Origin: Candidatus Methylomirabilis lanthanidiphila
GTDB lineage: Bacteria; Methylomirabilota; Methylomirabilia; Methylomirabilales; Methylomirabilaceae
NCBI GenBank assembly: GCA_902196205.1
Contig: CABIKM010000001.1
Span: 62,001 to 126,000, forward strand
Reading direction: 5' to 3'
DNA length: 64,000 nt
A program made the translations under genes and the position numbers. The notes beneath the pieces were generated by a model. The model was not told the origin of the DNA and made no database searches. It saw nothing but the letters and a program-made list of their open reading frames with translations. Of this stretch, positions 1-64,000 are shown piece after piece (positions within the stretch are counted from its first letter, which is position 1; each line of letters starts with the position of its first letter).

Positions 1-1749
1 CTGAACATGAAGGGGATTCGCTGGAGCTTCAGCGGTGCGCGGGGCTTATACGACCGGGAGGAGATACGGCTGACGATCTCGTTCCTTCGTCTGCTGGCCG
101 ATCCGTACGACTCCCTAAGCCTGTTTCATCTGGCCGGCTCCGAGATCTACGGTGTCCCGGCGACAGACCTGACCCTGTGCAACGCCCACGCCCGCCGGAA
201 GCATCGGAGCCTCTACGAGGTGTTGCGCGATCTGACGCGGCAACCGGGGGCGCTCCCCGAGTTATCCGCCGTCTCACCAGAGGGGATCGCGGCCGCGACC
301 GCCCTTCTGGATGACGTGCACCGCTATCTGAACAAAGCGACCCGGGAGGCGACCGGCCGGATCCTGTACGAGTTTCTGATGGAACAACCGGGTTACGGCA
401 AACGCCTGGTGCAGTCGAACTCGTCCCGGGATCACCAACGGGTCGGCAACCTGGCTGCGTTCTTCGGGCTGGTGCAGCGATTCGGCGAGGTGGCGCCCCA
501 GGATCGCGTCGCCGGTTTCGTACCCTACCTGACGACGCTGATCGAGGCGGGCGAAGACCCGCCCGTTGCCAACGAAGAGACGACAGAGGGGGCGGTCGCC
601 GTCCTCACGCTCCACAAGGCTAAAGGACTCGAGTATGAGGCGGTATTTCTCGCGGGGCTGGTCGAGAAGCGGTTCCCTTCGATCGATCGGAAGGAGGCGA
701 TTCCGCTCCCCGACGAGCTGATCAATGAGACGCTGCCGACCGGCGACTTTCACCTGCAGGAGGAGCGGCGGCTGTTCTATGTCGGGATAACCCGGGCCAA
801 ACGGTATCTGTTCCTCACGCGGGCCAGGGATTACGGCACCAAGCGGGAATGGAAGCGCAGCCGGTTTCTGGCGGAAACGCTGGCGCTGCCGAAAGAGGAG
901 GAGGAGCGCCCCTGGCATACTACGCCCGAGGCGGCCATCGGTCGCGGCGCGCCGCCGCCGCAGATCGAGGTCGGTCCCGGTGTCCGCGCCGATGCGCCGC
1001 TCACCCTCTCTCACTATCAGATCGACGATTACCTAACCTGTCCGTTAAAATATAAATATGTCCATCTCCTGCGGGTCCCGGTGCTTCGGGAGCATACGAT
1101 CGTCTATGGCGCCGCGTTGCACCGGGCCGTTCAGGCGTATAATACTCGGCGAATTCAGGGGCAGACGATGCCGCTTGAGGATCTGATCCACACCTTTGAG
1201 GCCCACTGGGTGAATGAAGGATTCATCTCTCGAGAACATGAAGAGCGACGGCTGCAGGAGGGCCGGGAGGCCCTCGCCCGGTTCCATGTCTATGCGGGAC
1301 CAAGGCAGCCGCCGGCGGCCGTCGAGAAACGGTTTCGGTTCGAGGTGGACGGCGATCTCGTCACCGGGTTTCTGGATCGGGTGGATGAGCGTGAGGGGGA
1401 ATTGATCATCACTGACTACAAGTCGTCGTCGGTCCGGGATCAGAAGGCAGCCGACAAAGACGCCCGGGAAAGCCGGCAGCTTGCGCTGTATGCGCTGGCC
1501 TACCGGGAGTCGGTGGGCCGCGTGCCGGACCGGGTAGAGCTGCACTTCCTGACCCCCGGCGGGGTCGTCGTCGGGCAGGCGGTCAAAAAAGACAAAGACC
1601 TCCAGGCGGCGATCGATCGGGTTCGGGAGGCCGCCGCCGGGATCCGGGCAGGTCTCTTCCCGGCAACACCGAGTCAATGGGACTGCGGCTTCTGCGCCTT
1701 CAGGGCCATCTGTCCCGCCACCGTCTGGGTCGGGGAGCGCCAGGGATGA
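1..1749 (+). CDS. UvrD/PcrA-like helicase C-terminal part fused to a PD-(D/E)XK nuclease (5' truncated by window edge)
   Basis: The frame is open from the first base, so the start lies outside the window. The visible N-terminal half holds the UvrD-family C-terminal helicase motifs: a motif V stretch with LHKAKGLEYEAVFL and a motif VI stretch ERRLFYVGITRAKR. The C-terminal half looks like an AddB/RecB-type nuclease. It has a YLTCPLKYKY cysteine, the GFLDRVD...ITDYKS active-site region, and a closing CGFCAFRAIC that fits the 4Fe-4S cysteines of AddB-like nucleases. The likely role is DNA repair or end processing in the cytoplasm. The helicase and nuclease calls follow established families; the exact subfamily is inference. 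Its stop overlaps the next start by ATGA, so the two are translationally coupled. Confidence 0.88.
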   Translation: MNMKGIRWSFSGARGLYDREEIRLTISFLRLLADPYDSLSLFHLAGSEIYGVPATDLTLCNAHARRKHRSLYEVLRDLTRQPGALPELSAVSPEGIAAATALLDDVHRYLNKATREATGRILYEFLMEQPGYGKRLVQSNSSRDHQRVGNLAAFFGLVQRFGEVAPQDRVAGFVPYLTTLIEAGEDPPVANEETTEGAVAVLTLHKAKGLEYEAVFLAGLVEKRFPSIDRKEAIPLPDELINETLPTGDFHLQEERRLFYVGITRAKRYLFLTRARDYGTKREWKRSRFLAETLALPKEEEERPWHTTPEAAIGRGAPPPQIEVGPGVRADAPLTLSHYQIDDYLTCPLKYKYVHLLRVPVLREHTIVYGAALHRAVQAYNTRRIQGQTMPLEDLIHTFEAHWVNEGFISREHEERRLQEGREALARFHVYAGPRQPPAAVEKRFRFEVDGDLVTGFLDRVDEREGELIITDYKSSSVRDQKAADKDARESRQLALYALAYRESVGRVPDRVELHFLTPGGVVVGQAVKKDKDLQAAIDRVREAAAGIRAGLFPATPSQWDCGFCAFRAICPATVWVGERQG

Positions 1750-2342
1750 GAATCGGCATCGATCTCGATGATGTCCTGGCCGACTCGCTCCCGCATTACC
1801 TGCGGGCCTTTAACGCGCGCTTCGGCTTCGGGGTAGGGCTTGCGGACGCGGCCTGGCGGATCGCCGACCGGTTTCCCCAGATACCCCGCCAGGAGGCCGA
1901 CGACTTTTTCTCTGAGCTGATCGCGGACGGGTTCTTCTCGTCCCGCTCGCTCCTCCCGCACGCCAAAGAGGCGGTAGAAACCTTGGCCGACGACGGTCAT
2001 GATCTGTTCATCATCACCGGCCGGACGCCGCGAGACGAACGGATCACGATGGACTGGCTGACAAGGGTCGGCGTACGGTCTCACTTTGAAGCGGTCGTCC
2101 ACCGGACGTGCGACCCGGTGGAACGCCACAAGGCGGATATCGCATCAGGATTAGAACTGAATCTCTTCATCGAGGATGAACTGGCAGTAGCGCTTGCCGT
2201 GGCGGACACCGCCATCCCGGTCCTGCTGTTCGATCGTCCGTGGAACCAGGGTCCGCTTCCCGGCAACGTACATCGAATCGAGTCATGGTATGAGGCGCTG
2301 GCGCAGATTACCGACTTCAACGGCAATGGGGCGCATCGATAG
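1746..2342 (+). CDS. HAD-family 5'(3')-deoxyribonucleotidase-like phosphatase (NT5C type)
   Basis: A 198-residue protein. The first codon is set by the ATGA overlap with the upstream helicase-nuclease stop. It opens with MRIGIDLDDVLADS, the HAD motif I in which the two aspartates are nucleophile and acid/base. Motif II is at FIITGRTP and a later acidic FIEDELAVA stretch fits motif III/IV. Small HAD proteins of this layout are usually annotated as 5' nucleotidase, deoxy (pyrimidine), cytosolic type C. The substrate cannot be read from sequence. A shared transcript with the helicase-nuclease suggests a link to nucleotide salvage after DNA processing, which is inference. Confidence 0.75.
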   Translation: MRIGIDLDDVLADSLPHYLRAFNARFGFGVGLADAAWRIADRFPQIPRQEADDFFSELIADGFFSSRSLLPHAKEAVETLADDGHDLFIITGRTPRDERITMDWLTRVGVRSHFEAVVHRTCDPVERHKADIASGLELNLFIEDELAVALAVADTAIPVLLFDRPWNQGPLPGNVHRIESWYEALAQITDFNGNGAHR

Positions 2343-2407
2343 CCTCGCCCTCCGCTTGCCTCTCCTGCGCCAGTATGCTAGCGTACAGTTATTCTACAGT
2401 AACTTGA

Positions 2408-2497
2408 CCCCTCACCCGAACCCTCTCCCCCAATGGGGGCGAGGGGCGCCAAAGAACACGCCTTTCCTTTATCGGTGGAGAAGATCCGGGTGAGGGG
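2408..2497. repeat. Intergenic inverted repeat with nested hairpin
   Basis: The outer arms CCCCTCACCCG (2408-2418) and CGGGTGAGGGG (2487-2497) are perfect inverted copies. An inner hairpin of C- and G-runs sits at about 2421-2445. It lies between the HAD phosphatase and the rodZ-like gene and may act as a terminator or as a REP-like dispersed element. No coding role is visible. Confidence 0.7.
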
Positions 2498-2548
2498 AAT
2501 CGCAATAATTAACGTTTGGGGGCGCAGCTCACACGAACAGAGGATGGC

Positions 2549-3409
2549 ATGAATAACAGTAGCAACACAGAGGATTCGATAAGGACGATTGGCCAAATTT
2601 TGCAGGAAGCGCGGATGGCAAAGAGCCTTACGATCGAAGCGGCTGCGGCGGCCAGTAAGGTCCCCCTCTCCTTCGTCCGGCTGATGGAGCAGGAACAGTT
2701 CTACCTGGTTCCTGATACATTGTATCTCACCCGCTTTCTGACCGAATACGCCGCGTTCCTTGGTCTTGATTCCAAGCAGCTCTTAACGCAGCTAAAGGAA
2801 CAGATGAAAGCGGCCAGGGTAAGCGAACTGTCGCATGCGGTACCATCAATCGACTCTCGGATCGATCTTCGCCGTCTGCTGATCTACCTGCTGCCTGCGG
2901 CGGCCGTCATTCCCTTGATCTTTATCGGACTCTCCCTTTTCTCCGGCCCGTCACCAACAGCACCGCCGGCCCAGGACTCACCCGTACCGTCGTCGGCTGA
3001 GACGGGCACGCCGCCGCCGGAGAGTCTCGTCGCCACTCAGCCCAGCCCGCAAGTCGCCCCCCTTGGCGCGGCACAACCAAAGGAAGTCGCCACAGCCCAA
3101 CCGATCACTGCTACCCCAGGACAGGAGCCACAGAGTCCGTCTGCTCGGTATAGACTGTGGGCTGCGGCAAAAGAGACAACCTGGCTTGCGGTAGCCGCCG
3201 ACGGGGCGCCTCGAAGAGAAACCCTGTTGCGCCCAGGCGAGACGGCGCAGTGGTGGGCGAACAATAGATTTATCGTGACGATCGGCAATCCCCGAGGGGT
3301 AACCATTTCGCTGAACGGCAGGCTGATTGCGTTGAAGGGAGAATCGGGGCAGGTGATTCGAAATCTTGCCTTACCTGAAGACAGCGGGCCGTCTCCGGCA
3401 GGGCAGTAG
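2549..3409 (+). CDS. RodZ-like HTH / single-TM / DUF4115 protein
   Basis: A 286-residue protein. The ATG at 2549 is preferred over an upstream TTG because an AGAGGA ribosome-binding site precedes it. Residues about 10-85 form an HTH_25-type helix-turn-helix (TIGQILQEARMAKSLTIEAAA). Residues about 110-135 are one hydrophobic membrane segment, followed by a Pro/Thr/Ala-rich linker. The last about 80 residues match the DUF4115 fold of RodZ (RYRLWAAAKETTWLAV, then PGETAQWWA). RodZ ties MreB to the membrane in cell-shape control. No mre genes are nearby, so the shape role is inferred from architecture. Confidence 0.8.
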   Translation: MNNSSNTEDSIRTIGQILQEARMAKSLTIEAAAAASKVPLSFVRLMEQEQFYLVPDTLYLTRFLTEYAAFLGLDSKQLLTQLKEQMKAARVSELSHAVPSIDSRIDLRRLLIYLLPAAAVIPLIFIGLSLFSGPSPTAPPAQDSPVPSSAETGTPPPESLVATQPSPQVAPLGAAQPKEVATAQPITATPGQEPQSPSARYRLWAAAKETTWLAVAADGAPRRETLLRPGETAQWWANNRFIVTIGNPRGVTISLNGRLIALKGESGQVIRNLALPEDSGPSPAGQ

Positions 3410-3422
3410 GGTGGGGGTCGGA

Positions 3423-4364
3423 ATGAACCACGGCATCGCTCACAACCACGGGGATTTTGTGGGTCGGCGCCTGCAGATCGGGATCGTTCTGAACCTCCTG
3501 TTTGCCGTAGCCGAGTTGACGGCAGGCCTGACTGCCGGCAGCCTCGCGCTCATAGGTGATGCGTGGCATAACTTCAGCGACGTCATCGGGCTGGCTGTTT
3601 CATGGGTTGCGCTTCGGCAGGTAGAGCGGCCCGCCAACGAACGGAAGACATTCGGCTATCACCGGGCCAGTATCCTCGCCGCTCTCGCTAACGGGATCGC
3701 ACTGATCGGCATTACCCTGTGGCTGTTCTACGCAGCGATCAATCGACTGGGATCGCCGGTTGTGCCGGAGGCGCCCGTGATGATGGCGGTGGCAGGGATC
3801 GGGTTTCTGATCAATGTCGGGGTCGCCCTGTCGCTTCGGCGAGGGACCAGGGATCTCAATATCCGCAGCGCCTTTCTGCACCTGCTGAACGATGGGTTTG
3901 TATCGCTTGGCGTCGTGGCGGCGGGCGCTATCATCTTGTTCAGCGGTTGGAGCCTGATCGACCCGCTCCTGAGTTGTGTGATCGGGCTGTTGGTGCTGGT
4001 CGGCTGCTGGGACATCGTGGCGGAAACGGTGAATGTGTTGATGGAGGGCGTTCCACGCGGGGTCCAGATGGATCGCCTCTTGCGGGCCGTACGCAGCTTC
4101 CCGGAGGTCACGGATGTGCACGACCTGCATGTCTGGAGCCTCAGCTCGCACGTCTATGCGATGAGCTGCCACCTGCAGGTCGCCGATCTTCAGAGCAGCT
4201 ACGGCGATCGACTCCTCGAACGGATCAACCAGATGCTGAAGGAGCGCTTCGGCATCGCCCATACAACGTTCCAGCTCGAGGCCGAGGCCTGCACGCTTGA
4301 GCAGGCCTGCACCCTCAATTATTCAGAAAATCGCAGTCAGCAGTCAGTAGTCAGCAGTCAGTAG
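3423..4364 (+). CDS. Cation diffusion facilitator (CzcD/ZitB-type metal exporter)
   Basis: A 313-residue inner-membrane transporter with an N-terminal His-containing start (MNHGIAHNHGD) and about six membrane helices. The transport-site motif GDAWHNFSD (D46, H49, D53) lies in helix 2 and a second HLLNDGFVS motif in helix 5. A cytoplasmic ferredoxin-like C-terminal domain carries DVHDLHVWSLSS. These are the hallmarks of CDF proteins that export Zn2+, Cd2+ or Co2+ in exchange for protons. The ATG at 3423 follows a G-rich ribosome-binding site. The last codons (RSQQSVVSSQ) are written by a seven-base tandem repeat, so the natural C-terminus has probably been extended by repeat DNA. Confidence 0.88.
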   Translation: MNHGIAHNHGDFVGRRLQIGIVLNLLFAVAELTAGLTAGSLALIGDAWHNFSDVIGLAVSWVALRQVERPANERKTFGYHRASILAALANGIALIGITLWLFYAAINRLGSPVVPEAPVMMAVAGIGFLINVGVALSLRRGTRDLNIRSAFLHLLNDGFVSLGVVAAGAIILFSGWSLIDPLLSCVIGLLVLVGCWDIVAETVNVLMEGVPRGVQMDRLLRAVRSFPEVTDVHDLHVWSLSSHVYAMSCHLQVADLQSSYGDRLLERINQMLKERFGIAHTTFQLEAEACTLEQACTLNYSENRSQQSVVSSQ

Positions 4365-4369
4365 TCAGC
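4335..4369. repeat. Heptamer tandem repeat (AGTCAGC/AGTCAGT, five units)
   Basis: Five consecutive seven-base units alternate AGTCAGC and AGTCAGT. The tract lies across the convergent 3' ends of the CDF exporter and the CbiX-like gene and supplies codons to both. Confidence 0.9.
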
Positions 4370-5292
4370 CTCGCTAAGGCAGATTTACTCGCTTTTTCCT
4401 TTCCTCTCTCCAGCAAATTGTTCCCTCCTCGCGCTATGGGTGTATGCAGCAGGCCGGCTGCATCAATCCAGTTTTCGATCTGCTCCTCAATCCAGCGTGT
4501 GAAGTGTGGGTGCGAGGCGATACCCTGGTCGTTTAGAGTGTAGTCGAGGCCGGAAAGCAATTTCCGGTATGGGCCGGCTCCGGCGATCCGATTCGAGACG
4601 ACGAGAACCCGCCCGTTTTCCCTTGACCCCTCTTTGATCATCTTGCGCACCTCCACCACGGCGCGCGCGCTCTTCTCCGGCCAGTCTTCGCGTACGGTGG
4701 CGACCTTGATGGCCTTGAACTTCGCGGGGGCCTTTTTCCGAATGAACTCGGCCCGTTTCTCCAGTTGCTCGATCCAGGACCGTTCATCCTCGTCGTCGCC
4801 GGAACCGTGAGCCAGGAGGATCACCGTCTCCCGATCCGGGGCCTGGCTCACCTCGAGGGTGCGCTGCAGGAGGATCTCGGCGATCAGGGGGTGGTCTCCG
4901 AACCCGCCACTCGTGGACAGGATCGCCCCGCTCCTGATGCGGGACGGCCCGCTCTTCTCGTTGTGGCTGTGGCTGACGGCGCCCATTGTGTTTCTGAGAC
5001 CCAGAACGAACTCGGTCTCCGCCTGGAAGCTCTGCGGGAGGTCGTACAGTCGGAGGACGTGGATTCTTTTGGCGCCCCGCGCCTCGACCTTATCGATGGT
5101 CGCCTGGAGGATCTCGTCGTCGGCCATCCCGAAGGCCACCTCGATGTTATACCGCTGCCGCAGCGGTTCAACGGCAGCGAGGATCCGTGTATTGTAGTAT
5201 TCACCCGCGCCGTGCGCCATCACGACAATTCCGACCTCCTCCCTGCGAAGCGGGAGGTAGTGGCTGGCCGTTTTGCGAAGCCAGCGTGACAC
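4351..5292 (-). CDS. CbiX/SirB-like chelatase-type protein, C-terminal half of a frameshifted gene
   Basis: Two CbiX-like units, each with the histidine expected of sirohydrochlorin chelatases: VVMAHGAGEYYN near the start and ILLAHGSGDDEDE in the second unit. The nominal start is a GTG. The same frame stays open and protein-like upstream (YDGRELLPDPL then VSRWLRK), which continues the upstream reading frame after a one- or two-base slip near 5325-5340. The whole was therefore probably one protein of about 580 residues. CbiX proteins insert Co2+ or Fe2+ into sirohydrochlorin, but the substrate here is unknown. The last codons come from heptamer repeat DNA. Confidence 0.75.
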   Translation of the reverse strand: MSRWLRKTASHYLPLRREEVGIVVMAHGAGEYYNTRILAAVEPLRQRYNIEVAFGMADDEILQATIDKVEARGAKRIHVLRLYDLPQSFQAETEFVLGLRNTMGAVSHSHNEKSGPSRIRSGAILSTSGGFGDHPLIAEILLQRTLEVSQAPDRETVILLAHGSGDDEDERSWIEQLEKRAEFIRKKAPAKFKAIKVATVREDWPEKSARAVVEVRKMIKEGSRENGRVLVVSNRIAGAGPYRKLLSGLDYTLNDQGIASHPHFTRWIEEQIENWIDAAGLLHTPIARGGNNLLERGKEKASKSALARLTTDC

Positions 5293-6098
5293 GAGAGGAT
5301 CGGGGAGGAGTTCCCGGCCGTCGTAGGCGCCGCGCCGGCGCTCAGCAGCGACTCGATCTTTTGGCTAAGCCGCATCGAACCGGTATGCTTGTAGCCCAGA
5401 TGGAAGGGCACCACCAGCGTGCGGAGGTCGGTCTTCTTGATCGCCCTCACGATGGTTGTCTCGGCCAGCGCGTTCCCCTGATCTCTGACGGCATCGGGGG
5501 CCTGGCCGGCGTAAAAGATCGCGATAGACATATCAGCCAGGTGAAGGGTCTCCTGGACCTCTACCGCAAGGCGCTCCAGCTCGCGGGTCATTGCGTCGGC
5601 CTCCTCCCGCGAGGTCGCCCCAAAACCGATCACGACGAGCCGCTCTTTACTCGGCTCTTTCGAGAGGGTTCTGACGCGGTCTTCGAGGATCTGCCGAGCC
5701 GGCGGGCTTCCCCCAAACACCGGTGCGACGCGGACCTTGGCGTTCGCCAGGAGATCTCTGGCCTTTTTCAGGTGGGGATCTGCTTCAGAGACGACAAAAG
5801 GAATCAGCACGATCTCCGTTGCCTCTTCGCGCTGCATCTCCGCAACGGCGCCCTCCAGCCTTGCGCGGACATCTCGCTGGTAGTCCTCGGTCAGGGAAAT
5901 AAAGACCAGACGCGTCAGGTGCGTGTTGCCAAATTCCGCCCATGCGGCCTTGATCTCTTCGTTGCCGAGATACCCGCGATCAGGGGCGATCACCAGAAAG
6001 CCTGGCGATGGGGAAGCGACGGCGCGGGCGGGTAGTCCACATCCAATACCTATCGACACCACCAACCATACCGTGAGAGCTCGAGCAAGCTTATGCAT
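5220..6098 (-). CDS. CbiX-like protein, N-terminal half with signal peptide (frameshifted)
   Basis: It starts with a clear signal peptide (MHKLARALTVWLVVSIGIGC, then ARAVAS), so the product should be exported. Two CbiX-like alpha/beta units follow, but the metal-binding histidine is missing in both: VIAPDRGYLG and VIGFGATS replace the usual AHGS. After SLLSAGAA the frame runs into an unrelated tail (PTTAGNSSP...), while the conserved continuation lies in the neighbouring frame. The two open frames overlap by 73 bases. Read together they give four CbiX-type units, the first two without histidine and the last two with it. Whether the shift is real or a sequencing error in a GC-rich run cannot be told here. 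Confidence 0.7.
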   Translation of the reverse strand: MHKLARALTVWLVVSIGIGCGLPARAVASPSPGFLVIAPDRGYLGNEEIKAAWAEFGNTHLTRLVFISLTEDYQRDVRARLEGAVAEMQREEATEIVLIPFVVSEADPHLKKARDLLANAKVRVAPVFGGSPPARQILEDRVRTLSKEPSKERLVVIGFGATSREEADAMTRELERLAVEVQETLHLADMSIAIFYAGQAPDAVRDQGNALAETTIVRAIKKTDLRTLVVPFHLGYKHTGSMRLSQKIESLLSAGAAPTTAGNSSPILSCHAGFAKRPATTSRFAGRRSELS

Positions 6099-6154
6099 AT
6101 GTCTCCTTCTCCTTTCAGTCCAAAAGACACGGTGTTAATCAGTCGTAGCCTAAT

Positions 6155-7898
<1,744 letters not shown>

Positions 7899-7915
<17 letters not shown>

Positions 7916-8054
7916 AGGGTTTTAAAGTCTTAATCTCCGAAGGAAGAGAAAGCAGTGCCTTCATCACAATCCCCAAGCTCAGAGCCAGGACAATGATTGC
8001 GATAAGGAGATACAACGCCAGCACCCGCTCTGTCTTCGCATTCCGATGTCGCAC
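7899..8054 (-). CDS. Possible small single-TM protein overlapping the kinase start
   Basis: A 51-codon GTG-started frame (MRHRNAKTERVLALYLLIAI...) with one strongly hydrophobic helix over residues about 11-36 and a charged N-terminus. Its stop TGA lies inside the kinase's first codons, an arrangement seen in coupled gene pairs. No family is recognised and no clear ribosome-binding site was found. The surrounding DNA contains other gene relics, so this may equally be the tail of a decayed gene. Confidence 0.35.
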
Positions 8055-8170
8055 TGCCTGTTCCGCTTATTGCTCGCCTTTGATGTAAAAGTTCACAAAC
8101 GTAATCGGGCTCTTCATTACCCACCCGGCCCTCGTGTCTCGCGACGATCCCCTTAACTGCACGGTACGCC

Positions 8171-8458
8171 TCAGAATAACCATTTCAACCCCAGCAGAAA
8201 CGTCCGCCCGGCCTCTTCCACCTTACGGCTCGTTGTGCCGTCGGCCGCCCTCTCTCGCTCGATTCTCTTCTCATCGGTCACGTTCTCGGCCTCGAACAAC
8301 ACAGCGACATTCTTGTAGATGCGTTGAGGTTGCTCGGCTTGTCTGTAATATCGCAGGCATGGAGGGTGAGGCGCGTATCCTGGCGCCTCATCGATTGTAG
8401 GGACCGACGTTTCCCGGTATTGAGCGTCGGCGACCCAACATCCGTTCTTAACCCACAT
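8171..8458 (-). pseudogene. Remnant of a TonB-dependent outer-membrane receptor (C-terminus only)
   Basis: The last 46 residues have the terminal signature of TonB-dependent receptors: VAVLFEAENVTDEKR, then EAGRTFLLGLKWLF with the final aromatic residue needed for barrel insertion. Upstream residues of the open frame do not resemble a receptor, and the plug and most of the roughly 600-residue barrel are absent. It sits beside hemP and an exbB-tonB chimera, which suggests the receptor belonged to a haem or siderophore uptake locus that has been deleted. Confidence 0.6.
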
Positions 8459-8556
8459 ACGAGTCTCCTTTTTTCCCGGATGAATCCGGGGATCAGGTGG
8501 CTCGCTGCCAGGAGTCGGATGTCGGCTCCGTGGTGGCTGGCTACTTAATTAGAGGC

Positions 8557-8745
8557 TTACTTCGTGAGAATCAATTTTCCATTGCGCGTGATACGCAAGA
8601 CGTACTCCTGCCCTTCGTGAATGATCACGAGTTCCCGATCGCGCTGGAACAGAGCCGCACTCTCGATCTTCCGCCGGCAGCGCAGCGACGGGGACGAGGC
8701 CGCAAAGCGATCAGTCCTGCTTGCGGGTTGCGCCTGTTTCAGCAC
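8557..8745 (-). CDS. hemP: HemP-family haem-uptake accessory protein
   Basis: A 62-residue protein whose C-terminal part (RELVIIHEGQEYVLRITRNG, ending KLILTK) matches the short HemP family. HemP genes usually stand beside TonB-dependent haem receptors; in some proteobacteria HemP activates receptor expression. The N-terminal half is Arg/Ser-rich and uninformative. It is the only intact member of the surrounding decayed uptake locus, so present function is doubtful. Confidence 0.7.
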   Translation of the reverse strand: MLKQAQPASRTDRFAASSPSLRCRRKIESAALFQRDRELVIIHEGQEYVLRITRNGKLILTK

Positions 8746-8798
8746 GGTCGTGTCGCGTTAGCTACGGATCGTCTACAACTCTTGGCTGGCATGCCGGA

Positions 8799-9266
8799 TC
8801 ACCTCAACTCGAACCGGACCGGCAGTGTGATCCACACGGCGATCGGCCGGCTTCCCTTGGAAGCCATGACCCCGAAGGCGCTGATCATGCCGGTGACGGT
8901 ACCCAGCAGGCCTAATAGTGGCGAGAGGGTGATGATGGTATCAAGGATCGGCAGGTACTTCCGCAACCGAGGCAGTTCGTCGTGGGCAGCGGCCTCCATG
9001 GCCAGCGTAGCGGAAGGGTTTTTGTGGCGGATTCCCGCCGCCAGGACCCGTGCGATCGGAGAAGGGGAAGCCTCACCAAGGCGAAATGCGTCTCCCCAGT
9101 TAGCTGCCGCCGCCAGTTCCAGTGCTCGATCGGCATCGGCCGCAGAGCGGACGCGCCACCAGAACCACCCGCGCTCGATGATCACGGCGAGGGAAAGCAC
9201 GGAGCAGCAGAGCAGGGGGATCATCACCAATCCCCCTTTGACGAGCAAAGCAACCAGCGCAGACAT
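8799..9266 (-). pseudogene. ExbB N-terminal part joined in frame to a TonB C-terminal tail (deletion scar)
   Basis: Residues 1 to about 135 are a normal MotA/TolQ/ExbB protein: a first membrane helix, a cytoplasmic loop (ERGWFWWRVRSA), then LSPLLGLLGTVTGMISAFGVMASKG. At this point ExbB should continue through its last helix, but the frame goes straight to SRPIAVWITLPVRFELR, which is how TonB proteins end. The simplest reading is one in-frame deletion removing the rest of exbB, all of exbD and most of tonB. The product cannot form a normal ExbBD-TonB motor. Its 3' neighbours are hemP and the receptor remnant. Confidence 0.65.
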
Positions 9267-9289
9267 CTTTTCTCCCCTCCTTGATCCGC

Positions 9290-9694
9290 TTAAGCTTTTC
9301 GATCCAGGATCTCCTTAATGAAGATCTGAAGTTTCTTGAGGGCCGCCTTATCATGGCCCGCGATTATCGCCATCACGAGACCGATAACCTCCTGGGCTTC
9401 CGGAAATGGTTCGGACGATCCAAGAGGGAATTGGAACAGGTCTTCGATTCTGACCTCCAGGACCGAGGCGACTCGTTGAAGGGTTTTTAAGGTCAGATTG
9501 CATCGCCCGGCTTCGATCCGCTGGAGGTATTTGTAGTTGACGCCCATTGCCTCTATCGCCTCCTGGCGAAGACCGCGCACCGACCGAAGGGCTCTGATCC
9601 TTTTCCCAAGGGTTACCTGGACATCTGAGAGTGAACGTATGCGACCGATTTGCCTCTTTTTAGCAAGGTTGACAGTTGGTGATATCGGTGCCAT
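9290..9694 (-). CDS. XRE-family helix-turn-helix regulator
   Basis: A 134-residue protein with a Cro/CI-type HTH over residues about 30-90: LGKRIRALRSVRGLRQEAIE, then MGVNYKYLQRIEAG and LKTLQRVASVLEVRIEDLF. A helical C-terminal tail may dimerise. It lies directly upstream of the exbB-tonB relic in the same direction and may once have controlled that locus. It is divergent from the bacterioferritin-like gene, so the 86-base gap between them could hold both promoters. Its target is unknown. Confidence 0.8.
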   Translation of the reverse strand: MAPISPTVNLAKKRQIGRIRSLSDVQVTLGKRIRALRSVRGLRQEAIEAMGVNYKYLQRIEAGRCNLTLKTLQRVASVLEVRIEDLFQFPLGSSEPFPEAQEVIGLVMAIIAGHDKAALKKLQIFIKEILDRKA

Positions 9695-9780
9695 ATTTTA
9701 GTCATTCTCGGCGCTTTCTACGCCGCGACGTTATTCCCTTCATCCCTCGGCCCGTTGGGCCCTGAGGAAAGGAGGACACC

Positions 9781-10239
9781 ATGGACGTTCAGCGGGTGAT
9801 CGCAGGGCTCAATCGAGTGTTGGCCATCGAATATGCAGCCATGATTCAGTACCTCCAGGACAGCGTCCTGATCCAGGGCCTGGAGCGGGCGTACCTCGCC
9901 GACTTCTTCAGGGACCGGGCCAAAGATGAGATGGGACATGCAGAGCGCCTTGGCGACAAGATTGTCGCGTTGGGCGGCATTCCCACCATTGAGCCGGCGC
10001 TGATCACGCAATCGCTCGAGGTGGCCGAGATGCTTGGGCAGGGCCTGGCGGCGGAACGTGATGCCCTTGTAGCCCTGAAGGCGCTGTTGCCCGAGGTCCA
10101 GGACGATGTTCCCATCCGGGTGCTGATCGAGCAGCTTTGTTACGATACCCAGGGACACATCGAAAGCTTCGAAAAGCTCCTGGCCCAGAAGCGACTTGTC
10201 ATTGCTACCAAAGAAGTGCGCCTCAAACAGGTTGCCTGA
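9781..10239 (+). CDS. Bacterioferritin-like diiron protein
   Basis: A 152-residue four-helix protein of bacterioferritin length, with an AAAGGAGG-type site just before the start. Ligands visible by position are E17 (LAIEYAAM), E50 and H53 (KDEMGHAE), E92 (LAAERDAL) and H126 (GHIESF). M51 fits the methionine that binds haem at the bacterioferritin dimer interface. The glutamate expected three residues before H126 appears to be T123, so one ferroxidase ligand may be missing. The expected role is iron storage or detoxification in the cytoplasm. It is adjacent to the decayed iron-uptake locus and divergent from the XRE regulator. Confidence 0.78.
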   Translation: MDVQRVIAGLNRVLAIEYAAMIQYLQDSVLIQGLERAYLADFFRDRAKDEMGHAERLGDKIVALGGIPTIEPALITQSLEVAEMLGQGLAAERDALVALKALLPEVQDDVPIRVLIEQLCYDTQGHIESFEKLLAQKRLVIATKEVRLKQVA

Positions 10240-10269
10240 TCCAAGACCGCTGCTTCCTCGTCGGAACCC

Positions 10270-10632
10270 TCAGGGACAGAGCGAGAGGCCCAATCCTTGA
10301 GGGTTCCTGTGTGTGCCTTTGGCGATTTTGCATGTCATTTTCAATTGCGGAGCAGACGATTTCACTCGACCTGCGCCCCTCCCCAGAATCGCCCTCAGGG
10401 CCCCGATCTGAAGCGTATCGAGCTGGATGCGCCTCTGGATATACCAGCCGATCCCCTCACCGCAGCCTAGCAGTCGAAGCTCTATCTTCGTTTTGCCTTC
10501 AGAGGCCAAAAGGACGACCTCAAGTCGTGTCGTTCCGTCCTCATTGAACTGACCGCCGAGGATGAACTCCTTTTCCTGGAAGGCCGTCTCCCTGGGCCCT
10601 CCCTCTTTTGCTATCCGGTGTTCTTGCAGCAT
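10270..10632 (-). CDS. Hypothetical protein, 120 residues
   Basis: The start is the ATG preceded by a strong AAGGAGG site rather than an upstream ATG. The sequence has no signal peptide or membrane segment. A central beta-rich stretch (TTRLEVVLLASEGKTKIELR, then GWYIQRRIQLDTLQ) suggests a small folded domain. No family is recognised. It converges on the bacterioferritin-like gene, with only about 30 bases between the two stop codons. Confidence 0.55.
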   Translation of the reverse strand: MLQEHRIAKEGGPRETAFQEKEFILGGQFNEDGTTRLEVVLLASEGKTKIELRLLGCGEGIGWYIQRRIQLDTLQIGALRAILGRGAGRVKSSAPQLKMTCKIAKGTHRNPQGLGLSLCP

Positions 10633-10683
10633 ATGACAACCTCCTTGCCATTTATACATGACGACATAAGTCTCAGACTGTTT

Positions 10684-10745
10684 GTCATTCCGGGCTTGAC
10701 CCGGAATCCAGTGCCTTTCTGGTTTCCCGCTTTCGCGGGAATGAC
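10684..10745. repeat. Intergenic palindromic repeat (GTCATTCC...GGAATGAC)
   Basis: The outer arms GTCATTCC and GGAATGAC enclose two smaller hairpins, one around CCGGGCTTGACCCGG and one around CCCGCTTTCGCGGG. This is the look of a dispersed extragenic palindrome. It fills most of the gap between the hypothetical gene and the membrane protein gene. Confidence 0.8.
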
Positions 10746-10811
10746 GGCTCTTGTTGCGGTTGATGACGCTACATATCGATCGTAAATAGTACCGTGACCC
10801 TCTTTACGATC

Positions 10812-11324
10812 TCATTCTGCCTTTCGGAGATCGTCCCGGTAGGCGTTGGGAACCTTCATGTAAAGCGCACCAAGGACGGAGACGATCAGCGCTGCCATGG
10901 TGGTCTGAAGGAGGAGGAAAGCGCCGATCTTGAGGTAGGCGAAGGAGGGGTGCGCAAACCGGATCAACCAACCCGCGGCCTCGTTGGAAATCGCCGACAG
11001 GAAGGTCAGGTGTATCAGCCAGATCTTGACCAAAGGCCTGAAGGGTACGAACAGCACGAGGTGGCTCAGCGTCAGGATGAAGATGCCCATGGCCAGGAGA
11101 TGGAAATGGCTGATCTCGAGCAGGACCTTGTAGCTGCGAGGGGGCATGAACTGCGCCTCTGACCCCCTGTAGTGGGTGACGACGGACTCGTAATCAAGCC
11201 CCATCTGATTAAAGAAGAACAATGCGTTGGTAAGCCACAGGCCCGCACTGTAGACGAGAAACCACAGAATGATGGCGCGAAGCAGCCGGTTCTGGGTCCA
11301 CTCCCCCGTGACGACAAAACGCAT
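10812..11324 (-). CDS. Four-helix integral membrane protein, His-rich, beside an FMN-binding protein
   Basis: A 170-residue protein with about four membrane helices: around 14-37, 70-92, 100-118 and 128-152. The second helix region carries several histidines (EISHFHLLAMG, then LSHLVLF), which could bind haem as in small b-type cytochromes. No haem motif can be proven from sequence alone. Its start codon overlaps the stop of the FMN-binding protein by one base (TAATG), so the two are coupled and probably form one inner-membrane redox unit. Confidence 0.65.
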   Translation of the reverse strand: MRFVVTGEWTQNRLLRAIILWFLVYSAGLWLTNALFFFNQMGLDYESVVTHYRGSEAQFMPPRSYKVLLEISHFHLLAMGIFILTLSHLVLFVPFRPLVKIWLIHLTFLSAISNEAAGWLIRFAHPSFAYLKIGAFLLLQTTMAALIVSVLGALYMKVPNAYRDDLRKAE

Positions 11325-11869
11325 TACCGTTCTCCTTTTGCGATCAACACTTGGTAGAGGGCGAGCACCTTGCGGACCGATTCGGCCATGGCCCGGGCGG
11401 TCAAGGTCGCCCCGGTGATTCCCGCGATCCTGCCCCCCACCCGGAGATCCGTGGTGAGCCGTGCCTGATCGAACTGCTTAAGCCAGCGTTCCGGCGGGAG
11501 GTAGTCCAGAGGCTCATAGAAGGCCAGGATCAGCGTGGACGCCACCCGCCCATCAGGAGTGAGTACAACCATGACGGCCTCGGGAAGAGTGCGGACGGTG
11601 TGCGCATCGATCATGGCGTAACCCAGCAGTTTCTCACCCCGCCTTCCCAGATACATTGTCACAAGTTTCGAATCAAGTCGCGTGCGCGCGAGGGTCTCCA
11701 CCTGCTTCTGCTGGTCCTCCGTCAAAATAAACGTCTTATTCTCAATGCCATCGGCCTCCGGGAAGGCCGCCTTGATGGCCTCGTCCTTGGCATAAAAGAC
11801 CTTGGCAAGCAGGTTGCCGGGTGATGCGAAGACCAGCGCGATAAGTACCAGGATGGTCAAGACACGCAT
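11324..11869 (-). CDS. Exported FMN-binding domain protein (RnfG/NqrC-like)
   Basis: A 181-residue protein with an N-terminal signal peptide (MRVLTILVLIALVFA). The ATG at 11869 is preferred over one 90 bases upstream because that extension is low-complexity Arg/Pro/Ser. Near the C-terminus is ITGATLTARA, the flavinylation motif in which FMN is ester-linked to threonine (T155), as in NqrC and RnfG. An ApbE flavin transferase is encoded close by on the same strand and would supply the modification. It likely works outside the inner membrane as an electron carrier for the coupled membrane protein; that role is inference. Confidence 0.82.
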   Translation of the reverse strand: MRVLTILVLIALVFASPGNLLAKVFYAKDEAIKAAFPEADGIENKTFILTEDQQKQVETLARTRLDSKLVTMYLGRRGEKLLGYAMIDAHTVRTLPEAVMVVLTPDGRVASTLILAFYEPLDYLPPERWLKQFDQARLTTDLRVGGRIAGITGATLTARAMAESVRKVLALYQVLIAKGER

Positions 11870-11974
11870 CTGCCTTCTCCTTGAGCTCGGGGGTGATGGG
11901 GGCCTTCGAGGCGCGCTGCTCTGCCGCCTCGTGGCCCCCGTGAACCCCCGTTGCATCATCCGCGCTGGCGCCGG

Positions 11975-13435
11975 CTAAAAGATGAAGCCAAGGCCGGCAG
12001 TAAACTCGTCGGCGATCTCGCCGGCCCTCGGGTCGAGATTGCGATAGTCGAACTTGACCACGATGTTGGGAATCGGTTTGAAGCTAAAACCTGCGTTGAA
12101 CACCTCAAGCTCCCGCGACCTGTTGGGGGTGAAGCCGGAGGGGACATCGGCCTGGGTATCGAGCCGCTCGTATCGGAAGAATGGAGCCAGCGACATCGTG
12201 GTCTCTGGCCATAGCAGCGGCAGGATATCATAACTGGCCTCCGCATAGCCACCCACAATACGCTTGCTGACGGGACCATCGCTCCCCTTGCCCCTGGCCA
12301 CTAGGTCGGCGCTCAGAGCGGCGGCGTCACTGATGTGCCCCTGCGCGAACAGCGCGCGGAGTTGCAGCCCTCGATACTGATACTGGCCATGGAACTCGTA
12401 AAGTGTAAAGGTCGCATCGATCTTTTTCCCTGCGTACGTGTCATCCTGTTCGGTGTCGCCCCAGAAGAATGAGCCTCCCAACTGGACACCCGGGATCGGG
12501 CTGTAATCGAGCCGACCCGTCCAGGCCACGTTCTCAAACAGAGCTCGGTTTCCGCTCTGACGGCCTCCTCGGATATTGGCACTGGTAAAGCCTTTGGCGT
12601 TGAGGCTGTTTGTAACATAGGTCCGGTACGTCAGCCCCGGCAGAATCGTACCGTGAAGTCCCACCCCCAGCTCCCGCCAGGTGGTCGGAATGATCCGTTG
12701 CTCCACCTCCGGACGCTGGTTGCCGAAGTAGAACGGGGGCTCGTGAACCTCGTTCAGAAATCCCATCGGGATCAGGACCAGCCCCGCTCTGAGGTTGGCC
12801 TGTTCCTTCCAGAGAAAATCCAGGGTGGCGAACTCGATTTCGACATCCCCACCGCCTGAGCTCGTCGTGGGCTGAACCTTGGCATGCTCGTACTCGATTT
12901 CTGTGTTCAGGACGAACCGGTCGGAGAACTTGTACCCGACATAGGTGACGAAACGGACGAGGTCTCCGACATTGCGTTTCTTGGCCGACCCCTTGTTGTC
13001 GTCGATGAAGAAGATGGCGTTGGCTTCGCCGTAGCCGCCGATCGAGAGTCCTCTCGGCACCTGGAACACCTTCGATGCCGCCGGACCCAGACCGTAGGCG
13101 CTCTTATACTCGACCGTCTCAGGCAGGATGTATCTGCTCTTGATCGCCTCCATCTCCTCAGCGAGAACGCTGGTCTTTCGCTCCTGTTCTTCTCCTCGCT
13201 TGGCCTGCTCTCGCAGCGCCTCCGCATCTTTGGCGGCCCGCTCCTTCTCGACCGCCTCGATGTCCCTCATCCTTCGGTCCTGCTCCTGCTTGTCCTGCTT
13301 GAGCTGTTCGATTTGGCCCTGAAGCTCCTTCAGTTGCCGCTCCAGAACCTCCAATGGTGGTGGCGCCGCAACCGCCATGATGGGCGAGACGATCCCGACC
13401 ATCAATGCGGCCGTGAGGCATCGCAACCGCTTCAT
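11975..13435 (-). CDS. Outer-membrane porin with N-terminal coiled coil
   Basis: A 486-residue protein: a signal peptide (MKRLRCLTAALMVGIVSPIM, then AVAA), a charged coiled coil over residues about 28-95 (LERQLKELQGQIEQLKQDKQ), then a beta-barrel of alternating strands. It ends in the barrel-terminal phenylalanine GLGFIF. The coiled coil may form a trimeric stalk as in SLH- or OprO-like porins. Its place between an FMN-binding protein and ApbE suggests a role in passage of a redox substrate or metal; the substrate is unknown. Confidence 0.82.
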   Translation of the reverse strand: MKRLRCLTAALMVGIVSPIMAVAAPPPLEVLERQLKELQGQIEQLKQDKQEQDRRMRDIEAVEKERAAKDAEALREQAKRGEEQERKTSVLAEEMEAIKSRYILPETVEYKSAYGLGPAASKVFQVPRGLSIGGYGEANAIFFIDDNKGSAKKRNVGDLVRFVTYVGYKFSDRFVLNTEIEYEHAKVQPTTSSGGGDVEIEFATLDFLWKEQANLRAGLVLIPMGFLNEVHEPPFYFGNQRPEVEQRIIPTTWRELGVGLHGTILPGLTYRTYVTNSLNAKGFTSANIRGGRQSGNRALFENVAWTGRLDYSPIPGVQLGGSFFWGDTEQDDTYAGKKIDATFTLYEFHGQYQYRGLQLRALFAQGHISDAAALSADLVARGKGSDGPVSKRIVGGYAEASYDILPLLWPETTMSLAPFFRYERLDTQADVPSGFTPNRSRELEVFNAGFSFKPIPNIVVKFDYRNLDPRAGEIADEFTAGLGFIF

Positions 13436-13540
13436 CCCCTCCTCCTTTTGATTGTGTTGTCACATGTGTGGGTCAGCAGATCATCGTTCAGGCGAGACAG
13501 CACAACAGTGTCATCCACATCTCCTTTCCGTGTCGGCAGG

Positions 13541-14647
13541 CTATCCTTCAAGTTCCGCACCGCGGTCCAGGAGTTCCACCCGGCCACGGAGCCCAGGCGT
13601 GATCCACACCGATACCTTCTCCGGATGGCGAGCGACCGGGGTGACCACGATCCCCTCGATCCCCGGCACACGTTGGATGAAGGCCATCGCGCCCGTCCCG
13701 TTGACCATGGCGGCAGTGGCCAGACCGTCGGCGCGCATCGCACTGTGGGCAATAACCGTTGCGCTCAGTGCGCCATCTGCCGGCATTCCGGTTCGAGGGT
13801 GCAGCAGATGTCCATACTGCCGCCCGCCGATCGTGTTGTAGCGAAAGTAATTTCCGGATGTCGCGACAGCCGCATCCTCAACCAGCACCGAAAGCAACAG
13901 CCTCGAAGGCGCAAGAGGATGCCGCAGGCCGATCCTCCAGGCCCCACCGTCCCGGTTGCGGCCGACAACCCGGAGGTCGCCCCCCGCGTCAATCAGCCCG
14001 CTGCGTATGCCGTCACGCGCAAATGACTCTGCCGCGACGTCAACGGCATACCCCTTCGCGATCCCACCCAGGTCGATTCCCATACCCGAGCGTTGAAGCC
14101 GAACGCTGCGGCTGTTGGGATCAAGCGACAGTCCATCATGTCCTACCAGGCCGAGAGCCGCCTCGGTCTCCTGCGATGACGGAAGCCGATCTTTTTTCGT
14201 CGTGCCTCGCCAAAGCTGCACCAACGGGTGGATGGTGACATCAAAGGCCCCGTCGCTCGTCAGCCCTAGGCGCTTCGCCTCTGTCAGTACGGCGAAGGTC
14301 TCCTGCCCAACTGCGACAGCGCGTGTGGCAGCCATGCGGTTCACTAGACCGATCTCACTGTCGTGCCGAAAGGTACTCATCAGGCGGTCCACGTTCTCCA
14401 TCCGCTGGAGACCGGCCTCGATCGCGTTCCTGGCGAACGAGAGGTCGGGGTGATTCGTCTCGATCTCCACGACCGTACCCATAAGCGGCCGGCCGAGGGT
14501 AAGCGTGTGCATCTTGGCGTTGCCCCGCGCCGTTCCGGGCGAGAGCAGCCCGATGAGCGTTCCTCCGGCGCTTCCCGCGATCGCCATCAGGAACCGTCTT
14601 CGACTGCAATCGAACTGATCAAGAACCGACAGATCGCGTGTACTCAC
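13541..14647 (-). CDS. apbE: ApbE-family FAD:protein FMN transferase
   Basis: A 368-residue protein with a twin-arginine signal (CSRRRFLMAIAGSAGG), so it acts in the periplasm. Conserved ApbE features are GTVVEIE, the DRLMSTFRHDSEI region, GIDLGGIAKGYAVD and SGLIDAGGDLRV. ApbE moves FMN from FAD to a threonine in its target protein. The clear target here is the FMN-binding protein on the same strand beyond the porin gene. It is followed 18 bases upstream by the multicopper oxidase, so the two are probably co-transcribed. Confidence 0.92.
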   Translation of the reverse strand: MSTRDLSVLDQFDCSRRRFLMAIAGSAGGTLIGLLSPGTARGNAKMHTLTLGRPLMGTVVEIETNHPDLSFARNAIEAGLQRMENVDRLMSTFRHDSEIGLVNRMAATRAVAVGQETFAVLTEAKRLGLTSDGAFDVTIHPLVQLWRGTTKKDRLPSSQETEAALGLVGHDGLSLDPNSRSVRLQRSGMGIDLGGIAKGYAVDVAAESFARDGIRSGLIDAGGDLRVVGRNRDGGAWRIGLRHPLAPSRLLLSVLVEDAAVATSGNYFRYNTIGGRQYGHLLHPRTGMPADGALSATVIAHSAMRADGLATAAMVNGTGAMAFIQRVPGIEGIVVTPVARHPEKVSVWITPGLRGRVELLDRGAELEG

Positions 14648-14665
14648 GTTGTGAAAATCTCCTTG

Positions 14666-15826
14666 CTATTCGGTGACCGTAAACAGCGCCATCATTCCCG
14701 CATCGATGTGGTCGTTCACGTGACAGTGATACAGCCAGGTACCCGGAACGTCCGGCGTCATGTCCGCCGTCTTCATACTTCCGGGCAGCAATTCCACCAT
14801 ATCCATGCGCATCCCCATTATCAGCGCGGTCTGACCGTGCCAATGCGGCGTATGCAGATCCACCTCAGTCCCATAGGCCTGCAGATACCAGCGCACCCGT
14901 TCGCCCTGCTTCATGGTCAGTCCAGGTAGATTGCCATAGACGTAACCGTTAACCACATGCATGAGGTTACTTTCCCGAAAATCCTCATCCTCCAGTCGCT
15001 TCTTCAGCACCCGGCGCGGCTTGCTAGTGAATCGTTCAACGTTCTGCTCTAAATAATGGCTGGCGTTTTCATCAAACACGGTAAAGAGGGTCACGAACTC
15101 CCGGTCGATATCCTTGGGCGAGCCATCCGGGTTGGCGCTTCCTTTGCGTGTGATAATGAGCGGCCCGATGAGCCCGGTGTTCGTATCTTTCGGCTCGTCA
15201 GTATGAGAGTGGTACATCCAGGCAAGGGAGCTGCCATCCATCGGTCCCGGACCGGCCCGCTCCGGAACGAGCCAGATATAGGTGTGGGTCCCGTCCGGGG
15301 GAACGGCGTCGTCGGCCTTATCGGATCCCGAGGTGCCGTCGTTGTACGGCGTCCCCTCAGAGCTTTTCGCGTACAGGACGCCGTGCGGGTGCATGCTGGC
15401 GGGAAAGCCGGTCATGTTCTTAAAGACGACCTGAATCGTGTCTCCTACTTCTGCGCGGATAACGGGGCCCATGATGCCCAGGTGTTCCCATCTTGGATCG
15501 ACAGGCTTCAGCGTCGTGAAGGCGCCGTCCGTAAACTCACGGTAGGCGGCTTTCTGATATACTTTGCCGATCCGCTCTTTGCCGCTGTGAACAAACACAT
15601 TTTCGGTCTCGCCAAACGCGGCGCCGCTGATCTGGTTGATACCGGTCGGGGCGTAGTCCCAGTCCACATCGACAGCCGCAATAAAGTACATGCGGGTCTG
15701 CTGCGCCATGGCGGATGTACACCCGATCAGCATCGTGAGGACGGGTACGAACAACAGCAGGAGACGCCTCAACTCCCAATTCCTGCCTGACCGACAAACA
15801 ACAAGAGATCGCCGTGAGTCGTGCAT
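14666..15826 (-). CDS. Multicopper oxidase, ceruloplasmin-like, probable lipoprotein
   Basis: A 386-residue protein. The ATG at 15826 is chosen because AGGAGGAA stands seven bases before it; the open frame upstream is repeat DNA. A signal ends in the lipobox LIGC (C36). Copper ligands are visible as HPH (146-148), HSH (206-208), HTPHWH (325-330) and HCHVNDH followed by M378/379, which covers type 1, 2 and 3 sites. Such oxidases couple O2 reduction to oxidation of Fe2+, Cu+ or other donors in the periplasm. Neighbouring ApbE and FMN proteins suggest metal redox chemistry. Confidence 0.85.
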   Translation of the reverse strand: MHDSRRSLVVCRSGRNWELRRLLLLFVPVLTMLIGCTSAMAQQTRMYFIAAVDVDWDYAPTGINQISGAAFGETENVFVHSGKERIGKVYQKAAYREFTDGAFTTLKPVDPRWEHLGIMGPVIRAEVGDTIQVVFKNMTGFPASMHPHGVLYAKSSEGTPYNDGTSGSDKADDAVPPDGTHTYIWLVPERAGPGPMDGSSLAWMYHSHTDEPKDTNTGLIGPLIITRKGSANPDGSPKDIDREFVTLFTVFDENASHYLEQNVERFTSKPRRVLKKRLEDEDFRESNLMHVVNGYVYGNLPGLTMKQGERVRWYLQAYGTEVDLHTPHWHGQTALIMGMRMDMVELLPGSMKTADMTPDVPGTWLYHCHVNDHIDAGMMALFTVTE

Positions 15827-15854
15827 AATATTCCTCCTCATTTTGGAATGTGGG

Positions 15855-15920
15855 TCTGTTTGGTCTATCTGGTCTCTCTCGTCGATTTGGTCCATTTGGT
15901 CCATTCGGTCTCTCTGATCC
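15855..15920. repeat. Nine-base-period tandem repeat upstream of the copper oxidase
   Basis: Seven units of nine bases (TCTGTTTGG, TCTATCTGG, TCGATTTGG, TCCATTTGG and variants). The complementary tract at about 15921-15953 contains partly inverted copies (AGACCAGACAGACAAAC). The minus-strand frame reads Asp-Gln-X triplets but has no independent start. It fills most of the gap between the copper oxidase and the DUF151 gene. Confidence 0.8.
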
Positions 15921-15974
15921 AGACCAAACGACGGAATAGACCAGACAGACAAACGGACATTTTTTGAGAACGGT

Positions 15975-16484
15975 TCATTGAGCAAAGTCCGCAGGCTTGA
16001 TCTTGTCCAGCCATGAGGCCGTCTCCGCATCTGCCGGCAGGGGATCCTGCCGGCGCCCGGCATCCTTCGCTTCAACGAGCTTTGCCAGCGTCTCGGTCGC
16101 AAACACCGGCACCCGGAGACGAATGGCCAGAGCGAGCGCATCGGCGGTGTGGCACGTCGCCGCCGTATCGAGGGCGCCGGTTTGCATCTTGACGGTGGCC
16201 ACGACCATATCGCCTCCCGAGGCGTCCAGAATGACCGAGGTAATCCCAATGCCGCCGGGTGAGAGCAGGCCCTCGATAAGCGCATAGAGCGAATTTGCAT
16301 GACACCGACACGCAGGGCGGTTGCTCTCGATCTGAAGCTCGCTTGCAATGCGGTGTGCCTCTTCGCGTGTTAAGGCGATCCACAGTTTCCATCCGGCTGA
16401 GGAGTCCAGGATCAGGGCTGTCTTACACGCCTTCCGGCATCGGTGAAGTCCTTGGATGCTCATCTGCCTTAATGACATTTCCAT
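15975..16484 (-). CDS. Bifunctional nuclease (DUF151) family protein
   Basis: A 169-residue protein. Residues about 20-145 fit the DUF151/BFN domain: LWIALTREEAHRIASELQ, RPACRCHANSLYALIEGLL, and HTADALALAIRLRVPVFAT. Plant BFN members have nuclease activity on RNA and DNA. In bacteria the domain is widespread with little proven function. A cysteine-containing N-terminal extension (GLHRCRKACKTA) is unusual. It is separated from the copper oxidase by repeat DNA, and a link to that cluster is not established. Confidence 0.78.
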   Translation of the reverse strand: MEMSLRQMSIQGLHRCRKACKTALILDSSAGWKLWIALTREEAHRIASELQIESNRPACRCHANSLYALIEGLLSPGGIGITSVILDASGGDMVVATVKMQTGALDTAATCHTADALALAIRLRVPVFATETLAKLVEAKDAGRRQDPLPADAETASWLDKIKPADFAQ

Positions 16485-16707
16485 ACCTCCACTTCGCTGT
16501 CGCCTTGGAACGACACTAGACTTCCTCCGGTGAGGTTGGTAAAATTAAAAAGCCGGGAAGGCCAGAAGACAAAAGGCCCATAGGGTCAGTTGACACAATG
16601 GCCATCCGAGGCAGCAGGCGGCTCCACCGCGCCGGCCGGCAAGCAGGGGGCGGTGGGGTCGCCTTTTCTTGCTTAACGTTCCGCCTTCAGCTATCAGTCC
16701 GTCTGAT

Positions 16708-17841
16708 TCACTGCGCTACCCCATTGATATCGAAACAGACCACATGAGTCGGGTTGGCCTTGACGACAACCACCGCCCCCGGCTCAATAATCCTCGTTGA
16801 ATCCTGGCTGCTATGGATCTTCTGGCCTGACGGCAGACGCACGCAATAAAGGTTGTCGGCGCCGCGGAACTGCCTGGTCAGCACAATCGCCTTGCCCGCC
16901 TGATCGGGAATCAGGTCGATATCATCCGGTCGGATCATCACCTCCACCGCCTGCCCTCCCGCAAGCCCTCGCTGGTTCGGCAATATCCCCAGTTCTGTGG
17001 TAATTCTATCACCCTGGACGAGGCCGGGGATGAAATCGGCAGAGCCGACGAACTGGGCGACAAAACGGCTGGCCGGGGTATGATAGATCGCCTCCGGATG
17101 GTCAAGCTGCTCCAGACGACCGTGGTTTAACACCCCAACCTGATCGGCAATGACAAATGCCTCCTCCTGGTCATGGGTCACGAAGATCGCCGTCGTTCCG
17201 GCCTGGCGAAGAATCGAGCGGACATCTTCCCGCATCTGCGCCCGCATGTCGGCGTCCAGGTTGCTGAACGGCTCATCCAACAACACAACCTGCGGGCTGG
17301 GGGCCAGCGCGCGCGCCAGCGCAACACGCTGCTGTTGCCCGCCTGACAGCTCGTGGGGATATCGCCCCTCGAGCTTCGCGAGTCCGACCAGATCAAGCGC
17401 CTCCGCGATCCGGTTGCGTTGCTGCTCCCCGCTCCACTGGCGCAGGCCGAATGCGACGTTCTCCAGCACCGTGAGGTGCGGGAAGAGCGCATAGCTTTGA
17501 AATACCATGCCCACACCCCGCTGTTCCGGCGGTAAAAAGATATTGTCGTGAGCGACCATTCGGCCGCCGATCTCGATCCGGCCGCAGTCAGGGACCTCGA
17601 ACCCGGCGATCAGGCGGAGCGTCGTGGTCTTCCCGCAGCCGCTGGGTCCCAGCAAGGCCAGAATCTCGCCTTTGTCGACAGAAAAAGAGACCCCATCGAC
17701 CGCCATCACCGAGCCGCCTCCGTACCGCTTGCTGACGTGCTCGACTCGGATGACCGTCGGGCGCGGTGATAAGCTCTGCGCGACCCTCGCCCTTTTAGGG
17801 TGGCCGATCTGTTCCAACTGGATGACCTTCGTTCCTGCCAC
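16708..17841 (-). CDS. fbpC: Fe3+ ABC transporter ATP-binding protein (FbpC type)
   Basis: A 377-residue protein. A GTG start at 17841 with an AGGAGA site is preferred; the longer ATG-started frame would overlap the permease gene. The ATPase domain shows Walker A GPSGCGKTT, signature LSGGQQQR, Walker B VVLLDEPF and the H-loop FVTHDQEEA. A TOBE-like domain follows (VEVMIRPDDIDLI). It energises import through the fused permease encoded next to it. The assignment to iron rests on the binding protein and the FbpB-like permease of the same operon. Confidence 0.88.
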   Translation of the reverse strand: MAGTKVIQLEQIGHPKRARVAQSLSPRPTVIRVEHVSKRYGGGSVMAVDGVSFSVDKGEILALLGPSGCGKTTTLRLIAGFEVPDCGRIEIGGRMVAHDNIFLPPEQRGVGMVFQSYALFPHLTVLENVAFGLRQWSGEQQRNRIAEALDLVGLAKLEGRYPHELSGGQQQRVALARALAPSPQVVLLDEPFSNLDADMRAQMREDVRSILRQAGTTAIFVTHDQEEAFVIADQVGVLNHGRLEQLDHPEAIYHTPASRFVAQFVGSADFIPGLVQGDRITTELGILPNQRGLAGGQAVEVMIRPDDIDLIPDQAGKAIVLTRQFRGADNLYCVRLPSGQKIHSSQDSTRIIEPGAVVVVKANPTHVVCFDINGVAQ

Positions 17842-17893
17842 CGCAATTTCTCCTGTCCTTCTATTCGCTTCGTTATTCAACACGCACATCCGC

Positions 17894-19531
17894 TCAATCG
17901 AGCTGCGATAACGTGGTATCACGTCTGGTGACCAGGAAGAGGGGAACCGCCGTAATGGCGATAAGGATCAGCGAGGTCGCTGCAGCCCCGGCGTAATCGA
18001 CCTCAATAGAAGCGATCCATATCCTGACCGGCAAGGTGTCGAAACCCGCCGGACGCAGGAGGAGCGTGGCCGCCAGCTCCTTCATCGAAGAGATAAAGAC
18101 CAGCATCCAACCCGCCGCAATCCCCGGTCGGATCAGGGGGAAGATTACCTCTCGAAGCGCCTGCCAGCCGGATCGACCGAGGCTGCGGGCCGCCTCCTCC
18201 AGACTCGAATCAACCTGAACCAGCGCCGCAGTGCTGCCCTGGACCGCCTGCGGTAGAAACCGTAAAAGGTAGCCGAGGATTACCATGGCGGCGGTCCCAT
18301 AGACCCATGGGAGGTACGCGTTGTAGAGGAGAATCAGGCTCAACCCAAGAACCGTACCCGGGACGGCGTACCCAAGTTGGGTAGCGGATGTAAGAAATAT
18401 TCCAGCCAAACCCTGTCGGCGCTGAGCAAGGTAGGCGACAAACAGCCCAAGTCCCGATGCCACGGTCGCCGCCACGGTCGCCGTCCAGAGACTGTTCCAC
18501 AGAAAGCGCTGGCCGGCAATGAGCGTATGCAGGAGGCTCATCGGCGAGCCGGTTTGGTAGAACAGCAGCGCAACCGGCAGAAATACCGAGCCGCCGAGGA
18601 CGATGTATGTGCAGCAAAGGGCCGGAACTTTCCACCGTCCGAGGGGGTAAATGGTGGGTGGTTTGACGCCGCTACGGCGCTGGACAAAACCGCGGCGGCC
18701 CAGGCTTCCCCGCTGGGCCACCAAGACCATGGCCGTAATGAAGACCAGAATTGTGGAGAGGACGGCAGCGCTCCGCTGATCAAAGCGGGTATTGAGCTGA
18801 TGAAAGATCTCGGTGGTAAAGGTGTTGACCCGAAGCAATGAGACGGCGCCAAAGTCCGAAAGGGCGTAGAGAAAGACCAGCAAGGCTCCAGCTAAAAGGC
18901 TGGGGCGCAGCAGCGGGAGCGTCACGCGACGGAAGGCGTCGATCGGCCCAAGGCCTACGGCCCTGGCCGCCTCTTCGAGGGCCGGGTCGGAGCCTCTCAG
19001 GGCGCTGCCGGCCATGAGCAGGATGTATGGATAGGTGAACAGGCCAAGCACAAAGATTCCGCCCCACAGACCATAAATGTTTACAACCGGTCCGTCGGCA
19101 CCCATGGCCTGGGACACCGTATTGACCCAGCCGACCGGACCGAGCAGCGTAATGTACGTGAAGGCGCCGATGTAGGGGGGGATCGCCAGCGGCAGCACGG
19201 CTACCGCCAGAAGGATGCGCCGCCCCGGAAGGTTCGTACGGGTGAGGATCCAGGCCGGTGGCAGCCCGAGGATCATAGCCCACAATGTCGCAAGGGCGCC
19301 AAGCAGTGTAGTGCGCGCGATCAGCCATAGCATGGAGCTATCGGCCAGGATCGAAAAGGCCTTCATCCCTCCCGTAAAGACTGAGAGCAAGAGAGCGGCC
19401 AAGGGAGAGGCCGTCAGCAGGATAATCAGCACCGTACCGGCAGCGGCTGCACGCCCCGGACCCATGGCTCGTGACCGCCACAGCGCCCCCAGTCCTCCCA
19501 GTTCTATGCGTCGTACGTCGCTGCTCATCAT
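17894..19531 (-). CDS. fbpB: Fe3+ ABC transporter permease, fused double permease (FbpB type)
   Basis: A 545-residue inner-membrane protein made of two homologous permease halves, each about six helices with an EAA loop. The first loop is EEAARAVGLGPIDAFRRVTL, the second EEAARSLGRSGWQALREV. Two-in-one permeases of this length are typical of FbpB/SfuB ferric-iron importers. It stands between the binding protein and ATPase genes in the same direction. Confidence 0.9.
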   Translation of the reverse strand: MMSSDVRRIELGGLGALWRSRAMGPGRAAAAGTVLIILLTASPLAALLLSVFTGGMKAFSILADSSMLWLIARTTLLGALATLWAMILGLPPAWILTRTNLPGRRILLAVAVLPLAIPPYIGAFTYITLLGPVGWVNTVSQAMGADGPVVNIYGLWGGIFVLGLFTYPYILLMAGSALRGSDPALEEAARAVGLGPIDAFRRVTLPLLRPSLLAGALLVFLYALSDFGAVSLLRVNTFTTEIFHQLNTRFDQRSAAVLSTILVFITAMVLVAQRGSLGRRGFVQRRSGVKPPTIYPLGRWKVPALCCTYIVLGGSVFLPVALLFYQTGSPMSLLHTLIAGQRFLWNSLWTATVAATVASGLGLFVAYLAQRRQGLAGIFLTSATQLGYAVPGTVLGLSLILLYNAYLPWVYGTAAMVILGYLLRFLPQAVQGSTAALVQVDSSLEEAARSLGRSGWQALREVIFPLIRPGIAAGWMLVFISSMKELAATLLLRPAGFDTLPVRIWIASIEVDYAGAAATSLILIAITAVPLFLVTRRDTTLSQLD

Positions 19532-19560
19532 CGTGCTCCGAATAATTACTTGGGTAAATA

Positions 19561-19694
19561 GACTGAAGGCTGAAGGTTTCTAGGAACAAAAAGTGCGTGA
19601 TCGTTCAAAGCTCTGCCAAGCTCTTGCATGTTTGGATGCGAGCGTTACACCATGGTTGATATCATGACTTCGGCCTTTAGCCTTCAGCCTAACC
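19561..19694. repeat. Heptamer repeats forming an inverted pair
   Basis: The left tract, GACTGAA GGCTGAA GGTTTCT (19561-19581), and the right tract, CCTTTAG CCTTCAG CCTAACC (19674-19694), both step by seven bases and are roughly inverted copies. They flank about 90 bases of unique DNA between the permease and binding-protein genes. Confidence 0.65.
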
Positions 19695-19701
19695 ACCTGC
19701 C

Positions 19702-20733
19702 TTATAGGCCGGGAAACAGGGTGAGAGTCCGTTCCTCCAGGTCGGCCAGGCGTTCCTGGGGGATCTGGAGTACCTTAAATCCTGAGAGCGGTCTAACCGC
19801 GCCGGGATCGATTCCAGGCAGAAGCGGGATCTCGAAGGCCTGCTTGACCAGGAGTTCCTGCGCCGGCTTACTGAGGAGGAAATCGACAAAACGCCTGGCC
19901 TGATTGAGATTGTTCGAACCCTTGACGATGGCCACAGCGTTCGGGTTGACCAGGACGCCCATTCCTCGCTGCCCCTGATCCGGATAGACGACCCCGACCG
20001 GCAGGTTGGCCTGGAGCGCCAAATGGTAGTTGGGCGAGTTGGTCAATCCCACGGCAAACTCCCCGCTCCCTACGCCTCGCCAGACATCCGAGTTATCCGG
20101 CAGAACCTGCAGACCGTTCTCCAGCAGCTTATCGATATAGGCCTTGGCCTTGGCCTCGCCCATAACCTGGACCAGGGCGCTCAACCAGGAAAGGGTGGTC
20201 CGCTCGCGCGTTCCGGCAATGGCGATCTTCCCCTTCCACCTGGCCTCGGTCAGGTCCAATATCGAGTTCGGAATGTCGCCGTCCTTGACCAGATTCTTAT
20301 TGTAAATGATCACCCTGGCGCGGCCGGAGATGCCGGTCCACTGCCCGCGGACGCTCTTGTGCTCGGCCGGTATCGCCCGAGCGCCTGGAGAAGCATACGA
20401 CTGCAGAAGTCCTTCCCTCGCAAGGATCTCGCAAACGCCCGCCTCGGTGGCGATAAAGATATCGGCCCTCGGCCGTCCTCGCTCCTGGATGATCTCGTTG
20501 GCGAGACCGGATGTCTTCCCGACCTTCAGCGCCACCTTGATGCCGGTCTCACGCTCAAAGAGCTCCACGACCGGCTTGATGGCGCTCTCCTTGCGTCCGG
20601 AGTAGATGACCAACTCAGAGGCCGATGCGGACGCGCCCGGATGCATAAGGAACGATGTGACAAGCAATATAGCCCAGCAGGACAGCCATCGCATTGACAG
20701 GTACCGATGCATCGGCCTTTTGAAATGTCCCAT
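19702..20733 (-). CDS. fbpA: Periplasmic Fe3+-binding protein (FbpA type)
   Basis: A 343-residue protein with GGAGG five bases before the ATG. After a signal peptide ending near ASASA, the mature part starts LVIYSGRKESAIKPVVE, the classical iron-binding lobe of FbpA/thiamine-type binding proteins. Later segments GRPRADIFIATEAG and DQGQRGMGVLVNPNAV also fit. The paired tyrosines that chelate iron in many FbpA proteins are not clear; NSPNYHLAL is the nearest candidate. It is first gene of the importer operon; repeat DNA separates it from the permease gene. Confidence 0.85.
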   Translation of the reverse strand: MGHFKRPMHRYLSMRWLSCWAILLVTSFLMHPGASASASELVIYSGRKESAIKPVVELFERETGIKVALKVGKTSGLANEIIQERGRPRADIFIATEAGVCEILAREGLLQSYASPGARAIPAEHKSVRGQWTGISGRARVIIYNKNLVKDGDIPNSILDLTEARWKGKIAIAGTRERTTLSWLSALVQVMGEAKAKAYIDKLLENGLQVLPDNSDVWRGVGSGEFAVGLTNSPNYHLALQANLPVGVVYPDQGQRGMGVLVNPNAVAIVKGSNNLNQARRFVDFLLSKPAQELLVKQAFEIPLLPGIDPGAVRPLSGFKVLQIPQERLADLEERTLTLFPGL

Positions 20734-20794
20734 TACACCTCCACCCCCTCACAAAGCGTTGGACAACACGGGAGATCTGCTCATGCAGAACCGC

Positions 20795-21463
20795 TCACTG
20801 AAATCGGGCCGTCGCGATCGCCTCCAAACTCTCCTCCTTATGCATCCGCTCGTCATGCCCGATTTGCCGAAATAGGTCCGCTATACTCTCAAAAGAGCCG
20901 TAGTCCTCCTCAAAAAGGCTCTTGAACCCCTCCCACTCGAGCTGGGGGTATTCCGCCACAAATTCCATATATTCGTGCTCGGCATGGTCCTCAAATTGGG
21001 CGTTCAACCGGTAACTCCACGATGGCTTGATGGCATACAGGAGCCAGCAGGTGTGATAGTAGATGATGGCGATCACCTGGGGCAGGATGCGGTAGAGGAC
21101 AAAGTTTTCTTTAATACCGCGGGCGTGAGTCAGCTCCTCCAGGATCAGCAGGTGCCACATCTCGTTGTCTTGCGCGTCGCGGGCCTCCTTCACCCGATCG
21201 AAGACCCGGCGGGCAAATTTACGATCGGCATACATGTGGGTAATGGCAATGTAGGCGACGTTCTCCCAGGACTGATACGGGACGCGGGCGATGATTTCCA
21301 GCACCTTGAATTTGCTGAACGTCTTTTGGCGACCATATACGAGGTCCATGATCATGAAGAGGAGCCTGGCCAGGATGCCGTACTGCATCCTCGGAGTGTT
21401 GAGTGTGAGTTGCTGCGCTTGGTGGCGTTGTTCCACAGTCAGTTTCTGCAGTTTCGAACCCAT
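20795..21463 (-). CDS. aox: Alternative oxidase / plastid-terminal-oxidase-like diiron quinol oxidase
   Basis: A 222-residue protein. The ATG at 21463 with a GGTGGAGG site is preferred over an upstream ATG without family similarity. The diiron ligands of AOX/PTOX can be placed: E57 in EIIARVPYQSWE, E101 and H104 in NEMWHLL, E158 in FEDHAEHEY, and E205 and H208 in DERMHKE. AOX enzymes take electrons from quinol to reduce O2 to water without pumping protons and resist cyanide. It should sit on the inner membrane as an interfacial protein. It is downstream of fur, and AT-rich DNA near 21590 could hold a weak Fur-like site. Confidence 0.82.
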   Translation of the reverse strand: MGSKLQKLTVEQRHQAQQLTLNTPRMQYGILARLLFMIMDLVYGRQKTFSKFKVLEIIARVPYQSWENVAYIAITHMYADRKFARRVFDRVKEARDAQDNEMWHLLILEELTHARGIKENFVLYRILPQVIAIIYYHTCWLLYAIKPSWSYRLNAQFEDHAEHEYMEFVAEYPQLEWEGFKSLFEEDYGSFESIADLFRQIGHDERMHKEESLEAIATARFQ

Positions 21464-21629
21464 GGCGAGACCTCCACCGGATACACCATGGACGTCACTC
21501 GTCCAGGAGCCGGATGTACCCCGAATCCGGACGGCAGTGATTCCACCTCGTGGTTGCGAATCGTTGAACGCTGTCTGACAAAGACATTCATTTTCAATTG
21601 AGTCGCACAACAATGCGTCTCCGGGGGCC

Positions 21630-22103
21630 TTAGCCGACCCCTATTGCATGAGTCCCCGGTCCTCTGCCGGCGGCGCTGCAGTCCCGGCACAGGCCGTACA
21701 GCTCTAACTTGTGATATTGAATATGGAATCCGAGTCGGCGGACGACCTGTTCCTGAAGCGCCTCGATCTCGACGCTTGCAAACTCGGTGATCTTGCCGCA
21801 CTCGGTGCAGATGATGTGATCGTGATGACGCTCGCTGGAGGCATGCTCGAACAGGGCGCGCCCATCACCGAACTGCCGCTCATGGGCGAGCCCGGCATCC
21901 TTCAGCAGTTTCAGCGTCCGATAGACCGTGACGAGGCCGATCCGCGGGTGCCGACCCCCTACCCGGCGGTAGAGGCCCTCGGCGCTGACATGCGTCGTTG
22001 TGGCGAAGAAGGCCCGTGCGATCAACTCGCGCTGGCGGGTCGCCTTCAGCCCGGCTCGATTCAGATATTGTCGAAACTGGAGAAGTTTGTCTTGCATCGT
22101 CAT
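21630..22103 (-). CDS. fur: Fur-family metalloregulator
   Basis: A 157-residue winged-helix repressor: GLKATRQRELI at the DNA-binding domain, VTVYRTLKLLKDAGL in the recognition helix region, HHDHIICTECGKI with the metal site, and a second CRDC pair near the C-terminus for structural zinc. Fur proteins sense Fe2+ and repress iron uptake genes. Genes for iron import, a diiron oxidase and a bacterioferritin-like protein nearby fit that role. A Fur-box-like palindrome touches the start codon, so autoregulation is likely. A second in-frame ATG lies two codons downstream. Confidence 0.9.
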   Translation of the reverse strand: MTMQDKLLQFRQYLNRAGLKATRQRELIARAFFATTTHVSAEGLYRRVGGRHPRIGLVTVYRTLKLLKDAGLAHERQFGDGRALFEHASSERHHDHIICTECGKITEFASVEIEALQEQVVRRLGFHIQYHKLELYGLCRDCSAAGRGPGTHAIGVG

Positions 22104-22123
22104 GATAATGAAAACGATTATCA
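22103..22123. promoter_or_regulatory. Fur-box-like operator at the fur start codon
   Basis: TGATAATG and GATTATCA, eight-base near-perfect inverted arms separated by five bases, match the GATAATGATAATCATTATC Fur-box pattern. It abuts the fur ATG and leaves no room for a normal ribosome-binding site, so Fur binding here would block both transcription and start access. Confidence 0.7.
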
Positions 22124-22208
22124 GTATCGATAAACGTGACCAGAGTAACTGTTGGCTAGAGCAGTGTCAAGGAAAAAATTCTCGCAGAGGAAGGTCGGAG
22201 GCGATCCC

Positions 22209-22994
22209 TTAACTTGGCGAGATGTATTCAACCCGTTCTGCCGCGCGACCGAACCCGATGCGCCTGTAGACACGCTCCGCGTCAGGCGTGGCCACTTCGA
22301 GCGCCACGAGTGCGGCGCCTTCGTCACGGGCGAGGCATGCGGCGAACGCGGTGAGCAGGCCGGCCAGGCCGCGTCCACGAAACTCCGGAGCGGTGGCCAT
22401 CCCGGTGATGTACCCCACGCCGACGGCCGAGTGCAGGTGTACCGCCGCAGCAAGCTGTCCATCCACCCAGACGCCGAGCTGCCGCATACCCGCCGCACGC
22501 ATGCGCGCCACCAGTCGGGCTCGCAACGTTGGCTCCTGCCACACCGACCCGCCCGAGCCAAAGCTGACGCTTAGAATGCGCCGGGCAGCCGGCATATCCT
22601 CAGGACCTGTCTGACCCACACGTACGTCTGCCGGTACCGGCGGATTGCCCGGCTCAAGCTGAAACATCACGTACTTGTGAGTCCTGAGCGCGCAGCCCGC
22701 CGACTGCAACGCCTTGACCAGCCCCTCCGGCGCCGTCTCGAGCGTAAAATTGAAGTGCGGACTGTGGCCGCGCGCGCGGTAGTGCGCTAACACCTCCTCG
22801 ATGCGCTCGCGTCTCGGCGTCTTGCTCCACGGTACGACATCGGCATAGTTGTAACTGGATACGGTGAGCTCGTCGTTTATGAAAAGCACGAACGGGCGTC
22901 TAATCGCCACCAGGCAACCCATGGAGTGGTTGCGCTCGACGAGGTAGGCTTCGTAAGACTCCAGGTTCTTGCGAAGCGATGCGTCCATACTCAC
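22209..22994 (-). CDS. GNAT-family N-acetyltransferase
   Basis: A 261-residue protein. The C-terminal 120 residues carry the GNAT acetyl-CoA motif A (ITGMATAPEFRGRGLAGLLT) and a following VALEVATPDAERVYRRIGF, typical of the family. The N-terminal half is an additional domain with no clear assignment (SPHFNFTLETAPEG), as found in two-domain GNATs. The acceptor is unknown. It lies upstream of fur on the same strand, separated from it by about 100 bases that include the operator. Confidence 0.82.
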   Translation of the reverse strand: MSMDASLRKNLESYEAYLVERNHSMGCLVAIRRPFVLFINDELTVSSYNYADVVPWSKTPRRERIEEVLAHYRARGHSPHFNFTLETAPEGLVKALQSAGCALRTHKYVMFQLEPGNPPVPADVRVGQTGPEDMPAARRILSVSFGSGGSVWQEPTLRARLVARMRAAGMRQLGVWVDGQLAAAVHLHSAVGVGYITGMATAPEFRGRGLAGLLTAFAACLARDEGAALVALEVATPDAERVYRRIGFGRAAERVEYISPS

Positions 22995-23011
22995 CTTGTC
23001 GTGGGCGAGGC

Positions 23012-23806
23012 TCAGGGCGCTGTAAGGAATAACAGGACGAGGCGGTTAAACTCTTCGGCGTGAGTGAGGATAAATGCGTGGCCGCCGCCCTGAATCACGG
23101 TCAGTGTGGCGCCTGGGATGTGCTCGTGGAGTGTCTTGGCAAAACGCATCGGGGTCATGAGATCCTCGTCGCCGGCAACAATCAAGGTCGAGGCCGTGAT
23201 CCGGCTCAAGCGATCTTCGGTGAAATGACTGAGCGCCGCCTCCACTTGGCGGGCGTAGACGTCGGCTGGCATAAAGTATGGATCCTCCAGGAATCGGGCA
23301 ATGGCCAAGTCCACTAATCCTGGAATACGATAGTCGTGGTACGTAAATACCCACGGCATGGTGGCTCGCGCATACTCCTCCCGGCTGAAGCGAGCCCGCA
23401 TCAGGGCAAACGAGTTTAAGACGTCGGCCCCGCGTCGATCGGACGAGGTGTAGGTCGAGACAAGGACCAGTCGGTCGACCCTGGCAGGATGGGCAATCGC
23501 CAACTCCTGGGCAATCGCCCCGCCCATGGACAGGCCAACGATATGGGCTTTGTCGATGGCGAGCGTGTCCATCAGGCCGATAACATCATCGGCCAGGGTC
23601 TTAATCGTATAGGAGCCCGCCGAGCGATCGCTTTGGCCGGCGTCGCGGTTATCGAACGCCAGACAGCGGAAGTGCCGGCTGAACAGCGGCATCTGCAGCC
23701 CCCAAACCCGGTGGTCGAGGCCGAGCCCGTGAATCCAGACGACCGGCTCGCTCTGGCCGCTTTCCTCGTAGAAACACTCGATCTGCCCGACCCGCACCTT
23801 TGGCAT
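23012..23806 (-). CDS. Alpha/beta-hydrolase (3-oxoadipate enol-lactonase-like)
   Basis: A 264-residue protein starting at MPKVRVGQIECFYEE; an upstream ATG adds only 13 unconserved residues. The oxyanion region is VVWIHGLGLDHRVW, the nucleophile elbow is GLSMGG, the acid lies in VAGDEDLMTP and the catalytic histidine in QGGGHAF. The layout resembles enol-lactonases and related esterases. No aromatic-degradation genes are nearby, so the true substrate is open. It is 17 bases upstream of the GNAT gene on the same strand and divergent from the DUF255 gene. Confidence 0.85.
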   Translation of the reverse strand: MPKVRVGQIECFYEESGQSEPVVWIHGLGLDHRVWGLQMPLFSRHFRCLAFDNRDAGQSDRSAGSYTIKTLADDVIGLMDTLAIDKAHIVGLSMGGAIAQELAIAHPARVDRLVLVSTYTSSDRRGADVLNSFALMRARFSREEYARATMPWVFTYHDYRIPGLVDLAIARFLEDPYFMPADVYARQVEAALSHFTEDRLSRITASTLIVAGDEDLMTPMRFAKTLHEHIPGATLTVIQGGGHAFILTHAEEFNRLVLLFLTAP

Positions 23807-23923
23807 AATGGAGGCGATTGTAGGCGGGCAGATCGTGAATGTCAATCAATCCGTGGCCGGCGCACGTCGACGCTGCTTGACACCTCTTTTCCCCTCAGCT
23901 AAGGTCAGATGAGAGGGGATGCG

Positions 23924-27241
<3,318 letters not shown>

Positions 27242-27300
27242 CCTGAGTTGTAAGGCCTATGGGCATAAATCTCGTTGGCGACACTTTCAACCCAATGGCC

Positions 27301-27387
27301 CGTCATTGCGAGCAACCACCGGGAGCGCGGCAATCTCACCGTAGTTACACTGCGAGATTGCTTCGTCGCTCCGTTCCTCGCAATGAC
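27301..27387. repeat. Intergenic inverted repeat (CGTCATTGCGAG...CTCGCAATGAC)
   Basis: Outer arms of 11 bases (27302-27312 and 27377-27387) are perfectly inverted. An inner pair, CAATCTC (27331-27337) and GAGATTG (27354-27360), makes a second stem. It is the look of a dispersed extragenic palindrome, and stands just before the ferredoxin gene. Confidence 0.85.
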
Positions 27388-27412
27388 ACATGCGAGGGAG
27401 ACTTTCTAGACG

Positions 27413-28216
27413 ATGTTGCCTGAGATGCTGACAAAACGGGAGCATGCGCTGCCGGGGTATATCCCGCCTCACAAACGGGACAGGCGACGCGCCGACAGCC
27501 ATCTCAGAACGCTGGAGACTCGCCAGAAGGAGAAGGCAGCGCTCGAAGCGCAACTGGAGGCGAACCGGCTGAAGCGGGCGGAATTCTGGCAGCAAAACGG
27601 CTACGGGTGGCTCCTACGCCTCGATCGGTACGACACCTGGAAGGAGAGACGTGCAGCGTACAAGCTGCTTACGGAAGAGCGGGCGGAACTGATTGAAAAG
27701 CTTCGGCAGAAAACCATCGATCTGCACCGCAGCCCTGAGGATAAGGACGGTGACGGCTTGGTCGATACCGATCAATACCCCGATAAGATTGGCCAGAAGC
27801 GGGCCAAGCCGGCCTGGATTGCGCTGGTGGATCCGGCCAATTGCTCCGGGTGCAGTGGCCACGATGTCAAGCCGGGGGAGTGGGTGACGCCATGCCAGTC
27901 GGTCTGCCCCGTGGATTGTATCTCACACCTGACGCCAGAACAGATCACGATGCATGGGTACGACCGGAGTGTCCATGCGAATGTGCCGCCCGTCCAGATT
28001 CGGTTCGATGAGTGTATCGGCTGCGACAAATGCGCTCAAGCCTGCGCGCGGGACGCCTGGAACGCCGTCACCATGATCAGGACCGAAAAGCTGGAAGAGA
28101 TCTTCGGCATCACCACCGGCACCAAGTATCCGGGCCGCGCCTCCAACGATATCGACTTCGCCAAGCTTGACCAACTGACGGACGAAGAGTTTTGCAGCCT
28201 GTACACCATGGTATAG
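27413..28216 (+). CDS. Ferredoxin-like protein with two iron-sulfur cluster sites and coiled-coil N-terminus
   Basis: A 267-residue soluble protein. Residues about 25-105 form a charged helical or coiled-coil region. Residues 110-124 (DKDGDGLVDTDQYPD) look like a calcium-binding EF-hand or thrombospondin type 3 loop. The C-terminal part holds cysteines 144, 147, 161, 165 and 169, then CIGCDKCAQAC (201-211), enough for two 4Fe-4S clusters. It resembles the electron-transfer subunit of larger oxidoreductases, but no partner gene is adjacent. Partner and reaction are unknown. Confidence 0.75.
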   Translation: MLPEMLTKREHALPGYIPPHKRDRRRADSHLRTLETRQKEKAALEAQLEANRLKRAEFWQQNGYGWLLRLDRYDTWKERRAAYKLLTEERAELIEKLRQKTIDLHRSPEDKDGDGLVDTDQYPDKIGQKRAKPAWIALVDPANCSGCSGHDVKPGEWVTPCQSVCPVDCISHLTPEQITMHGYDRSVHANVPPVQIRFDECIGCDKCAQACARDAWNAVTMIRTEKLEEIFGITTGTKYPGRASNDIDFAKLDQLTDEEFCSLYTMV

Positions 28217-28221
28217 CCGCG

Positions 28222-28362
28222 ATGGACCGAGCGCAGATTGCCGAGATGATCCGGGCCTATGGCCGAGCCGCCGGCGCATGCGGTATTGTGAACGCGCACA
28301 GTCACTCACATCTCTCCAGTCCCCCCCTTTATCAAAGGGGGGCGCGGGGGGATTTGGACTAG
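28222..28362 (+). pseudogene. Probable gene remnant cut by a repeat element
   Basis: An ATG-started 46-codon frame begins MDRAQIAEMIRAYGRAAG, a plausible protein N-terminus, five bases after the ferredoxin stop. It then runs into codons written by a C/G-run hairpin. The likely story is a former operon partner of the ferredoxin lost by insertion or deletion. The family is not recognised. Confidence 0.35.
28321..28343. terminator. C-run/G-run hairpin downstream of the ferredoxin gene
   Basis: CCCCCCCTTT and AAAGGGGGG form a strong stem with a three-base loop. No T-run follows on the plus strand, so it may be a dispersed repeat as much as a terminator. Confidence 0.45.
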
Positions 28363-28660
28363 GGGAATCTTCGTCGTCCCGCCACCCTCCTATCTCGTAG
28401 TCACCCAAGCACGCCCCCATCCTAACCCCGCGCCGCATGCGGACGCGCGGGAAGCGGCGTGCTGCGTTCCACCACCGTGCCCGCGCGCCGGTGGGCATGA
28501 ACATTAGACGCCCCCAAGTCCCCGTGTAGGGCCCGGCATCAAGCCAGGTAGACAAACCGCCCCACCAGCGGCGCACCGAGCAGTTGCGCCCGCTCCTTCC
28601 CCAGCGTGGCCTGATCTTGTCGGTCCGTGCGCACACATACTCTCTCAGTACAGCCGCTAC
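28363..28660. other. GC-rich stretch with no supported gene, left edge of the defence island
   Basis: About 300 bases without a convincing gene. A minus-strand open stretch ending at 28539 reads KERAQLLGAPLVGRFVYLA, which looks protein-like, but it has no good start or family. It may be relic sequence at the boundary where the restriction-CBASS operon was inserted. No integrase or tRNA was seen. Confidence 0.4.
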
Positions 28661-28667
28661 TTACCAC

Positions 28668-28700
28668 TTGACAAGACCCTTCGCGTGTTGTATATATAAT
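28668..28700 (+). promoter_or_regulatory. Sigma70-type promoter for the restriction-CBASS operon
   Basis: A perfect TTGACA -35 box (28668-28673), a 17-base spacer, then TATATA (28691-28696), overlapping a TATAAT four bases further on. The first ATG of the operon is at 28705, so transcription should begin at or within a few bases of the start codon, giving a leaderless or nearly leaderless message. Confidence 0.75.
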
Positions 28701-28704
28701 CAGT

Positions 28705-29307
28705 ATGCTTGCTACTGCTCAAGAATTCAAGCCCCTCAGAGAGGTCGCAACCGTCCAGCCCGGCTACCTGAGCCGAGGCAGCGTTCGCTCGACTCCGACT
28801 GGGACCCACTTGCTGCTCCAGGCGAAGGACGTCTCCGAGGACGCGGGGGTGCTTCTGGACCGGGCCACCCGATTTCATCCCGAGCGCAAGCCAGAGTTCT
28901 ACCAGGTCAATCGCGGAGACATCCTAGTGGTCGCACGGGGCCAGGATCATCGCGTACATCACGTCAATCAGGAACTCACGAACGCGCTTGCGGCTGCAAC
29001 CTTCTACATCGTCCGACCGGATGTCCGTCGCGTCCTACCCGGCTACCTCGCCTGGTGGTTGAACCTGCCGTGTGTCCAGGCCGAGCTCGATGCACGCTCA
29101 CGAGGCACAAACATCGCCTACGTTAGCCGCAAGGCAATCGAGACACTGCAAGTTCCGGTTCCTCCCCTGTGCGTGCAGGAACGAATCGAGCAGACCGTCG
29201 CTTTGTGGCGCAGGAAGAAATCGCTACAATCACAGATAGACGTGAAGCGCGAGCACTACATCCAGGCCGTATGCCGGCAGGCCGTCCGGCGGTCGAAGGA
29301 GCAGTAG
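28705..29307 (+). CDS. Short HsdS-like type I specificity subunit (single TRD)
   Basis: A 200-residue protein, about half a normal HsdS. It opens LREVATVQPGYLSRG, like the start of a target-recognition domain, carries NRGDILVVARGQDH and ends with the conserved helix region VPVPPLCVQERIEQTVALW. One TRD and one conserved helix are present. Such half-subunits can dimerise to read a symmetrical site, or may be relics. It is the first gene after the promoter and sits just before hsdM, with two bases between. No ribosome-binding site precedes it. Confidence 0.78.
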   Translation: MLATAQEFKPLREVATVQPGYLSRGSVRSTPTGTHLLLQAKDVSEDAGVLLDRATRFHPERKPEFYQVNRGDILVVARGQDHRVHHVNQELTNALAAATFYIVRPDVRRVLPGYLAWWLNLPCVQAELDARSRGTNIAYVSRKAIETLQVPVPPLCVQERIEQTVALWRRKKSLQSQIDVKREHYIQAVCRQAVRRSKEQ

Positions 29308-29309
29308 CC

Positions 29310-30872
29310 ATGGCGAAGAACATGTCTCAGAAGGAAATCAACGAGATTCTCTGGCGCGCCTGCGACACCTTCCGCGGCACCCTCGATCCCACCCAGTACA
29401 AGGACTACATCCTTGTGATGCTGTTCCTCAAGTACATGTCTGACCTCTGGAAGGACAAGCGGGATCAGTGTCGCGAACGGTACAAGGGAGACGAGAAGCG
29501 CGTCGAGCGGGCGCTTAGCCGCGAACGCTTCATCATGCCCGTCGTCGAGCTGAAGGATCGGGACGGCAAGGTCGAAGAGTCTTTCCCGGCCACGTTCGAC
29601 AACCTCTACGAACGACGCACCCGATCCAACATCGGCGAGCTGGTCAACATCGCGCTCGAGGCCATCGAGGACGCCAACAAGGCCAAGCTCGAAAACGTCT
29701 TCCGCAATATTGATTTCAACTCCGAGCCGAATCTGGGTCAGACCAAGGACCGTAACCGCCGGCTCAACCACCTGTTGGAGGACTTCGCCAAGCCCGAGCT
29801 CGACCTTCGCCAGAGCCGCATCGGCAACCAGGACATCATCGGCAACGCCTATGAGTACCTGATCAGCCGCTTCGCCGCGGATTCGGGCAAGAAGGGCGGG
29901 GAGTTCTACACGCCCGGCGAGGTCGCGACCCTCCTGGCAAAGCTCCTGAACGCGCAGCCGGGCGAGACGATCTGCGACCCCGCCTGCGGGTCGGGATCGC
30001 TGCTGATCCGTGTCGCCAAGGAAGTGGGATCGAGCAACTTCGCGCTCTATGGTCAGGAGTCCAACGGAAGCACTTGGGCGCTGTGTCGGATGAACATGTT
30101 CCTCCACGAGATGGACAACGCGCGCATCGAGTGGTGCAACACGATTACCAGTCCGAGCCTCGTCGAGGGCGACAGCCTCATGAAGTTTAACGTCGTGGTC
30201 GCCAATCCCCCCTTCAGCCTCGACAAGTGGGGCCAGGACTTCGCTGAGAACGACCCCTACAACCGCTTCTGGCGGGGGATCCCGCCCGAGAGCAAGGGCG
30301 ACTACGCCTTCATCAGCCACATGATCGAGACCGCTATCGAGGGTGACGGGCGGGTCGGCGTCATCGTGCCGCACGGCGTGCTCTTTCGAGGTGGTGCCGA
30401 GGGCAAGATCCGGCAGAAGCTCATCGAGGGCAACCTCCTCGAGGCGGTGATCGGCCTCCCAGCCAACCTGTTCTTCGGCACCGGCATTCCGGCCGCCATC
30501 GTGATTTACAACCGAGCTCGGAAACCATGGGGCCAGGCACGCGCCCACCGTGACAAGCACGTGCTGTTCATCGATGCCAGCCGGGAGTACCAGGACGACA
30601 AGAACCAGAGCCGGCTGCGCCCGCAGGACATTGACAAGATCGTCGAGGTCTTCGGCGCATTCAAGGCAGTCGACAAGTACGCCTACCCGGCCACTTTGGA
30701 GGAGGTGCAGGAGAACGACTTCAACCTGAATATCCCGCGCTACGTGGACACCTTCGAGCCGGAGCCCGACGTGGACATCCCGGCCGTGCAGAAGGAGATC
30801 GCGGATCTCGAAGCCGAGCTCGTCACCGTCGAGACTGCGCTTGCCGGCTATCTTAAGGAGTTGGGACTTTGA
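29310..30872 (+). CDS. hsdM: Type I restriction-modification DNA methyltransferase subunit
   Basis: A 520-residue HsdM. An N-terminal helical domain (INEILWRACDTFRGTLDPTQ) is followed by the SAM-binding motif DPACGSGSLL (223-232) and the catalytic NPPF (299-302) of N6-adenine methyltransferases. It modifies host DNA at the site read by HsdS and forms the core of the restriction complex. The ATG at 29310 follows the short hsdS stop by two bases. Its own stop overlaps the patatin start (TTGA), so the methylase and the CBASS cassette are translationally coupled. Confidence 0.95.
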   Translation: MAKNMSQKEINEILWRACDTFRGTLDPTQYKDYILVMLFLKYMSDLWKDKRDQCRERYKGDEKRVERALSRERFIMPVVELKDRDGKVEESFPATFDNLYERRTRSNIGELVNIALEAIEDANKAKLENVFRNIDFNSEPNLGQTKDRNRRLNHLLEDFAKPELDLRQSRIGNQDIIGNAYEYLISRFAADSGKKGGEFYTPGEVATLLAKLLNAQPGETICDPACGSGSLLIRVAKEVGSSNFALYGQESNGSTWALCRMNMFLHEMDNARIEWCNTITSPSLVEGDSLMKFNVVVANPPFSLDKWGQDFAENDPYNRFWRGIPPESKGDYAFISHMIETAIEGDGRVGVIVPHGVLFRGGAEGKIRQKLIEGNLLEAVIGLPANLFFGTGIPAAIVIYNRARKPWGQARAHRDKHVLFIDASREYQDDKNQSRLRPQDIDKIVEVFGAFKAVDKYAYPATLEEVQENDFNLNIPRYVDTFEPEPDVDIPAVQKEIADLEAELVTVETALAGYLKELGL

Positions 30873-31843
30873 GCGACGGCTTCTACATCCTCTCCGTCGA
30901 TGGTGGCGGCTTCCGAGGGCTGTTCGCCGCGCACCTCTTGAAGCGCATCGAGGAGGAGTGGCAGATCGACTGGCGCGATCGCTTTCGCCTGCTGGCCGGC
31001 ACGAGTACCGGCTCGATTCTGACCGCCGGGCTGGCCTGCGGGCTCCCGGCCGCCCGGCTGGCCGAGTTCTACCGCGTGCACGGTGCGGCGATCTTTGCCC
31101 CGCGATTCCGCTCGCGACTCGACGTTTTAAACCTCTTTACCAGCCGATACTCCAACGCGAGGCTCCGGGCGCTCCTGGATGAGACCTTCGGCGAGACGAC
31201 CTTGGGCGAGGTCGGAGTCCCCCTCGTCCTGCCTGCCGTCGATATCGACAACGGCTGTGTGCACGTCTTCAAGTCCAAGTTCCATGACGAGTTCGTCCGG
31301 GACCCCAAGGTACGAGTGTCGGATGCCGTCCTCGCGTCTTGCTCTGCGCCTACCTACTTCGATCCGCATCTTGTCGGGGACTATCAGGTCGTCGACGGCG
31401 GTCTGTGGGCCAACAACCCGTCCCTGGTGGCGACCATCGATGCCCACTACCGGCTGGGTATCCCGCTCGAAAACATCCGAGTCCTGTCCGTGGGAACAGG
31501 CACCAGCAAGACCTTCTATCCCCGGAGCGCGGGAAAGTGGAGGGACCGCCTGGTCCGCAGCTGGCAGGGGTGGGGCATCGCGTCCCGCTGGCAGCGCAGC
31601 AAGCTGCTCGACCTGATCCTCAACCTCCAGTCCGCTAACGCCCACAATATGCTTTGCCTTCTCCTCGGGGAGAGCCCTCGGGACCCGAAGCGTGTTCTCC
31701 GTTTGACCTTCGAGTCCGACCACCCCCTGCCCATGGACTCCACCCACAAGCAAAGTGAATGGGTCACCAAGGCCGACCATGCCTTCACCCACAACGCCGC
31801 ACGGATCACCGACTTCCTCTCCATTCCAGGAGCTACAAGATGA
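30869..31843 (+). CDS. capV: CapV-like patatin phospholipase, CBASS effector
   Basis: A 324-residue protein starting at TTG. Patatin features are clear: oxyanion loop DGGGFRG (11-17), nucleophile elbow GTSTG with S46, and the catalytic aspartate in VDGGLWANNP (D176). In CBASS, CapV is switched on by a cyclic dinucleotide and degrades membrane phospholipids, killing the infected cell. The gene directly downstream is a CD-NTase, overlapping by ATGA, which fixes the role by context. The type I neighbours on both sides are unusual surroundings. Confidence 0.88.
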   Translation: MSDGFYILSVDGGGFRGLFAAHLLKRIEEEWQIDWRDRFRLLAGTSTGSILTAGLACGLPAARLAEFYRVHGAAIFAPRFRSRLDVLNLFTSRYSNARLRALLDETFGETTLGEVGVPLVLPAVDIDNGCVHVFKSKFHDEFVRDPKVRVSDAVLASCSAPTYFDPHLVGDYQVVDGGLWANNPSLVATIDAHYRLGIPLENIRVLSVGTGTSKTFYPRSAGKWRDRLVRSWQGWGIASRWQRSKLLDLILNLQSANAHNMLCLLLGESPRDPKRVLRLTFESDHPLPMDSTHKQSEWVTKADHAFTHNAARITDFLSIPGATR

Positions 31844-33042
31844 ATGAACAAGAAAACCGCAAACGTCTCAATCGGATACTGCGTGACCTTTCGGATGAGC
31901 TCGACGTACCGCCGTCGAAGTACCGTGAGGCCAAGGAGCACTACGACGCCGTCGGCGCATGGCTCGGGGACGACGACTCCGAGCTGGCGCCCTACGAGCC
32001 CACGATCTATCCGCAGGGTTCGTTCGCGTTCGGCACGGCAGTGCGTCCGCTGGGTGACGACGAGTACGATGTGGACGCGGTCTGCCTGCTGCAGCTGTCC
32101 CCGGACCAAGTGACCCAGCAGCAACTGAAGGCACTGGTTGGAGACCGCCTGAAGCATCAGCGAAGCCGCTACGAGGAAATGCTCGAGCCGCCGGACGGCG
32201 GTCGTCGCTGCTGGACCATCCAGTACGCCGACGCGTCGAAGTTCCACCTCGACGTGCTCCCGGCCATCCCGGATGATTACGGCCGAGTGATAGCTCTTGG
32301 TGTGCCGGAGAAATGGGCGCAGCACGCCATCTGCCTCACTGACCGCAAGACCTGGAGCGTCGATCCCGAGTGGCCGCGCAGCAACCCTAAGGGTTACATC
32401 GCCTGGTTCAAGGACTGCATGCGGGTGCGTCTCGACGAAGCCAAGCATGCCCTCGCGGTGGCGAAGCAGGCCGATGTCGAAACGATCGAGGACTTCGACG
32501 TTCGCACGCCGCTCCAGCGCCTCATCCAGATTCTCAAGCGCCACCGCGATGTGCGCTACAACGGCGACGACGATAAGCCCATCTCGATCATCATCACCAC
32601 ACTGGCCGCACGGGCCTACGACAACGAGACCGACCTCGCGGAGGCCATTCTGAATGTCGTCCCCCGTATGCGTCAGTCCATCGAGCAGCGGGACGGTGTC
32701 TGGTGGGTGCCGAACCCGGTGAACCCCCAGGAGAACTTCGCAGACAAGTGGACCGAGCCTCCGCGCAAGGCCGAGATCTTCTTCGAGTGGCTGACAGCGG
32801 TCGAGCAGCAGTACCGTAATCTTCTCAGTGACAAGGGATGGAACAACGTTGGAGAACACCTCGAGGCGGCTTTCGGGAGCCGCGACGCCAAGGCCGCGAT
32901 CGCGAAGTACGCTGCGCGCGAGGCGCGCCAGCCGGGTGCGAGAATGGTTGCTCCCGCAGTGCTCACTCCGCGCAAGTCAGAGCATCCGACCAACCCGAAG
33001 ATCGAGCTTCCGTCGAACCCGGGCAAGCCGTGGCGGCCCTGA
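31840..33042 (+). CDS. CD-NTase (cGAS/DncV-like nucleotidyltransferase) of CBASS
   Basis: A 400-residue protein with the nucleotidyltransferase core YPQGSFAFGT (G60-S61), the catalytic pair D77-x-D79 in EYDVDAV, and a third aspartate at D138 (KFHLDVLP). It should make a cyclic oligonucleotide on phage infection that activates the patatin effector. The clade and product cannot be assigned by eye. The C-terminus is Pro-rich and ends GKPWRP rather than the glycine used for conjugation in well-studied type II systems. The start is set by ATGA overlap with capV. Confidence 0.88.
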   Translation: MNEQENRKRLNRILRDLSDELDVPPSKYREAKEHYDAVGAWLGDDDSELAPYEPTIYPQGSFAFGTAVRPLGDDEYDVDAVCLLQLSPDQVTQQQLKALVGDRLKHQRSRYEEMLEPPDGGRRCWTIQYADASKFHLDVLPAIPDDYGRVIALGVPEKWAQHAICLTDRKTWSVDPEWPRSNPKGYIAWFKDCMRVRLDEAKHALAVAKQADVETIEDFDVRTPLQRLIQILKRHRDVRYNGDDDKPISIIITTLAARAYDNETDLAEAILNVVPRMRQSIEQRDGVWWVPNPVNPQENFADKWTEPPRKAEIFFEWLTAVEQQYRNLLSDKGWNNVGEHLEAAFGSRDAKAAIAKYAAREARQPGARMVAPAVLTPRKSEHPTNPKIELPSNPGKPWRP

Positions 33043-33049
33043 GCGGGAC

Positions 33050-33796
33050 ATGGACGAGGGAGTCGAACAACTCGTGATCGAGCAGATGGCCGAAGTGCAA
33101 GCGCAGCACCCGAACCTGGAGCTGCAGCGCGATCCCGACGGAAAGATCTGGGTTCGCGGCGCTGTGGGCTTCTCGATCAAGCACGACTCCCAAACGGTCG
33201 AGGACTGCTACCAGCTCGCGCTTGCGATTCCGGAGGACTACCCCGCGTCTCCGCCGTTCATCTTCGAGACAGAGGGGAGGATCTCCAGGGAATTTGGTCA
33301 CTTCATGGAGGCAGGGAACTTTTGCCTCGAAACCCCGGTCGAGGTACGACGGCGCTTCGCGCAGCATCGGAACCTGCGCCGCTTTCTCGACGAGCAGGTG
33401 ATCCCGTACCTCTTCGCCTACAGCTACAAGCGCGACTATGGGGTACTACCCTTCAGCGACCGACTGCATGGTACCCCAGGACTCCTCCAGTACTACACCG
33501 AGTTCTTCGAGACTTCGGGAATCCCAGCCATGAAGCTGCTCAAGTGCTTGGCCGACGATTGGGCACCGCCTCTGATGGCCTGTCCGTGCGGCGCAGAGGG
33601 CAAGCTCAAAGACTGTCACGGTCCGAGGCTCGATGAACTCCGACCCCATCTGTCGCGAGATTGGTTCGAGGCCGAACTCCGGCAAATAGCAAAGGACGCG
33701 CGACTCGCCGGAATCCGGCTTCCCGAAGGCTCGGTGCTGCCGAAGCGAATGCTGAAGCAGGAGCGGCGGCGGAATACGGGGCGAAAGAAGAGATGA
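33050..33796 (+). CDS. E2-like conjugating enzyme of short type II CBASS, with SEC-C-like zinc motif
   Basis: A 248-residue protein. Residues about 1-125 fit the bacterial E2-like fold: SIKHDSQTVEDCYQLALAIP, EDYPASPPFIFE, and the probable catalytic cysteine in AGNFCLETP. In type II CBASS this enzyme primes the CD-NTase by conjugation. The short form lacks E1 and JAB partners, as here. Residues about 177-189 (CPCGAEGKLKDCHG) match a SEC-C-type zinc motif, and the tail is basic. It starts seven bases after the CD-NTase and overlaps hsdS by ATGA. Confidence 0.8.
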   Translation: MDEGVEQLVIEQMAEVQAQHPNLELQRDPDGKIWVRGAVGFSIKHDSQTVEDCYQLALAIPEDYPASPPFIFETEGRISREFGHFMEAGNFCLETPVEVRRRFAQHRNLRRFLDEQVIPYLFAYSYKRDYGVLPFSDRLHGTPGLLQYYTEFFETSGIPAMKLLKCLADDWAPPLMACPCGAEGKLKDCHGPRLDELRPHLSRDWFEAELRQIAKDARLAGIRLPEGSVLPKRMLKQERRRNTGRKKR

Positions 33797-35010
33797 GCGG
33801 CAAGCTGGCGCGCAATGCATGGCCCATGGTGCCTGTAGGCGAACTCCTCAAAAGTGTTCGCCGCCCGGTGGATGTCAGAAATGACGCTACCTATCGCGAG
33901 ATCGGCATCCGCAGCCACTGCAAAGGGATCTTCCACAAGCCACCCACGACGGGCGCCCAGATCGGAAGCAAGCGTGTCTTCTGGGTCGAGCCCGGTTGCC
34001 TCATCCTCAACATCGTATTTGCCTGGGAGCAAGCTGTTGCGATGACGGGAGATCGCGAGGTTGGAATGATCGCCTCCCACCGATTCCCCATGTACGCGTC
34101 GCGCAATGGCAAGCTGCTGCCGCAGTACGCTTGGCGCTACTTCTCCTCGCCCCGGGGTAAGTACGACCTGGAGATCGCCTCTCCGGGCGGCGCCGGACGC
34201 AACAAAACGCTCGGGCAGGAAGAGTTCATGCGGCTGAAGATACCCGTCCCGCCCATCGACTACCAGCGTAAGGCCGTGGAGGCTCTGGTAGCGGCGGATC
34301 GGGCGATTGAGCGGACGGGTCAGCTCATCGCGGCCAAGCGGACGCTCAAGAAGGGCCTCGCACAGCAACTGCTCACCGGCCAGCGACGACTGCCGGGGTT
34401 CTCGAAGGCGTGGAGCACGAGATCGCTAAAAAACCTTGTGACATTACTCTTCAGCGGAGTCGACAAGAAGAGCCACGTGGGAGAGACACCTGTCCGCCTA
34501 TGTAACTATACCGATGTCTACTACAACGACCGCATCAGCAATGACATGGAGTTCATGCGGGCCACGGCCAACGATGCGGAGATTGAGAGATACTCATTAA
34601 GACGCTGGGACGTGATCATCACGAAGGATTCTGAGACGCCAAATGACATCGCCAAGCCTGCCGTGGTGATGCAAGACATGCCCGGCGTCGTGTGTGGCTA
34701 TCACCTGGCCATTCTTCGCCCGAAGAAGGTGGACGGCCCATTCCTGGCCCAACTCCTCCGTCTGCCGCGCACCCGTTACGAGTTCTGCCGCGTCGCTAAT
34801 GGCGTGACTCGCTTCGGGCTCGGACAGACCGCCTTACGTGGCCTCGATCTGACGATTCCCGAGCGTGATGAGCAGGAGCGAATCGCCGCCGTGCTGGGTG
34901 CGACTGACCGGGAGATTGGCCTCCTTGAGAAAAAGCTCGCGGCACTGCGTGAACTGAAAAGGGGCCTGATGCAGAAACTGCTGACCGGCCAAGTCCGGGC
35001 GAATGCGTAG
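33793..35010 (+). CDS. hsdS: Type I specificity subunit, full length with two TRDs
   Basis: A 405-residue HsdS with two target-recognition domains, each followed by a conserved helical spacer: RKAVEALVAADRAIERTGQL after the first and ERIAAVLGATDREIGLLEKK after the second. Both repeats end KKGLAQQLLTGQ or KRGLMQKLLTGQ. It chooses the split DNA site read by the complex. The gene is separated from hsdM by the whole CBASS cassette and is coupled to the E2-like gene. Confidence 0.93.
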   Translation: MSGKLARNAWPMVPVGELLKSVRRPVDVRNDATYREIGIRSHCKGIFHKPPTTGAQIGSKRVFWVEPGCLILNIVFAWEQAVAMTGDREVGMIASHRFPMYASRNGKLLPQYAWRYFSSPRGKYDLEIASPGGAGRNKTLGQEEFMRLKIPVPPIDYQRKAVEALVAADRAIERTGQLIAAKRTLKKGLAQQLLTGQRRLPGFSKAWSTRSLKNLVTLLFSGVDKKSHVGETPVRLCNYTDVYYNDRISNDMEFMRATANDAEIERYSLRRWDVIITKDSETPNDIAKPAVVMQDMPGVVCGYHLAILRPKKVDGPFLAQLLRLPRTRYEFCRVANGVTRFGLGQTALRGLDLTIPERDEQERIAAVLGATDREIGLLEKKLAALRELKRGLMQKLLTGQVRANA

Positions 35011-35017
35011 GTGAGTC

Positions 35018-36046
35018 ATGGCTAAATTACTGACCTTCGCTCAGGCTCTGAAGCAGTCCGAAGGCGGAAAGCGGCACGCGCTGCTGGGCAACGGATTCAG
35101 CCGAGCGTACCGCAATGACCTGTTCGCCTATGATGCCCTGTTCGCCCAGGCGAAAGACAAGCTCTCGGCCAGCGCGAAGAGAGCATTCGAGGCTCTGAAG
35201 ACGACCGACTTCGAAGCGGTGATGCGGGCGCTGAAGCAGACGGTCGACCTTGTTCAGGCCTACGCTCCGAAGAGCCAGAAGTTGGCGAGGAAGCTGGCGG
35301 CCGATGCCGAGACGCTGCGCGAGGTGTTGGCCCAGGCGATTGCCAGCAGCCACCCGGACCGGCCGAACGACATCCGTGACACCGAGTTCGCGGCCTGTCG
35401 CGCGTTCCTGTCCCACTTCGACAACATCTATACGCTCAACTACGACCTGCTGCTGTACTGGGCGCTGATGCACGACGATGGTGACAACCGCACCATCAAC
35501 TGCAACGACGGTTTCCACCAGCCCGAGGACAGGCTCGCGGAGTACGTCGTGTGGGAGGTTGGCGACGTTGGGTCTCAGAATGTGTTCTATCTGCACGGGG
35601 CGCTCCACGTGTTCGACGCCGGTGCCGAGGTGCAGAAGTACACCTGGTGCAACACGGGCATCGCACTGGTGGATCAGATTCGCGAGGCGCTCGCGGAGAA
35701 CCGATACCCGATCTATGTCGCTGAAGGCAACTCGGAATCGAAGATGCGGCGAATTCAGCACAGCGCCTTTCTCAGTCGGGCGTTTCGTAGCTTCTCCAGT
35801 ATCGGCGGATCATTATTCATCTTCGGGCATTCACTGGCCAGCAACGATGAACATGCGTTGCGCTTGATCGAGCGCGGAACGACCAAGTCAGTCTACGTGA
35901 GCATCTACGGTGGTCCTAAGAGTGTGGACAATCGGCGGGTCATCGATCGGGCCGAGCGGTTTCTGGACGGCCGAGAGAAGTCGCGGCGGCGCAACAAGCT
36001 GGATGTGAAGTTCTTCGACGCCGCCAGCGCGCAGGTGTGGGGGTAG
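35018..36046 (+). CDS. DUF4917 family SIR2-like protein
   Basis: A 342-residue protein. The nucleotide-binding-like opening is HALLGNGFSRAYR. A later YTLNYDLLLYWAL and FYLHGALHVFD match the NYD and HG motifs of SIR2-like domains, to which DUF4917 is related. SIR2-like proteins in defence loci often degrade NAD+ to stop phage growth. Its place between hsdS and hsdR, with seven and three bases on either side, implies joint expression. NADase activity is inference from fold and context. Confidence 0.72.
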   Translation: MAKLLTFAQALKQSEGGKRHALLGNGFSRAYRNDLFAYDALFAQAKDKLSASAKRAFEALKTTDFEAVMRALKQTVDLVQAYAPKSQKLARKLAADAETLREVLAQAIASSHPDRPNDIRDTEFAACRAFLSHFDNIYTLNYDLLLYWALMHDDGDNRTINCNDGFHQPEDRLAEYVVWEVGDVGSQNVFYLHGALHVFDAGAEVQKYTWCNTGIALVDQIREALAENRYPIYVAEGNSESKMRRIQHSAFLSRAFRSFSSIGGSLFIFGHSLASNDEHALRLIERGTTKSVYVSIYGGPKSVDNRRVIDRAERFLDGREKSRRRNKLDVKFFDAASAQVWG

Positions 36047-36049
36047 AGC

Positions 36050-39000
36050 ATGGATACCCCCTCCTTCCAGGAAGACCTCATCTCCCAGCTTCCCGCCCTG
36101 GAGCTGCTGCAAAAGCTTGGGTACGACTACCTCACATCAGACCAGACGGTCTCTGCCCGGGGCGGACGTCTGGCGAACGTCGTACTCGATCAGGTGCTGG
36201 CCGAGCAGCTTCGCAGGCAGAACATCATCCGCTTCAAGGGTCGCGAGTACCCCTTCAGCGAAGGCAACATCCTCGCGGCCGTGCAGGCCCTGAAGGATGT
36301 CGTGGACGACGGTCTGCTGCTGACCAACGAGAAGGTCTACGATCTGTTGTGCCTCGGAAAGAGCTTGCAGCAGTCCATCGAAGGAGACAGCAAGAGCTTC
36401 CAGCTCGACTACATCGATTGGGTGCACCCGGAGAACAACGTCTACCACGTCACCGAGGAGTTCGTCGTCGAGCGTAGCGGTGGCCAGGAGACGCGGCGCC
36501 CTGACATCGTCCTCTTCGTGAACGGCATTCCTCTCGTCGTGATCGAGTGCAAACGGCCAGACCTGAAAGACCCCATCGGCCAGGCCATTAGCCAGCACGT
36601 TCGCAACCAGCAGCGGGACCAGATCCCGCGCCTTTTCTTCTACGCCCAGCTTCTGCTCGCCGTCTCGAAAAACGAGGCGAAGTACGCCACCGTGGGGACG
36701 CCGGCCAAGTTCTGGTCCGGTTGGAAGGAGGACCTGAGCGAGGAGGCTGAGGCCGATCTGGCGGAGAAGGTGAGCGTTCCCCTCACAGAAAGCCAGGTCG
36801 AGAGGATCTTCGCATCCCGGGAATCCTGGGTGCGGGAGCGTGCTGCCGCCTATGGAAGCCTGGAGCGGCAGGTGACCGCCCAGGACCGCACGCTCTATGC
36901 CCTCTGCCGCAGGGAGCGGCTCCTCACGCTGGTCTTCCGCTTCGTGCTCTTCGACGCGGGCGAGAAGAAGGTGGCCCGGTATCAGCAGTACTTCTGCGTC
37001 AATAAGATTCTCGATCGGGTGCGCCGAACCCAACGCAATGGTACGCGCAAGGGCGGCGTGGTCTGGCACACGCAGGGCAGCGGTAAGAGTCTGACCATGG
37101 TCATGCTTGCCGAGTCGCTGGCCCTGGATCGTGCGATCGACGACTACAAGATCATCCTCGTGACTGATCGGGTCGATCTGGACGATCAGATCTACAAGAC
37201 CTTCCACCACTGCGGCACCCAGCCCGTGCAGGCCAAGACCGGGAAGCACCTCGCGGAGCTGCTCCGGGACAACAAGGCGCGCATCATCACCACGGTGATC
37301 GACAAGTTCGAGCTGGCGCTGGGCAAGGCGGGGGTGCGCGATGAGAACCCGGACATCTTCGTCCTGGTGGATGAGAGTCACCGGGGCCAGTACGGCGAGC
37401 TTCACGCCAAGATGAAGAAGGCGCTCCCGAATGCCTGCTTCATCGGCTTCACTGGCACGCCTGTGACGAAGAAGGACAAGAACACGATCGAGCGCTTCGG
37501 CGGTCTGATCGACACCTACACGATCGAGCAGGCCGTGGAGGACAAGGCCGTGGTGCCGCTTCTCTACGAGGGGCGCCACGTCGACCAGAAGGTCGATTCC
37601 GAAGCGGTGGACTCCTGGTTCGAACGAATCACCGCATCGCTCTCCGCTGAGCAGAAGCGCGACCTGAAGAAGAAGTTCTCTTCGAGTGACCAGCTCAACA
37701 AGGCCGAGCAGAAGGTCATGCGGATCGCCTGGGATGTGAGCGAGCACTTCCGGGACAACTGGCAGGGGACGCCTTACAAGGCGCAGCTCGTGGCCCAGGA
37801 CAAGGCGACGGCCCTTCTCTACAAGAAGTTCCTCGACGAGTTCGACATGGTGACCAGCGAGGTACTGATCTCCGGGCCCGATGATCGCGAGGGCGAGGAG
37901 GACGTCCACGAGGAGTCGAAGGGCGAGGTGAAGGCCTTCTGGAAGGCAATGATGGCCAAGTATGGCGGCGAGAAGGAGTACAACCGTCAGGTCATCAGCG
38001 CCTTCAAGCATGCGGACGCGCCCGAGATCATCATCGTGGTGGACAAGCTGCTGACCGGCTTCGACGCTCCACGGAACACCGTGCTCTACCTCACTCGCCG
38101 CCTGAAGGGCCACGCCCTGCTGCAGGCGATCGCGCGTGTGAACCGACTCTTCGACGGCAAGGACTTCGGCTATATCATTGACTACCGCGGCGTCCTTCAG
38201 AACCTCGACGAGGCCTTCGACCTCTATGGTCAGCTCGCCGAGTTTGACCGCGAGGGTCTCGATGACCTCGCCCAGGCGCTGACAGACGTAAGTGCCGAGG
38301 TGCTGAAGCTCCCGCAGCGGTATTCAGATCTCTGGGATCTGTTCAAGACTGTTCGAAACAGGCGGGATGAGGAAGAGTACGAGCAGCTTCTTGCGGATGA
38401 GGAACTACGCGACCTGTTCTACGATCGCTTGAGCGCATTCTCGAGAACGCTGGCCGTGGCGCTGTCGAGCGTGAGCTTCCTGGACGAGACGCCCGAAGAG
38501 AAGGTGGCGAAGTACAAGGGCGACCTGCAGTTCTTCATGCAGCTACGCGTTTCGGTGAGGCGGCGGTATGCGGAGGTCGTCGACTTCAAGGAGTACGAAC
38601 CTCGCATCCAGAAGCTGATCGACCAGCATGTGGGGACTGGTCAGGTCGAACAGGTGACCGACCTTGTAAACATCTTCGATGCCGATGCCTTCGCGAAGGA
38701 GGTGGACAAGCTGGAGAGCGCGGCATCAAAGGCGGACACGATCGCCTACCGGACCAAGCGCACCATCAATGATCACATGCAGGAAGATCCAGCGTTTTAT
38801 CGGAGGTTCTCCGAGTTGTTGGAGGGCGCCATCCGAGCGTTTCGCGAGCAGCGGCTCTCCGATGCCGAGTATCTCCGGAAGGTCTCAGAGATCGCGAATC
38901 GAGTGCGGAACCGGACCGGGGACGATGTCCCGCCCGCGTTGGCTCAGCGAGGCGCGGCCAAGGCGTTCTTCGGTGTACTGCAGGAGGTGCTCGCGCAGGG

Positions 39001-39244
39001 CGGTGGCGAAGAGAGCGACACGCGAGATATCAGCACCACGGCGAGTCTCGCGATCGACGACATCGTGCATAAGCACCGCATCGTCAACTGGACGCGAAAC
39101 GCGGACGTCCAGAACCGCATGAAGGGCGCCATCGAGGACTACCTATTCGAGATCCAGGAGCAGCACGGTCTTGCGCTGACCTTTGAAGAGATCGACCGTG
39201 TGCTCGAAACGGTGATCGACATTGCCAGAGTTCGTTATGCCTGA
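36050..39244 (+). CDS. hsdR: Type I restriction endonuclease subunit R
   Basis: A 1064-residue HsdR. Residues about 140-170 hold the nuclease site: RRPDIVLF with PD at 151-152 and VVIECKR with E166 and K168. A superfamily 2 motor follows, with Walker A TQGSGKS (341-347), motif II DESH in FVLVDESHRGQYG, and later motifs FIGFTGTP and DKLLTGFDAP. The helical C-terminus is normal length. It translocates and cuts unmodified DNA with HsdM and HsdS. It ends eight bases inside the metallopeptidase gene. Confidence 0.95.
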   Translation: MDTPSFQEDLISQLPALELLQKLGYDYLTSDQTVSARGGRLANVVLDQVLAEQLRRQNIIRFKGREYPFSEGNILAAVQALKDVVDDGLLLTNEKVYDLLCLGKSLQQSIEGDSKSFQLDYIDWVHPENNVYHVTEEFVVERSGGQETRRPDIVLFVNGIPLVVIECKRPDLKDPIGQAISQHVRNQQRDQIPRLFFYAQLLLAVSKNEAKYATVGTPAKFWSGWKEDLSEEAEADLAEKVSVPLTESQVERIFASRESWVRERAAAYGSLERQVTAQDRTLYALCRRERLLTLVFRFVLFDAGEKKVARYQQYFCVNKILDRVRRTQRNGTRKGGVVWHTQGSGKSLTMVMLAESLALDRAIDDYKIILVTDRVDLDDQIYKTFHHCGTQPVQAKTGKHLAELLRDNKARIITTVIDKFELALGKAGVRDENPDIFVLVDESHRGQYGELHAKMKKALPNACFIGFTGTPVTKKDKNTIERFGGLIDTYTIEQAVEDKAVVPLLYEGRHVDQKVDSEAVDSWFERITASLSAEQKRDLKKKFSSSDQLNKAEQKVMRIAWDVSEHFRDNWQGTPYKAQLVAQDKATALLYKKFLDEFDMVTSEVLISGPDDREGEEDVHEESKGEVKAFWKAMMAKYGGEKEYNRQVISAFKHADAPEIIIVVDKLLTGFDAPRNTVLYLTRRLKGHALLQAIARVNRLFDGKDFGYIIDYRGVLQNLDEAFDLYGQLAEFDREGLDDLAQALTDVSAEVLKLPQRYSDLWDLFKTVRNRRDEEEYEQLLADEELRDLFYDRLSAFSRTLAVALSSVSFLDETPEEKVAKYKGDLQFFMQLRVSVRRRYAEVVDFKEYEPRIQKLIDQHVGTGQVEQVTDLVNIFDADAFAKEVDKLESAASKADTIAYRTKRTINDHMQEDPAFYRRFSELLEGAIRAFREQRLSDAEYLRKVSEIANRVRNRTGDDVPPALAQRGAAKAFFGVLQEVLAQGGGEESDTRDISTTASLAIDDIVHKHRIVNWTRNADVQNRMKGAIEDYLFEIQEQHGLALTFEEIDRVLETVIDIARVRYA

Positions 39245-39962
39245 GACTGCGAGACAGACAGTCGTCGTCGAGTATGGCAGCCATCGGATTTCTGTCCTGT
39301 TGAGATTCGAGGAGCGCAAGCGACTGTCGATCTCGGTACACCCCGACGGGTCGGTGACAGCTCTGGCGCCTGCTGACCGCCCGCCATCAGAGGTGCTGTC
39401 GCACCTGAAGCGAAGGCGGTCGTGGATCGCGAAGCAGCGTCGTCACTATGAGGTATATCAGCCGCTTCCGGAGGAGAAGCGGTTCATCTCGGGGGAGACG
39501 CACCTGTACTTGGGGCGGCACTACCGGCTGAGAGTGCGGTGTTCGCCCCATGCCGATGTGAGACTTATCGGCCGCTATTTGAATGTGTCTGTCCTGACGC
39601 CGGACAAGCCTGCCAACGTTCGTGCGGCACTCGACGGCTGGTACCGGACACGTGCCGAGCCGATCTACCGTGATCGGATGGAACGCTGCCTGGAGGAGGC
39701 GCCGAGCCTGCGACGACTCAATCCAGCGCTGAGGATAAGAGCGATGAAGCGGCGCTGGGGAAGCTGCTCGAGGGCAGGCACCATCACTCTCAGCACCGAA
39801 GCGATCAAGACGCCCTTGCACTGCATCGAGTACGTCATCATGCATGAACTCTGCCACCTGCGCATCCACGACCACGGTCCTGCGTTCTTTCGGCTACTCA
39901 GTCACGTTATGCCGGACTGGGAAAGGAGAAAGGCACGTCTCGACGCAGTGGTGTTGCGGTAA
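39237..39962 (+). CDS. DUF45 / YgjP-like zinc metallopeptidase
   Basis: A 241-residue protein with the WxxS region MKRRWGSCSRAGTITL and the zinc motif HELCH (203-207), with a further ligand probably in HDHGPAF. DUF45 (SprT/WLM-related) peptidases are repeatedly found as the last gene of type I restriction operons. Their substrate is unknown. It overlaps the end of hsdR, so it belongs to the same transcript and closes the operon. Confidence 0.88.
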   Translation: MPETARQTVVVEYGSHRISVLLRFEERKRLSISVHPDGSVTALAPADRPPSEVLSHLKRRRSWIAKQRRHYEVYQPLPEEKRFISGETHLYLGRHYRLRVRCSPHADVRLIGRYLNVSVLTPDKPANVRAALDGWYRTRAEPIYRDRMERCLEEAPSLRRLNPALRIRAMKRRWGSCSRAGTITLSTEAIKTPLHCIEYVIMHELCHLRIHDHGPAFFRLLSHVMPDWERRKARLDAVVLR

Positions 39963-39978
39963 CCGCCGATCTACTCAG

Positions 39979-40095
39979 ATGTGGGTTATGCGTATCTTCC
40001 GCATGCACGGCCAGCCGCCAGACAAGCAGGTGAAAGCGATGCAGACTGTATTGGAACAGGCTGCATTCTTGTCCGCGGAATGGGCGTTGGCATGA
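39979..40095 (+). pseudogene. C-terminal relic of a second HsdR (DUF3387 type)
   Basis: A 38-codon frame reads MRIFRMHGQPPDKQVKAMQT followed by VLEQAAFLSAEWA. This resembles the usual end of DUF3387-containing HsdR proteins (PPDKQ, TVLEQA, L, W). The hsdR just upstream belongs to the other C-terminal type, so this is probably the scar of an earlier or replaced type I system. Confidence 0.55.
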
Positions 40096-40163
40096 GAGGG
40101 ACATTTAACTAGTGGTCTGAAACTAGTCATAAAAGCGATAAAGAATCGAAGAGGGTACACTTG

Positions 40164-41294
40164 ATGATCCGCTTCCTCCATACAAGCGACTGGCAGTTGG
40201 GGATGACCCGCCATTTCCTTTCGGAGGGCGCGCAGGAAAGGTATAGCCAGGCGCGCTTTGACGCCATTCGTACCATGGGTCGCATCGCCAAGGAGGAGCA
40301 ATGCCGGTTCGTGCTGGTCTGCGGCGACGCGTTCGAATCGAACCAGGTGGATCGGAAGACGGTTGCGCGTGCTATGGAGGCGCTCAAAGAAGTTTCGGTT
40401 CCGGTATTCATCCTGCCGGGAAACCATGATCCGCTGAACGCGGCCTCCGTATATCGGTCGAGCACCTTTATTGAACGGAAGCCCGCGCACGTGCAGGTCG
40501 TTGAGAACGCCGCCCCCATCAGGGTCGCTGCGGAAGTAGAACTGGTGGGGGCGCCGTGGCTGTCCAAACGACCGGCCACCAATCCTCTTGAGGATGCGAT
40601 CAGCGCCCTCGGACCCGCCGACGGGGTGAGTCGTATCTGCCTGGCTCACGGAGCCGTCGATACGCTTACGCCTGACCGTGAATCCGCCGGCATCATTTCA
40701 GTCGCCATGCTTGAACAGGCCATTATCGAAGGCAAGATTCACTTCGCGGCGCTTGGGGATCGGCATTCCCTGACCAAGGTTGGTGACAGCGGCCGTATCT
40801 GGTATTCCGGAACACCTGAGTCCACGGATTTTCGGGAGACGCAATCGGGGTATATCCACATCGTGGAAATCGGAGATGGCACTGTGGCGAGCAAGGGCAT
40901 CCAGATCGGCCAGTGGCGTTTTATAGAGCGGGAGCGCGTCGACCTCAACACGGCCGATGATGTGGAAGCTTTGCGGAAGTCCCTGGAGGAGATTGAGAAC
41001 AAGGATCGCACGGTTGTCCGGCTGAGCCTTGTCGGCTCGCTTACCCTGACATTGAGCGGCGCTCTCCAGAATCACATCCTTGCCGCAAACGATGTCTTTG
41101 GTGCATTCGATGTGCGGGCTGACGATCTTCTCGTGCTACCGGACCATACGGATTTTGCCAATCTTGGATTCTCGGGTTTTGCGGACGGAACCGTGCAACG
41201 GCTCCGAAGCAAAATCTCGGAAGGTAGAGATGAAGGTACGGTGGCCCGCGAAGCCCTGATTCTCATGCTGAGGTTGGCAAGGGAAACCGTATGA
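40164..41294 (+). CDS. SbcD/Mre11-like DNA repair metallophosphoesterase
   Basis: A 376-residue protein starting at ATG after a TTG alternative. Calcineurin-like motifs are in order: LHTSDWQLG, VCGDAFES, LPGNHDP, LAHG and ALGDRHS, which place the two-metal site. The last motif is usually GHxH in SbcD; here it reads GDRH. It should be the nuclease partner of the SbcC-like ATPase encoded four bases into its stop. The SbcD/YhaO family acts on DNA ends. Its position at the edge of a defence operon suggests a defence role, by inference. Confidence 0.8.
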   Translation: MIRFLHTSDWQLGMTRHFLSEGAQERYSQARFDAIRTMGRIAKEEQCRFVLVCGDAFESNQVDRKTVARAMEALKEVSVPVFILPGNHDPLNAASVYRSSTFIERKPAHVQVVENAAPIRVAAEVELVGAPWLSKRPATNPLEDAISALGPADGVSRICLAHGAVDTLTPDRESAGIISVAMLEQAIIEGKIHFAALGDRHSLTKVGDSGRIWYSGTPESTDFRETQSGYIHIVEIGDGTVASKGIQIGQWRFIERERVDLNTADDVEALRKSLEEIENKDRTVVRLSLVGSLTLTLSGALQNHILAANDVFGAFDVRADDLLVLPDHTDFANLGFSGFADGTVQRLRSKISEGRDEGTVAREALILMLRLARETV

Positions 41295-43924
41295 AATTCA
41301 TTCGCCTTCGAGTCGCCAACTATCGTGGTGTGACGGCTGCCGAGGTGACATTTGGTCCTGCCGGCATTACCCTTGTGCAGGGCCCGAATGAAGCCGGGAA
41401 GACCAGCCTTGGTGAGGCCATTGGGCTTCTCTTCGATTACCTGGATTCGAGCAAACATCGGAATATCGAGGCGATCAAGCCGGTCCATCGGGACGAAGGG
41501 CCTGAGATAGAACTGCAAGCTGAAAGCGGTCCCTATGCCTTTACCTACTTCAAGCGGTTCCTGAAGAAGCCGGAAACTACACTCACCGTCACCAGGCCCA
41601 AGTCAGAGAACCGCACGGGACGCGAGGCGCACGAGCGTGCCGAGGCTATCCTCCGGGAGACTCTCGATATTGACTTATGGAAGGCGCTGATCATCCAACA
41701 GGGCGACGCCATCCACCAACCAAATCTGACTAAGCAAGCCTCTCTTTCGCGCGCTCTTGACAAGGCGGCTGGCGGTCGACCCGCCGATCCTCGGGAAGAA
41801 GGTCTGTTCGACGCGGTGCTGGAGGAATACCTTCGTTACTACACTGAACGCGGCACGGAACGTAAGGACCTCGCAGAGGCCCGCAAGGCGCTGACAGACG
41901 CCTACGCGGAGGTCGCCCGTATCCAAAAGGCTATCCGTGACCTCGACCATGACATCGAACGCGCCGCCTCGCTCCAACGGGAACTGGGGCAAATCAAGAA
42001 GCAGGAAGAGGAGCTGACGAAAGAGCGGGCCGCTCATACAGCTTCTCTGGAGGAAATTGGCATTTTGGAGAACGCACTCTCGGAGGCGCGGCTCAAGTTG
42101 AAGTCTGCGCAGCAATCCGAGCAGATCGCCCATCGAGATAAGGAAGCACGCCAAGGGCTCATTGGCGCGGCTGACAAAGCGGCCAAAGCGCATGCAGACA
42201 TTGAAGAATCCGGCGTGATGTCACTGGCGGCATTGAATCAGGCCGAGTCTAAGCTCAAGGATGCCCAGACAGCTTTCGATGAGAGTGACCGGAAGAGAAA
42301 AGGGGCGGATGCCCTTGCCGTTCTCCGGCGTGCCGATTTCGATTACTACAACAACAGATTGCATTTCGAGCAGCTCCGGGAACGAAAGAGCCGTATTGAC
42401 CACGCCAGAAAGAACGCAGCCCAAGCGGAAGAGATTCTGGCTCGAAATTCAGTGGATTCCCGCGCATTGAAGTCAATCCAGGACGCCGAACGTGGGTTAT
42501 TGACCGCCAACGCCCAGTTGCAGACTGGGGCGCCAAGCGTGCTCCTTCGTGGACTGGCCGATTGCCATCTGTCGGTTGACGATGCCGAGGTCAGCCTCAG
42601 CAAGGGAGAAGTTCGAACGATATCTGTTGCGGACACATCGCGATTGAGCATACCCGGCGTGTTGGACATAGAGATTACCGCGGGCGCCAGTGCTGAAGGT
42701 CTGACAAGAAAGGTCGAAGCGGCACGTCGAGCATTGGGCGACGCCTGCGCTAAAGCGGGTGTCTCCACCCCTGATGACGCGCGGAAGGCGTGTGATGACC
42801 GTCGCGAGGCAATGCGGCATGTGGAATCCAAAGCGCAGGCGGAGAAGGAGAACCTGCGCGATTTGACCTATGAGGAGCTGGATCGAAGGCTGCGCGGTCT
42901 GGAGCAGTCAGTTCCTGAGTATCTTGCCAGGCGTGTGGCCGAACCTCCGATGTGTCCTGACTTGGAATCGGCGAAAAAGGAACGGGCAAGAGCCGAGGCA
43001 TTACACCACGAAACAGTCAGTCAATGGGAGTCAGATCGCGAACAACTGGATGCCGCCCGAAGCGTTCGGGATGTGTGGAACACCAAGCACCAGGAATCGC
43101 GGGTCCAACTCGACCTCCTGGCGAAAGATCTCAAGAATGCATGCGACAACCTTGAACGCGCGCGACAGAGCGTTACCGACGATGCATTGGAGACATCTCT
43201 GACAAATGCGGTCCAGGCCGTCGCGTCAGAAGAGGCCGGCGTTCGAGCCGCCGAGACATCTCTTAAGGCAAAGAACCCCGATAAGGTGAAAGCACTGGCC
43301 GAGACAGCTAAAGGCTCTCTGCACACAGCGCAGAATCGCCGGAATGCCGCTCACACGGAACTGACCGAGGTTCAGACACGGTTGAAAATCCACGGCGAGG
43401 AAGGGCTGCACGAGAAGCTGCACGGGGCTCAGACTCGTCTGGACCACCTTGCGGCAGACCATGCATCCCTGTTGCGGCGCGCATCTTCGGCGAAATGTCT
43501 CTTTGAGACCATGCGAGAAGAGCGAGACAAGGCTCGACGCGCGTATGTTGCCCCGCTGAAAGAAAAAATCGAACATCTGGGACGTCTGGTCTTCGATGAT
43601 TCTTTCCAGGTGGACATCAGCGAGGACTTACTGATTGTCAGTCGAACGATGAACGACATTACGGTGCCGTTTGACTGCCTGAGCGGTGGCACGCGGGAGC
43701 AGCTCTCCCTGATCTTCCGTTCTGCCTGCTCTATGATCGTTGCCAAGGATGGCGGAGCGCCACTTATCCTGGATGATACCTTGGGCTATACCGACCCGGG
43801 ACGATTGCGTCTCATGGGTGCTGTGCTCGCCAAGGCAGCCAAGGAGTGCCAGATCGTTATTTTCACCTGTGTTCCAGACCGTTATGGCAATGTCGGAGAG
43901 GCTACTGTTGTCGCTTTAACCTGA
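41291..43924 (+). CDS. SbcC/Rad50-like SMC ATPase (YhaN-like)
   Basis: An 877-residue protein, shorter than SbcC (about 1050). Walker A is GPNEAGKTS (31-39), the signature LSGGTREQ begins at 797, and Walker B is PLILDD with DD where most have DE. Two long coiled-coil arms (about 180-270 and 540-720) flank a central non-coiled region of about 70-100 residues. No CxxC zinc hook was found. YhaN-type proteins show this layout. The start overlaps the nuclease gene by ATGA, so the two are a unit. Confidence 0.82.
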   Translation: MKFIRLRVANYRGVTAAEVTFGPAGITLVQGPNEAGKTSLGEAIGLLFDYLDSSKHRNIEAIKPVHRDEGPEIELQAESGPYAFTYFKRFLKKPETTLTVTRPKSENRTGREAHERAEAILRETLDIDLWKALIIQQGDAIHQPNLTKQASLSRALDKAAGGRPADPREEGLFDAVLEEYLRYYTERGTERKDLAEARKALTDAYAEVARIQKAIRDLDHDIERAASLQRELGQIKKQEEELTKERAAHTASLEEIGILENALSEARLKLKSAQQSEQIAHRDKEARQGLIGAADKAAKAHADIEESGVMSLAALNQAESKLKDAQTAFDESDRKRKGADALAVLRRADFDYYNNRLHFEQLRERKSRIDHARKNAAQAEEILARNSVDSRALKSIQDAERGLLTANAQLQTGAPSVLLRGLADCHLSVDDAEVSLSKGEVRTISVADTSRLSIPGVLDIEITAGASAEGLTRKVEAARRALGDACAKAGVSTPDDARKACDDRREAMRHVESKAQAEKENLRDLTYEELDRRLRGLEQSVPEYLARRVAEPPMCPDLESAKKERARAEALHHETVSQWESDREQLDAARSVRDVWNTKHQESRVQLDLLAKDLKNACDNLERARQSVTDDALETSLTNAVQAVASEEAGVRAAETSLKAKNPDKVKALAETAKGSLHTAQNRRNAAHTELTEVQTRLKIHGEEGLHEKLHGAQTRLDHLAADHASLLRRASSAKCLFETMREERDKARRAYVAPLKEKIEHLGRLVFDDSFQVDISEDLLIVSRTMNDITVPFDCLSGGTREQLSLIFRSACSMIVAKDGGAPLILDDTLGYTDPGRLRLMGAVLAKAAKECQIVIFTCVPDRYGNVGEATVVALT

Positions 43925-43960
43925 CATGAGCAGGTGCAGGTGCGCAAGGACCTGCCGCCG

Positions 43961-44248
43961 TCAATACCTGATCCCGAAGCCCGACTCACCCTTAGGTTCC
44001 CCCCAGACCATCTCAACACCGTTCACCCGCGCAGCCGGCGGCCCTTTATGACACCAGGCGATCATCGCCTCCACGGCCGGCTGCTCGCCCTCGAACACCG
44101 CCTCGACCCGGCCATCCGGCGTGTTCCGCACCCACCCAGCAACGCCGCCGGCTGCCGCCTCATCAACCGTGTAGGCGCGGAAACAGACCCCCTGGACCCG
44201 TCCTGAGATCAAGACATGCGCCCTGACGTGTTTCTGCTCTACCATCAT
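43961..44248 (-). CDS. acyP: Acylphosphatase
   Basis: A 95-residue protein with the family signature [18 protein letters not shown], in which the arginine and following asparagine form the active site, and [17 protein letters not shown]. It hydrolyses acyl phosphates such as acetyl phosphate and 1,3-bisphosphoglycerate. The start follows the squalene synthase-like stop by seven bases, so they are probably co-transcribed, without a known functional link. Confidence 0.9.
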
Positions 44249-44255
44249 CCTGTCC

Positions 44256-45285
44256 CTATTTGGAAACCAGCACGTCTTGCCACAAGCGCCGGTAGTAGCG
44301 GTTCAGGGCCGCATCGGAACCGATCAGCAAGACGGAGCGCGCCATGATGCCATAGACGGCCCGCGCGGGACCTTGATCACCACGCTCGGATCCAGCAGGT
44401 TGGGCGATCGCGCGAGCAGCGCCAACGTCTTAAGGCCGATGAATAGGGGTAAGGTGCAGGCCAGGCGCATTCGGACTTCACGCCGTGGAATCGCCAGGGT
44501 ATAGGCCCAGCCCTCCTGGTAATGCTCGAGGGTCAGTGCGAGGAGGGAGTGCAGCAACGGCTTGACCGTGACAATCGCTGACGGGTTGAGCAGATCAGCG
44601 GGCTGAAGGCTCAGCGCGTCCAGCTCCTGCCGAGGGAGGTAACAGCGGCCTATGCGAAGGTCCTTTGAGAGGTCGCGCAGGATGTTGGTCATCTGCAGCC
44701 CCTTCCCGAACCGGACGCCGCGCCGCCTCATCGCCTCCCGATCCCATCCGGCGATGGAAGGGCGATGCGCCAGGTGGATATCGGTCCAAAACTCCCCCAC
44801 GCACCCGGCCACATAGTAGGTATAGCGGTCCAGGTCGGCTCGCGTCTCAAGGGCGACGAGGCGCCCCTCATCCTCACCGGGGAAGGTGACGAGATCCATG
44901 ACCATCCCCTCGGTCAGGGTCAGGACGACATCACGAATCATCGCCTGATCGGATGGACTGAGGGAACGAAGGACAGCAAACCCCTCCTCGAGGCGGGTGA
45001 GTAGCTCCCGCTCGGCCGCAATCTGCTGTCGTTCCACCAGCGCCTCTTTGATCGCCGGAAGTCGTTCGGCTCGTCCTTCCCTGATTGCGTCCCGGAAGAG
45101 CTCGAGGTACTTCAGGCGGTCGGTACGGCTGATGAGCGCGGTGTCGGCAATGGTGTCTGCCGCCCGGGCAAGCAGATACGCGAGACCGATCGGTCGCCGC
45201 AGATCGCATGGAACTGCCCTCAGGGTCAAATAGAATGAGCGGCTGACTTCTTGAGGAGTGGGCCGAGCAGGGCTTGATTGTTCAT
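44256..45285 (-). pseudogene. Squalene/phytoene synthase-like gene with two apparent frameshifts
   Basis: The central frame (44324-45229) is a normal squalene/phytoene synthase body: GLAYLLARAADTIADT, the first Asp-rich motif, and GLQMTNILRDLSKDLR, the second. At the 5' end a proper start (MNNQALLGPLLKKSAA) lies in another frame, changing near 45235 to SFYLTLRAVP. At the 3' end the frame changes near 44350, from VVIKVPR to AVYGIMARSVLLIG and on to a natural stop. Two one-base slips would restore one protein of about 340 residues. Products would be squalene, phytoene or hopanoid precursors. The call pseudogene is provisional: sequencing indels are equally possible. Confidence 0.7.
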
Positions 45286-45325
45286 CGCGGCGGGCGGTTC
45301 GGCCAGGGTTACCACGGGCGGGGAG

Positions 45326-45634
45326 TCAATCCAGGTCGATATCCCGGGTGGGCCGGATGACCGGTTCGTCTTTCGCCTTCTTGAGCAGCTCCTTGAATTT
45401 CCGCTCCAGGAGCTTCCCCTTTTCTTTCTCCGCTTCCATCGACTCCTTGAAGTGCGCCTCGCGCCGACCCGCCTCACCCTTCAGCTCATCGACGGCGGCC
45501 TTCAGATCCGTGACTACCTCCACCTTCGGCGGCAGCTCGTAATGCAACACTGCGCCAAGCTCGGGGTCAACAGTGAGCCTCGCCTGGCAACATGGGCAGG
45601 CCACTTCGATGGTAGGCTTGGACTCTTCGCTCAT
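45326..45634 (-). CDS. Small protein with CPCC motif and charged helix
   Basis: A 102-residue protein. The N-terminus has a zinc-ribbon-like ACPCCQARLTVDPELGAV, and residues about 40-90 are a highly charged helix or coiled coil. Similar short proteins are common as hypotheticals. Function is unknown. It lies about 40 bases upstream of the squalene synthase-like gene on the same strand. Confidence 0.65.
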   Translation of the reverse strand: MSEESKPTIEVACPCCQARLTVDPELGAVLHYELPPKVEVVTDLKAAVDELKGEAGRREAHFKESMEAEKEKGKLLERKFKELLKKAKDEPVIRPTRDIDLD

Positions 45635-45734
45635 ACGTCGCTCCCAGGCAGATGCTAACGGTTAGTTTATTCAGGTGTCAAGGGCGAAATGGAGTAGGGT
45701 ATGCACGCAGGACGACCGAGGGTGAGGCTCCGAG

Positions 45735-46751
45735 CTACAGCCGGCGGCCGACGGCGAGGGCGATAGGGCGCAGCTCGTCCATGAGCTGCTGGAACTTGGT
45801 GAGCTTAAGCGACTGCAGCCCGTCCGACTGAGCTGTTTCTGGCGTCGGATGGACCTCGATGAGGAGGCCGTCGGCGCCGCAGGCGACTGATGCCTTGGCC
45901 ATCGGCGCCACATAGTCCCAGTGGCCCGTACCGTGGCTGGGATCGACAATCACCGGCAGGTGGGTCAGCTTGTTGAGGACGGGAACCGCGCTCAGATCCA
46001 GGGTAAAGCGGGTACTGGTTTCGAAGGTTCGAATCCCGCGCTCGCAGAGGGCGACGTTGTAGTTGCCCTCGGACAGGATGTACTCGGCCGCCATCAGGAA
46101 CTCCTTGATGGTGGTCGCCATCCCCCGTTTAAGCAGGACCGGCTTGCCGACCTCGCCGGCTCGCTTCAGGAGTGCGAAGTTCTGGACGTTGCGGGCGCCG
46201 ATCTGCAGGATGTCGGCATACGCCGCCACCAGTTCCACGTCCATGGGGTTGACGACCTCGGTGATAATCTTCAGGCCGGTGGCCGCCCGCGCGGCATCGA
46301 GGAACTTGAGCCCCTCCTCGGCCAGGCCTTGAAAGGCGTAGGGCGAGGTGCGCGGCTTAAAGGCCCCGCCCCTGAGGACCGTAGCCCCGGCCGCTTTGAC
46401 CGCCTGGGCGGTCTGCAGCATCTGTGCCTCGCTCTCTACCGAGCAGGGACCGGCCATGACCACGACCGCCGGTCCGCCGATCTCCAGATCGCCTACCCGG
46501 ACGATACTCTTGCCGCCCTTGACCTCACGGCTCGCCAGCTTGAACGGCTGCAGGATCGGGACGACGGTATCTACCCCCGGCATCACCTCCAGCGACTGCA
46601 GGCGGTCCTTGCCCCGCTCATCCCCTACAGCCCCGATGACGGTCCGCTGCGCCCCCTCAATGATATGGGCCTGGTAGCCGAGTTCCTCGATCCGCCGAAT
46701 GACCTCCCGGATCTGGCTCTCGGAGGCGCCGGTCTTCATCACGATAATCAT
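45735..46751 (-). CDS. aroF: 3-deoxy-7-phosphoheptulonate (DAHP) synthase, type I beta
   Basis: A 338-residue enzyme starting at [14 protein letters not shown]. Residues 1-70 are the ferredoxin-like regulatory domain and the rest a TIM barrel with [30 protein letters not shown] and DPSHGTGH. It joins PEP and erythrose 4-phosphate in the first step of aromatic amino acid synthesis in the cytoplasm. It follows atpC by seven bases on the same strand, an odd metabolic neighbour for ATP synthase. Confidence 0.93.
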
Positions 46752-46758
46752 GCCGGCC

Positions 46759-47190
46759 TCATTCCGATGGTCGCCCCTTGGCGGCGACCGCCATCCTGGC
46801 AAGCGCCCGTTCGAGAGCGGCCTGGGCCCTGGCGTGATCGATGGCTTCATCCCCGAATTGGCGCAGCCGCTCCTCGGCGCGCACCCTCGCCTGTTCGGCC
46901 CTGGCTAGATCGATCTCCTCCGGTCGCTCCGCCGACTCCACCAGAACGATCACCTTGTCGGGGCGAACCTCCGCGTACCCCCAGTTGACGGCCAGAAACC
47001 GCTCTTTCCGCCCTCGGGTGTAGGACAGCTCGCCGATCTTCAGCGTCGTCATAAAGGGGGTGTGGCCGGGCCAGACGCCGAAATACCCCTCCTGGCCGGG
47101 GGCCATCAGCTCTTCGACCTCTTCACTGATGATCAGCCGCTGAGGCGTCACCACCTCAAGCATGAACGTTTGATTGTGTTGCTCTGCCAT
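46759..47190 (-). CDS. atpC: F-type ATP synthase epsilon subunit
   Basis: A 143-residue protein. The beta-sandwich opens [20 protein letters not shown] and [17 protein letters not shown], and the C-terminal two helices ([19 protein letters not shown]) form the inhibitory domain. Part of the rotor stalk of F1. It is last of the ATP synthase genes. Confidence 0.95.
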
Positions 47191-47280
47191 GGCTTCCCCA
47201 GAAAACGTCTATTGAGTCCCTTGCGTCTTGCGTCTCAGGGCCTATGGGGCTATGCCCTTCCGGCACCTTACGACAGAGGC

Positions 47281-48850
<1,570 letters not shown>

Positions 48851-48854
48851 GCCT

Positions 48855-49727
48855 TTAGCCGCGAGCCGCCCGCAACGCCTCGGCCCCTCCGACCACCTCG
48901 AGCAACTCCTTGGTAATTCGCTCCTGCCGGGCCTTATTGAACTGTAGCGTCAACAGGTCGATCATCTCTGAGGCGTTCTTGCTCGCCGCATCCATGGCGG
49001 TCATCCGGGCGCCGTACTCGCCCGCCAACGATTCCATGAGCGCCCTGTAGACCTGCACCTCAACGTGTTTCGGGAGCAACCCCTCCAGGATCGCCTGCGG
49101 CGACGGCTCATAGATGAAGTCGAGGGCGGCCAGATCCTCGGGGGCTTGCAACGGCTCGATAGGGAGCAGCCGTTCCACAACGACCCGCTGCGTGGCAACC
49201 GACCTGAATTCATTATAGACCAACTGGATCTCGTCCGCCTCCTCGGCCACATAAGCGTTCGCCAGCTCTTGACCCAACGCGGCGGCATGGTCGTACGCCA
49301 GCCGATCGAAAAAGCCGACCTGTTCCGACCGGATCGTGTAGGGGCGCCGCCGATAGAAATCGCGTGTCTTCCGACCGACCACCACCAGCGTGACGGTGGT
49401 CTCGCCGGGTGATGTGCGGAGCAGATCGAGCGACCGGCGCATGATGTTGCTGTTGAATCCTCCGCAGAGTCCCTTGTCGGCCGCGATGACGACGATGATC
49501 TTTTTGCCGGTTTCGCGTCGGCGGAGCAGCGGATGATATTGGGGATCGGCTCTCAGGGCCAGACTGGCCAGCACCTCCTGCATCTTGAAGGCATAGGGAC
49601 GCGCCTCGATGATGCGCTCCTGGGCCCGGCGCAGCTTGGCGGCCGCCACCAGCTTCATCGCCTTGGTGATCTGCTGCGTGCTTTTAACCGACGTGATGCG
49701 CCGCTTAATATCGCGTAAAGTCGCCAT
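48855..49727 (-). CDS. atpG: F-type ATP synthase gamma subunit
   Basis: A 290-residue rotor shaft. The N-terminal helix is RDIKRRITSVKSTQQITKAM and the C-terminal helix is DLLTLQFNKARQERITKELL with the GGAEAL end. Normally it follows atpA directly; here a four-helix-bundle gene and repeats stand between. Confidence 0.96.
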   Translation of the reverse strand: MATLRDIKRRITSVKSTQQITKAMKLVAAAKLRRAQERIIEARPYAFKMQEVLASLALRADPQYHPLLRRRETGKKIIVVIAADKGLCGGFNSNIMRRSLDLLRTSPGETTVTLVVVGRKTRDFYRRRPYTIRSEQVGFFDRLAYDHAAALGQELANAYVAEEADEIQLVYNEFRSVATQRVVVERLLPIEPLQAPEDLAALDFIYEPSPQAILEGLLPKHVEVQVYRALMESLAGEYGARMTAMDAASKNASEMIDLLTLQFNKARQERITKELLEVVGGAEALRAARG

Positions 49728-49734
49728 TGCTCCG

Positions 49735-50160
49735 CTAAGGGTTTCGGGTTTCGGGTTTCGGGTTTCGGGTTACTTTATATTTCGTGCCTCTGATGCCCGA
49801 CCTGCTCAGGTACGTCATCAACCCGCCGATCATCCGACTGGTCTCGTTAGCCAAGCCCAAGAGACGATCGCCGTCCTCTTTGCTGGCATAGCCTTGATCT
49901 GCCGCCACATAGATGTGGGAGACGACCTCGCCAGCCGAGCCTTTCGCCATTGCAAGGAACTGTACAAATTCGGCTGTCCCGCTTCTTTCGAAACCTTCAG
50001 CGATGTTGGACATGATCGAAACGCTGGCCCTACGAATCTGGTCGCGCAACGCAAAGTCCCTGGCGAACGCACCATCGTTCGAAATAGTATATACCTCGCG
50101 AGTCAGTTCTCGCGCTTTCTGCCATACTTCGATCTCTTCCAGGCTTCGGAACGTGGCCAT
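49735..50160 (-). CDS. Four-helix bundle protein (S23/IVP type) inside the ATP synthase cluster
   Basis: A 141-residue protein of the 23S-rRNA-intervening-sequence family. Residues 1-120 are four helices: EEIEVWQKARELTREVY, FALRDQIRRASVSIMSNIAEGFER, EFVQFLAMAKGSAGEV and ANETSRMIGGLMTYL. The last about 15 residues (KVTRNPKPETRNP) are written by TTTCGGG-type heptamer repeats. Similar genes are found inside rRNA IVS elements and as mobile orphans in many bacteria. Function is unknown. It splits atpA from atpG. Confidence 0.88.
   Translation of the reverse strand: MATFRSLEEIEVWQKARELTREVYTISNDGAFARDFALRDQIRRASVSIMSNIAEGFERSGTAEFVQFLAMAKGSAGEVVSHIYVAADQGYASKEDGDRLLGLANETSRMIGGLMTYLSRSGIRGTKYKVTRNPKPETRNP
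49739..49771. repeat. Heptamer tandem repeat GGGTTTC (over four units)
   Basis: Four full GGGTTTC units and a partial fifth, at the 3' end of the four-helix-bundle gene and reading as its C-terminal codons. A related tract is at the gene's other end. Confidence 0.92.
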
Positions 50161-50168
50161 TAGCTATG

Positions 50169-50227
50169 GAGTTTCGAGTTTCGGGTTTCGAGTCAACTCC
50201 AAACCCGAAACTGCAGACTCGAAACTC
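50169..50227. repeat. Heptamer repeat GAGTTTC/GGGTTTC with inverted arm
   Basis: Two GAGTTTC units and one GGGTTTC unit (50169-50189) followed by inverted copies (AACCCGAAAC, then GACTCGAAACTC). It lies just upstream of the four-helix-bundle start and at the atpA 3' end. With the tract at 49739-49771 it flanks that gene. Confidence 0.82.
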
Positions 50228-50231
50228 GTCG

Positions 50232-51758
<1,527 letters not shown>

Positions 51759-51776
51759 TCCGCTACCCTTTCAGTA

Positions 51777-52328
51777 TCAGCGATACTCGCTCTTCAACAG
51801 GTGCTCGCGCACCTTTCTCAGTTGTGTCCTCACCGATCCGTCGTAGATGGTGCCGCCGATCTGCGCAATGAAGCCGCCCACAATAGTCGGATCGACCCGC
51901 GTCTCCAGATAGATCTCCCGCCCTGTCGCCGTTCCCAGGCGCTCCTTCAGCCCGTGAATAACCGGCTCGGGCAGTGGAACCGCAGAGGTCACCGTGGCCT
52001 TCGCCCGTCGGAGTCGTTCGTCGATCAGCTCCTCATAGGCCAGGATCATCTCTCCGAGATGTGGCAGCCGTCGTTTCTCCAGAATCAGATTCAGGAAGTT
52101 CGCGGTAAGCGGCTTGACGCCGGTCCCCTCTGCAATCGTTTGCAAGACGCGCCGTTTATCGGTCAGCGGGACCGCCGGACTCGCGAAGAAGGCGCCAACC
52201 TCGCGGGTCCGTTTCATGGTCTCCGCAACCGTGCGGAGATCGCGTCCGACCGCCTCCAGTAGTTGCTGCTCGGCCGCAACATCCGCCAGCGCCTTGGCGT
52301 ATCGCTTGGAGAGGCCGCCGGCCCTCAC
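51777..52328 (-). CDS. atpH: F-type ATP synthase delta subunit
   Basis: A 183-residue stator subunit: an N-terminal helical bundle (SKRYAKALADVAAEQ) and the conserved C-terminal GGFIAQIGGTIYDGSVRTQL. It links F1 to the b subunit. The start overlaps atpF by four bases. Confidence 0.93.
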   Translation of the reverse strand: MRAGGLSKRYAKALADVAAEQQLLEAVGRDLRTVAETMKRTREVGAFFASPAVPLTDKRRVLQTIAEGTGVKPLTANFLNLILEKRRLPHLGEMILAYEELIDERLRRAKATVTSAVPLPEPVIHGLKERLGTATGREIYLETRVDPTIVGGFIAQIGGTIYDGSVRTQLRKVREHLLKSEYR

Positions 52329-52930
52329 CGCCCGCTCCCGATCTCGGCCACCACCTGCTCCGCCAGACGGCGGTGATCATCGGTTGTGAGGCTGCGGGCA
52401 ATCACGCGCTCCGCGACCCCCAGCGAGAGACCGACCACCTCTTGGCGAAGTTCGGCCTTCGCTCTTTTGACCTCCTGCTCGATCTGCGCCTTGGCCTCGG
52501 TCACGAGACGGGCGGCCTCTTCGCGCGAGGCCTTGAGCAGCCGCTGCCGCTCCTCCTCCACCTCGCGAACTGCCGACTCCCGCATCGCGGCGGCCTCCCG
52601 CCGGGTGGCAAGAATCTGCGCCTCGTACTCCTTCTGCGCTTGGGCCGCAGCCTCCTTGGCCGTCTTGGCCTCCTCCAGGGAACGCTTGATACCGTCGGCC
52701 CGCGTCGCCAGGAACTGGGTGAGCGGCGTGAATAAGAACTTGTACAGCACGGCGATCAAGATGAGGAAGTTCACGACCTGAATGAGCAGCGTCATGTTCA
52801 GGTTGATGATCCCGGGCTGCTCTCCCCCTCCATGCGCCTCCTCGGCGGCCCAGGCAGGGAATGCCGCGAGAAGCGACAGGCCGAGGAAGCTGGCCGCTAT
52901 TGCGATAAGCCGGATGCGATCCTTCGTCAT
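52325..52930 (-). CDS. atpF: F-type ATP synthase b subunit
   Basis: A 201-residue stator stalk protein. A signal-like first helix (residues 6-28) is followed by the true membrane helix MTLLIQVVNFLILIAVLYKF, then a long charged helix (EEAKTAKEAAAQAQKEYEAQ). The extra N-terminal hydrophobic segment is unusual for a short b subunit and may be a cleaved signal. It overlaps the atpI-like gene by four bases. Confidence 0.92.
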   Translation of the reverse strand: MTKDRIRLIAIAASFLGLSLLAAFPAWAAEEAHGGGEQPGIINLNMTLLIQVVNFLILIAVLYKFLFTPLTQFLATRADGIKRSLEEAKTAKEAAAQAQKEYEAQILATRREAAAMRESAVREVEEERQRLLKASREEAARLVTEAKAQIEQEVKRAKAELRQEVVGLSLGVAERVIARSLTTDDHRRLAEQVVAEIGSGR

Positions 52931-53337
52931 GACTGCTGATCCTCCATTCCGGTATTGCTGCTATGCGAAAATGACGAACGAACGATGAAATACCCGCCCA
53001 TTCCAAGCTGAACCGCGAGCAGGCCGAGCGCCATCCCGATCAGATTGACGGGCAGGTAGACGATCACGAAGAAGACGATGATGGCGACCCCGAGGAGTCT
53101 CAGAATGGATCTGACCCACCAGTACCCCTGACCACGCGACCGAGGCGCCGGACGCTCCGTGAGACGGACCACGGTCTGAACAATGAGTCTGAAGCTGAAC
53201 AGGCTGACGAGGGCGCCGGTGGCCAGACCCAAGGCCCAATCCCACTTCCCAAAGAGGCCAAAACAGACAAGCCCGGCCCCGACGAGGCCGAGCGCGCCAA
53301 CCAGCGTGCCCCGGACGAACTGCTCCCGTTCGTTCAT
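52927..53337 (-). CDS. AtpI-like ATP synthase subunit I
   Basis: A 136-residue membrane protein starting at MNEREQFVRGTLVG, with about four hydrophobic helices and an RLIVQTVVRL region. It sits first in the ATP synthase cluster, where AtpI-like proteins usually stand; AtpI helps assemble the c ring. Sequence similarity is loose, so the call relies on position. Genes for subunits a and c, which normally follow, are missing here. Confidence 0.68.
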   Translation of the reverse strand: MNEREQFVRGTLVGALGLVGAGLVCFGLFGKWDWALGLATGALVSLFSFRLIVQTVVRLTERPAPRSRGQGYWWVRSILRLLGVAIIVFFVIVYLPVNLIGMALGLLAVQLGMGGYFIVRSSFSHSSNTGMEDQQS

Positions 53338-53416
53338 ACTACCGGCAAAAAGCGCTGCCGGATCCCTTGAGCCGGACCTGGCAGCTCTCCATACCCCAAA
53401 GACCACCTAGCTTGCC

Positions 53417-54565
53417 CTATGATTCACAATCTGTCAAGCCTTTTTTACCCGCTTGGTCATGCTGCACCTCACAATCCGCCGCAACGGTAGCGCCGCCGAC
53501 AAGCAGATCTGGCTCCGATACATCATAGAACACGGCTGCCTGGCCGGGGGCAGGCGCGGGCTGGGGCTCCTGCCATCGAACCCGTATCCGGCCATCGCCC
53601 CCCATGGGGGACACCGTCGCCGCCATCGCGGCCTGGCGGGAGCGCACCTTCATCAGAACCGGCCGCTCGTCGGTTAAGCGATCCCATGCGATGAGATTGA
53701 GTCCCTCGGCCACGAATTCCGGTCGCAACAGTTCATCGCGTCGGCCCACAACGACCGCGTTTGTCTCCGCATCAAGCCGAACAACATAAAACGGGCCGCC
53801 CGCCAGCCCCAAGCCGTTGCGCTGGCCTACGGTATACAGCGCCAGGCCCCTATGCTGCCCGAGGATCCGGCCGGTACTGTCTGTGACGGGACCCGGTTTC
53901 AGACGATCCCCGCACTGCTCCCGCAGGTAGGTCCGGTAATCGTCACCCACAAAGCAGAGATCCTGGCTGTCAATCTTGGCGGCGACCCTCAAACCATACG
54001 CCGCAGCCCGTTTCCGAACCTGATCCTTAGTCATATGACCAACAGGAAAACAGAGCCTCGCAAGCTGCTCCTGGGTCAGGCTGTATAGAAAGTAGCTCTG
54101 GTCTCTTTCGTCGTCAGCCCCCCGGCGCAGCAGGTAGCGGCCGCTCGCTGACTCCCGCTCGACCCGCGCATAATGTCCCGTCGCGAGGCGCTCGGCCCCC
54201 AACCCCACCGCCTGCCGAAGCAGCGAGCCGAACTTTACGAGTTCATTACAACGCACACACGGGTTCGGCGTCAGCCCCCCCAGATAGGCCTCAGTAAACT
54301 CCTGGATCACCTTGCGCTGAAATTGCGACTCATAATTCAGGACGTAGTAGGGAATCCCAAGGTGCGCGGCCACAAGCCTCGCGTCCTCTGCGTCCTTGGC
54401 AGAGCAACAGCGGTCGGCCCGCTCCGACCCGTTCCCCGCCCCACGAGGCAACAGCTTCAGGCTGATCCCGACAACCTCATACCCCTGCTCTATGAGCAAA
54501 ACGGCGGCGACGGCACTGTCAACCCCGCCGCTCATCGCCACAACGACTCTCGGCTTGCGCTTCAT
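53417..54565 (-). CDS. mnmA: tRNA-specific 2-thiouridylase MnmA
   Basis: A 382-residue enzyme; the ATG at 54565 with an AAGGA site is preferred over a GTG 30 bases upstream. The PP-loop is AMSGGVDSAVAA. Catalytic cysteines are in TPNPCVRCNELVKF and SQDLCFVG, and GHYARV and DQSYFL are the usual tRNA contacts. It thiolates U34 of Lys, Glu and Gln tRNAs using sulfur from a cysteine desulfurase, which is encoded directly upstream. Confidence 0.95.
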   Translation of the reverse strand: MKRKPRVVVAMSGGVDSAVAAVLLIEQGYEVVGISLKLLPRGAGNGSERADRCCSAKDAEDARLVAAHLGIPYYVLNYESQFQRKVIQEFTEAYLGGLTPNPCVRCNELVKFGSLLRQAVGLGAERLATGHYARVERESASGRYLLRRGADDERDQSYFLYSLTQEQLARLCFPVGHMTKDQVRKRAAAYGLRVAAKIDSQDLCFVGDDYRTYLREQCGDRLKPGPVTDSTGRILGQHRGLALYTVGQRNGLGLAGGPFYVVRLDAETNAVVVGRRDELLRPEFVAEGLNLIAWDRLTDERPVLMKVRSRQAAMAATVSPMGGDGRIRVRWQEPQPAPAPGQAAVFYDVSEPDLLVGGATVAADCEVQHDQAGKKGLTDCES

Positions 54566-54596
54566 GGATTTGGTCCTTGCCTTTTCCGTTTTCACC

Positions 54597-55766
54597 CTAA
54601 ACCCTGACCCCTATACCCTGTATTTCAGCGGCGCGGACGCGCTCAACCAGCGGTGGCAAGAGATCAAGAATGTGCTCGATCTCCGCCTCCGTCGTTCCGG
54701 CGCCCAGGGAAAACCGAATCCCGCCGCCGTCGATCTCAGGCCTTCGGCCCATCGCTCGCAGCACGTGCGACGACTCAGGCGAGCCGGAGGCGCAGGCGGC
54801 ACCAGCGGAGACCTCGATTCCCTCGAGATCCAGTGCGACCATCAACGAGTCCCCGCGAACCCCCTGAAACGAGATGTTGGAGGTGTTGGACAGCCGCTGA
54901 TCCCGATCGCCATTCCGTCGAGTCCCCACGATATTGCCGAGGATGCCCGTCTCAAGGCGATCTCGCAGCACCCTCAGGCGCTCGTTCTCGGTCGGCATCG
55001 ATTCAAGCGCGATCTGTGCTGCACAGGCCATGCCCACCGCTGCTGCCACGTTCTCCGTTCCGGCCCTCACGCTATGCTCCTGCTCCCCACCATGGATTTG
55101 GGGGACGATCTTGGTCCCGGGACGAACATACACCGCCCCGATCCCCTTCGGCCCGTAGATTTTGTGTCCCGACAAGGTCAGCAGGTTGATCCCCAACGCG
55201 TCAACATCTACCGGCAGACGACCGAACGCCTGAACGGCATCCGCGTGAAAGACGATCCCGCGCCCTCGCGCGAGTTGCCCGATCTCAGCGATTGGAAAGA
55301 CGACCCCGGTCTCATTGTTGGCATGCATGAAGGAGATCATTGTTGTGTCGGGCCGAAGGCTCTGCTTAACTATCTCCGGATCGATGAGCCCTCCGGCGTC
55401 GACCGGCAGATAGGTCACTTCGAATCCCTGCGCCTCAAGGGCTCGACAGGCGCCGAGTACAGCCCTGTGCTCTACTACCGAGGTTATAATGTGCCGTCCC
55501 CGGTCCCGGGCGGCCCAGGCTGCGCCCGCAATGGCCAAATTGTCCCCCTCTGTGCCCCCCGACGTAAAGACCACGCCCTCCTTTTCCCGCGCCCCGAGCG
55601 CTGAGGCGATCACCTCGCGCGCCTCTTCCAGGGCTCGTTTGGCCTCCCTGCCCCGGCTGTGGCTCGAGCTGGCATTACCAAAATGCGAATTGAGATATGG
55701 TCTCATGGCGTCCAGCACCGCCGGCCGCACCGGGGTCGTCGCGTTATAGTCAAGGTAAATGCTCAT
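54597..55766 (-). CDS. Cysteine desulfurase (NifS/IscS family)
   Basis: A 389-residue PLP enzyme starting MSIYLDYNATTPV. The PLP lysine is in LLTLSGHKIYGPKGIGA, with SGGTEGDN near the cofactor phosphate and a C-terminal catalytic loop around GAACASGS. It takes sulfur from cysteine, and the neighbouring mnmA suggests that tRNA thiolation is a main user. The start overlaps the DUF4013 gene by four bases. Confidence 0.93.
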   Translation of the reverse strand: MSIYLDYNATTPVRPAVLDAMRPYLNSHFGNASSSHSRGREAKRALEEAREVIASALGAREKEGVVFTSGGTEGDNLAIAGAAWAARDRGRHIITSVVEHRAVLGACRALEAQGFEVTYLPVDAGGLIDPEIVKQSLRPDTTMISFMHANNETGVVFPIAEIGQLARGRGIVFHADAVQAFGRLPVDVDALGINLLTLSGHKIYGPKGIGAVYVRPGTKIVPQIHGGEQEHSVRAGTENVAAAVGMACAAQIALESMPTENERLRVLRDRLETGILGNIVGTRRNGDRDQRLSNTSNISFQGVRGDSLMVALDLEGIEVSAGAACASGSPESSHVLRAMGRRPEIDGGGIRFSLGAGTTEAEIEHILDLLPPLVERVRAAEIQGIGVRV

Positions 55767-56464
55767 GTGTCTGAGCAGATCCCGCCAAAAAGGCGGGCGC
55801 CGGCCACCAGGAGATAGAACGTCAGAAACGGCCACACCAGGAGACCCAAAACCGGGATGGCCCCGATGAGTCCTGCCACGATGAAGGATCCGAGGGTTAA
55901 CAGATACGCTTCTACGTACTCGGCCAGAACCTTGCGGATCCGCAACCAGACAATCGCGGGGTGCAGCGCGGCCTCAAGCCGCCGCTCTGACAGGTACCGC
56001 GCAATGCCCATCGGCAGAAAGAATCCGGCGGTAATTCCGGCGAGCATTCCGACCATGATCAAGGCAATGCCGAGAACCAGCTTCGCGCCCCCTTTCACCA
56101 AAAGACTGAAACCGGAGACAACGAAAAGAAGGGGAACGGTCTCGTAGGCCATGGCGAGCGCAAACAGGAGCAGCCCTTTGACGCAGAGGCTTGCCCACGG
56201 TCTCCATCCCGGCAATGAGTCTGTCTGCGGAATCGCCAGGGCGCCTTGAAAGGTCGCCAGAGCAAAGCCGAGCGCGGGGAAATTGGCAGCCTGTGCCAAT
56301 AAGGATCCTGCGGGGGCAAATTCTCGGGTAAACAGGAAGCCAAGGCCTACGAAGAGGGCTTGGAGGAGCAGTCCAACACCGCCGCCAATTGCGATCTTCG
56401 GTGCCCAGCTCCGATCCTCCAATGGGAAGACCAGCGCCTTCGCCGCTCGGTTAAGCACATCCAC
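55763..56464 (-). CDS. DUF4013-like integral membrane protein
   Basis: A 233-residue protein with about five to six hydrophobic helices. The layout suggests the DUF4013 family: an N-terminal amphipathic start (RAAKALVFPLEDRSWA), then glycine-rich helices and a terminal LLVWPFLTFYLLVAGARLFG. Function is unknown. It lies between parB and the cysteine desulfurase, on the same strand. Confidence 0.62.
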   Translation of the reverse strand: MDVLNRAAKALVFPLEDRSWAPKIAIGGGVGLLLQALFVGLGFLFTREFAPAGSLLAQAANFPALGFALATFQGALAIPQTDSLPGWRPWASLCVKGLLLFALAMAYETVPLLFVVSGFSLLVKGGAKLVLGIALIMVGMLAGITAGFFLPMGIARYLSERRLEAALHPAIVWLRIRKVLAEYVEAYLLTLGSFIVAGLIGAIPVLGLLVWPFLTFYLLVAGARLFGGICSDT

Positions 56465-56472
56465 TCCTGCGG

Positions 56473-56488
56473 TGTTTCACGTGCAACA
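56473..56488. promoter_or_regulatory. parS-like site beside parB
   Basis: TGTTTCACGTGCAACA has one mismatch to the bacterial parS consensus TGTTTCACGTGAAACA. It lies directly after the parB stop, where ParB would load to start chromosome partition. Confidence 0.85.
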
Positions 56489-56489
56489 T

Positions 56490-57335
56490 TCATCGCGCAT
56501 TGGGTCCACAGATACGCTCATAGATCCGGTCGAGATCGTCCGTCGAGTAAAACTCCACCTCGATCGTCCCCCCCTTGCCCTTTTTGCAAATATGAACCTT
56601 AGTGCCGAGCGCCTGCCGGAGTGCATCCTCGGCAGCCAGGATCGCCGGCTCGCTCGCCACAGGCCGTTTGGGGGCGGTGTCGACCTGTTTCAGCCGCCGA
56701 ACCAACGTCTCGGTGGCGCGCACCGACAGGCCACGGCGGATCGTCTCGTCACGCGCCCTGATCTGATCGGCTGCACGCTCCAGCCCCAGGAGAGCGCGGG
56801 CGTGCCCCTCCGATAGGGTTCCATCGACCAGGTCGCCCTGGACCTGCGTTGGAAGTTTGAGGAGTCGCAGCGCGTTTGCGACCGAGGACCGGTCCCGACC
56901 CACTCGCCGGGCCACCTCTTCCTGGGTCAGTCCAAACTCATCCTGCAGCCTTAAATAGGCCTCGGCCTGCTCAATCGGGTTCAGATCCTCCCGCTGCAGG
57001 TTCTCTACCAGCGCCACCTCCAACGCCTGGCTGCTGGAAAACTCTTTCACCAGGGCCGGGACCGTATCAAGTCCCGCTATCCGCGCGGCCCGGAGGCGCC
57101 GTTCGCCGGCTACCACCTCCAACCGTCCCCCGTCCCGCCGCAAAAGGATGGGCAAGAGCACCCCATGCGCCTTAATAGAGGCCGCCAGCTCATTGAGCTT
57201 CGCGTCGTTCATGGAGTGGCGGGGTTGGGATGTGCCCGGCGCGATCTCTTCGATACGAACCTGCATAACCCCGGAAAGATCGGCTCCGGGGATCAGTGTC
57301 TCCAGCCCTCTGCCGAGGGCTCTACGTTGCGCCAT
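56490..57335 (-). CDS. parB: Chromosome partitioning protein ParB
   Basis: A 281-residue protein starting [15 protein letters not shown]. The CTP-binding ParB/Srx domain has [20 protein letters not shown], followed by a helix-turn-helix ([20 protein letters not shown]) and a C-terminal dimer domain. It binds parS and spreads. Two parS-like sites lie within about 1.7 kb. The start overlaps parA by 14 bases. Confidence 0.95.
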
Positions 57336-58080
57336 CGGTGATCTCCCTGGCCAGGTGAAGGTAGCTTTCGGCCCCGGACGAGCGACTGTCATACAATAGA
57401 ACCGGCTTCCCAAAGCTGGGCGCCTCGCTCAGCCGCACGTTTCGGGGAATGACCGTTCTCAGGACGCCACGCGGAAAGTGACGCCGCACCTCCTGTTCCA
57501 CCTGCTCGCAAATATTCAGCCTCATGTCGTACATGGTCAGGACGATCCCCTCTACCTGAAGCTCCGGATTCAGCTTCGCCCGACAAAGGCTAATAGCCTC
57601 CATAATCCTGGCCAGACCTTCCAGGGCGTAGTATTCACATTGAAGCGGGATCAGCACCGAGTGGGCGGCCGCCAGCGCATTGACCGTCAGCAGGCCCAAG
57701 GAGGGCGGGCAGTCTATCAAGACAAAGGCGTATGCATCCGTTCCAAGCCCCAGCGCTTCCTTCAGGCGACCTTCCCGATGCGGGCTTAAGGCCAGCTCTA
57801 CCTCTGCCCCGATCAGCCGCTCTCCGGCCGGGACCAGATCCAGCCCCGGGGCGACAGTCGGCCGCGCCACCTCACAGACCTTCGCCCCGCCCAAGAGCAG
57901 GTCATACGCGGCCGGTGCGACCCCGTGTTCGACCCCCAATGCGCTCGTCGCATTGCCCTGCGGATCGAGATCGACGAGGAGCGTTCGGTGTTTCCCGGCC
58001 GCCAGAGAGGCTGCCAGGTTCACGGCTGTTGTGGTTTTACCGACCCCGCCCTTTTGGTTCGCAATGGCGATGATGCGCAT
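57322..58080 (-). CDS. parA: Chromosome partitioning ATPase ParA (Soj)
   Basis: A 252-residue Walker-type ATPase starting [20 protein letters not shown], with the deviant Walker [14 protein letters not shown] for the A' motif, and [16 protein letters not shown]. It moves ParB-bound origins along the nucleoid. It lies in the usual near-origin place downstream of rsmG. Confidence 0.96.
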
Positions 58081-58150
58081 CGCTATCCTCCTAACTTAAC
58101 CCGGAAGGGTACCACAGACGGCGGCCGGAACAAAGCGGCGAGTTGCGGGA

Positions 58151-58166
58151 GGTTTCACGTGAAACA
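58151..58166. promoter_or_regulatory. parS-like site between rsmG and parA
   Basis: GGTTTCACGTGAAACA has one mismatch, at the first base, to the parS consensus. It stands just after the rsmG stop and before parA. With the site at the parB end it brackets the parAB pair. Confidence 0.88.
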
Positions 58167-58170
58167 TTCT

Positions 58171-58956
58171 TTAGTGGTCAGCCCTCTCCAGAACGACCAG
58201 ATAAGTTGGCGGCGTCCCTGTATCAGGGGCCGGGACCTCTCGGCTGTCTGCCCTCAGCCCCAACGTGGCGAGCAGCGGGCGCAGGGACGGGAGTGAGTCG
58301 CGCGCGCCCTGTCCCGCCTGGAGAATCAGTCGTCCGTCGGGCTTCAGGAGCGGCTCTACCATGCGCGCCACATCCGGGACCGAACCAACCGCCCGCGCGA
58401 AGACCGCATCATAGCTGCCTCGATGCTCGGGATTGCCGCATAGCTCCTCGACTCTCGCCTGGATGCATTGCACCCCGATAAGCCCAAGACGCCGTATGGT
58501 GGAGCGTAGAAAGGTGGCCCGTTTCCGTCTGGGCTCGAGCAGCACCATGTCGATATCAGGATAGGCTATCTTGAGGACCAGGCCGGGGAATCCCGCGCCA
58601 GATCCGACGTCTATGGCTTTTACTGACGGCGTGGGCTCGAAGGCTGCCCTGCAGGCAAGAGAGCGCAGGAACCCCTCGCGGATGATTGCTTGCTCAGTCC
58701 TCAGCCCGGTCAGGTTCATCTGCGAGGCCCACCGTCGCAGCTCAGACAGATAGACCTCGAACGTCCCATGCTGGGCCGGGGTCAACTCAATCCCGATGCG
58801 GTTGAGTCCTTGGCGGAGCAGCTCGCTACAGTCGACGGCGGCCGGCCAGATTTCTGCCGGTTCCGGCCGGTTATACCCGCTAGCTCGCCTCCGGCCCGCT
58901 GAGCGCGAGCTTCCCTCGCTTCTGCAGCCACTGCTGCTGACCCATTTGGAGGACAT
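58171..58956 (-). CDS. rsmG: 16S rRNA m7G527 methyltransferase RsmG (GidB)
   Basis: A 261-residue frame; the family core starts about residue 40 (CSELLRQGLNRI) and includes the SAM site KAIDVGSGAGFPGLVLKIAY. It methylates G527 of 16S rRNA. The only ATG overlaps yidC by 77 bases, and the true start may be a weaker codon further in. The first about 35 residues are unlike other RsmG proteins. Confidence 0.88.
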   Translation of the reverse strand: MSSKWVSSSGCRSEGSSRSAGRRRASGYNRPEPAEIWPAAVDCSELLRQGLNRIGIELTPAQHGTFEVYLSELRRWASQMNLTGLRTEQAIIREGFLRSLACRAAFEPTPSVKAIDVGSGAGFPGLVLKIAYPDIDMVLLEPRRKRATFLRSTIRRLGLIGVQCIQARVEELCGNPEHRGSYDAVFARAVGSVPDVARMVEPLLKPDGRLILQAGQGARDSLPSLRPLLATLGLRADSREVPAPDTGTPPTYLVVLERADH

Positions 58957-60547
58957 TATTCACAAGCCAATACAACACCAGTCCCGAGGGGAAGGCCCAA
59001 AACATGAAGGTAAACATGATCGGCATCATCCACAGCATCAACTTTGCCTGCTGCGGATCACTTGAACTGGGAGGGGACATCTTTTGCTGAAAAAACATAC
59101 TGACGCCCATCAACAGCGCCAGCAGGTTAAAGGGGTAGTCCTTCAAGCCCCACACATCAATTGCGAAGAGCGCGTCCGGCCGCGAAAGGTCCCCGATCCA
59201 GAGGAACGGTGCCCGCCACATCTCCACTGAACTCGAAAGCGCGTTGTACAGGGCGACGAAGATGGGGATCTGGATGAGCATCGGGAGGCAGCCGCCCAGC
59301 GGGTTGACCCCGTGCTTTCTGTACAGCCCCATGATCTCCTGTTGCTTTTTCTGCGCATTGTTCTTGTTCCGTTCCGAGATGGCGGCGATCTTCGGTTGCA
59401 GCGCCTTCATCGCCTGCATCGACCGGAGACTTTTTGCAGTGAGGGGGTGGAGGACGACCTTTTGTAGTACCGTTAGCAGGATGATGGCAACGCCGTAGTT
59501 GCCGCTGATGCGATTCAGGAAACGCAGCAGGTGAAGCGCAGGACGCGCAAGCGCATCAAACCACCCCAGATCAACAAGCTGACTGAGGTCGGCACCGGCC
59601 GCTTTGAGGTGGTCGAGATCCTTCGGCCCCCCATAAAAGGCGAAGCGCTGAGTCAGTTCAGCTCCCGGCTCCAGGCTCTGAGCAGGCGAGGCCAGGGCAA
59701 TCACCGGTTGTTCCCCTGGTCCTTTGCGCACCACCGCCACGCTCTCCTGGCCCTCCGGCAAAAGCGCTGCGGCGAAATAGAGATTCTGAAGCGCCGTCCA
59801 CGATACCCGTCCGCTATGGGTAACAGGGTCCTTGAGGCTTCCAGGGTCGTCTGTCTTCCGACTGCCATCTACCCAGCTTGTCGCCGATACAACCTCCGCG
59901 CGACTGTTGCCATCGCCGCTCAAGAATCCGGGCCCCCATATAAGTTCCGGCGCGATGGTCATCGGCTTCTTGCCGGCATTTTTCCACGACACTTCAACCT
60001 CAACGCGGTAGCTGGTGCTCTTGAATGTCAGCCGCTTGGAGACTCGAAGGGGGCCGCTTCCGCGTGAAGAAAAGGTGATTGTTCCGGTCTCAGACGACGA
60101 ACGAAGGTTCAATTGTGATTTATCGATGTCGAAGTCCTGTGGCGCCGGCTCCTCCGGGTTCCCGCTGGAGACCAGAAGCGGGCCCATCACCTCCTCCTCT
60201 TGCGGGTGCGCAACAAGGTCCAGCCCCTGTCCGTCAGCGGCCGGGTACGACTTGAGCCGCCAACTCTTTAACGCCCCGCCACGCGACGTCAAGACAGCCC
60301 TTACGACATCCGTCTCCGCGATGATCTCTCGTTCCGGCGTTTTCGCGGGGCCCTCCCGCCTCTGTTGCCGCTCCAATGAAGAGACGCTTTCACCCGATGG
60401 GGGTGCAGCAGGGGGTGTTGTGGTGGAGGTAGCCTCTTTTTTCGACGGGGCCTCCGGCCCTCGAGGCTGCGGCAGGAGGAACTGCGCGCCGAAAAGAATC
60501 ACGGTCGCTAGTGCGACCGCTAATAGTGCTCGTGCCTGTGACGACAT
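58880..60547 (-). CDS. yidC: Membrane protein insertase YidC
   Basis: A 555-residue protein starting MSSQARALLAVALATVILFG. An N-terminal membrane helix and a large periplasmic beta domain (residues about 80-330) precede the five-helix insertase core (SGNYGVAIILLTVLQKVVLHPLT region). This is the Gram-negative type. It inserts inner-membrane proteins with or without Sec. Confidence 0.95.
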   Translation of the reverse strand: MSSQARALLAVALATVILFGAQFLLPQPRGPEAPSKKEATSTTTPPAAPPSGESVSSLERQQRREGPAKTPEREIIAETDVVRAVLTSRGGALKSWRLKSYPAADGQGLDLVAHPQEEEVMGPLLVSSGNPEEPAPQDFDIDKSQLNLRSSSETGTITFSSRGSGPLRVSKRLTFKSTSYRVEVEVSWKNAGKKPMTIAPELIWGPGFLSGDGNSRAEVVSATSWVDGSRKTDDPGSLKDPVTHSGRVSWTALQNLYFAAALLPEGQESVAVVRKGPGEQPVIALASPAQSLEPGAELTQRFAFYGGPKDLDHLKAAGADLSQLVDLGWFDALARPALHLLRFLNRISGNYGVAIILLTVLQKVVLHPLTAKSLRSMQAMKALQPKIAAISERNKNNAQKKQQEIMGLYRKHGVNPLGGCLPMLIQIPIFVALYNALSSSVEMWRAPFLWIGDLSRPDALFAIDVWGLKDYPFNLLALLMGVSMFFQQKMSPPSSSDPQQAKLMLWMMPIMFTFMFWAFPSGLVLYWLVNNVLQMGQQQWLQKRGKLALSGPEAS

Positions 60548-60589
60548 GGAACTCCTATTGCTGGGGTGCCAGCTCAAACAGTCAGTTGC

Positions 60590-60802
60590 TTATTTTACCG
60601 GATCGTATCCGCCCTCACACCAGGGGTGACATCGGGCGAGGCGGCGCGCGGCGAGAAGCAGGCCCCGCGTCGTTCCGTATCTCCCTACCGCCTCGTACGC
60701 ATAATCGGCACATGTAGGGAAGAATCTACAGGCCTCCGGAAGCAGCGGCGACACCATCGCTTTATACGCCAGCAATATCTCTTTAACGATCAGCGCCGAC
60801 AT
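60590..60802 (-). CDS. yidD: Membrane insertion efficiency factor YidD
   Basis: A 70-residue protein starting MSALIVKEILLAYKAMVSPL. Family cysteines and motifs are RFFPTCADYAYEA and RCHPWCEGGYDPV. It assists YidC. It overlaps rnpA by 20 bases, as commonly seen. Confidence 0.93.
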   Translation of the reverse strand: MSALIVKEILLAYKAMVSPLLPEACRFFPTCADYAYEAVGRYGTTRGLLLAARRLARCHPWCEGGYDPVK

Positions 60803-61148
60803 TTTTCGATTTACCTTTTTCGGAGGGTCTGGACGGCGAGAGTCTGCGCATTTGCGCAAAAAGGCCAAGGAGCTGCTCCCTCATGTCGCGCCGACTAAGA
60901 GTCTCGATGCCCCTTTTTGCAGTGATCAGAAATTCGACGCCCCCGGAAAGCTGGTGACGATTCAATCGGAATGCCTCGCGCGCTAATCGTTTTGCTCGAT
61001 TCCGAACTACTGCCGTACCTGTGCGCGCCCCAAATGCTAATCGGAGTCCTTGTTTTTTTGTTGACGCCGTCCTTGCATAAAGTGTAAAGTAGGCGCTGTA
61101 AAACGCCCTTCTTGGCTGGGCCGCGCCGGTCGATTCCGGTTGTTGCAT
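60783..61148 (-). CDS. rnpA: Ribonuclease P protein component
   Basis: A 121-residue protein. The RNR motif is TAVVRNRAKRLAREAFRLN and the central cleft strand is AYFTLYART. The usual N-terminal helix (RL..RDF..V..G) is not visible; the frame continues upstream as protein-like LLSAADLIILKR but is cut by a TAG six codons before the ATG. It supports 5' processing of tRNA with RNase P RNA, not found in this window. Confidence 0.86.
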   Translation of the reverse strand: MQQPESTGAAQPRRAFYSAYFTLYARTASTKKQGLRLAFGARTGTAVVRNRAKRLAREAFRLNRHQLSGGVEFLITAKRGIETLSRRDMREQLLGLFAQMRRLSPSRPSEKGKSKNVGADR

Positions 61149-61217
61149 GTCCGTGATCGAGTTCTAACGCTTAAGAATGATTAAGTCGGCGGCACTCAGC
61201 AGAAACGTAGGGCGAGA

Positions 61218-61352
61218 TTACACGGTGAGCCTTCTTCGGCCTTTTGCCCTTCTTCGCTTGATGACATTCCGGCCGTTTGGGGTACTCATTCGAGCCAGGA
61301 AGCCGTGCGTTCTTTTTCGCTTGCTTTTGTTGGGTTGATATGTGCGCTTCAT
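61218..61352 (-). CDS. rpmH: 50S ribosomal protein L34
   Basis: A 44-residue gene too short for most ORF filters: [20 protein letters not shown], then [20 protein letters not shown] and RLTV. This is the complete, highly basic L34 sequence. It is the first gene left of the origin, followed by rnpA as in most bacteria. Confidence 0.96.
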
Positions 61353-61818
61353 AGTGTATTCCTGTCGAGTAGAAGATGGTTATTGCCTGGTCGCAATGAA
61401 AACGAGAGCCAATATAACCCGCGACACCTCGGCTGTCAAGCGCAAATAGCGCATGAAGTCGACGAGACTGGCGAGCACTGCCTTCCTTTTACTCCGTGTG
61501 ATAGAGTTTTTTCGCTAACTATCTATATCTAAAGTCGTAGAAGTTTTCAACAGGTGTGGACAACGTGTGTGTAAGTGACAACCGTAAGCAGGATATCGTT
61601 CTTGGGGGCGGCCTGTGAATATCTGTTGGCATCTTTAGAGGTTGTGGAGGTTATGCACAACGCGTGTCCTGAACTCTACCCTTGAAACGCGCGAGAATGT
61701 GTGGGTTAGTTGGGTCATCCACATTTCCAGTGAGCCTATTACTACTCCGATCTTTAGAGTTTCTTGTAAAGAATATCAAAGCACAATCCCATAATGCATC
61801 CGGAGAGGTGAGGAGTCT
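61353..61818. other. Probable chromosomal replication origin (oriC)
   Basis: A gene-free divergent region between rpmH and dnaN. It contains an exact DnaA box TTATGCACA (61651-61659) and one-mismatch candidates TGTGGACAA (61555-61563), TGTGAATAT (61614-61622) and TCATCCACA (61715-61723). An AT-rich tract (about 61503-61534) could be the unwinding element. Gene orientations diverge from this point on both sides, as expected of oriC. Confidence 0.78.
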
Positions 61819-62931
61819 ATGCACATCAAGGTATTGCGGGATGATCTGCTCGATGGTGTGGGGCCAATTCAGGCGGTTGTAGAAACCAAACGAAGTCTCC
61901 CCATTCTCTCCCATCTCCTTCTTGAAACATCTCCCTCCCATTTGTCGGTATTTGGCACCGATCTCGATATTGGGGTGCGAAAACGTATACCAGGGGAGGT
62001 CGTAAAGGAGGGATCTGTTGCGTTATCCGCCAGAAAGCTGTATGAAATCGTTCGGGAACTTCCCGCGACATCTGTGGACCTTATCGTGGATGACGAGCTG
62101 ACGGCGACTATAACATGCGACAACTCCGAATTTAAAATCAAGGGATTAGCAAGAAACGACTTCCCGTCAATGCGTGAACCTCAACAGAGCGGGATTGTTC
62201 TTGATCGCCGTCTGTTTCGTGACATGATTCGACGGACACTATTTGCGGTTTCCTCCGATCAGACTCGCTACACTTTAAACGGTATCCTTTTTCGCGTGAC
62301 GTCCCAGGATGTGAAGATGGTGGCCACTGATGGCCATAGGCTCGCGATGACCAATCATGAGCTGTCAGGTAAGAGTGAATCATCATCCACCCTTACCCCT
62401 GTTGACGCCATCATCCCGCGGAAGGCTGCGGCTGAGACACTCAAGCTGTTGCGAGAGGAACCTGGTGAGGTGACTATTGAGATATCAGACAATCACCTCC
62501 TCCTCCACACTGACGATATCCTGATTGACGCGCGTCTCATTGAGGGACAGTTTCCTAACTATGAACAGGTTATTCCCGCGCATGCCGCCAAAGAGGTCAC
62601 AGTCAATCGTGAGGCGTTCATCGCCGGGCTTCGTAGAACCTCCACCATCCTTGGCGAGCGCGCGGTTCCCACTACCATGAAGCTTACACCCGGGAAGCTT
62701 CTCCTGACGTGTGTGAATCTTGATCTGGGTGAAGCGCGAGAACGGCTCGATGTCGAATATCAACACGAAGAGATGAGTGTTGGATTTAACGCACGGTATA
62801 TCCTCGACTTTCTTGGTGCGCTCACCACCGACCAGGCGACAATCCGCCTGCAAGATCCGCTTAGTCCGGCTTTATTTACCGGCAAGGATGACGCGCGATA
62901 TACGTGTGTGATTATGCCGATGCGGCTGTAA
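61819..62931 (+). CDS. dnaN: DNA polymerase III beta sliding clamp
   Basis: A 370-residue protein of three clamp domains with the typical TRYTLNGILFRV, ATDGHRLAM and C-terminal YTCVIMPMRL motifs. It encircles DNA and tethers polymerase. A GGAGAGGTGAGG region precedes the start. It is the first rightward gene from the origin. Confidence 0.97.
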   Translation: MHIKVLRDDLLDGVGPIQAVVETKRSLPILSHLLLETSPSHLSVFGTDLDIGVRKRIPGEVVKEGSVALSARKLYEIVRELPATSVDLIVDDELTATITCDNSEFKIKGLARNDFPSMREPQQSGIVLDRRLFRDMIRRTLFAVSSDQTRYTLNGILFRVTSQDVKMVATDGHRLAMTNHELSGKSESSSTLTPVDAIIPRKAAAETLKLLREEPGEVTIEISDNHLLLHTDDILIDARLIEGQFPNYEQVIPAHAAKEVTVNREAFIAGLRRTSTILGERAVPTTMKLTPGKLLLTCVNLDLGEARERLDVEYQHEEMSVGFNARYILDFLGALTTDQATIRLQDPLSPALFTGKDDARYTCVIMPMRL

Positions 62932-63010
62932 TGAGTGCCTCATGGCTAACCACTGCACAGCGGCTACCGACCGCCGACCACCGCCCACTATTCACCAGTA
63001 GGACGAACTT

Positions 63011-64000
63011 ATGAATCAAGAATCGAAAGATCACTCCATCCCTGTGGTAAACCGGGCCGAACCAGACCTCCCATTGCAGGGTGAGGTGTATGACGCTGCG
63101 CAGATCCGGATCCTTGAGGGCCTCGAGGCTGTGCGGAAGCGGCCCGCGATGTATATCGGCAGCACCGGGGTTGATGGGCTCCATCACTTGGTATACGAGG
63201 TTGTCGACAACAGCGTAGACGAAGCGCTTGCAGGATACTGTGACCAGGTGGAGGTGACGATCCACTCCGACAACAGTGTCAGCGTCCTGGACAATGGTCG
63301 CGGCATCCCGGTGGATATCCATGAGCAAACCGGCCGGCCGGCTCTGGAGGTGGTCATGACCACCCTTCATGCCGGCGGCAAGTTTGATAATTCGGCCTAT
63401 AAGGTATCAGGCGGCCTGCATGGCGTTGGCCTCTCGGTGGTGAATGCGCTCGCGGAGCAGCTCGAGGTCGAGATCTGGCGCGACGGCAAGCGATATCTGC
63501 AACGGTACGAGCGAGGCAAACCAACGGGCGATCTTGAAGAGGCGGGTAAGGCACGGAAGACCGGAACCCGCGTGACGTTCGTGCCGGACGCCGAGATCTT
63601 CGAAGACCGAACGTTCAGCCTGGACACCCTCAGTAATCGACTGCGGGAGCTCGCGTTTCTCAATAAGGGCCTGCGCATCCGGCTGACCGACGAACGGATC
63701 AATGAGGCGCGGGAGTTCTACTACACGGGGGGTATACGGTCGTTCGTCGAGCTGCTCAACGAGAACAAGGTCGTGCTTCACCCTCATCCGATCTACATCG
63801 AAGCCCAGCGCGATGCGACCGCCGTCGAGGTCGCCATTCAGTATAACGACGGCTATGGCGAGACGGTATTCTCCTTTGCCAACAACATCAATACTCATGA
63901 CGGCGGCACACACCTGATCGGATTTAGATCGGCCCTGACCAGGACGATTAACACCTACGCGACATCGCACGACCTGCTCAAGAACCTGAAGGCAACGCTG
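63011..64000 (+). CDS. gyrB: DNA gyrase subunit B (3' end beyond window)
   Basis: The first 330 codons are present and the frame is still open at the window edge. GHKL ATPase motifs are [22 protein letters not shown], and [14 protein letters not shown]. It supplies the ATPase of gyrase, which adds negative supercoils. It follows dnaN by 79 bases that hold short heptamer-like repeats, with no recF between. Confidence 0.97.

Follow-up and report, generated by a model that had tools for sequence, protein, structure and literature searches.

We analyzed a 64,000-nt stretch of the Candidatus Methylomirabilis lanthanidiphila genome (the window). The contig that carries it is 160 kb long and belongs to a 3.05-Mb draft assembly (90 contigs, 99.98% complete). 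A minus-strand ORF at window positions 8799-9266 encodes 155 amino acids, begins with ATG, and contains neither an internal stop codon nor a frameshift. The features of this ORF and its neighborhood are listed below; G009 and G011 are genomes of the same genus but different species, with reference loci L047 and L046, respectively.

8171-8326, minus strand: TonB-dependent receptor, last 51 codons (88% identical to G009 receptor residues 980-1030)
8316-8328, minus strand: deletion junction 2, at CARCGCRTCT, a loss of ~2.96 kb compared with G009 (nucleotide alignment)
8557-8745, minus strand: hemP (hemin uptake protein family), intact (PF10636, E = 4e-18)
8799-8857, minus strand: 3' end of tonB, last ~15-17 codons and stop (alignment to G009 tonB)
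8799-9266, minus strand: in-frame exbB'-'tonB fusion ORF, probable pseudogene (ORF, search of relatives, Pfam)
8850-8865, minus strand: deletion junction 1, a loss of 1,522 bp compared with G009, without a long exact micro-repeat (nucleotide alignment)
8858-9266, minus strand: 5' part of exbB, residues 1 to ~137 of ~200 (DNA identity 83% to G009, L047 15520 upward, and 86% to G011; PF01618 partial)
9290-9694, minus strand: helix-turn-helix regulator upstream of exbB, intact (PF13560/PF01381; 74% to G009)
9781-10239, plus strand: ferritin-like gene, conserved flank (PF00210, E = 1.3e-19; 94-95% to G009/G011)

The initial annotation had read the ORF as an ExbB start that continues without a stop into the end of TonB, and sequence comparison confirmed it as ExbB residues 1 to ~137-138 followed in frame by the final ~15-17 TonB codons. 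In Pfam searches, the ORF matched MotA_ExbB (PF01618) with E = 8.6e-17 over profile positions 4-80 of 127 only; intact G009 ExbB covers positions 4-126. The C terminus of the fused product (the stub), GSRPIAVWITLPVRFELR, aligned with TonB residues 306-326 of G009, the last 21 residues of that protein (71%, E = 2.5e-5), and resembles the C-terminal end of G011 TonB, NQPIAAWVTLPVRFELR. When the stub was used as a query against 60 genomes, the G011 locus gave two matches, one to the ExbB portion (85%) and a second, ~1.5 kb away, to tail residues 135-155 (71%). The resemblance to ExbB and TonB is not due to chance. The TonB part is confined to the last ~15-17 residues, and no match to the TonB_C domain (PF03544) was found in the fused ORF with Pfam. 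Hydropathy analysis revealed two hydrophobic helices in the stub compared with three in intact ExbB, the third (VAEALIATAAGLLIAIATL) being absent. An ExbD partner is not encoded beside the stub, exbD having been deleted.

In both G009 and G011, the orthologous locus is entire, with the order ferritin-like gene, HTH regulator, exbB, exbD, tonB, hemP, TonB-dependent receptor, and cbiX-like gene (the last runs off the contig end in G011). The encoded proteins comprise 200 (ExbB), 137 (ExbD), and 325-326 (TonB) amino acids. Related exbB-exbD loci, mostly accompanied by tonB, occur in G004, G006, G010, and G014 and as a second locus in G011; in the stretches fetched, these have no hemP and no shared flanks. 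A dispersed repeat of the GTCATTCCGGGCTTGACCCGGAATCC type lies at window 10684-10746, and matches to it lie close to related loci in several congeners.

Nucleotide alignment with G009 placed window 8858-10654 on L047 15520-17320 and window 8317-8857 on L047 13456-13997. At the 8857/8858 junction, 1,522 bp (L047 13998-15519) is absent relative to G009, corresponding in that reference to the end of exbB, the complete exbD gene, and most of tonB (~310 of its 326 codons). The single deletion of exbB end, exbD, and most of tonB proposed in the initial annotation is thus borne out by the intact G009 locus, and both G009 and G011 are collinear with the window on either side of the gap. Compared base by base, similarity to the tonB arm gives way to similarity to the exbB arm within ~10 bases. 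The window reads, in the coding direction, TCC AAG GGA AGC CGG CCG ATC; the arms read TCC AGC GGC GTC (G011 exbB) and CAG GGG AAC CGG CCG GTC (G009 tonB), which places the break after the TCC codon or inside the next two codons. We considered a long micro-repeat as the substrate, but no fitting one was found: the joined window sequence, AAGGGAAGCCGGCCG, does not contain the CAACCAACCC of G011. In G011 itself, exbB and tonB share CAACCAACCC near both breakpoints (L046 ~1745-1757 and ~3242-3264), and from these sequences the repeat was not evidently the substrate of the deletion.

A second junction lies downstream of hemP. Window 8173-8327 aligned with L047 10343-10497, and the alignment from window position 8317 onward continued at L047 13456. 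Both arms share an imperfect micro-repeat, CARCGCRTCT (8/10 identical), present in the window in the joined form CAACGCATCTACAAG. This second deletion, ~2.96 kb when sized relative to G009 only, removed the receptor except for its last 51 codons; G009 alone was used for sizing because the G011 receptor is more distant (47% identical) and PepSY is a separate gene there. One 1,030-aa frame of G009 (L047 10341-13433) runs through PepSY_TM, a BNR-like stretch, and an entire TonB-dependent receptor and has a signal-peptide-like stretch in its middle; in G011, the separate PepSY and receptor genes stand in reversed order relative to G009. The sole hemP found in the genome sits between two deletion scars. 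The initial annotation correctly described the fusion and how it arose; it overlooked hemP and the larger receptor deletion in the same operon.

Beyond the receptor stub, a ~2-kb stretch (window 6114-8172) that neither the G009 nor the G011 locus contains carries a GAF-histidine kinase-receiver gene (6155-7915) and separates the receptor stub from the cbiX-like gene (window 4351-6098). The latter consists of two ORFs compared with one 560-aa ORF in G009. The split is caused by a 1-nt deletion at ~5335 in a GGCGCCGGCGCC-like stretch, which is either a real frameshift or an assembly error.

The missing 1,522 bp had no match anywhere in the 99.98%-complete genome. As a positive control, the identical search detected it in G009 (100%), in G011 (77%), and partly in G006. 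No exbD, tonB, or receptor of the lost locus type was found elsewhere in the genome, where the best match to the lost receptor was its own stub; relocation of the missing genes within the genome was ruled out by these searches. Both arms are collinear with an intact locus and the middle is missing from the genome, the pattern that defines a deletion remnant. Comparison of sequences shows the intact loci, both junctions, and the absence of the missing DNA. Other Ton-type genes are present: ExbD/TolR-type genes occur on contigs C48 and C23 only, the former as an exbB-exbD pair, and TonB_C genes on C14, C43, and C23. On C14, tonB adjoins receptors; C43 has a further TonB_C gene with a receptor, and the genome contains six Plug-domain receptors in all. 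ExbB-, ExbD-, and weak TonB_C-type genes stand in a row on C23, a cluster that looks like Tol.

The fused form was found in none of the 60 relatives. Only the window's own locus matched the full query (residues 1-155); matches in the relatives ended at residue 144 or earlier or covered the tail separately. A scan of GTDB contigs yielded seven relatives, none of them matching past residue 144. A conserved short protein, which would have spoken against a deletion, was rejected on these grounds. The exbB part of the stub carries 15 nonsynonymous (N) and 20 synonymous (S) unique changes, versus 10 N and 32 S in the two intact copies together, a contrast that is not significant (Fisher p = 0.09) and hints at a tendency toward relaxed constraint. 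Of 59 positions that do not vary among the relatives, a single one is changed in this part (P13L), so the deletion was probably recent. Taken with the open frame, this single change would fit either a recent deletion or a stub that is still somewhat constrained.

We consider it very probable that an uptake operon has decayed here by two separate internal deletions, leaving the fused ORF as a pseudogene. The ancestral operon would have been HTH-exbB-exbD-tonB-hemP-receptor, of the kind that energizes uptake of iron or heme compounds across the outer membrane. One deletion would have joined exbB at codon ~138 to the last ~15-17 tonB codons, the join falling in frame by a 1 in 3 chance. The other would have removed the receptor save its last 51 codons, along with the N-terminal PepSY part if this was present as in G009. 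In the ExbB-ExbD complex, ExbB helices 2 and 3 form a channel around ExbD. With helices 1 and 2 kept, helix 3 and ExbD gone, and only the very end of TonB present, proton-driven work is not expected of the stub; lacking nearly all of the TonB domain as well, it most probably persists as a non-functional remnant. We infer this loss of function, the substrate, and replacement by other Ton genes: TonB-dependent uptake presumably now proceeds via the exbB-exbD pair on C48 and the tonB genes on C14 and C43.

Both junctions rest on one assembly, a draft of 90 contigs, and they could have been created by merging reads of two strains; the nearby 1-nt deletion in the cbiX-like gene, if an assembly error, would point the same way. 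We regard such an artefact, which includes the collapse raised in the initial annotation, as very unlikely. The missing middle is on no other contig, so it was not mis-joined to another place; the two deletions in one operon are separate and both clean; and the 160-kb contig runs on through conserved flanks on both sides of the operon remnant. Less probable still is that the fused ORF yields a short membrane protein that has kept a role or gained a new one, for example in modulating the ExbB-ExbD complex that remains. Its frame is open, ExbB helices 1 and 2 are almost unchanged, and the upstream HTH gene and hemP are intact, but the stub is present in one genome only, lacks helix 3 and ExbD, has an N/S ratio that leans toward relaxation, and stands in an operon that has lost further parts. 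Most improbable of all, in our view, is the narrower proposal that the stub is expressed and has been kept as a small protein that inhibits or modulates what is left of the Ton complex.

Decay of the operon is therefore our preferred reading: the case is an ordinary, well-preserved loss of a dispensable uptake operon and not a new protein or mechanism. The in-frame join (a 1 in 3 chance) and the intact relatives make the remnant unusually readable. It documents how a TonB/heme-type uptake operon was lost piece by piece in a Methylomirabilis (NC10) lineage whose intact sister loci can be compared, and calls for caution, as automatic annotation would label the stub ExbB. None of the papers covered by a literature search joined Methylomirabilis, TonB, and ExbB; one of them (PMC3831626), which to judge by its title concerns TolQ overexpression in E. 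coli, contains exbB, exbD, tonB, in-frame fusion, and deletion together. The locus resembles the ExbB-ExbD-TonB systems of G009 and G011 in gene order, flanks, and orthologous ExbB N-terminal and TonB C-terminal residues, but the end of exbB, exbD, and ~95% of tonB are missing. Likewise, it shares an intact hemP and a recognizable receptor C terminus with HemP-linked TonB-dependent receptor uptake loci, whereas its receptor is cut to the last 51 codons. As in bacterial pseudogenes and chimeric ORFs made by deletion, two partial genes are joined between flanks collinear with those of relatives; unlike the usual examples, the join is in frame and two deletions have struck one operon.
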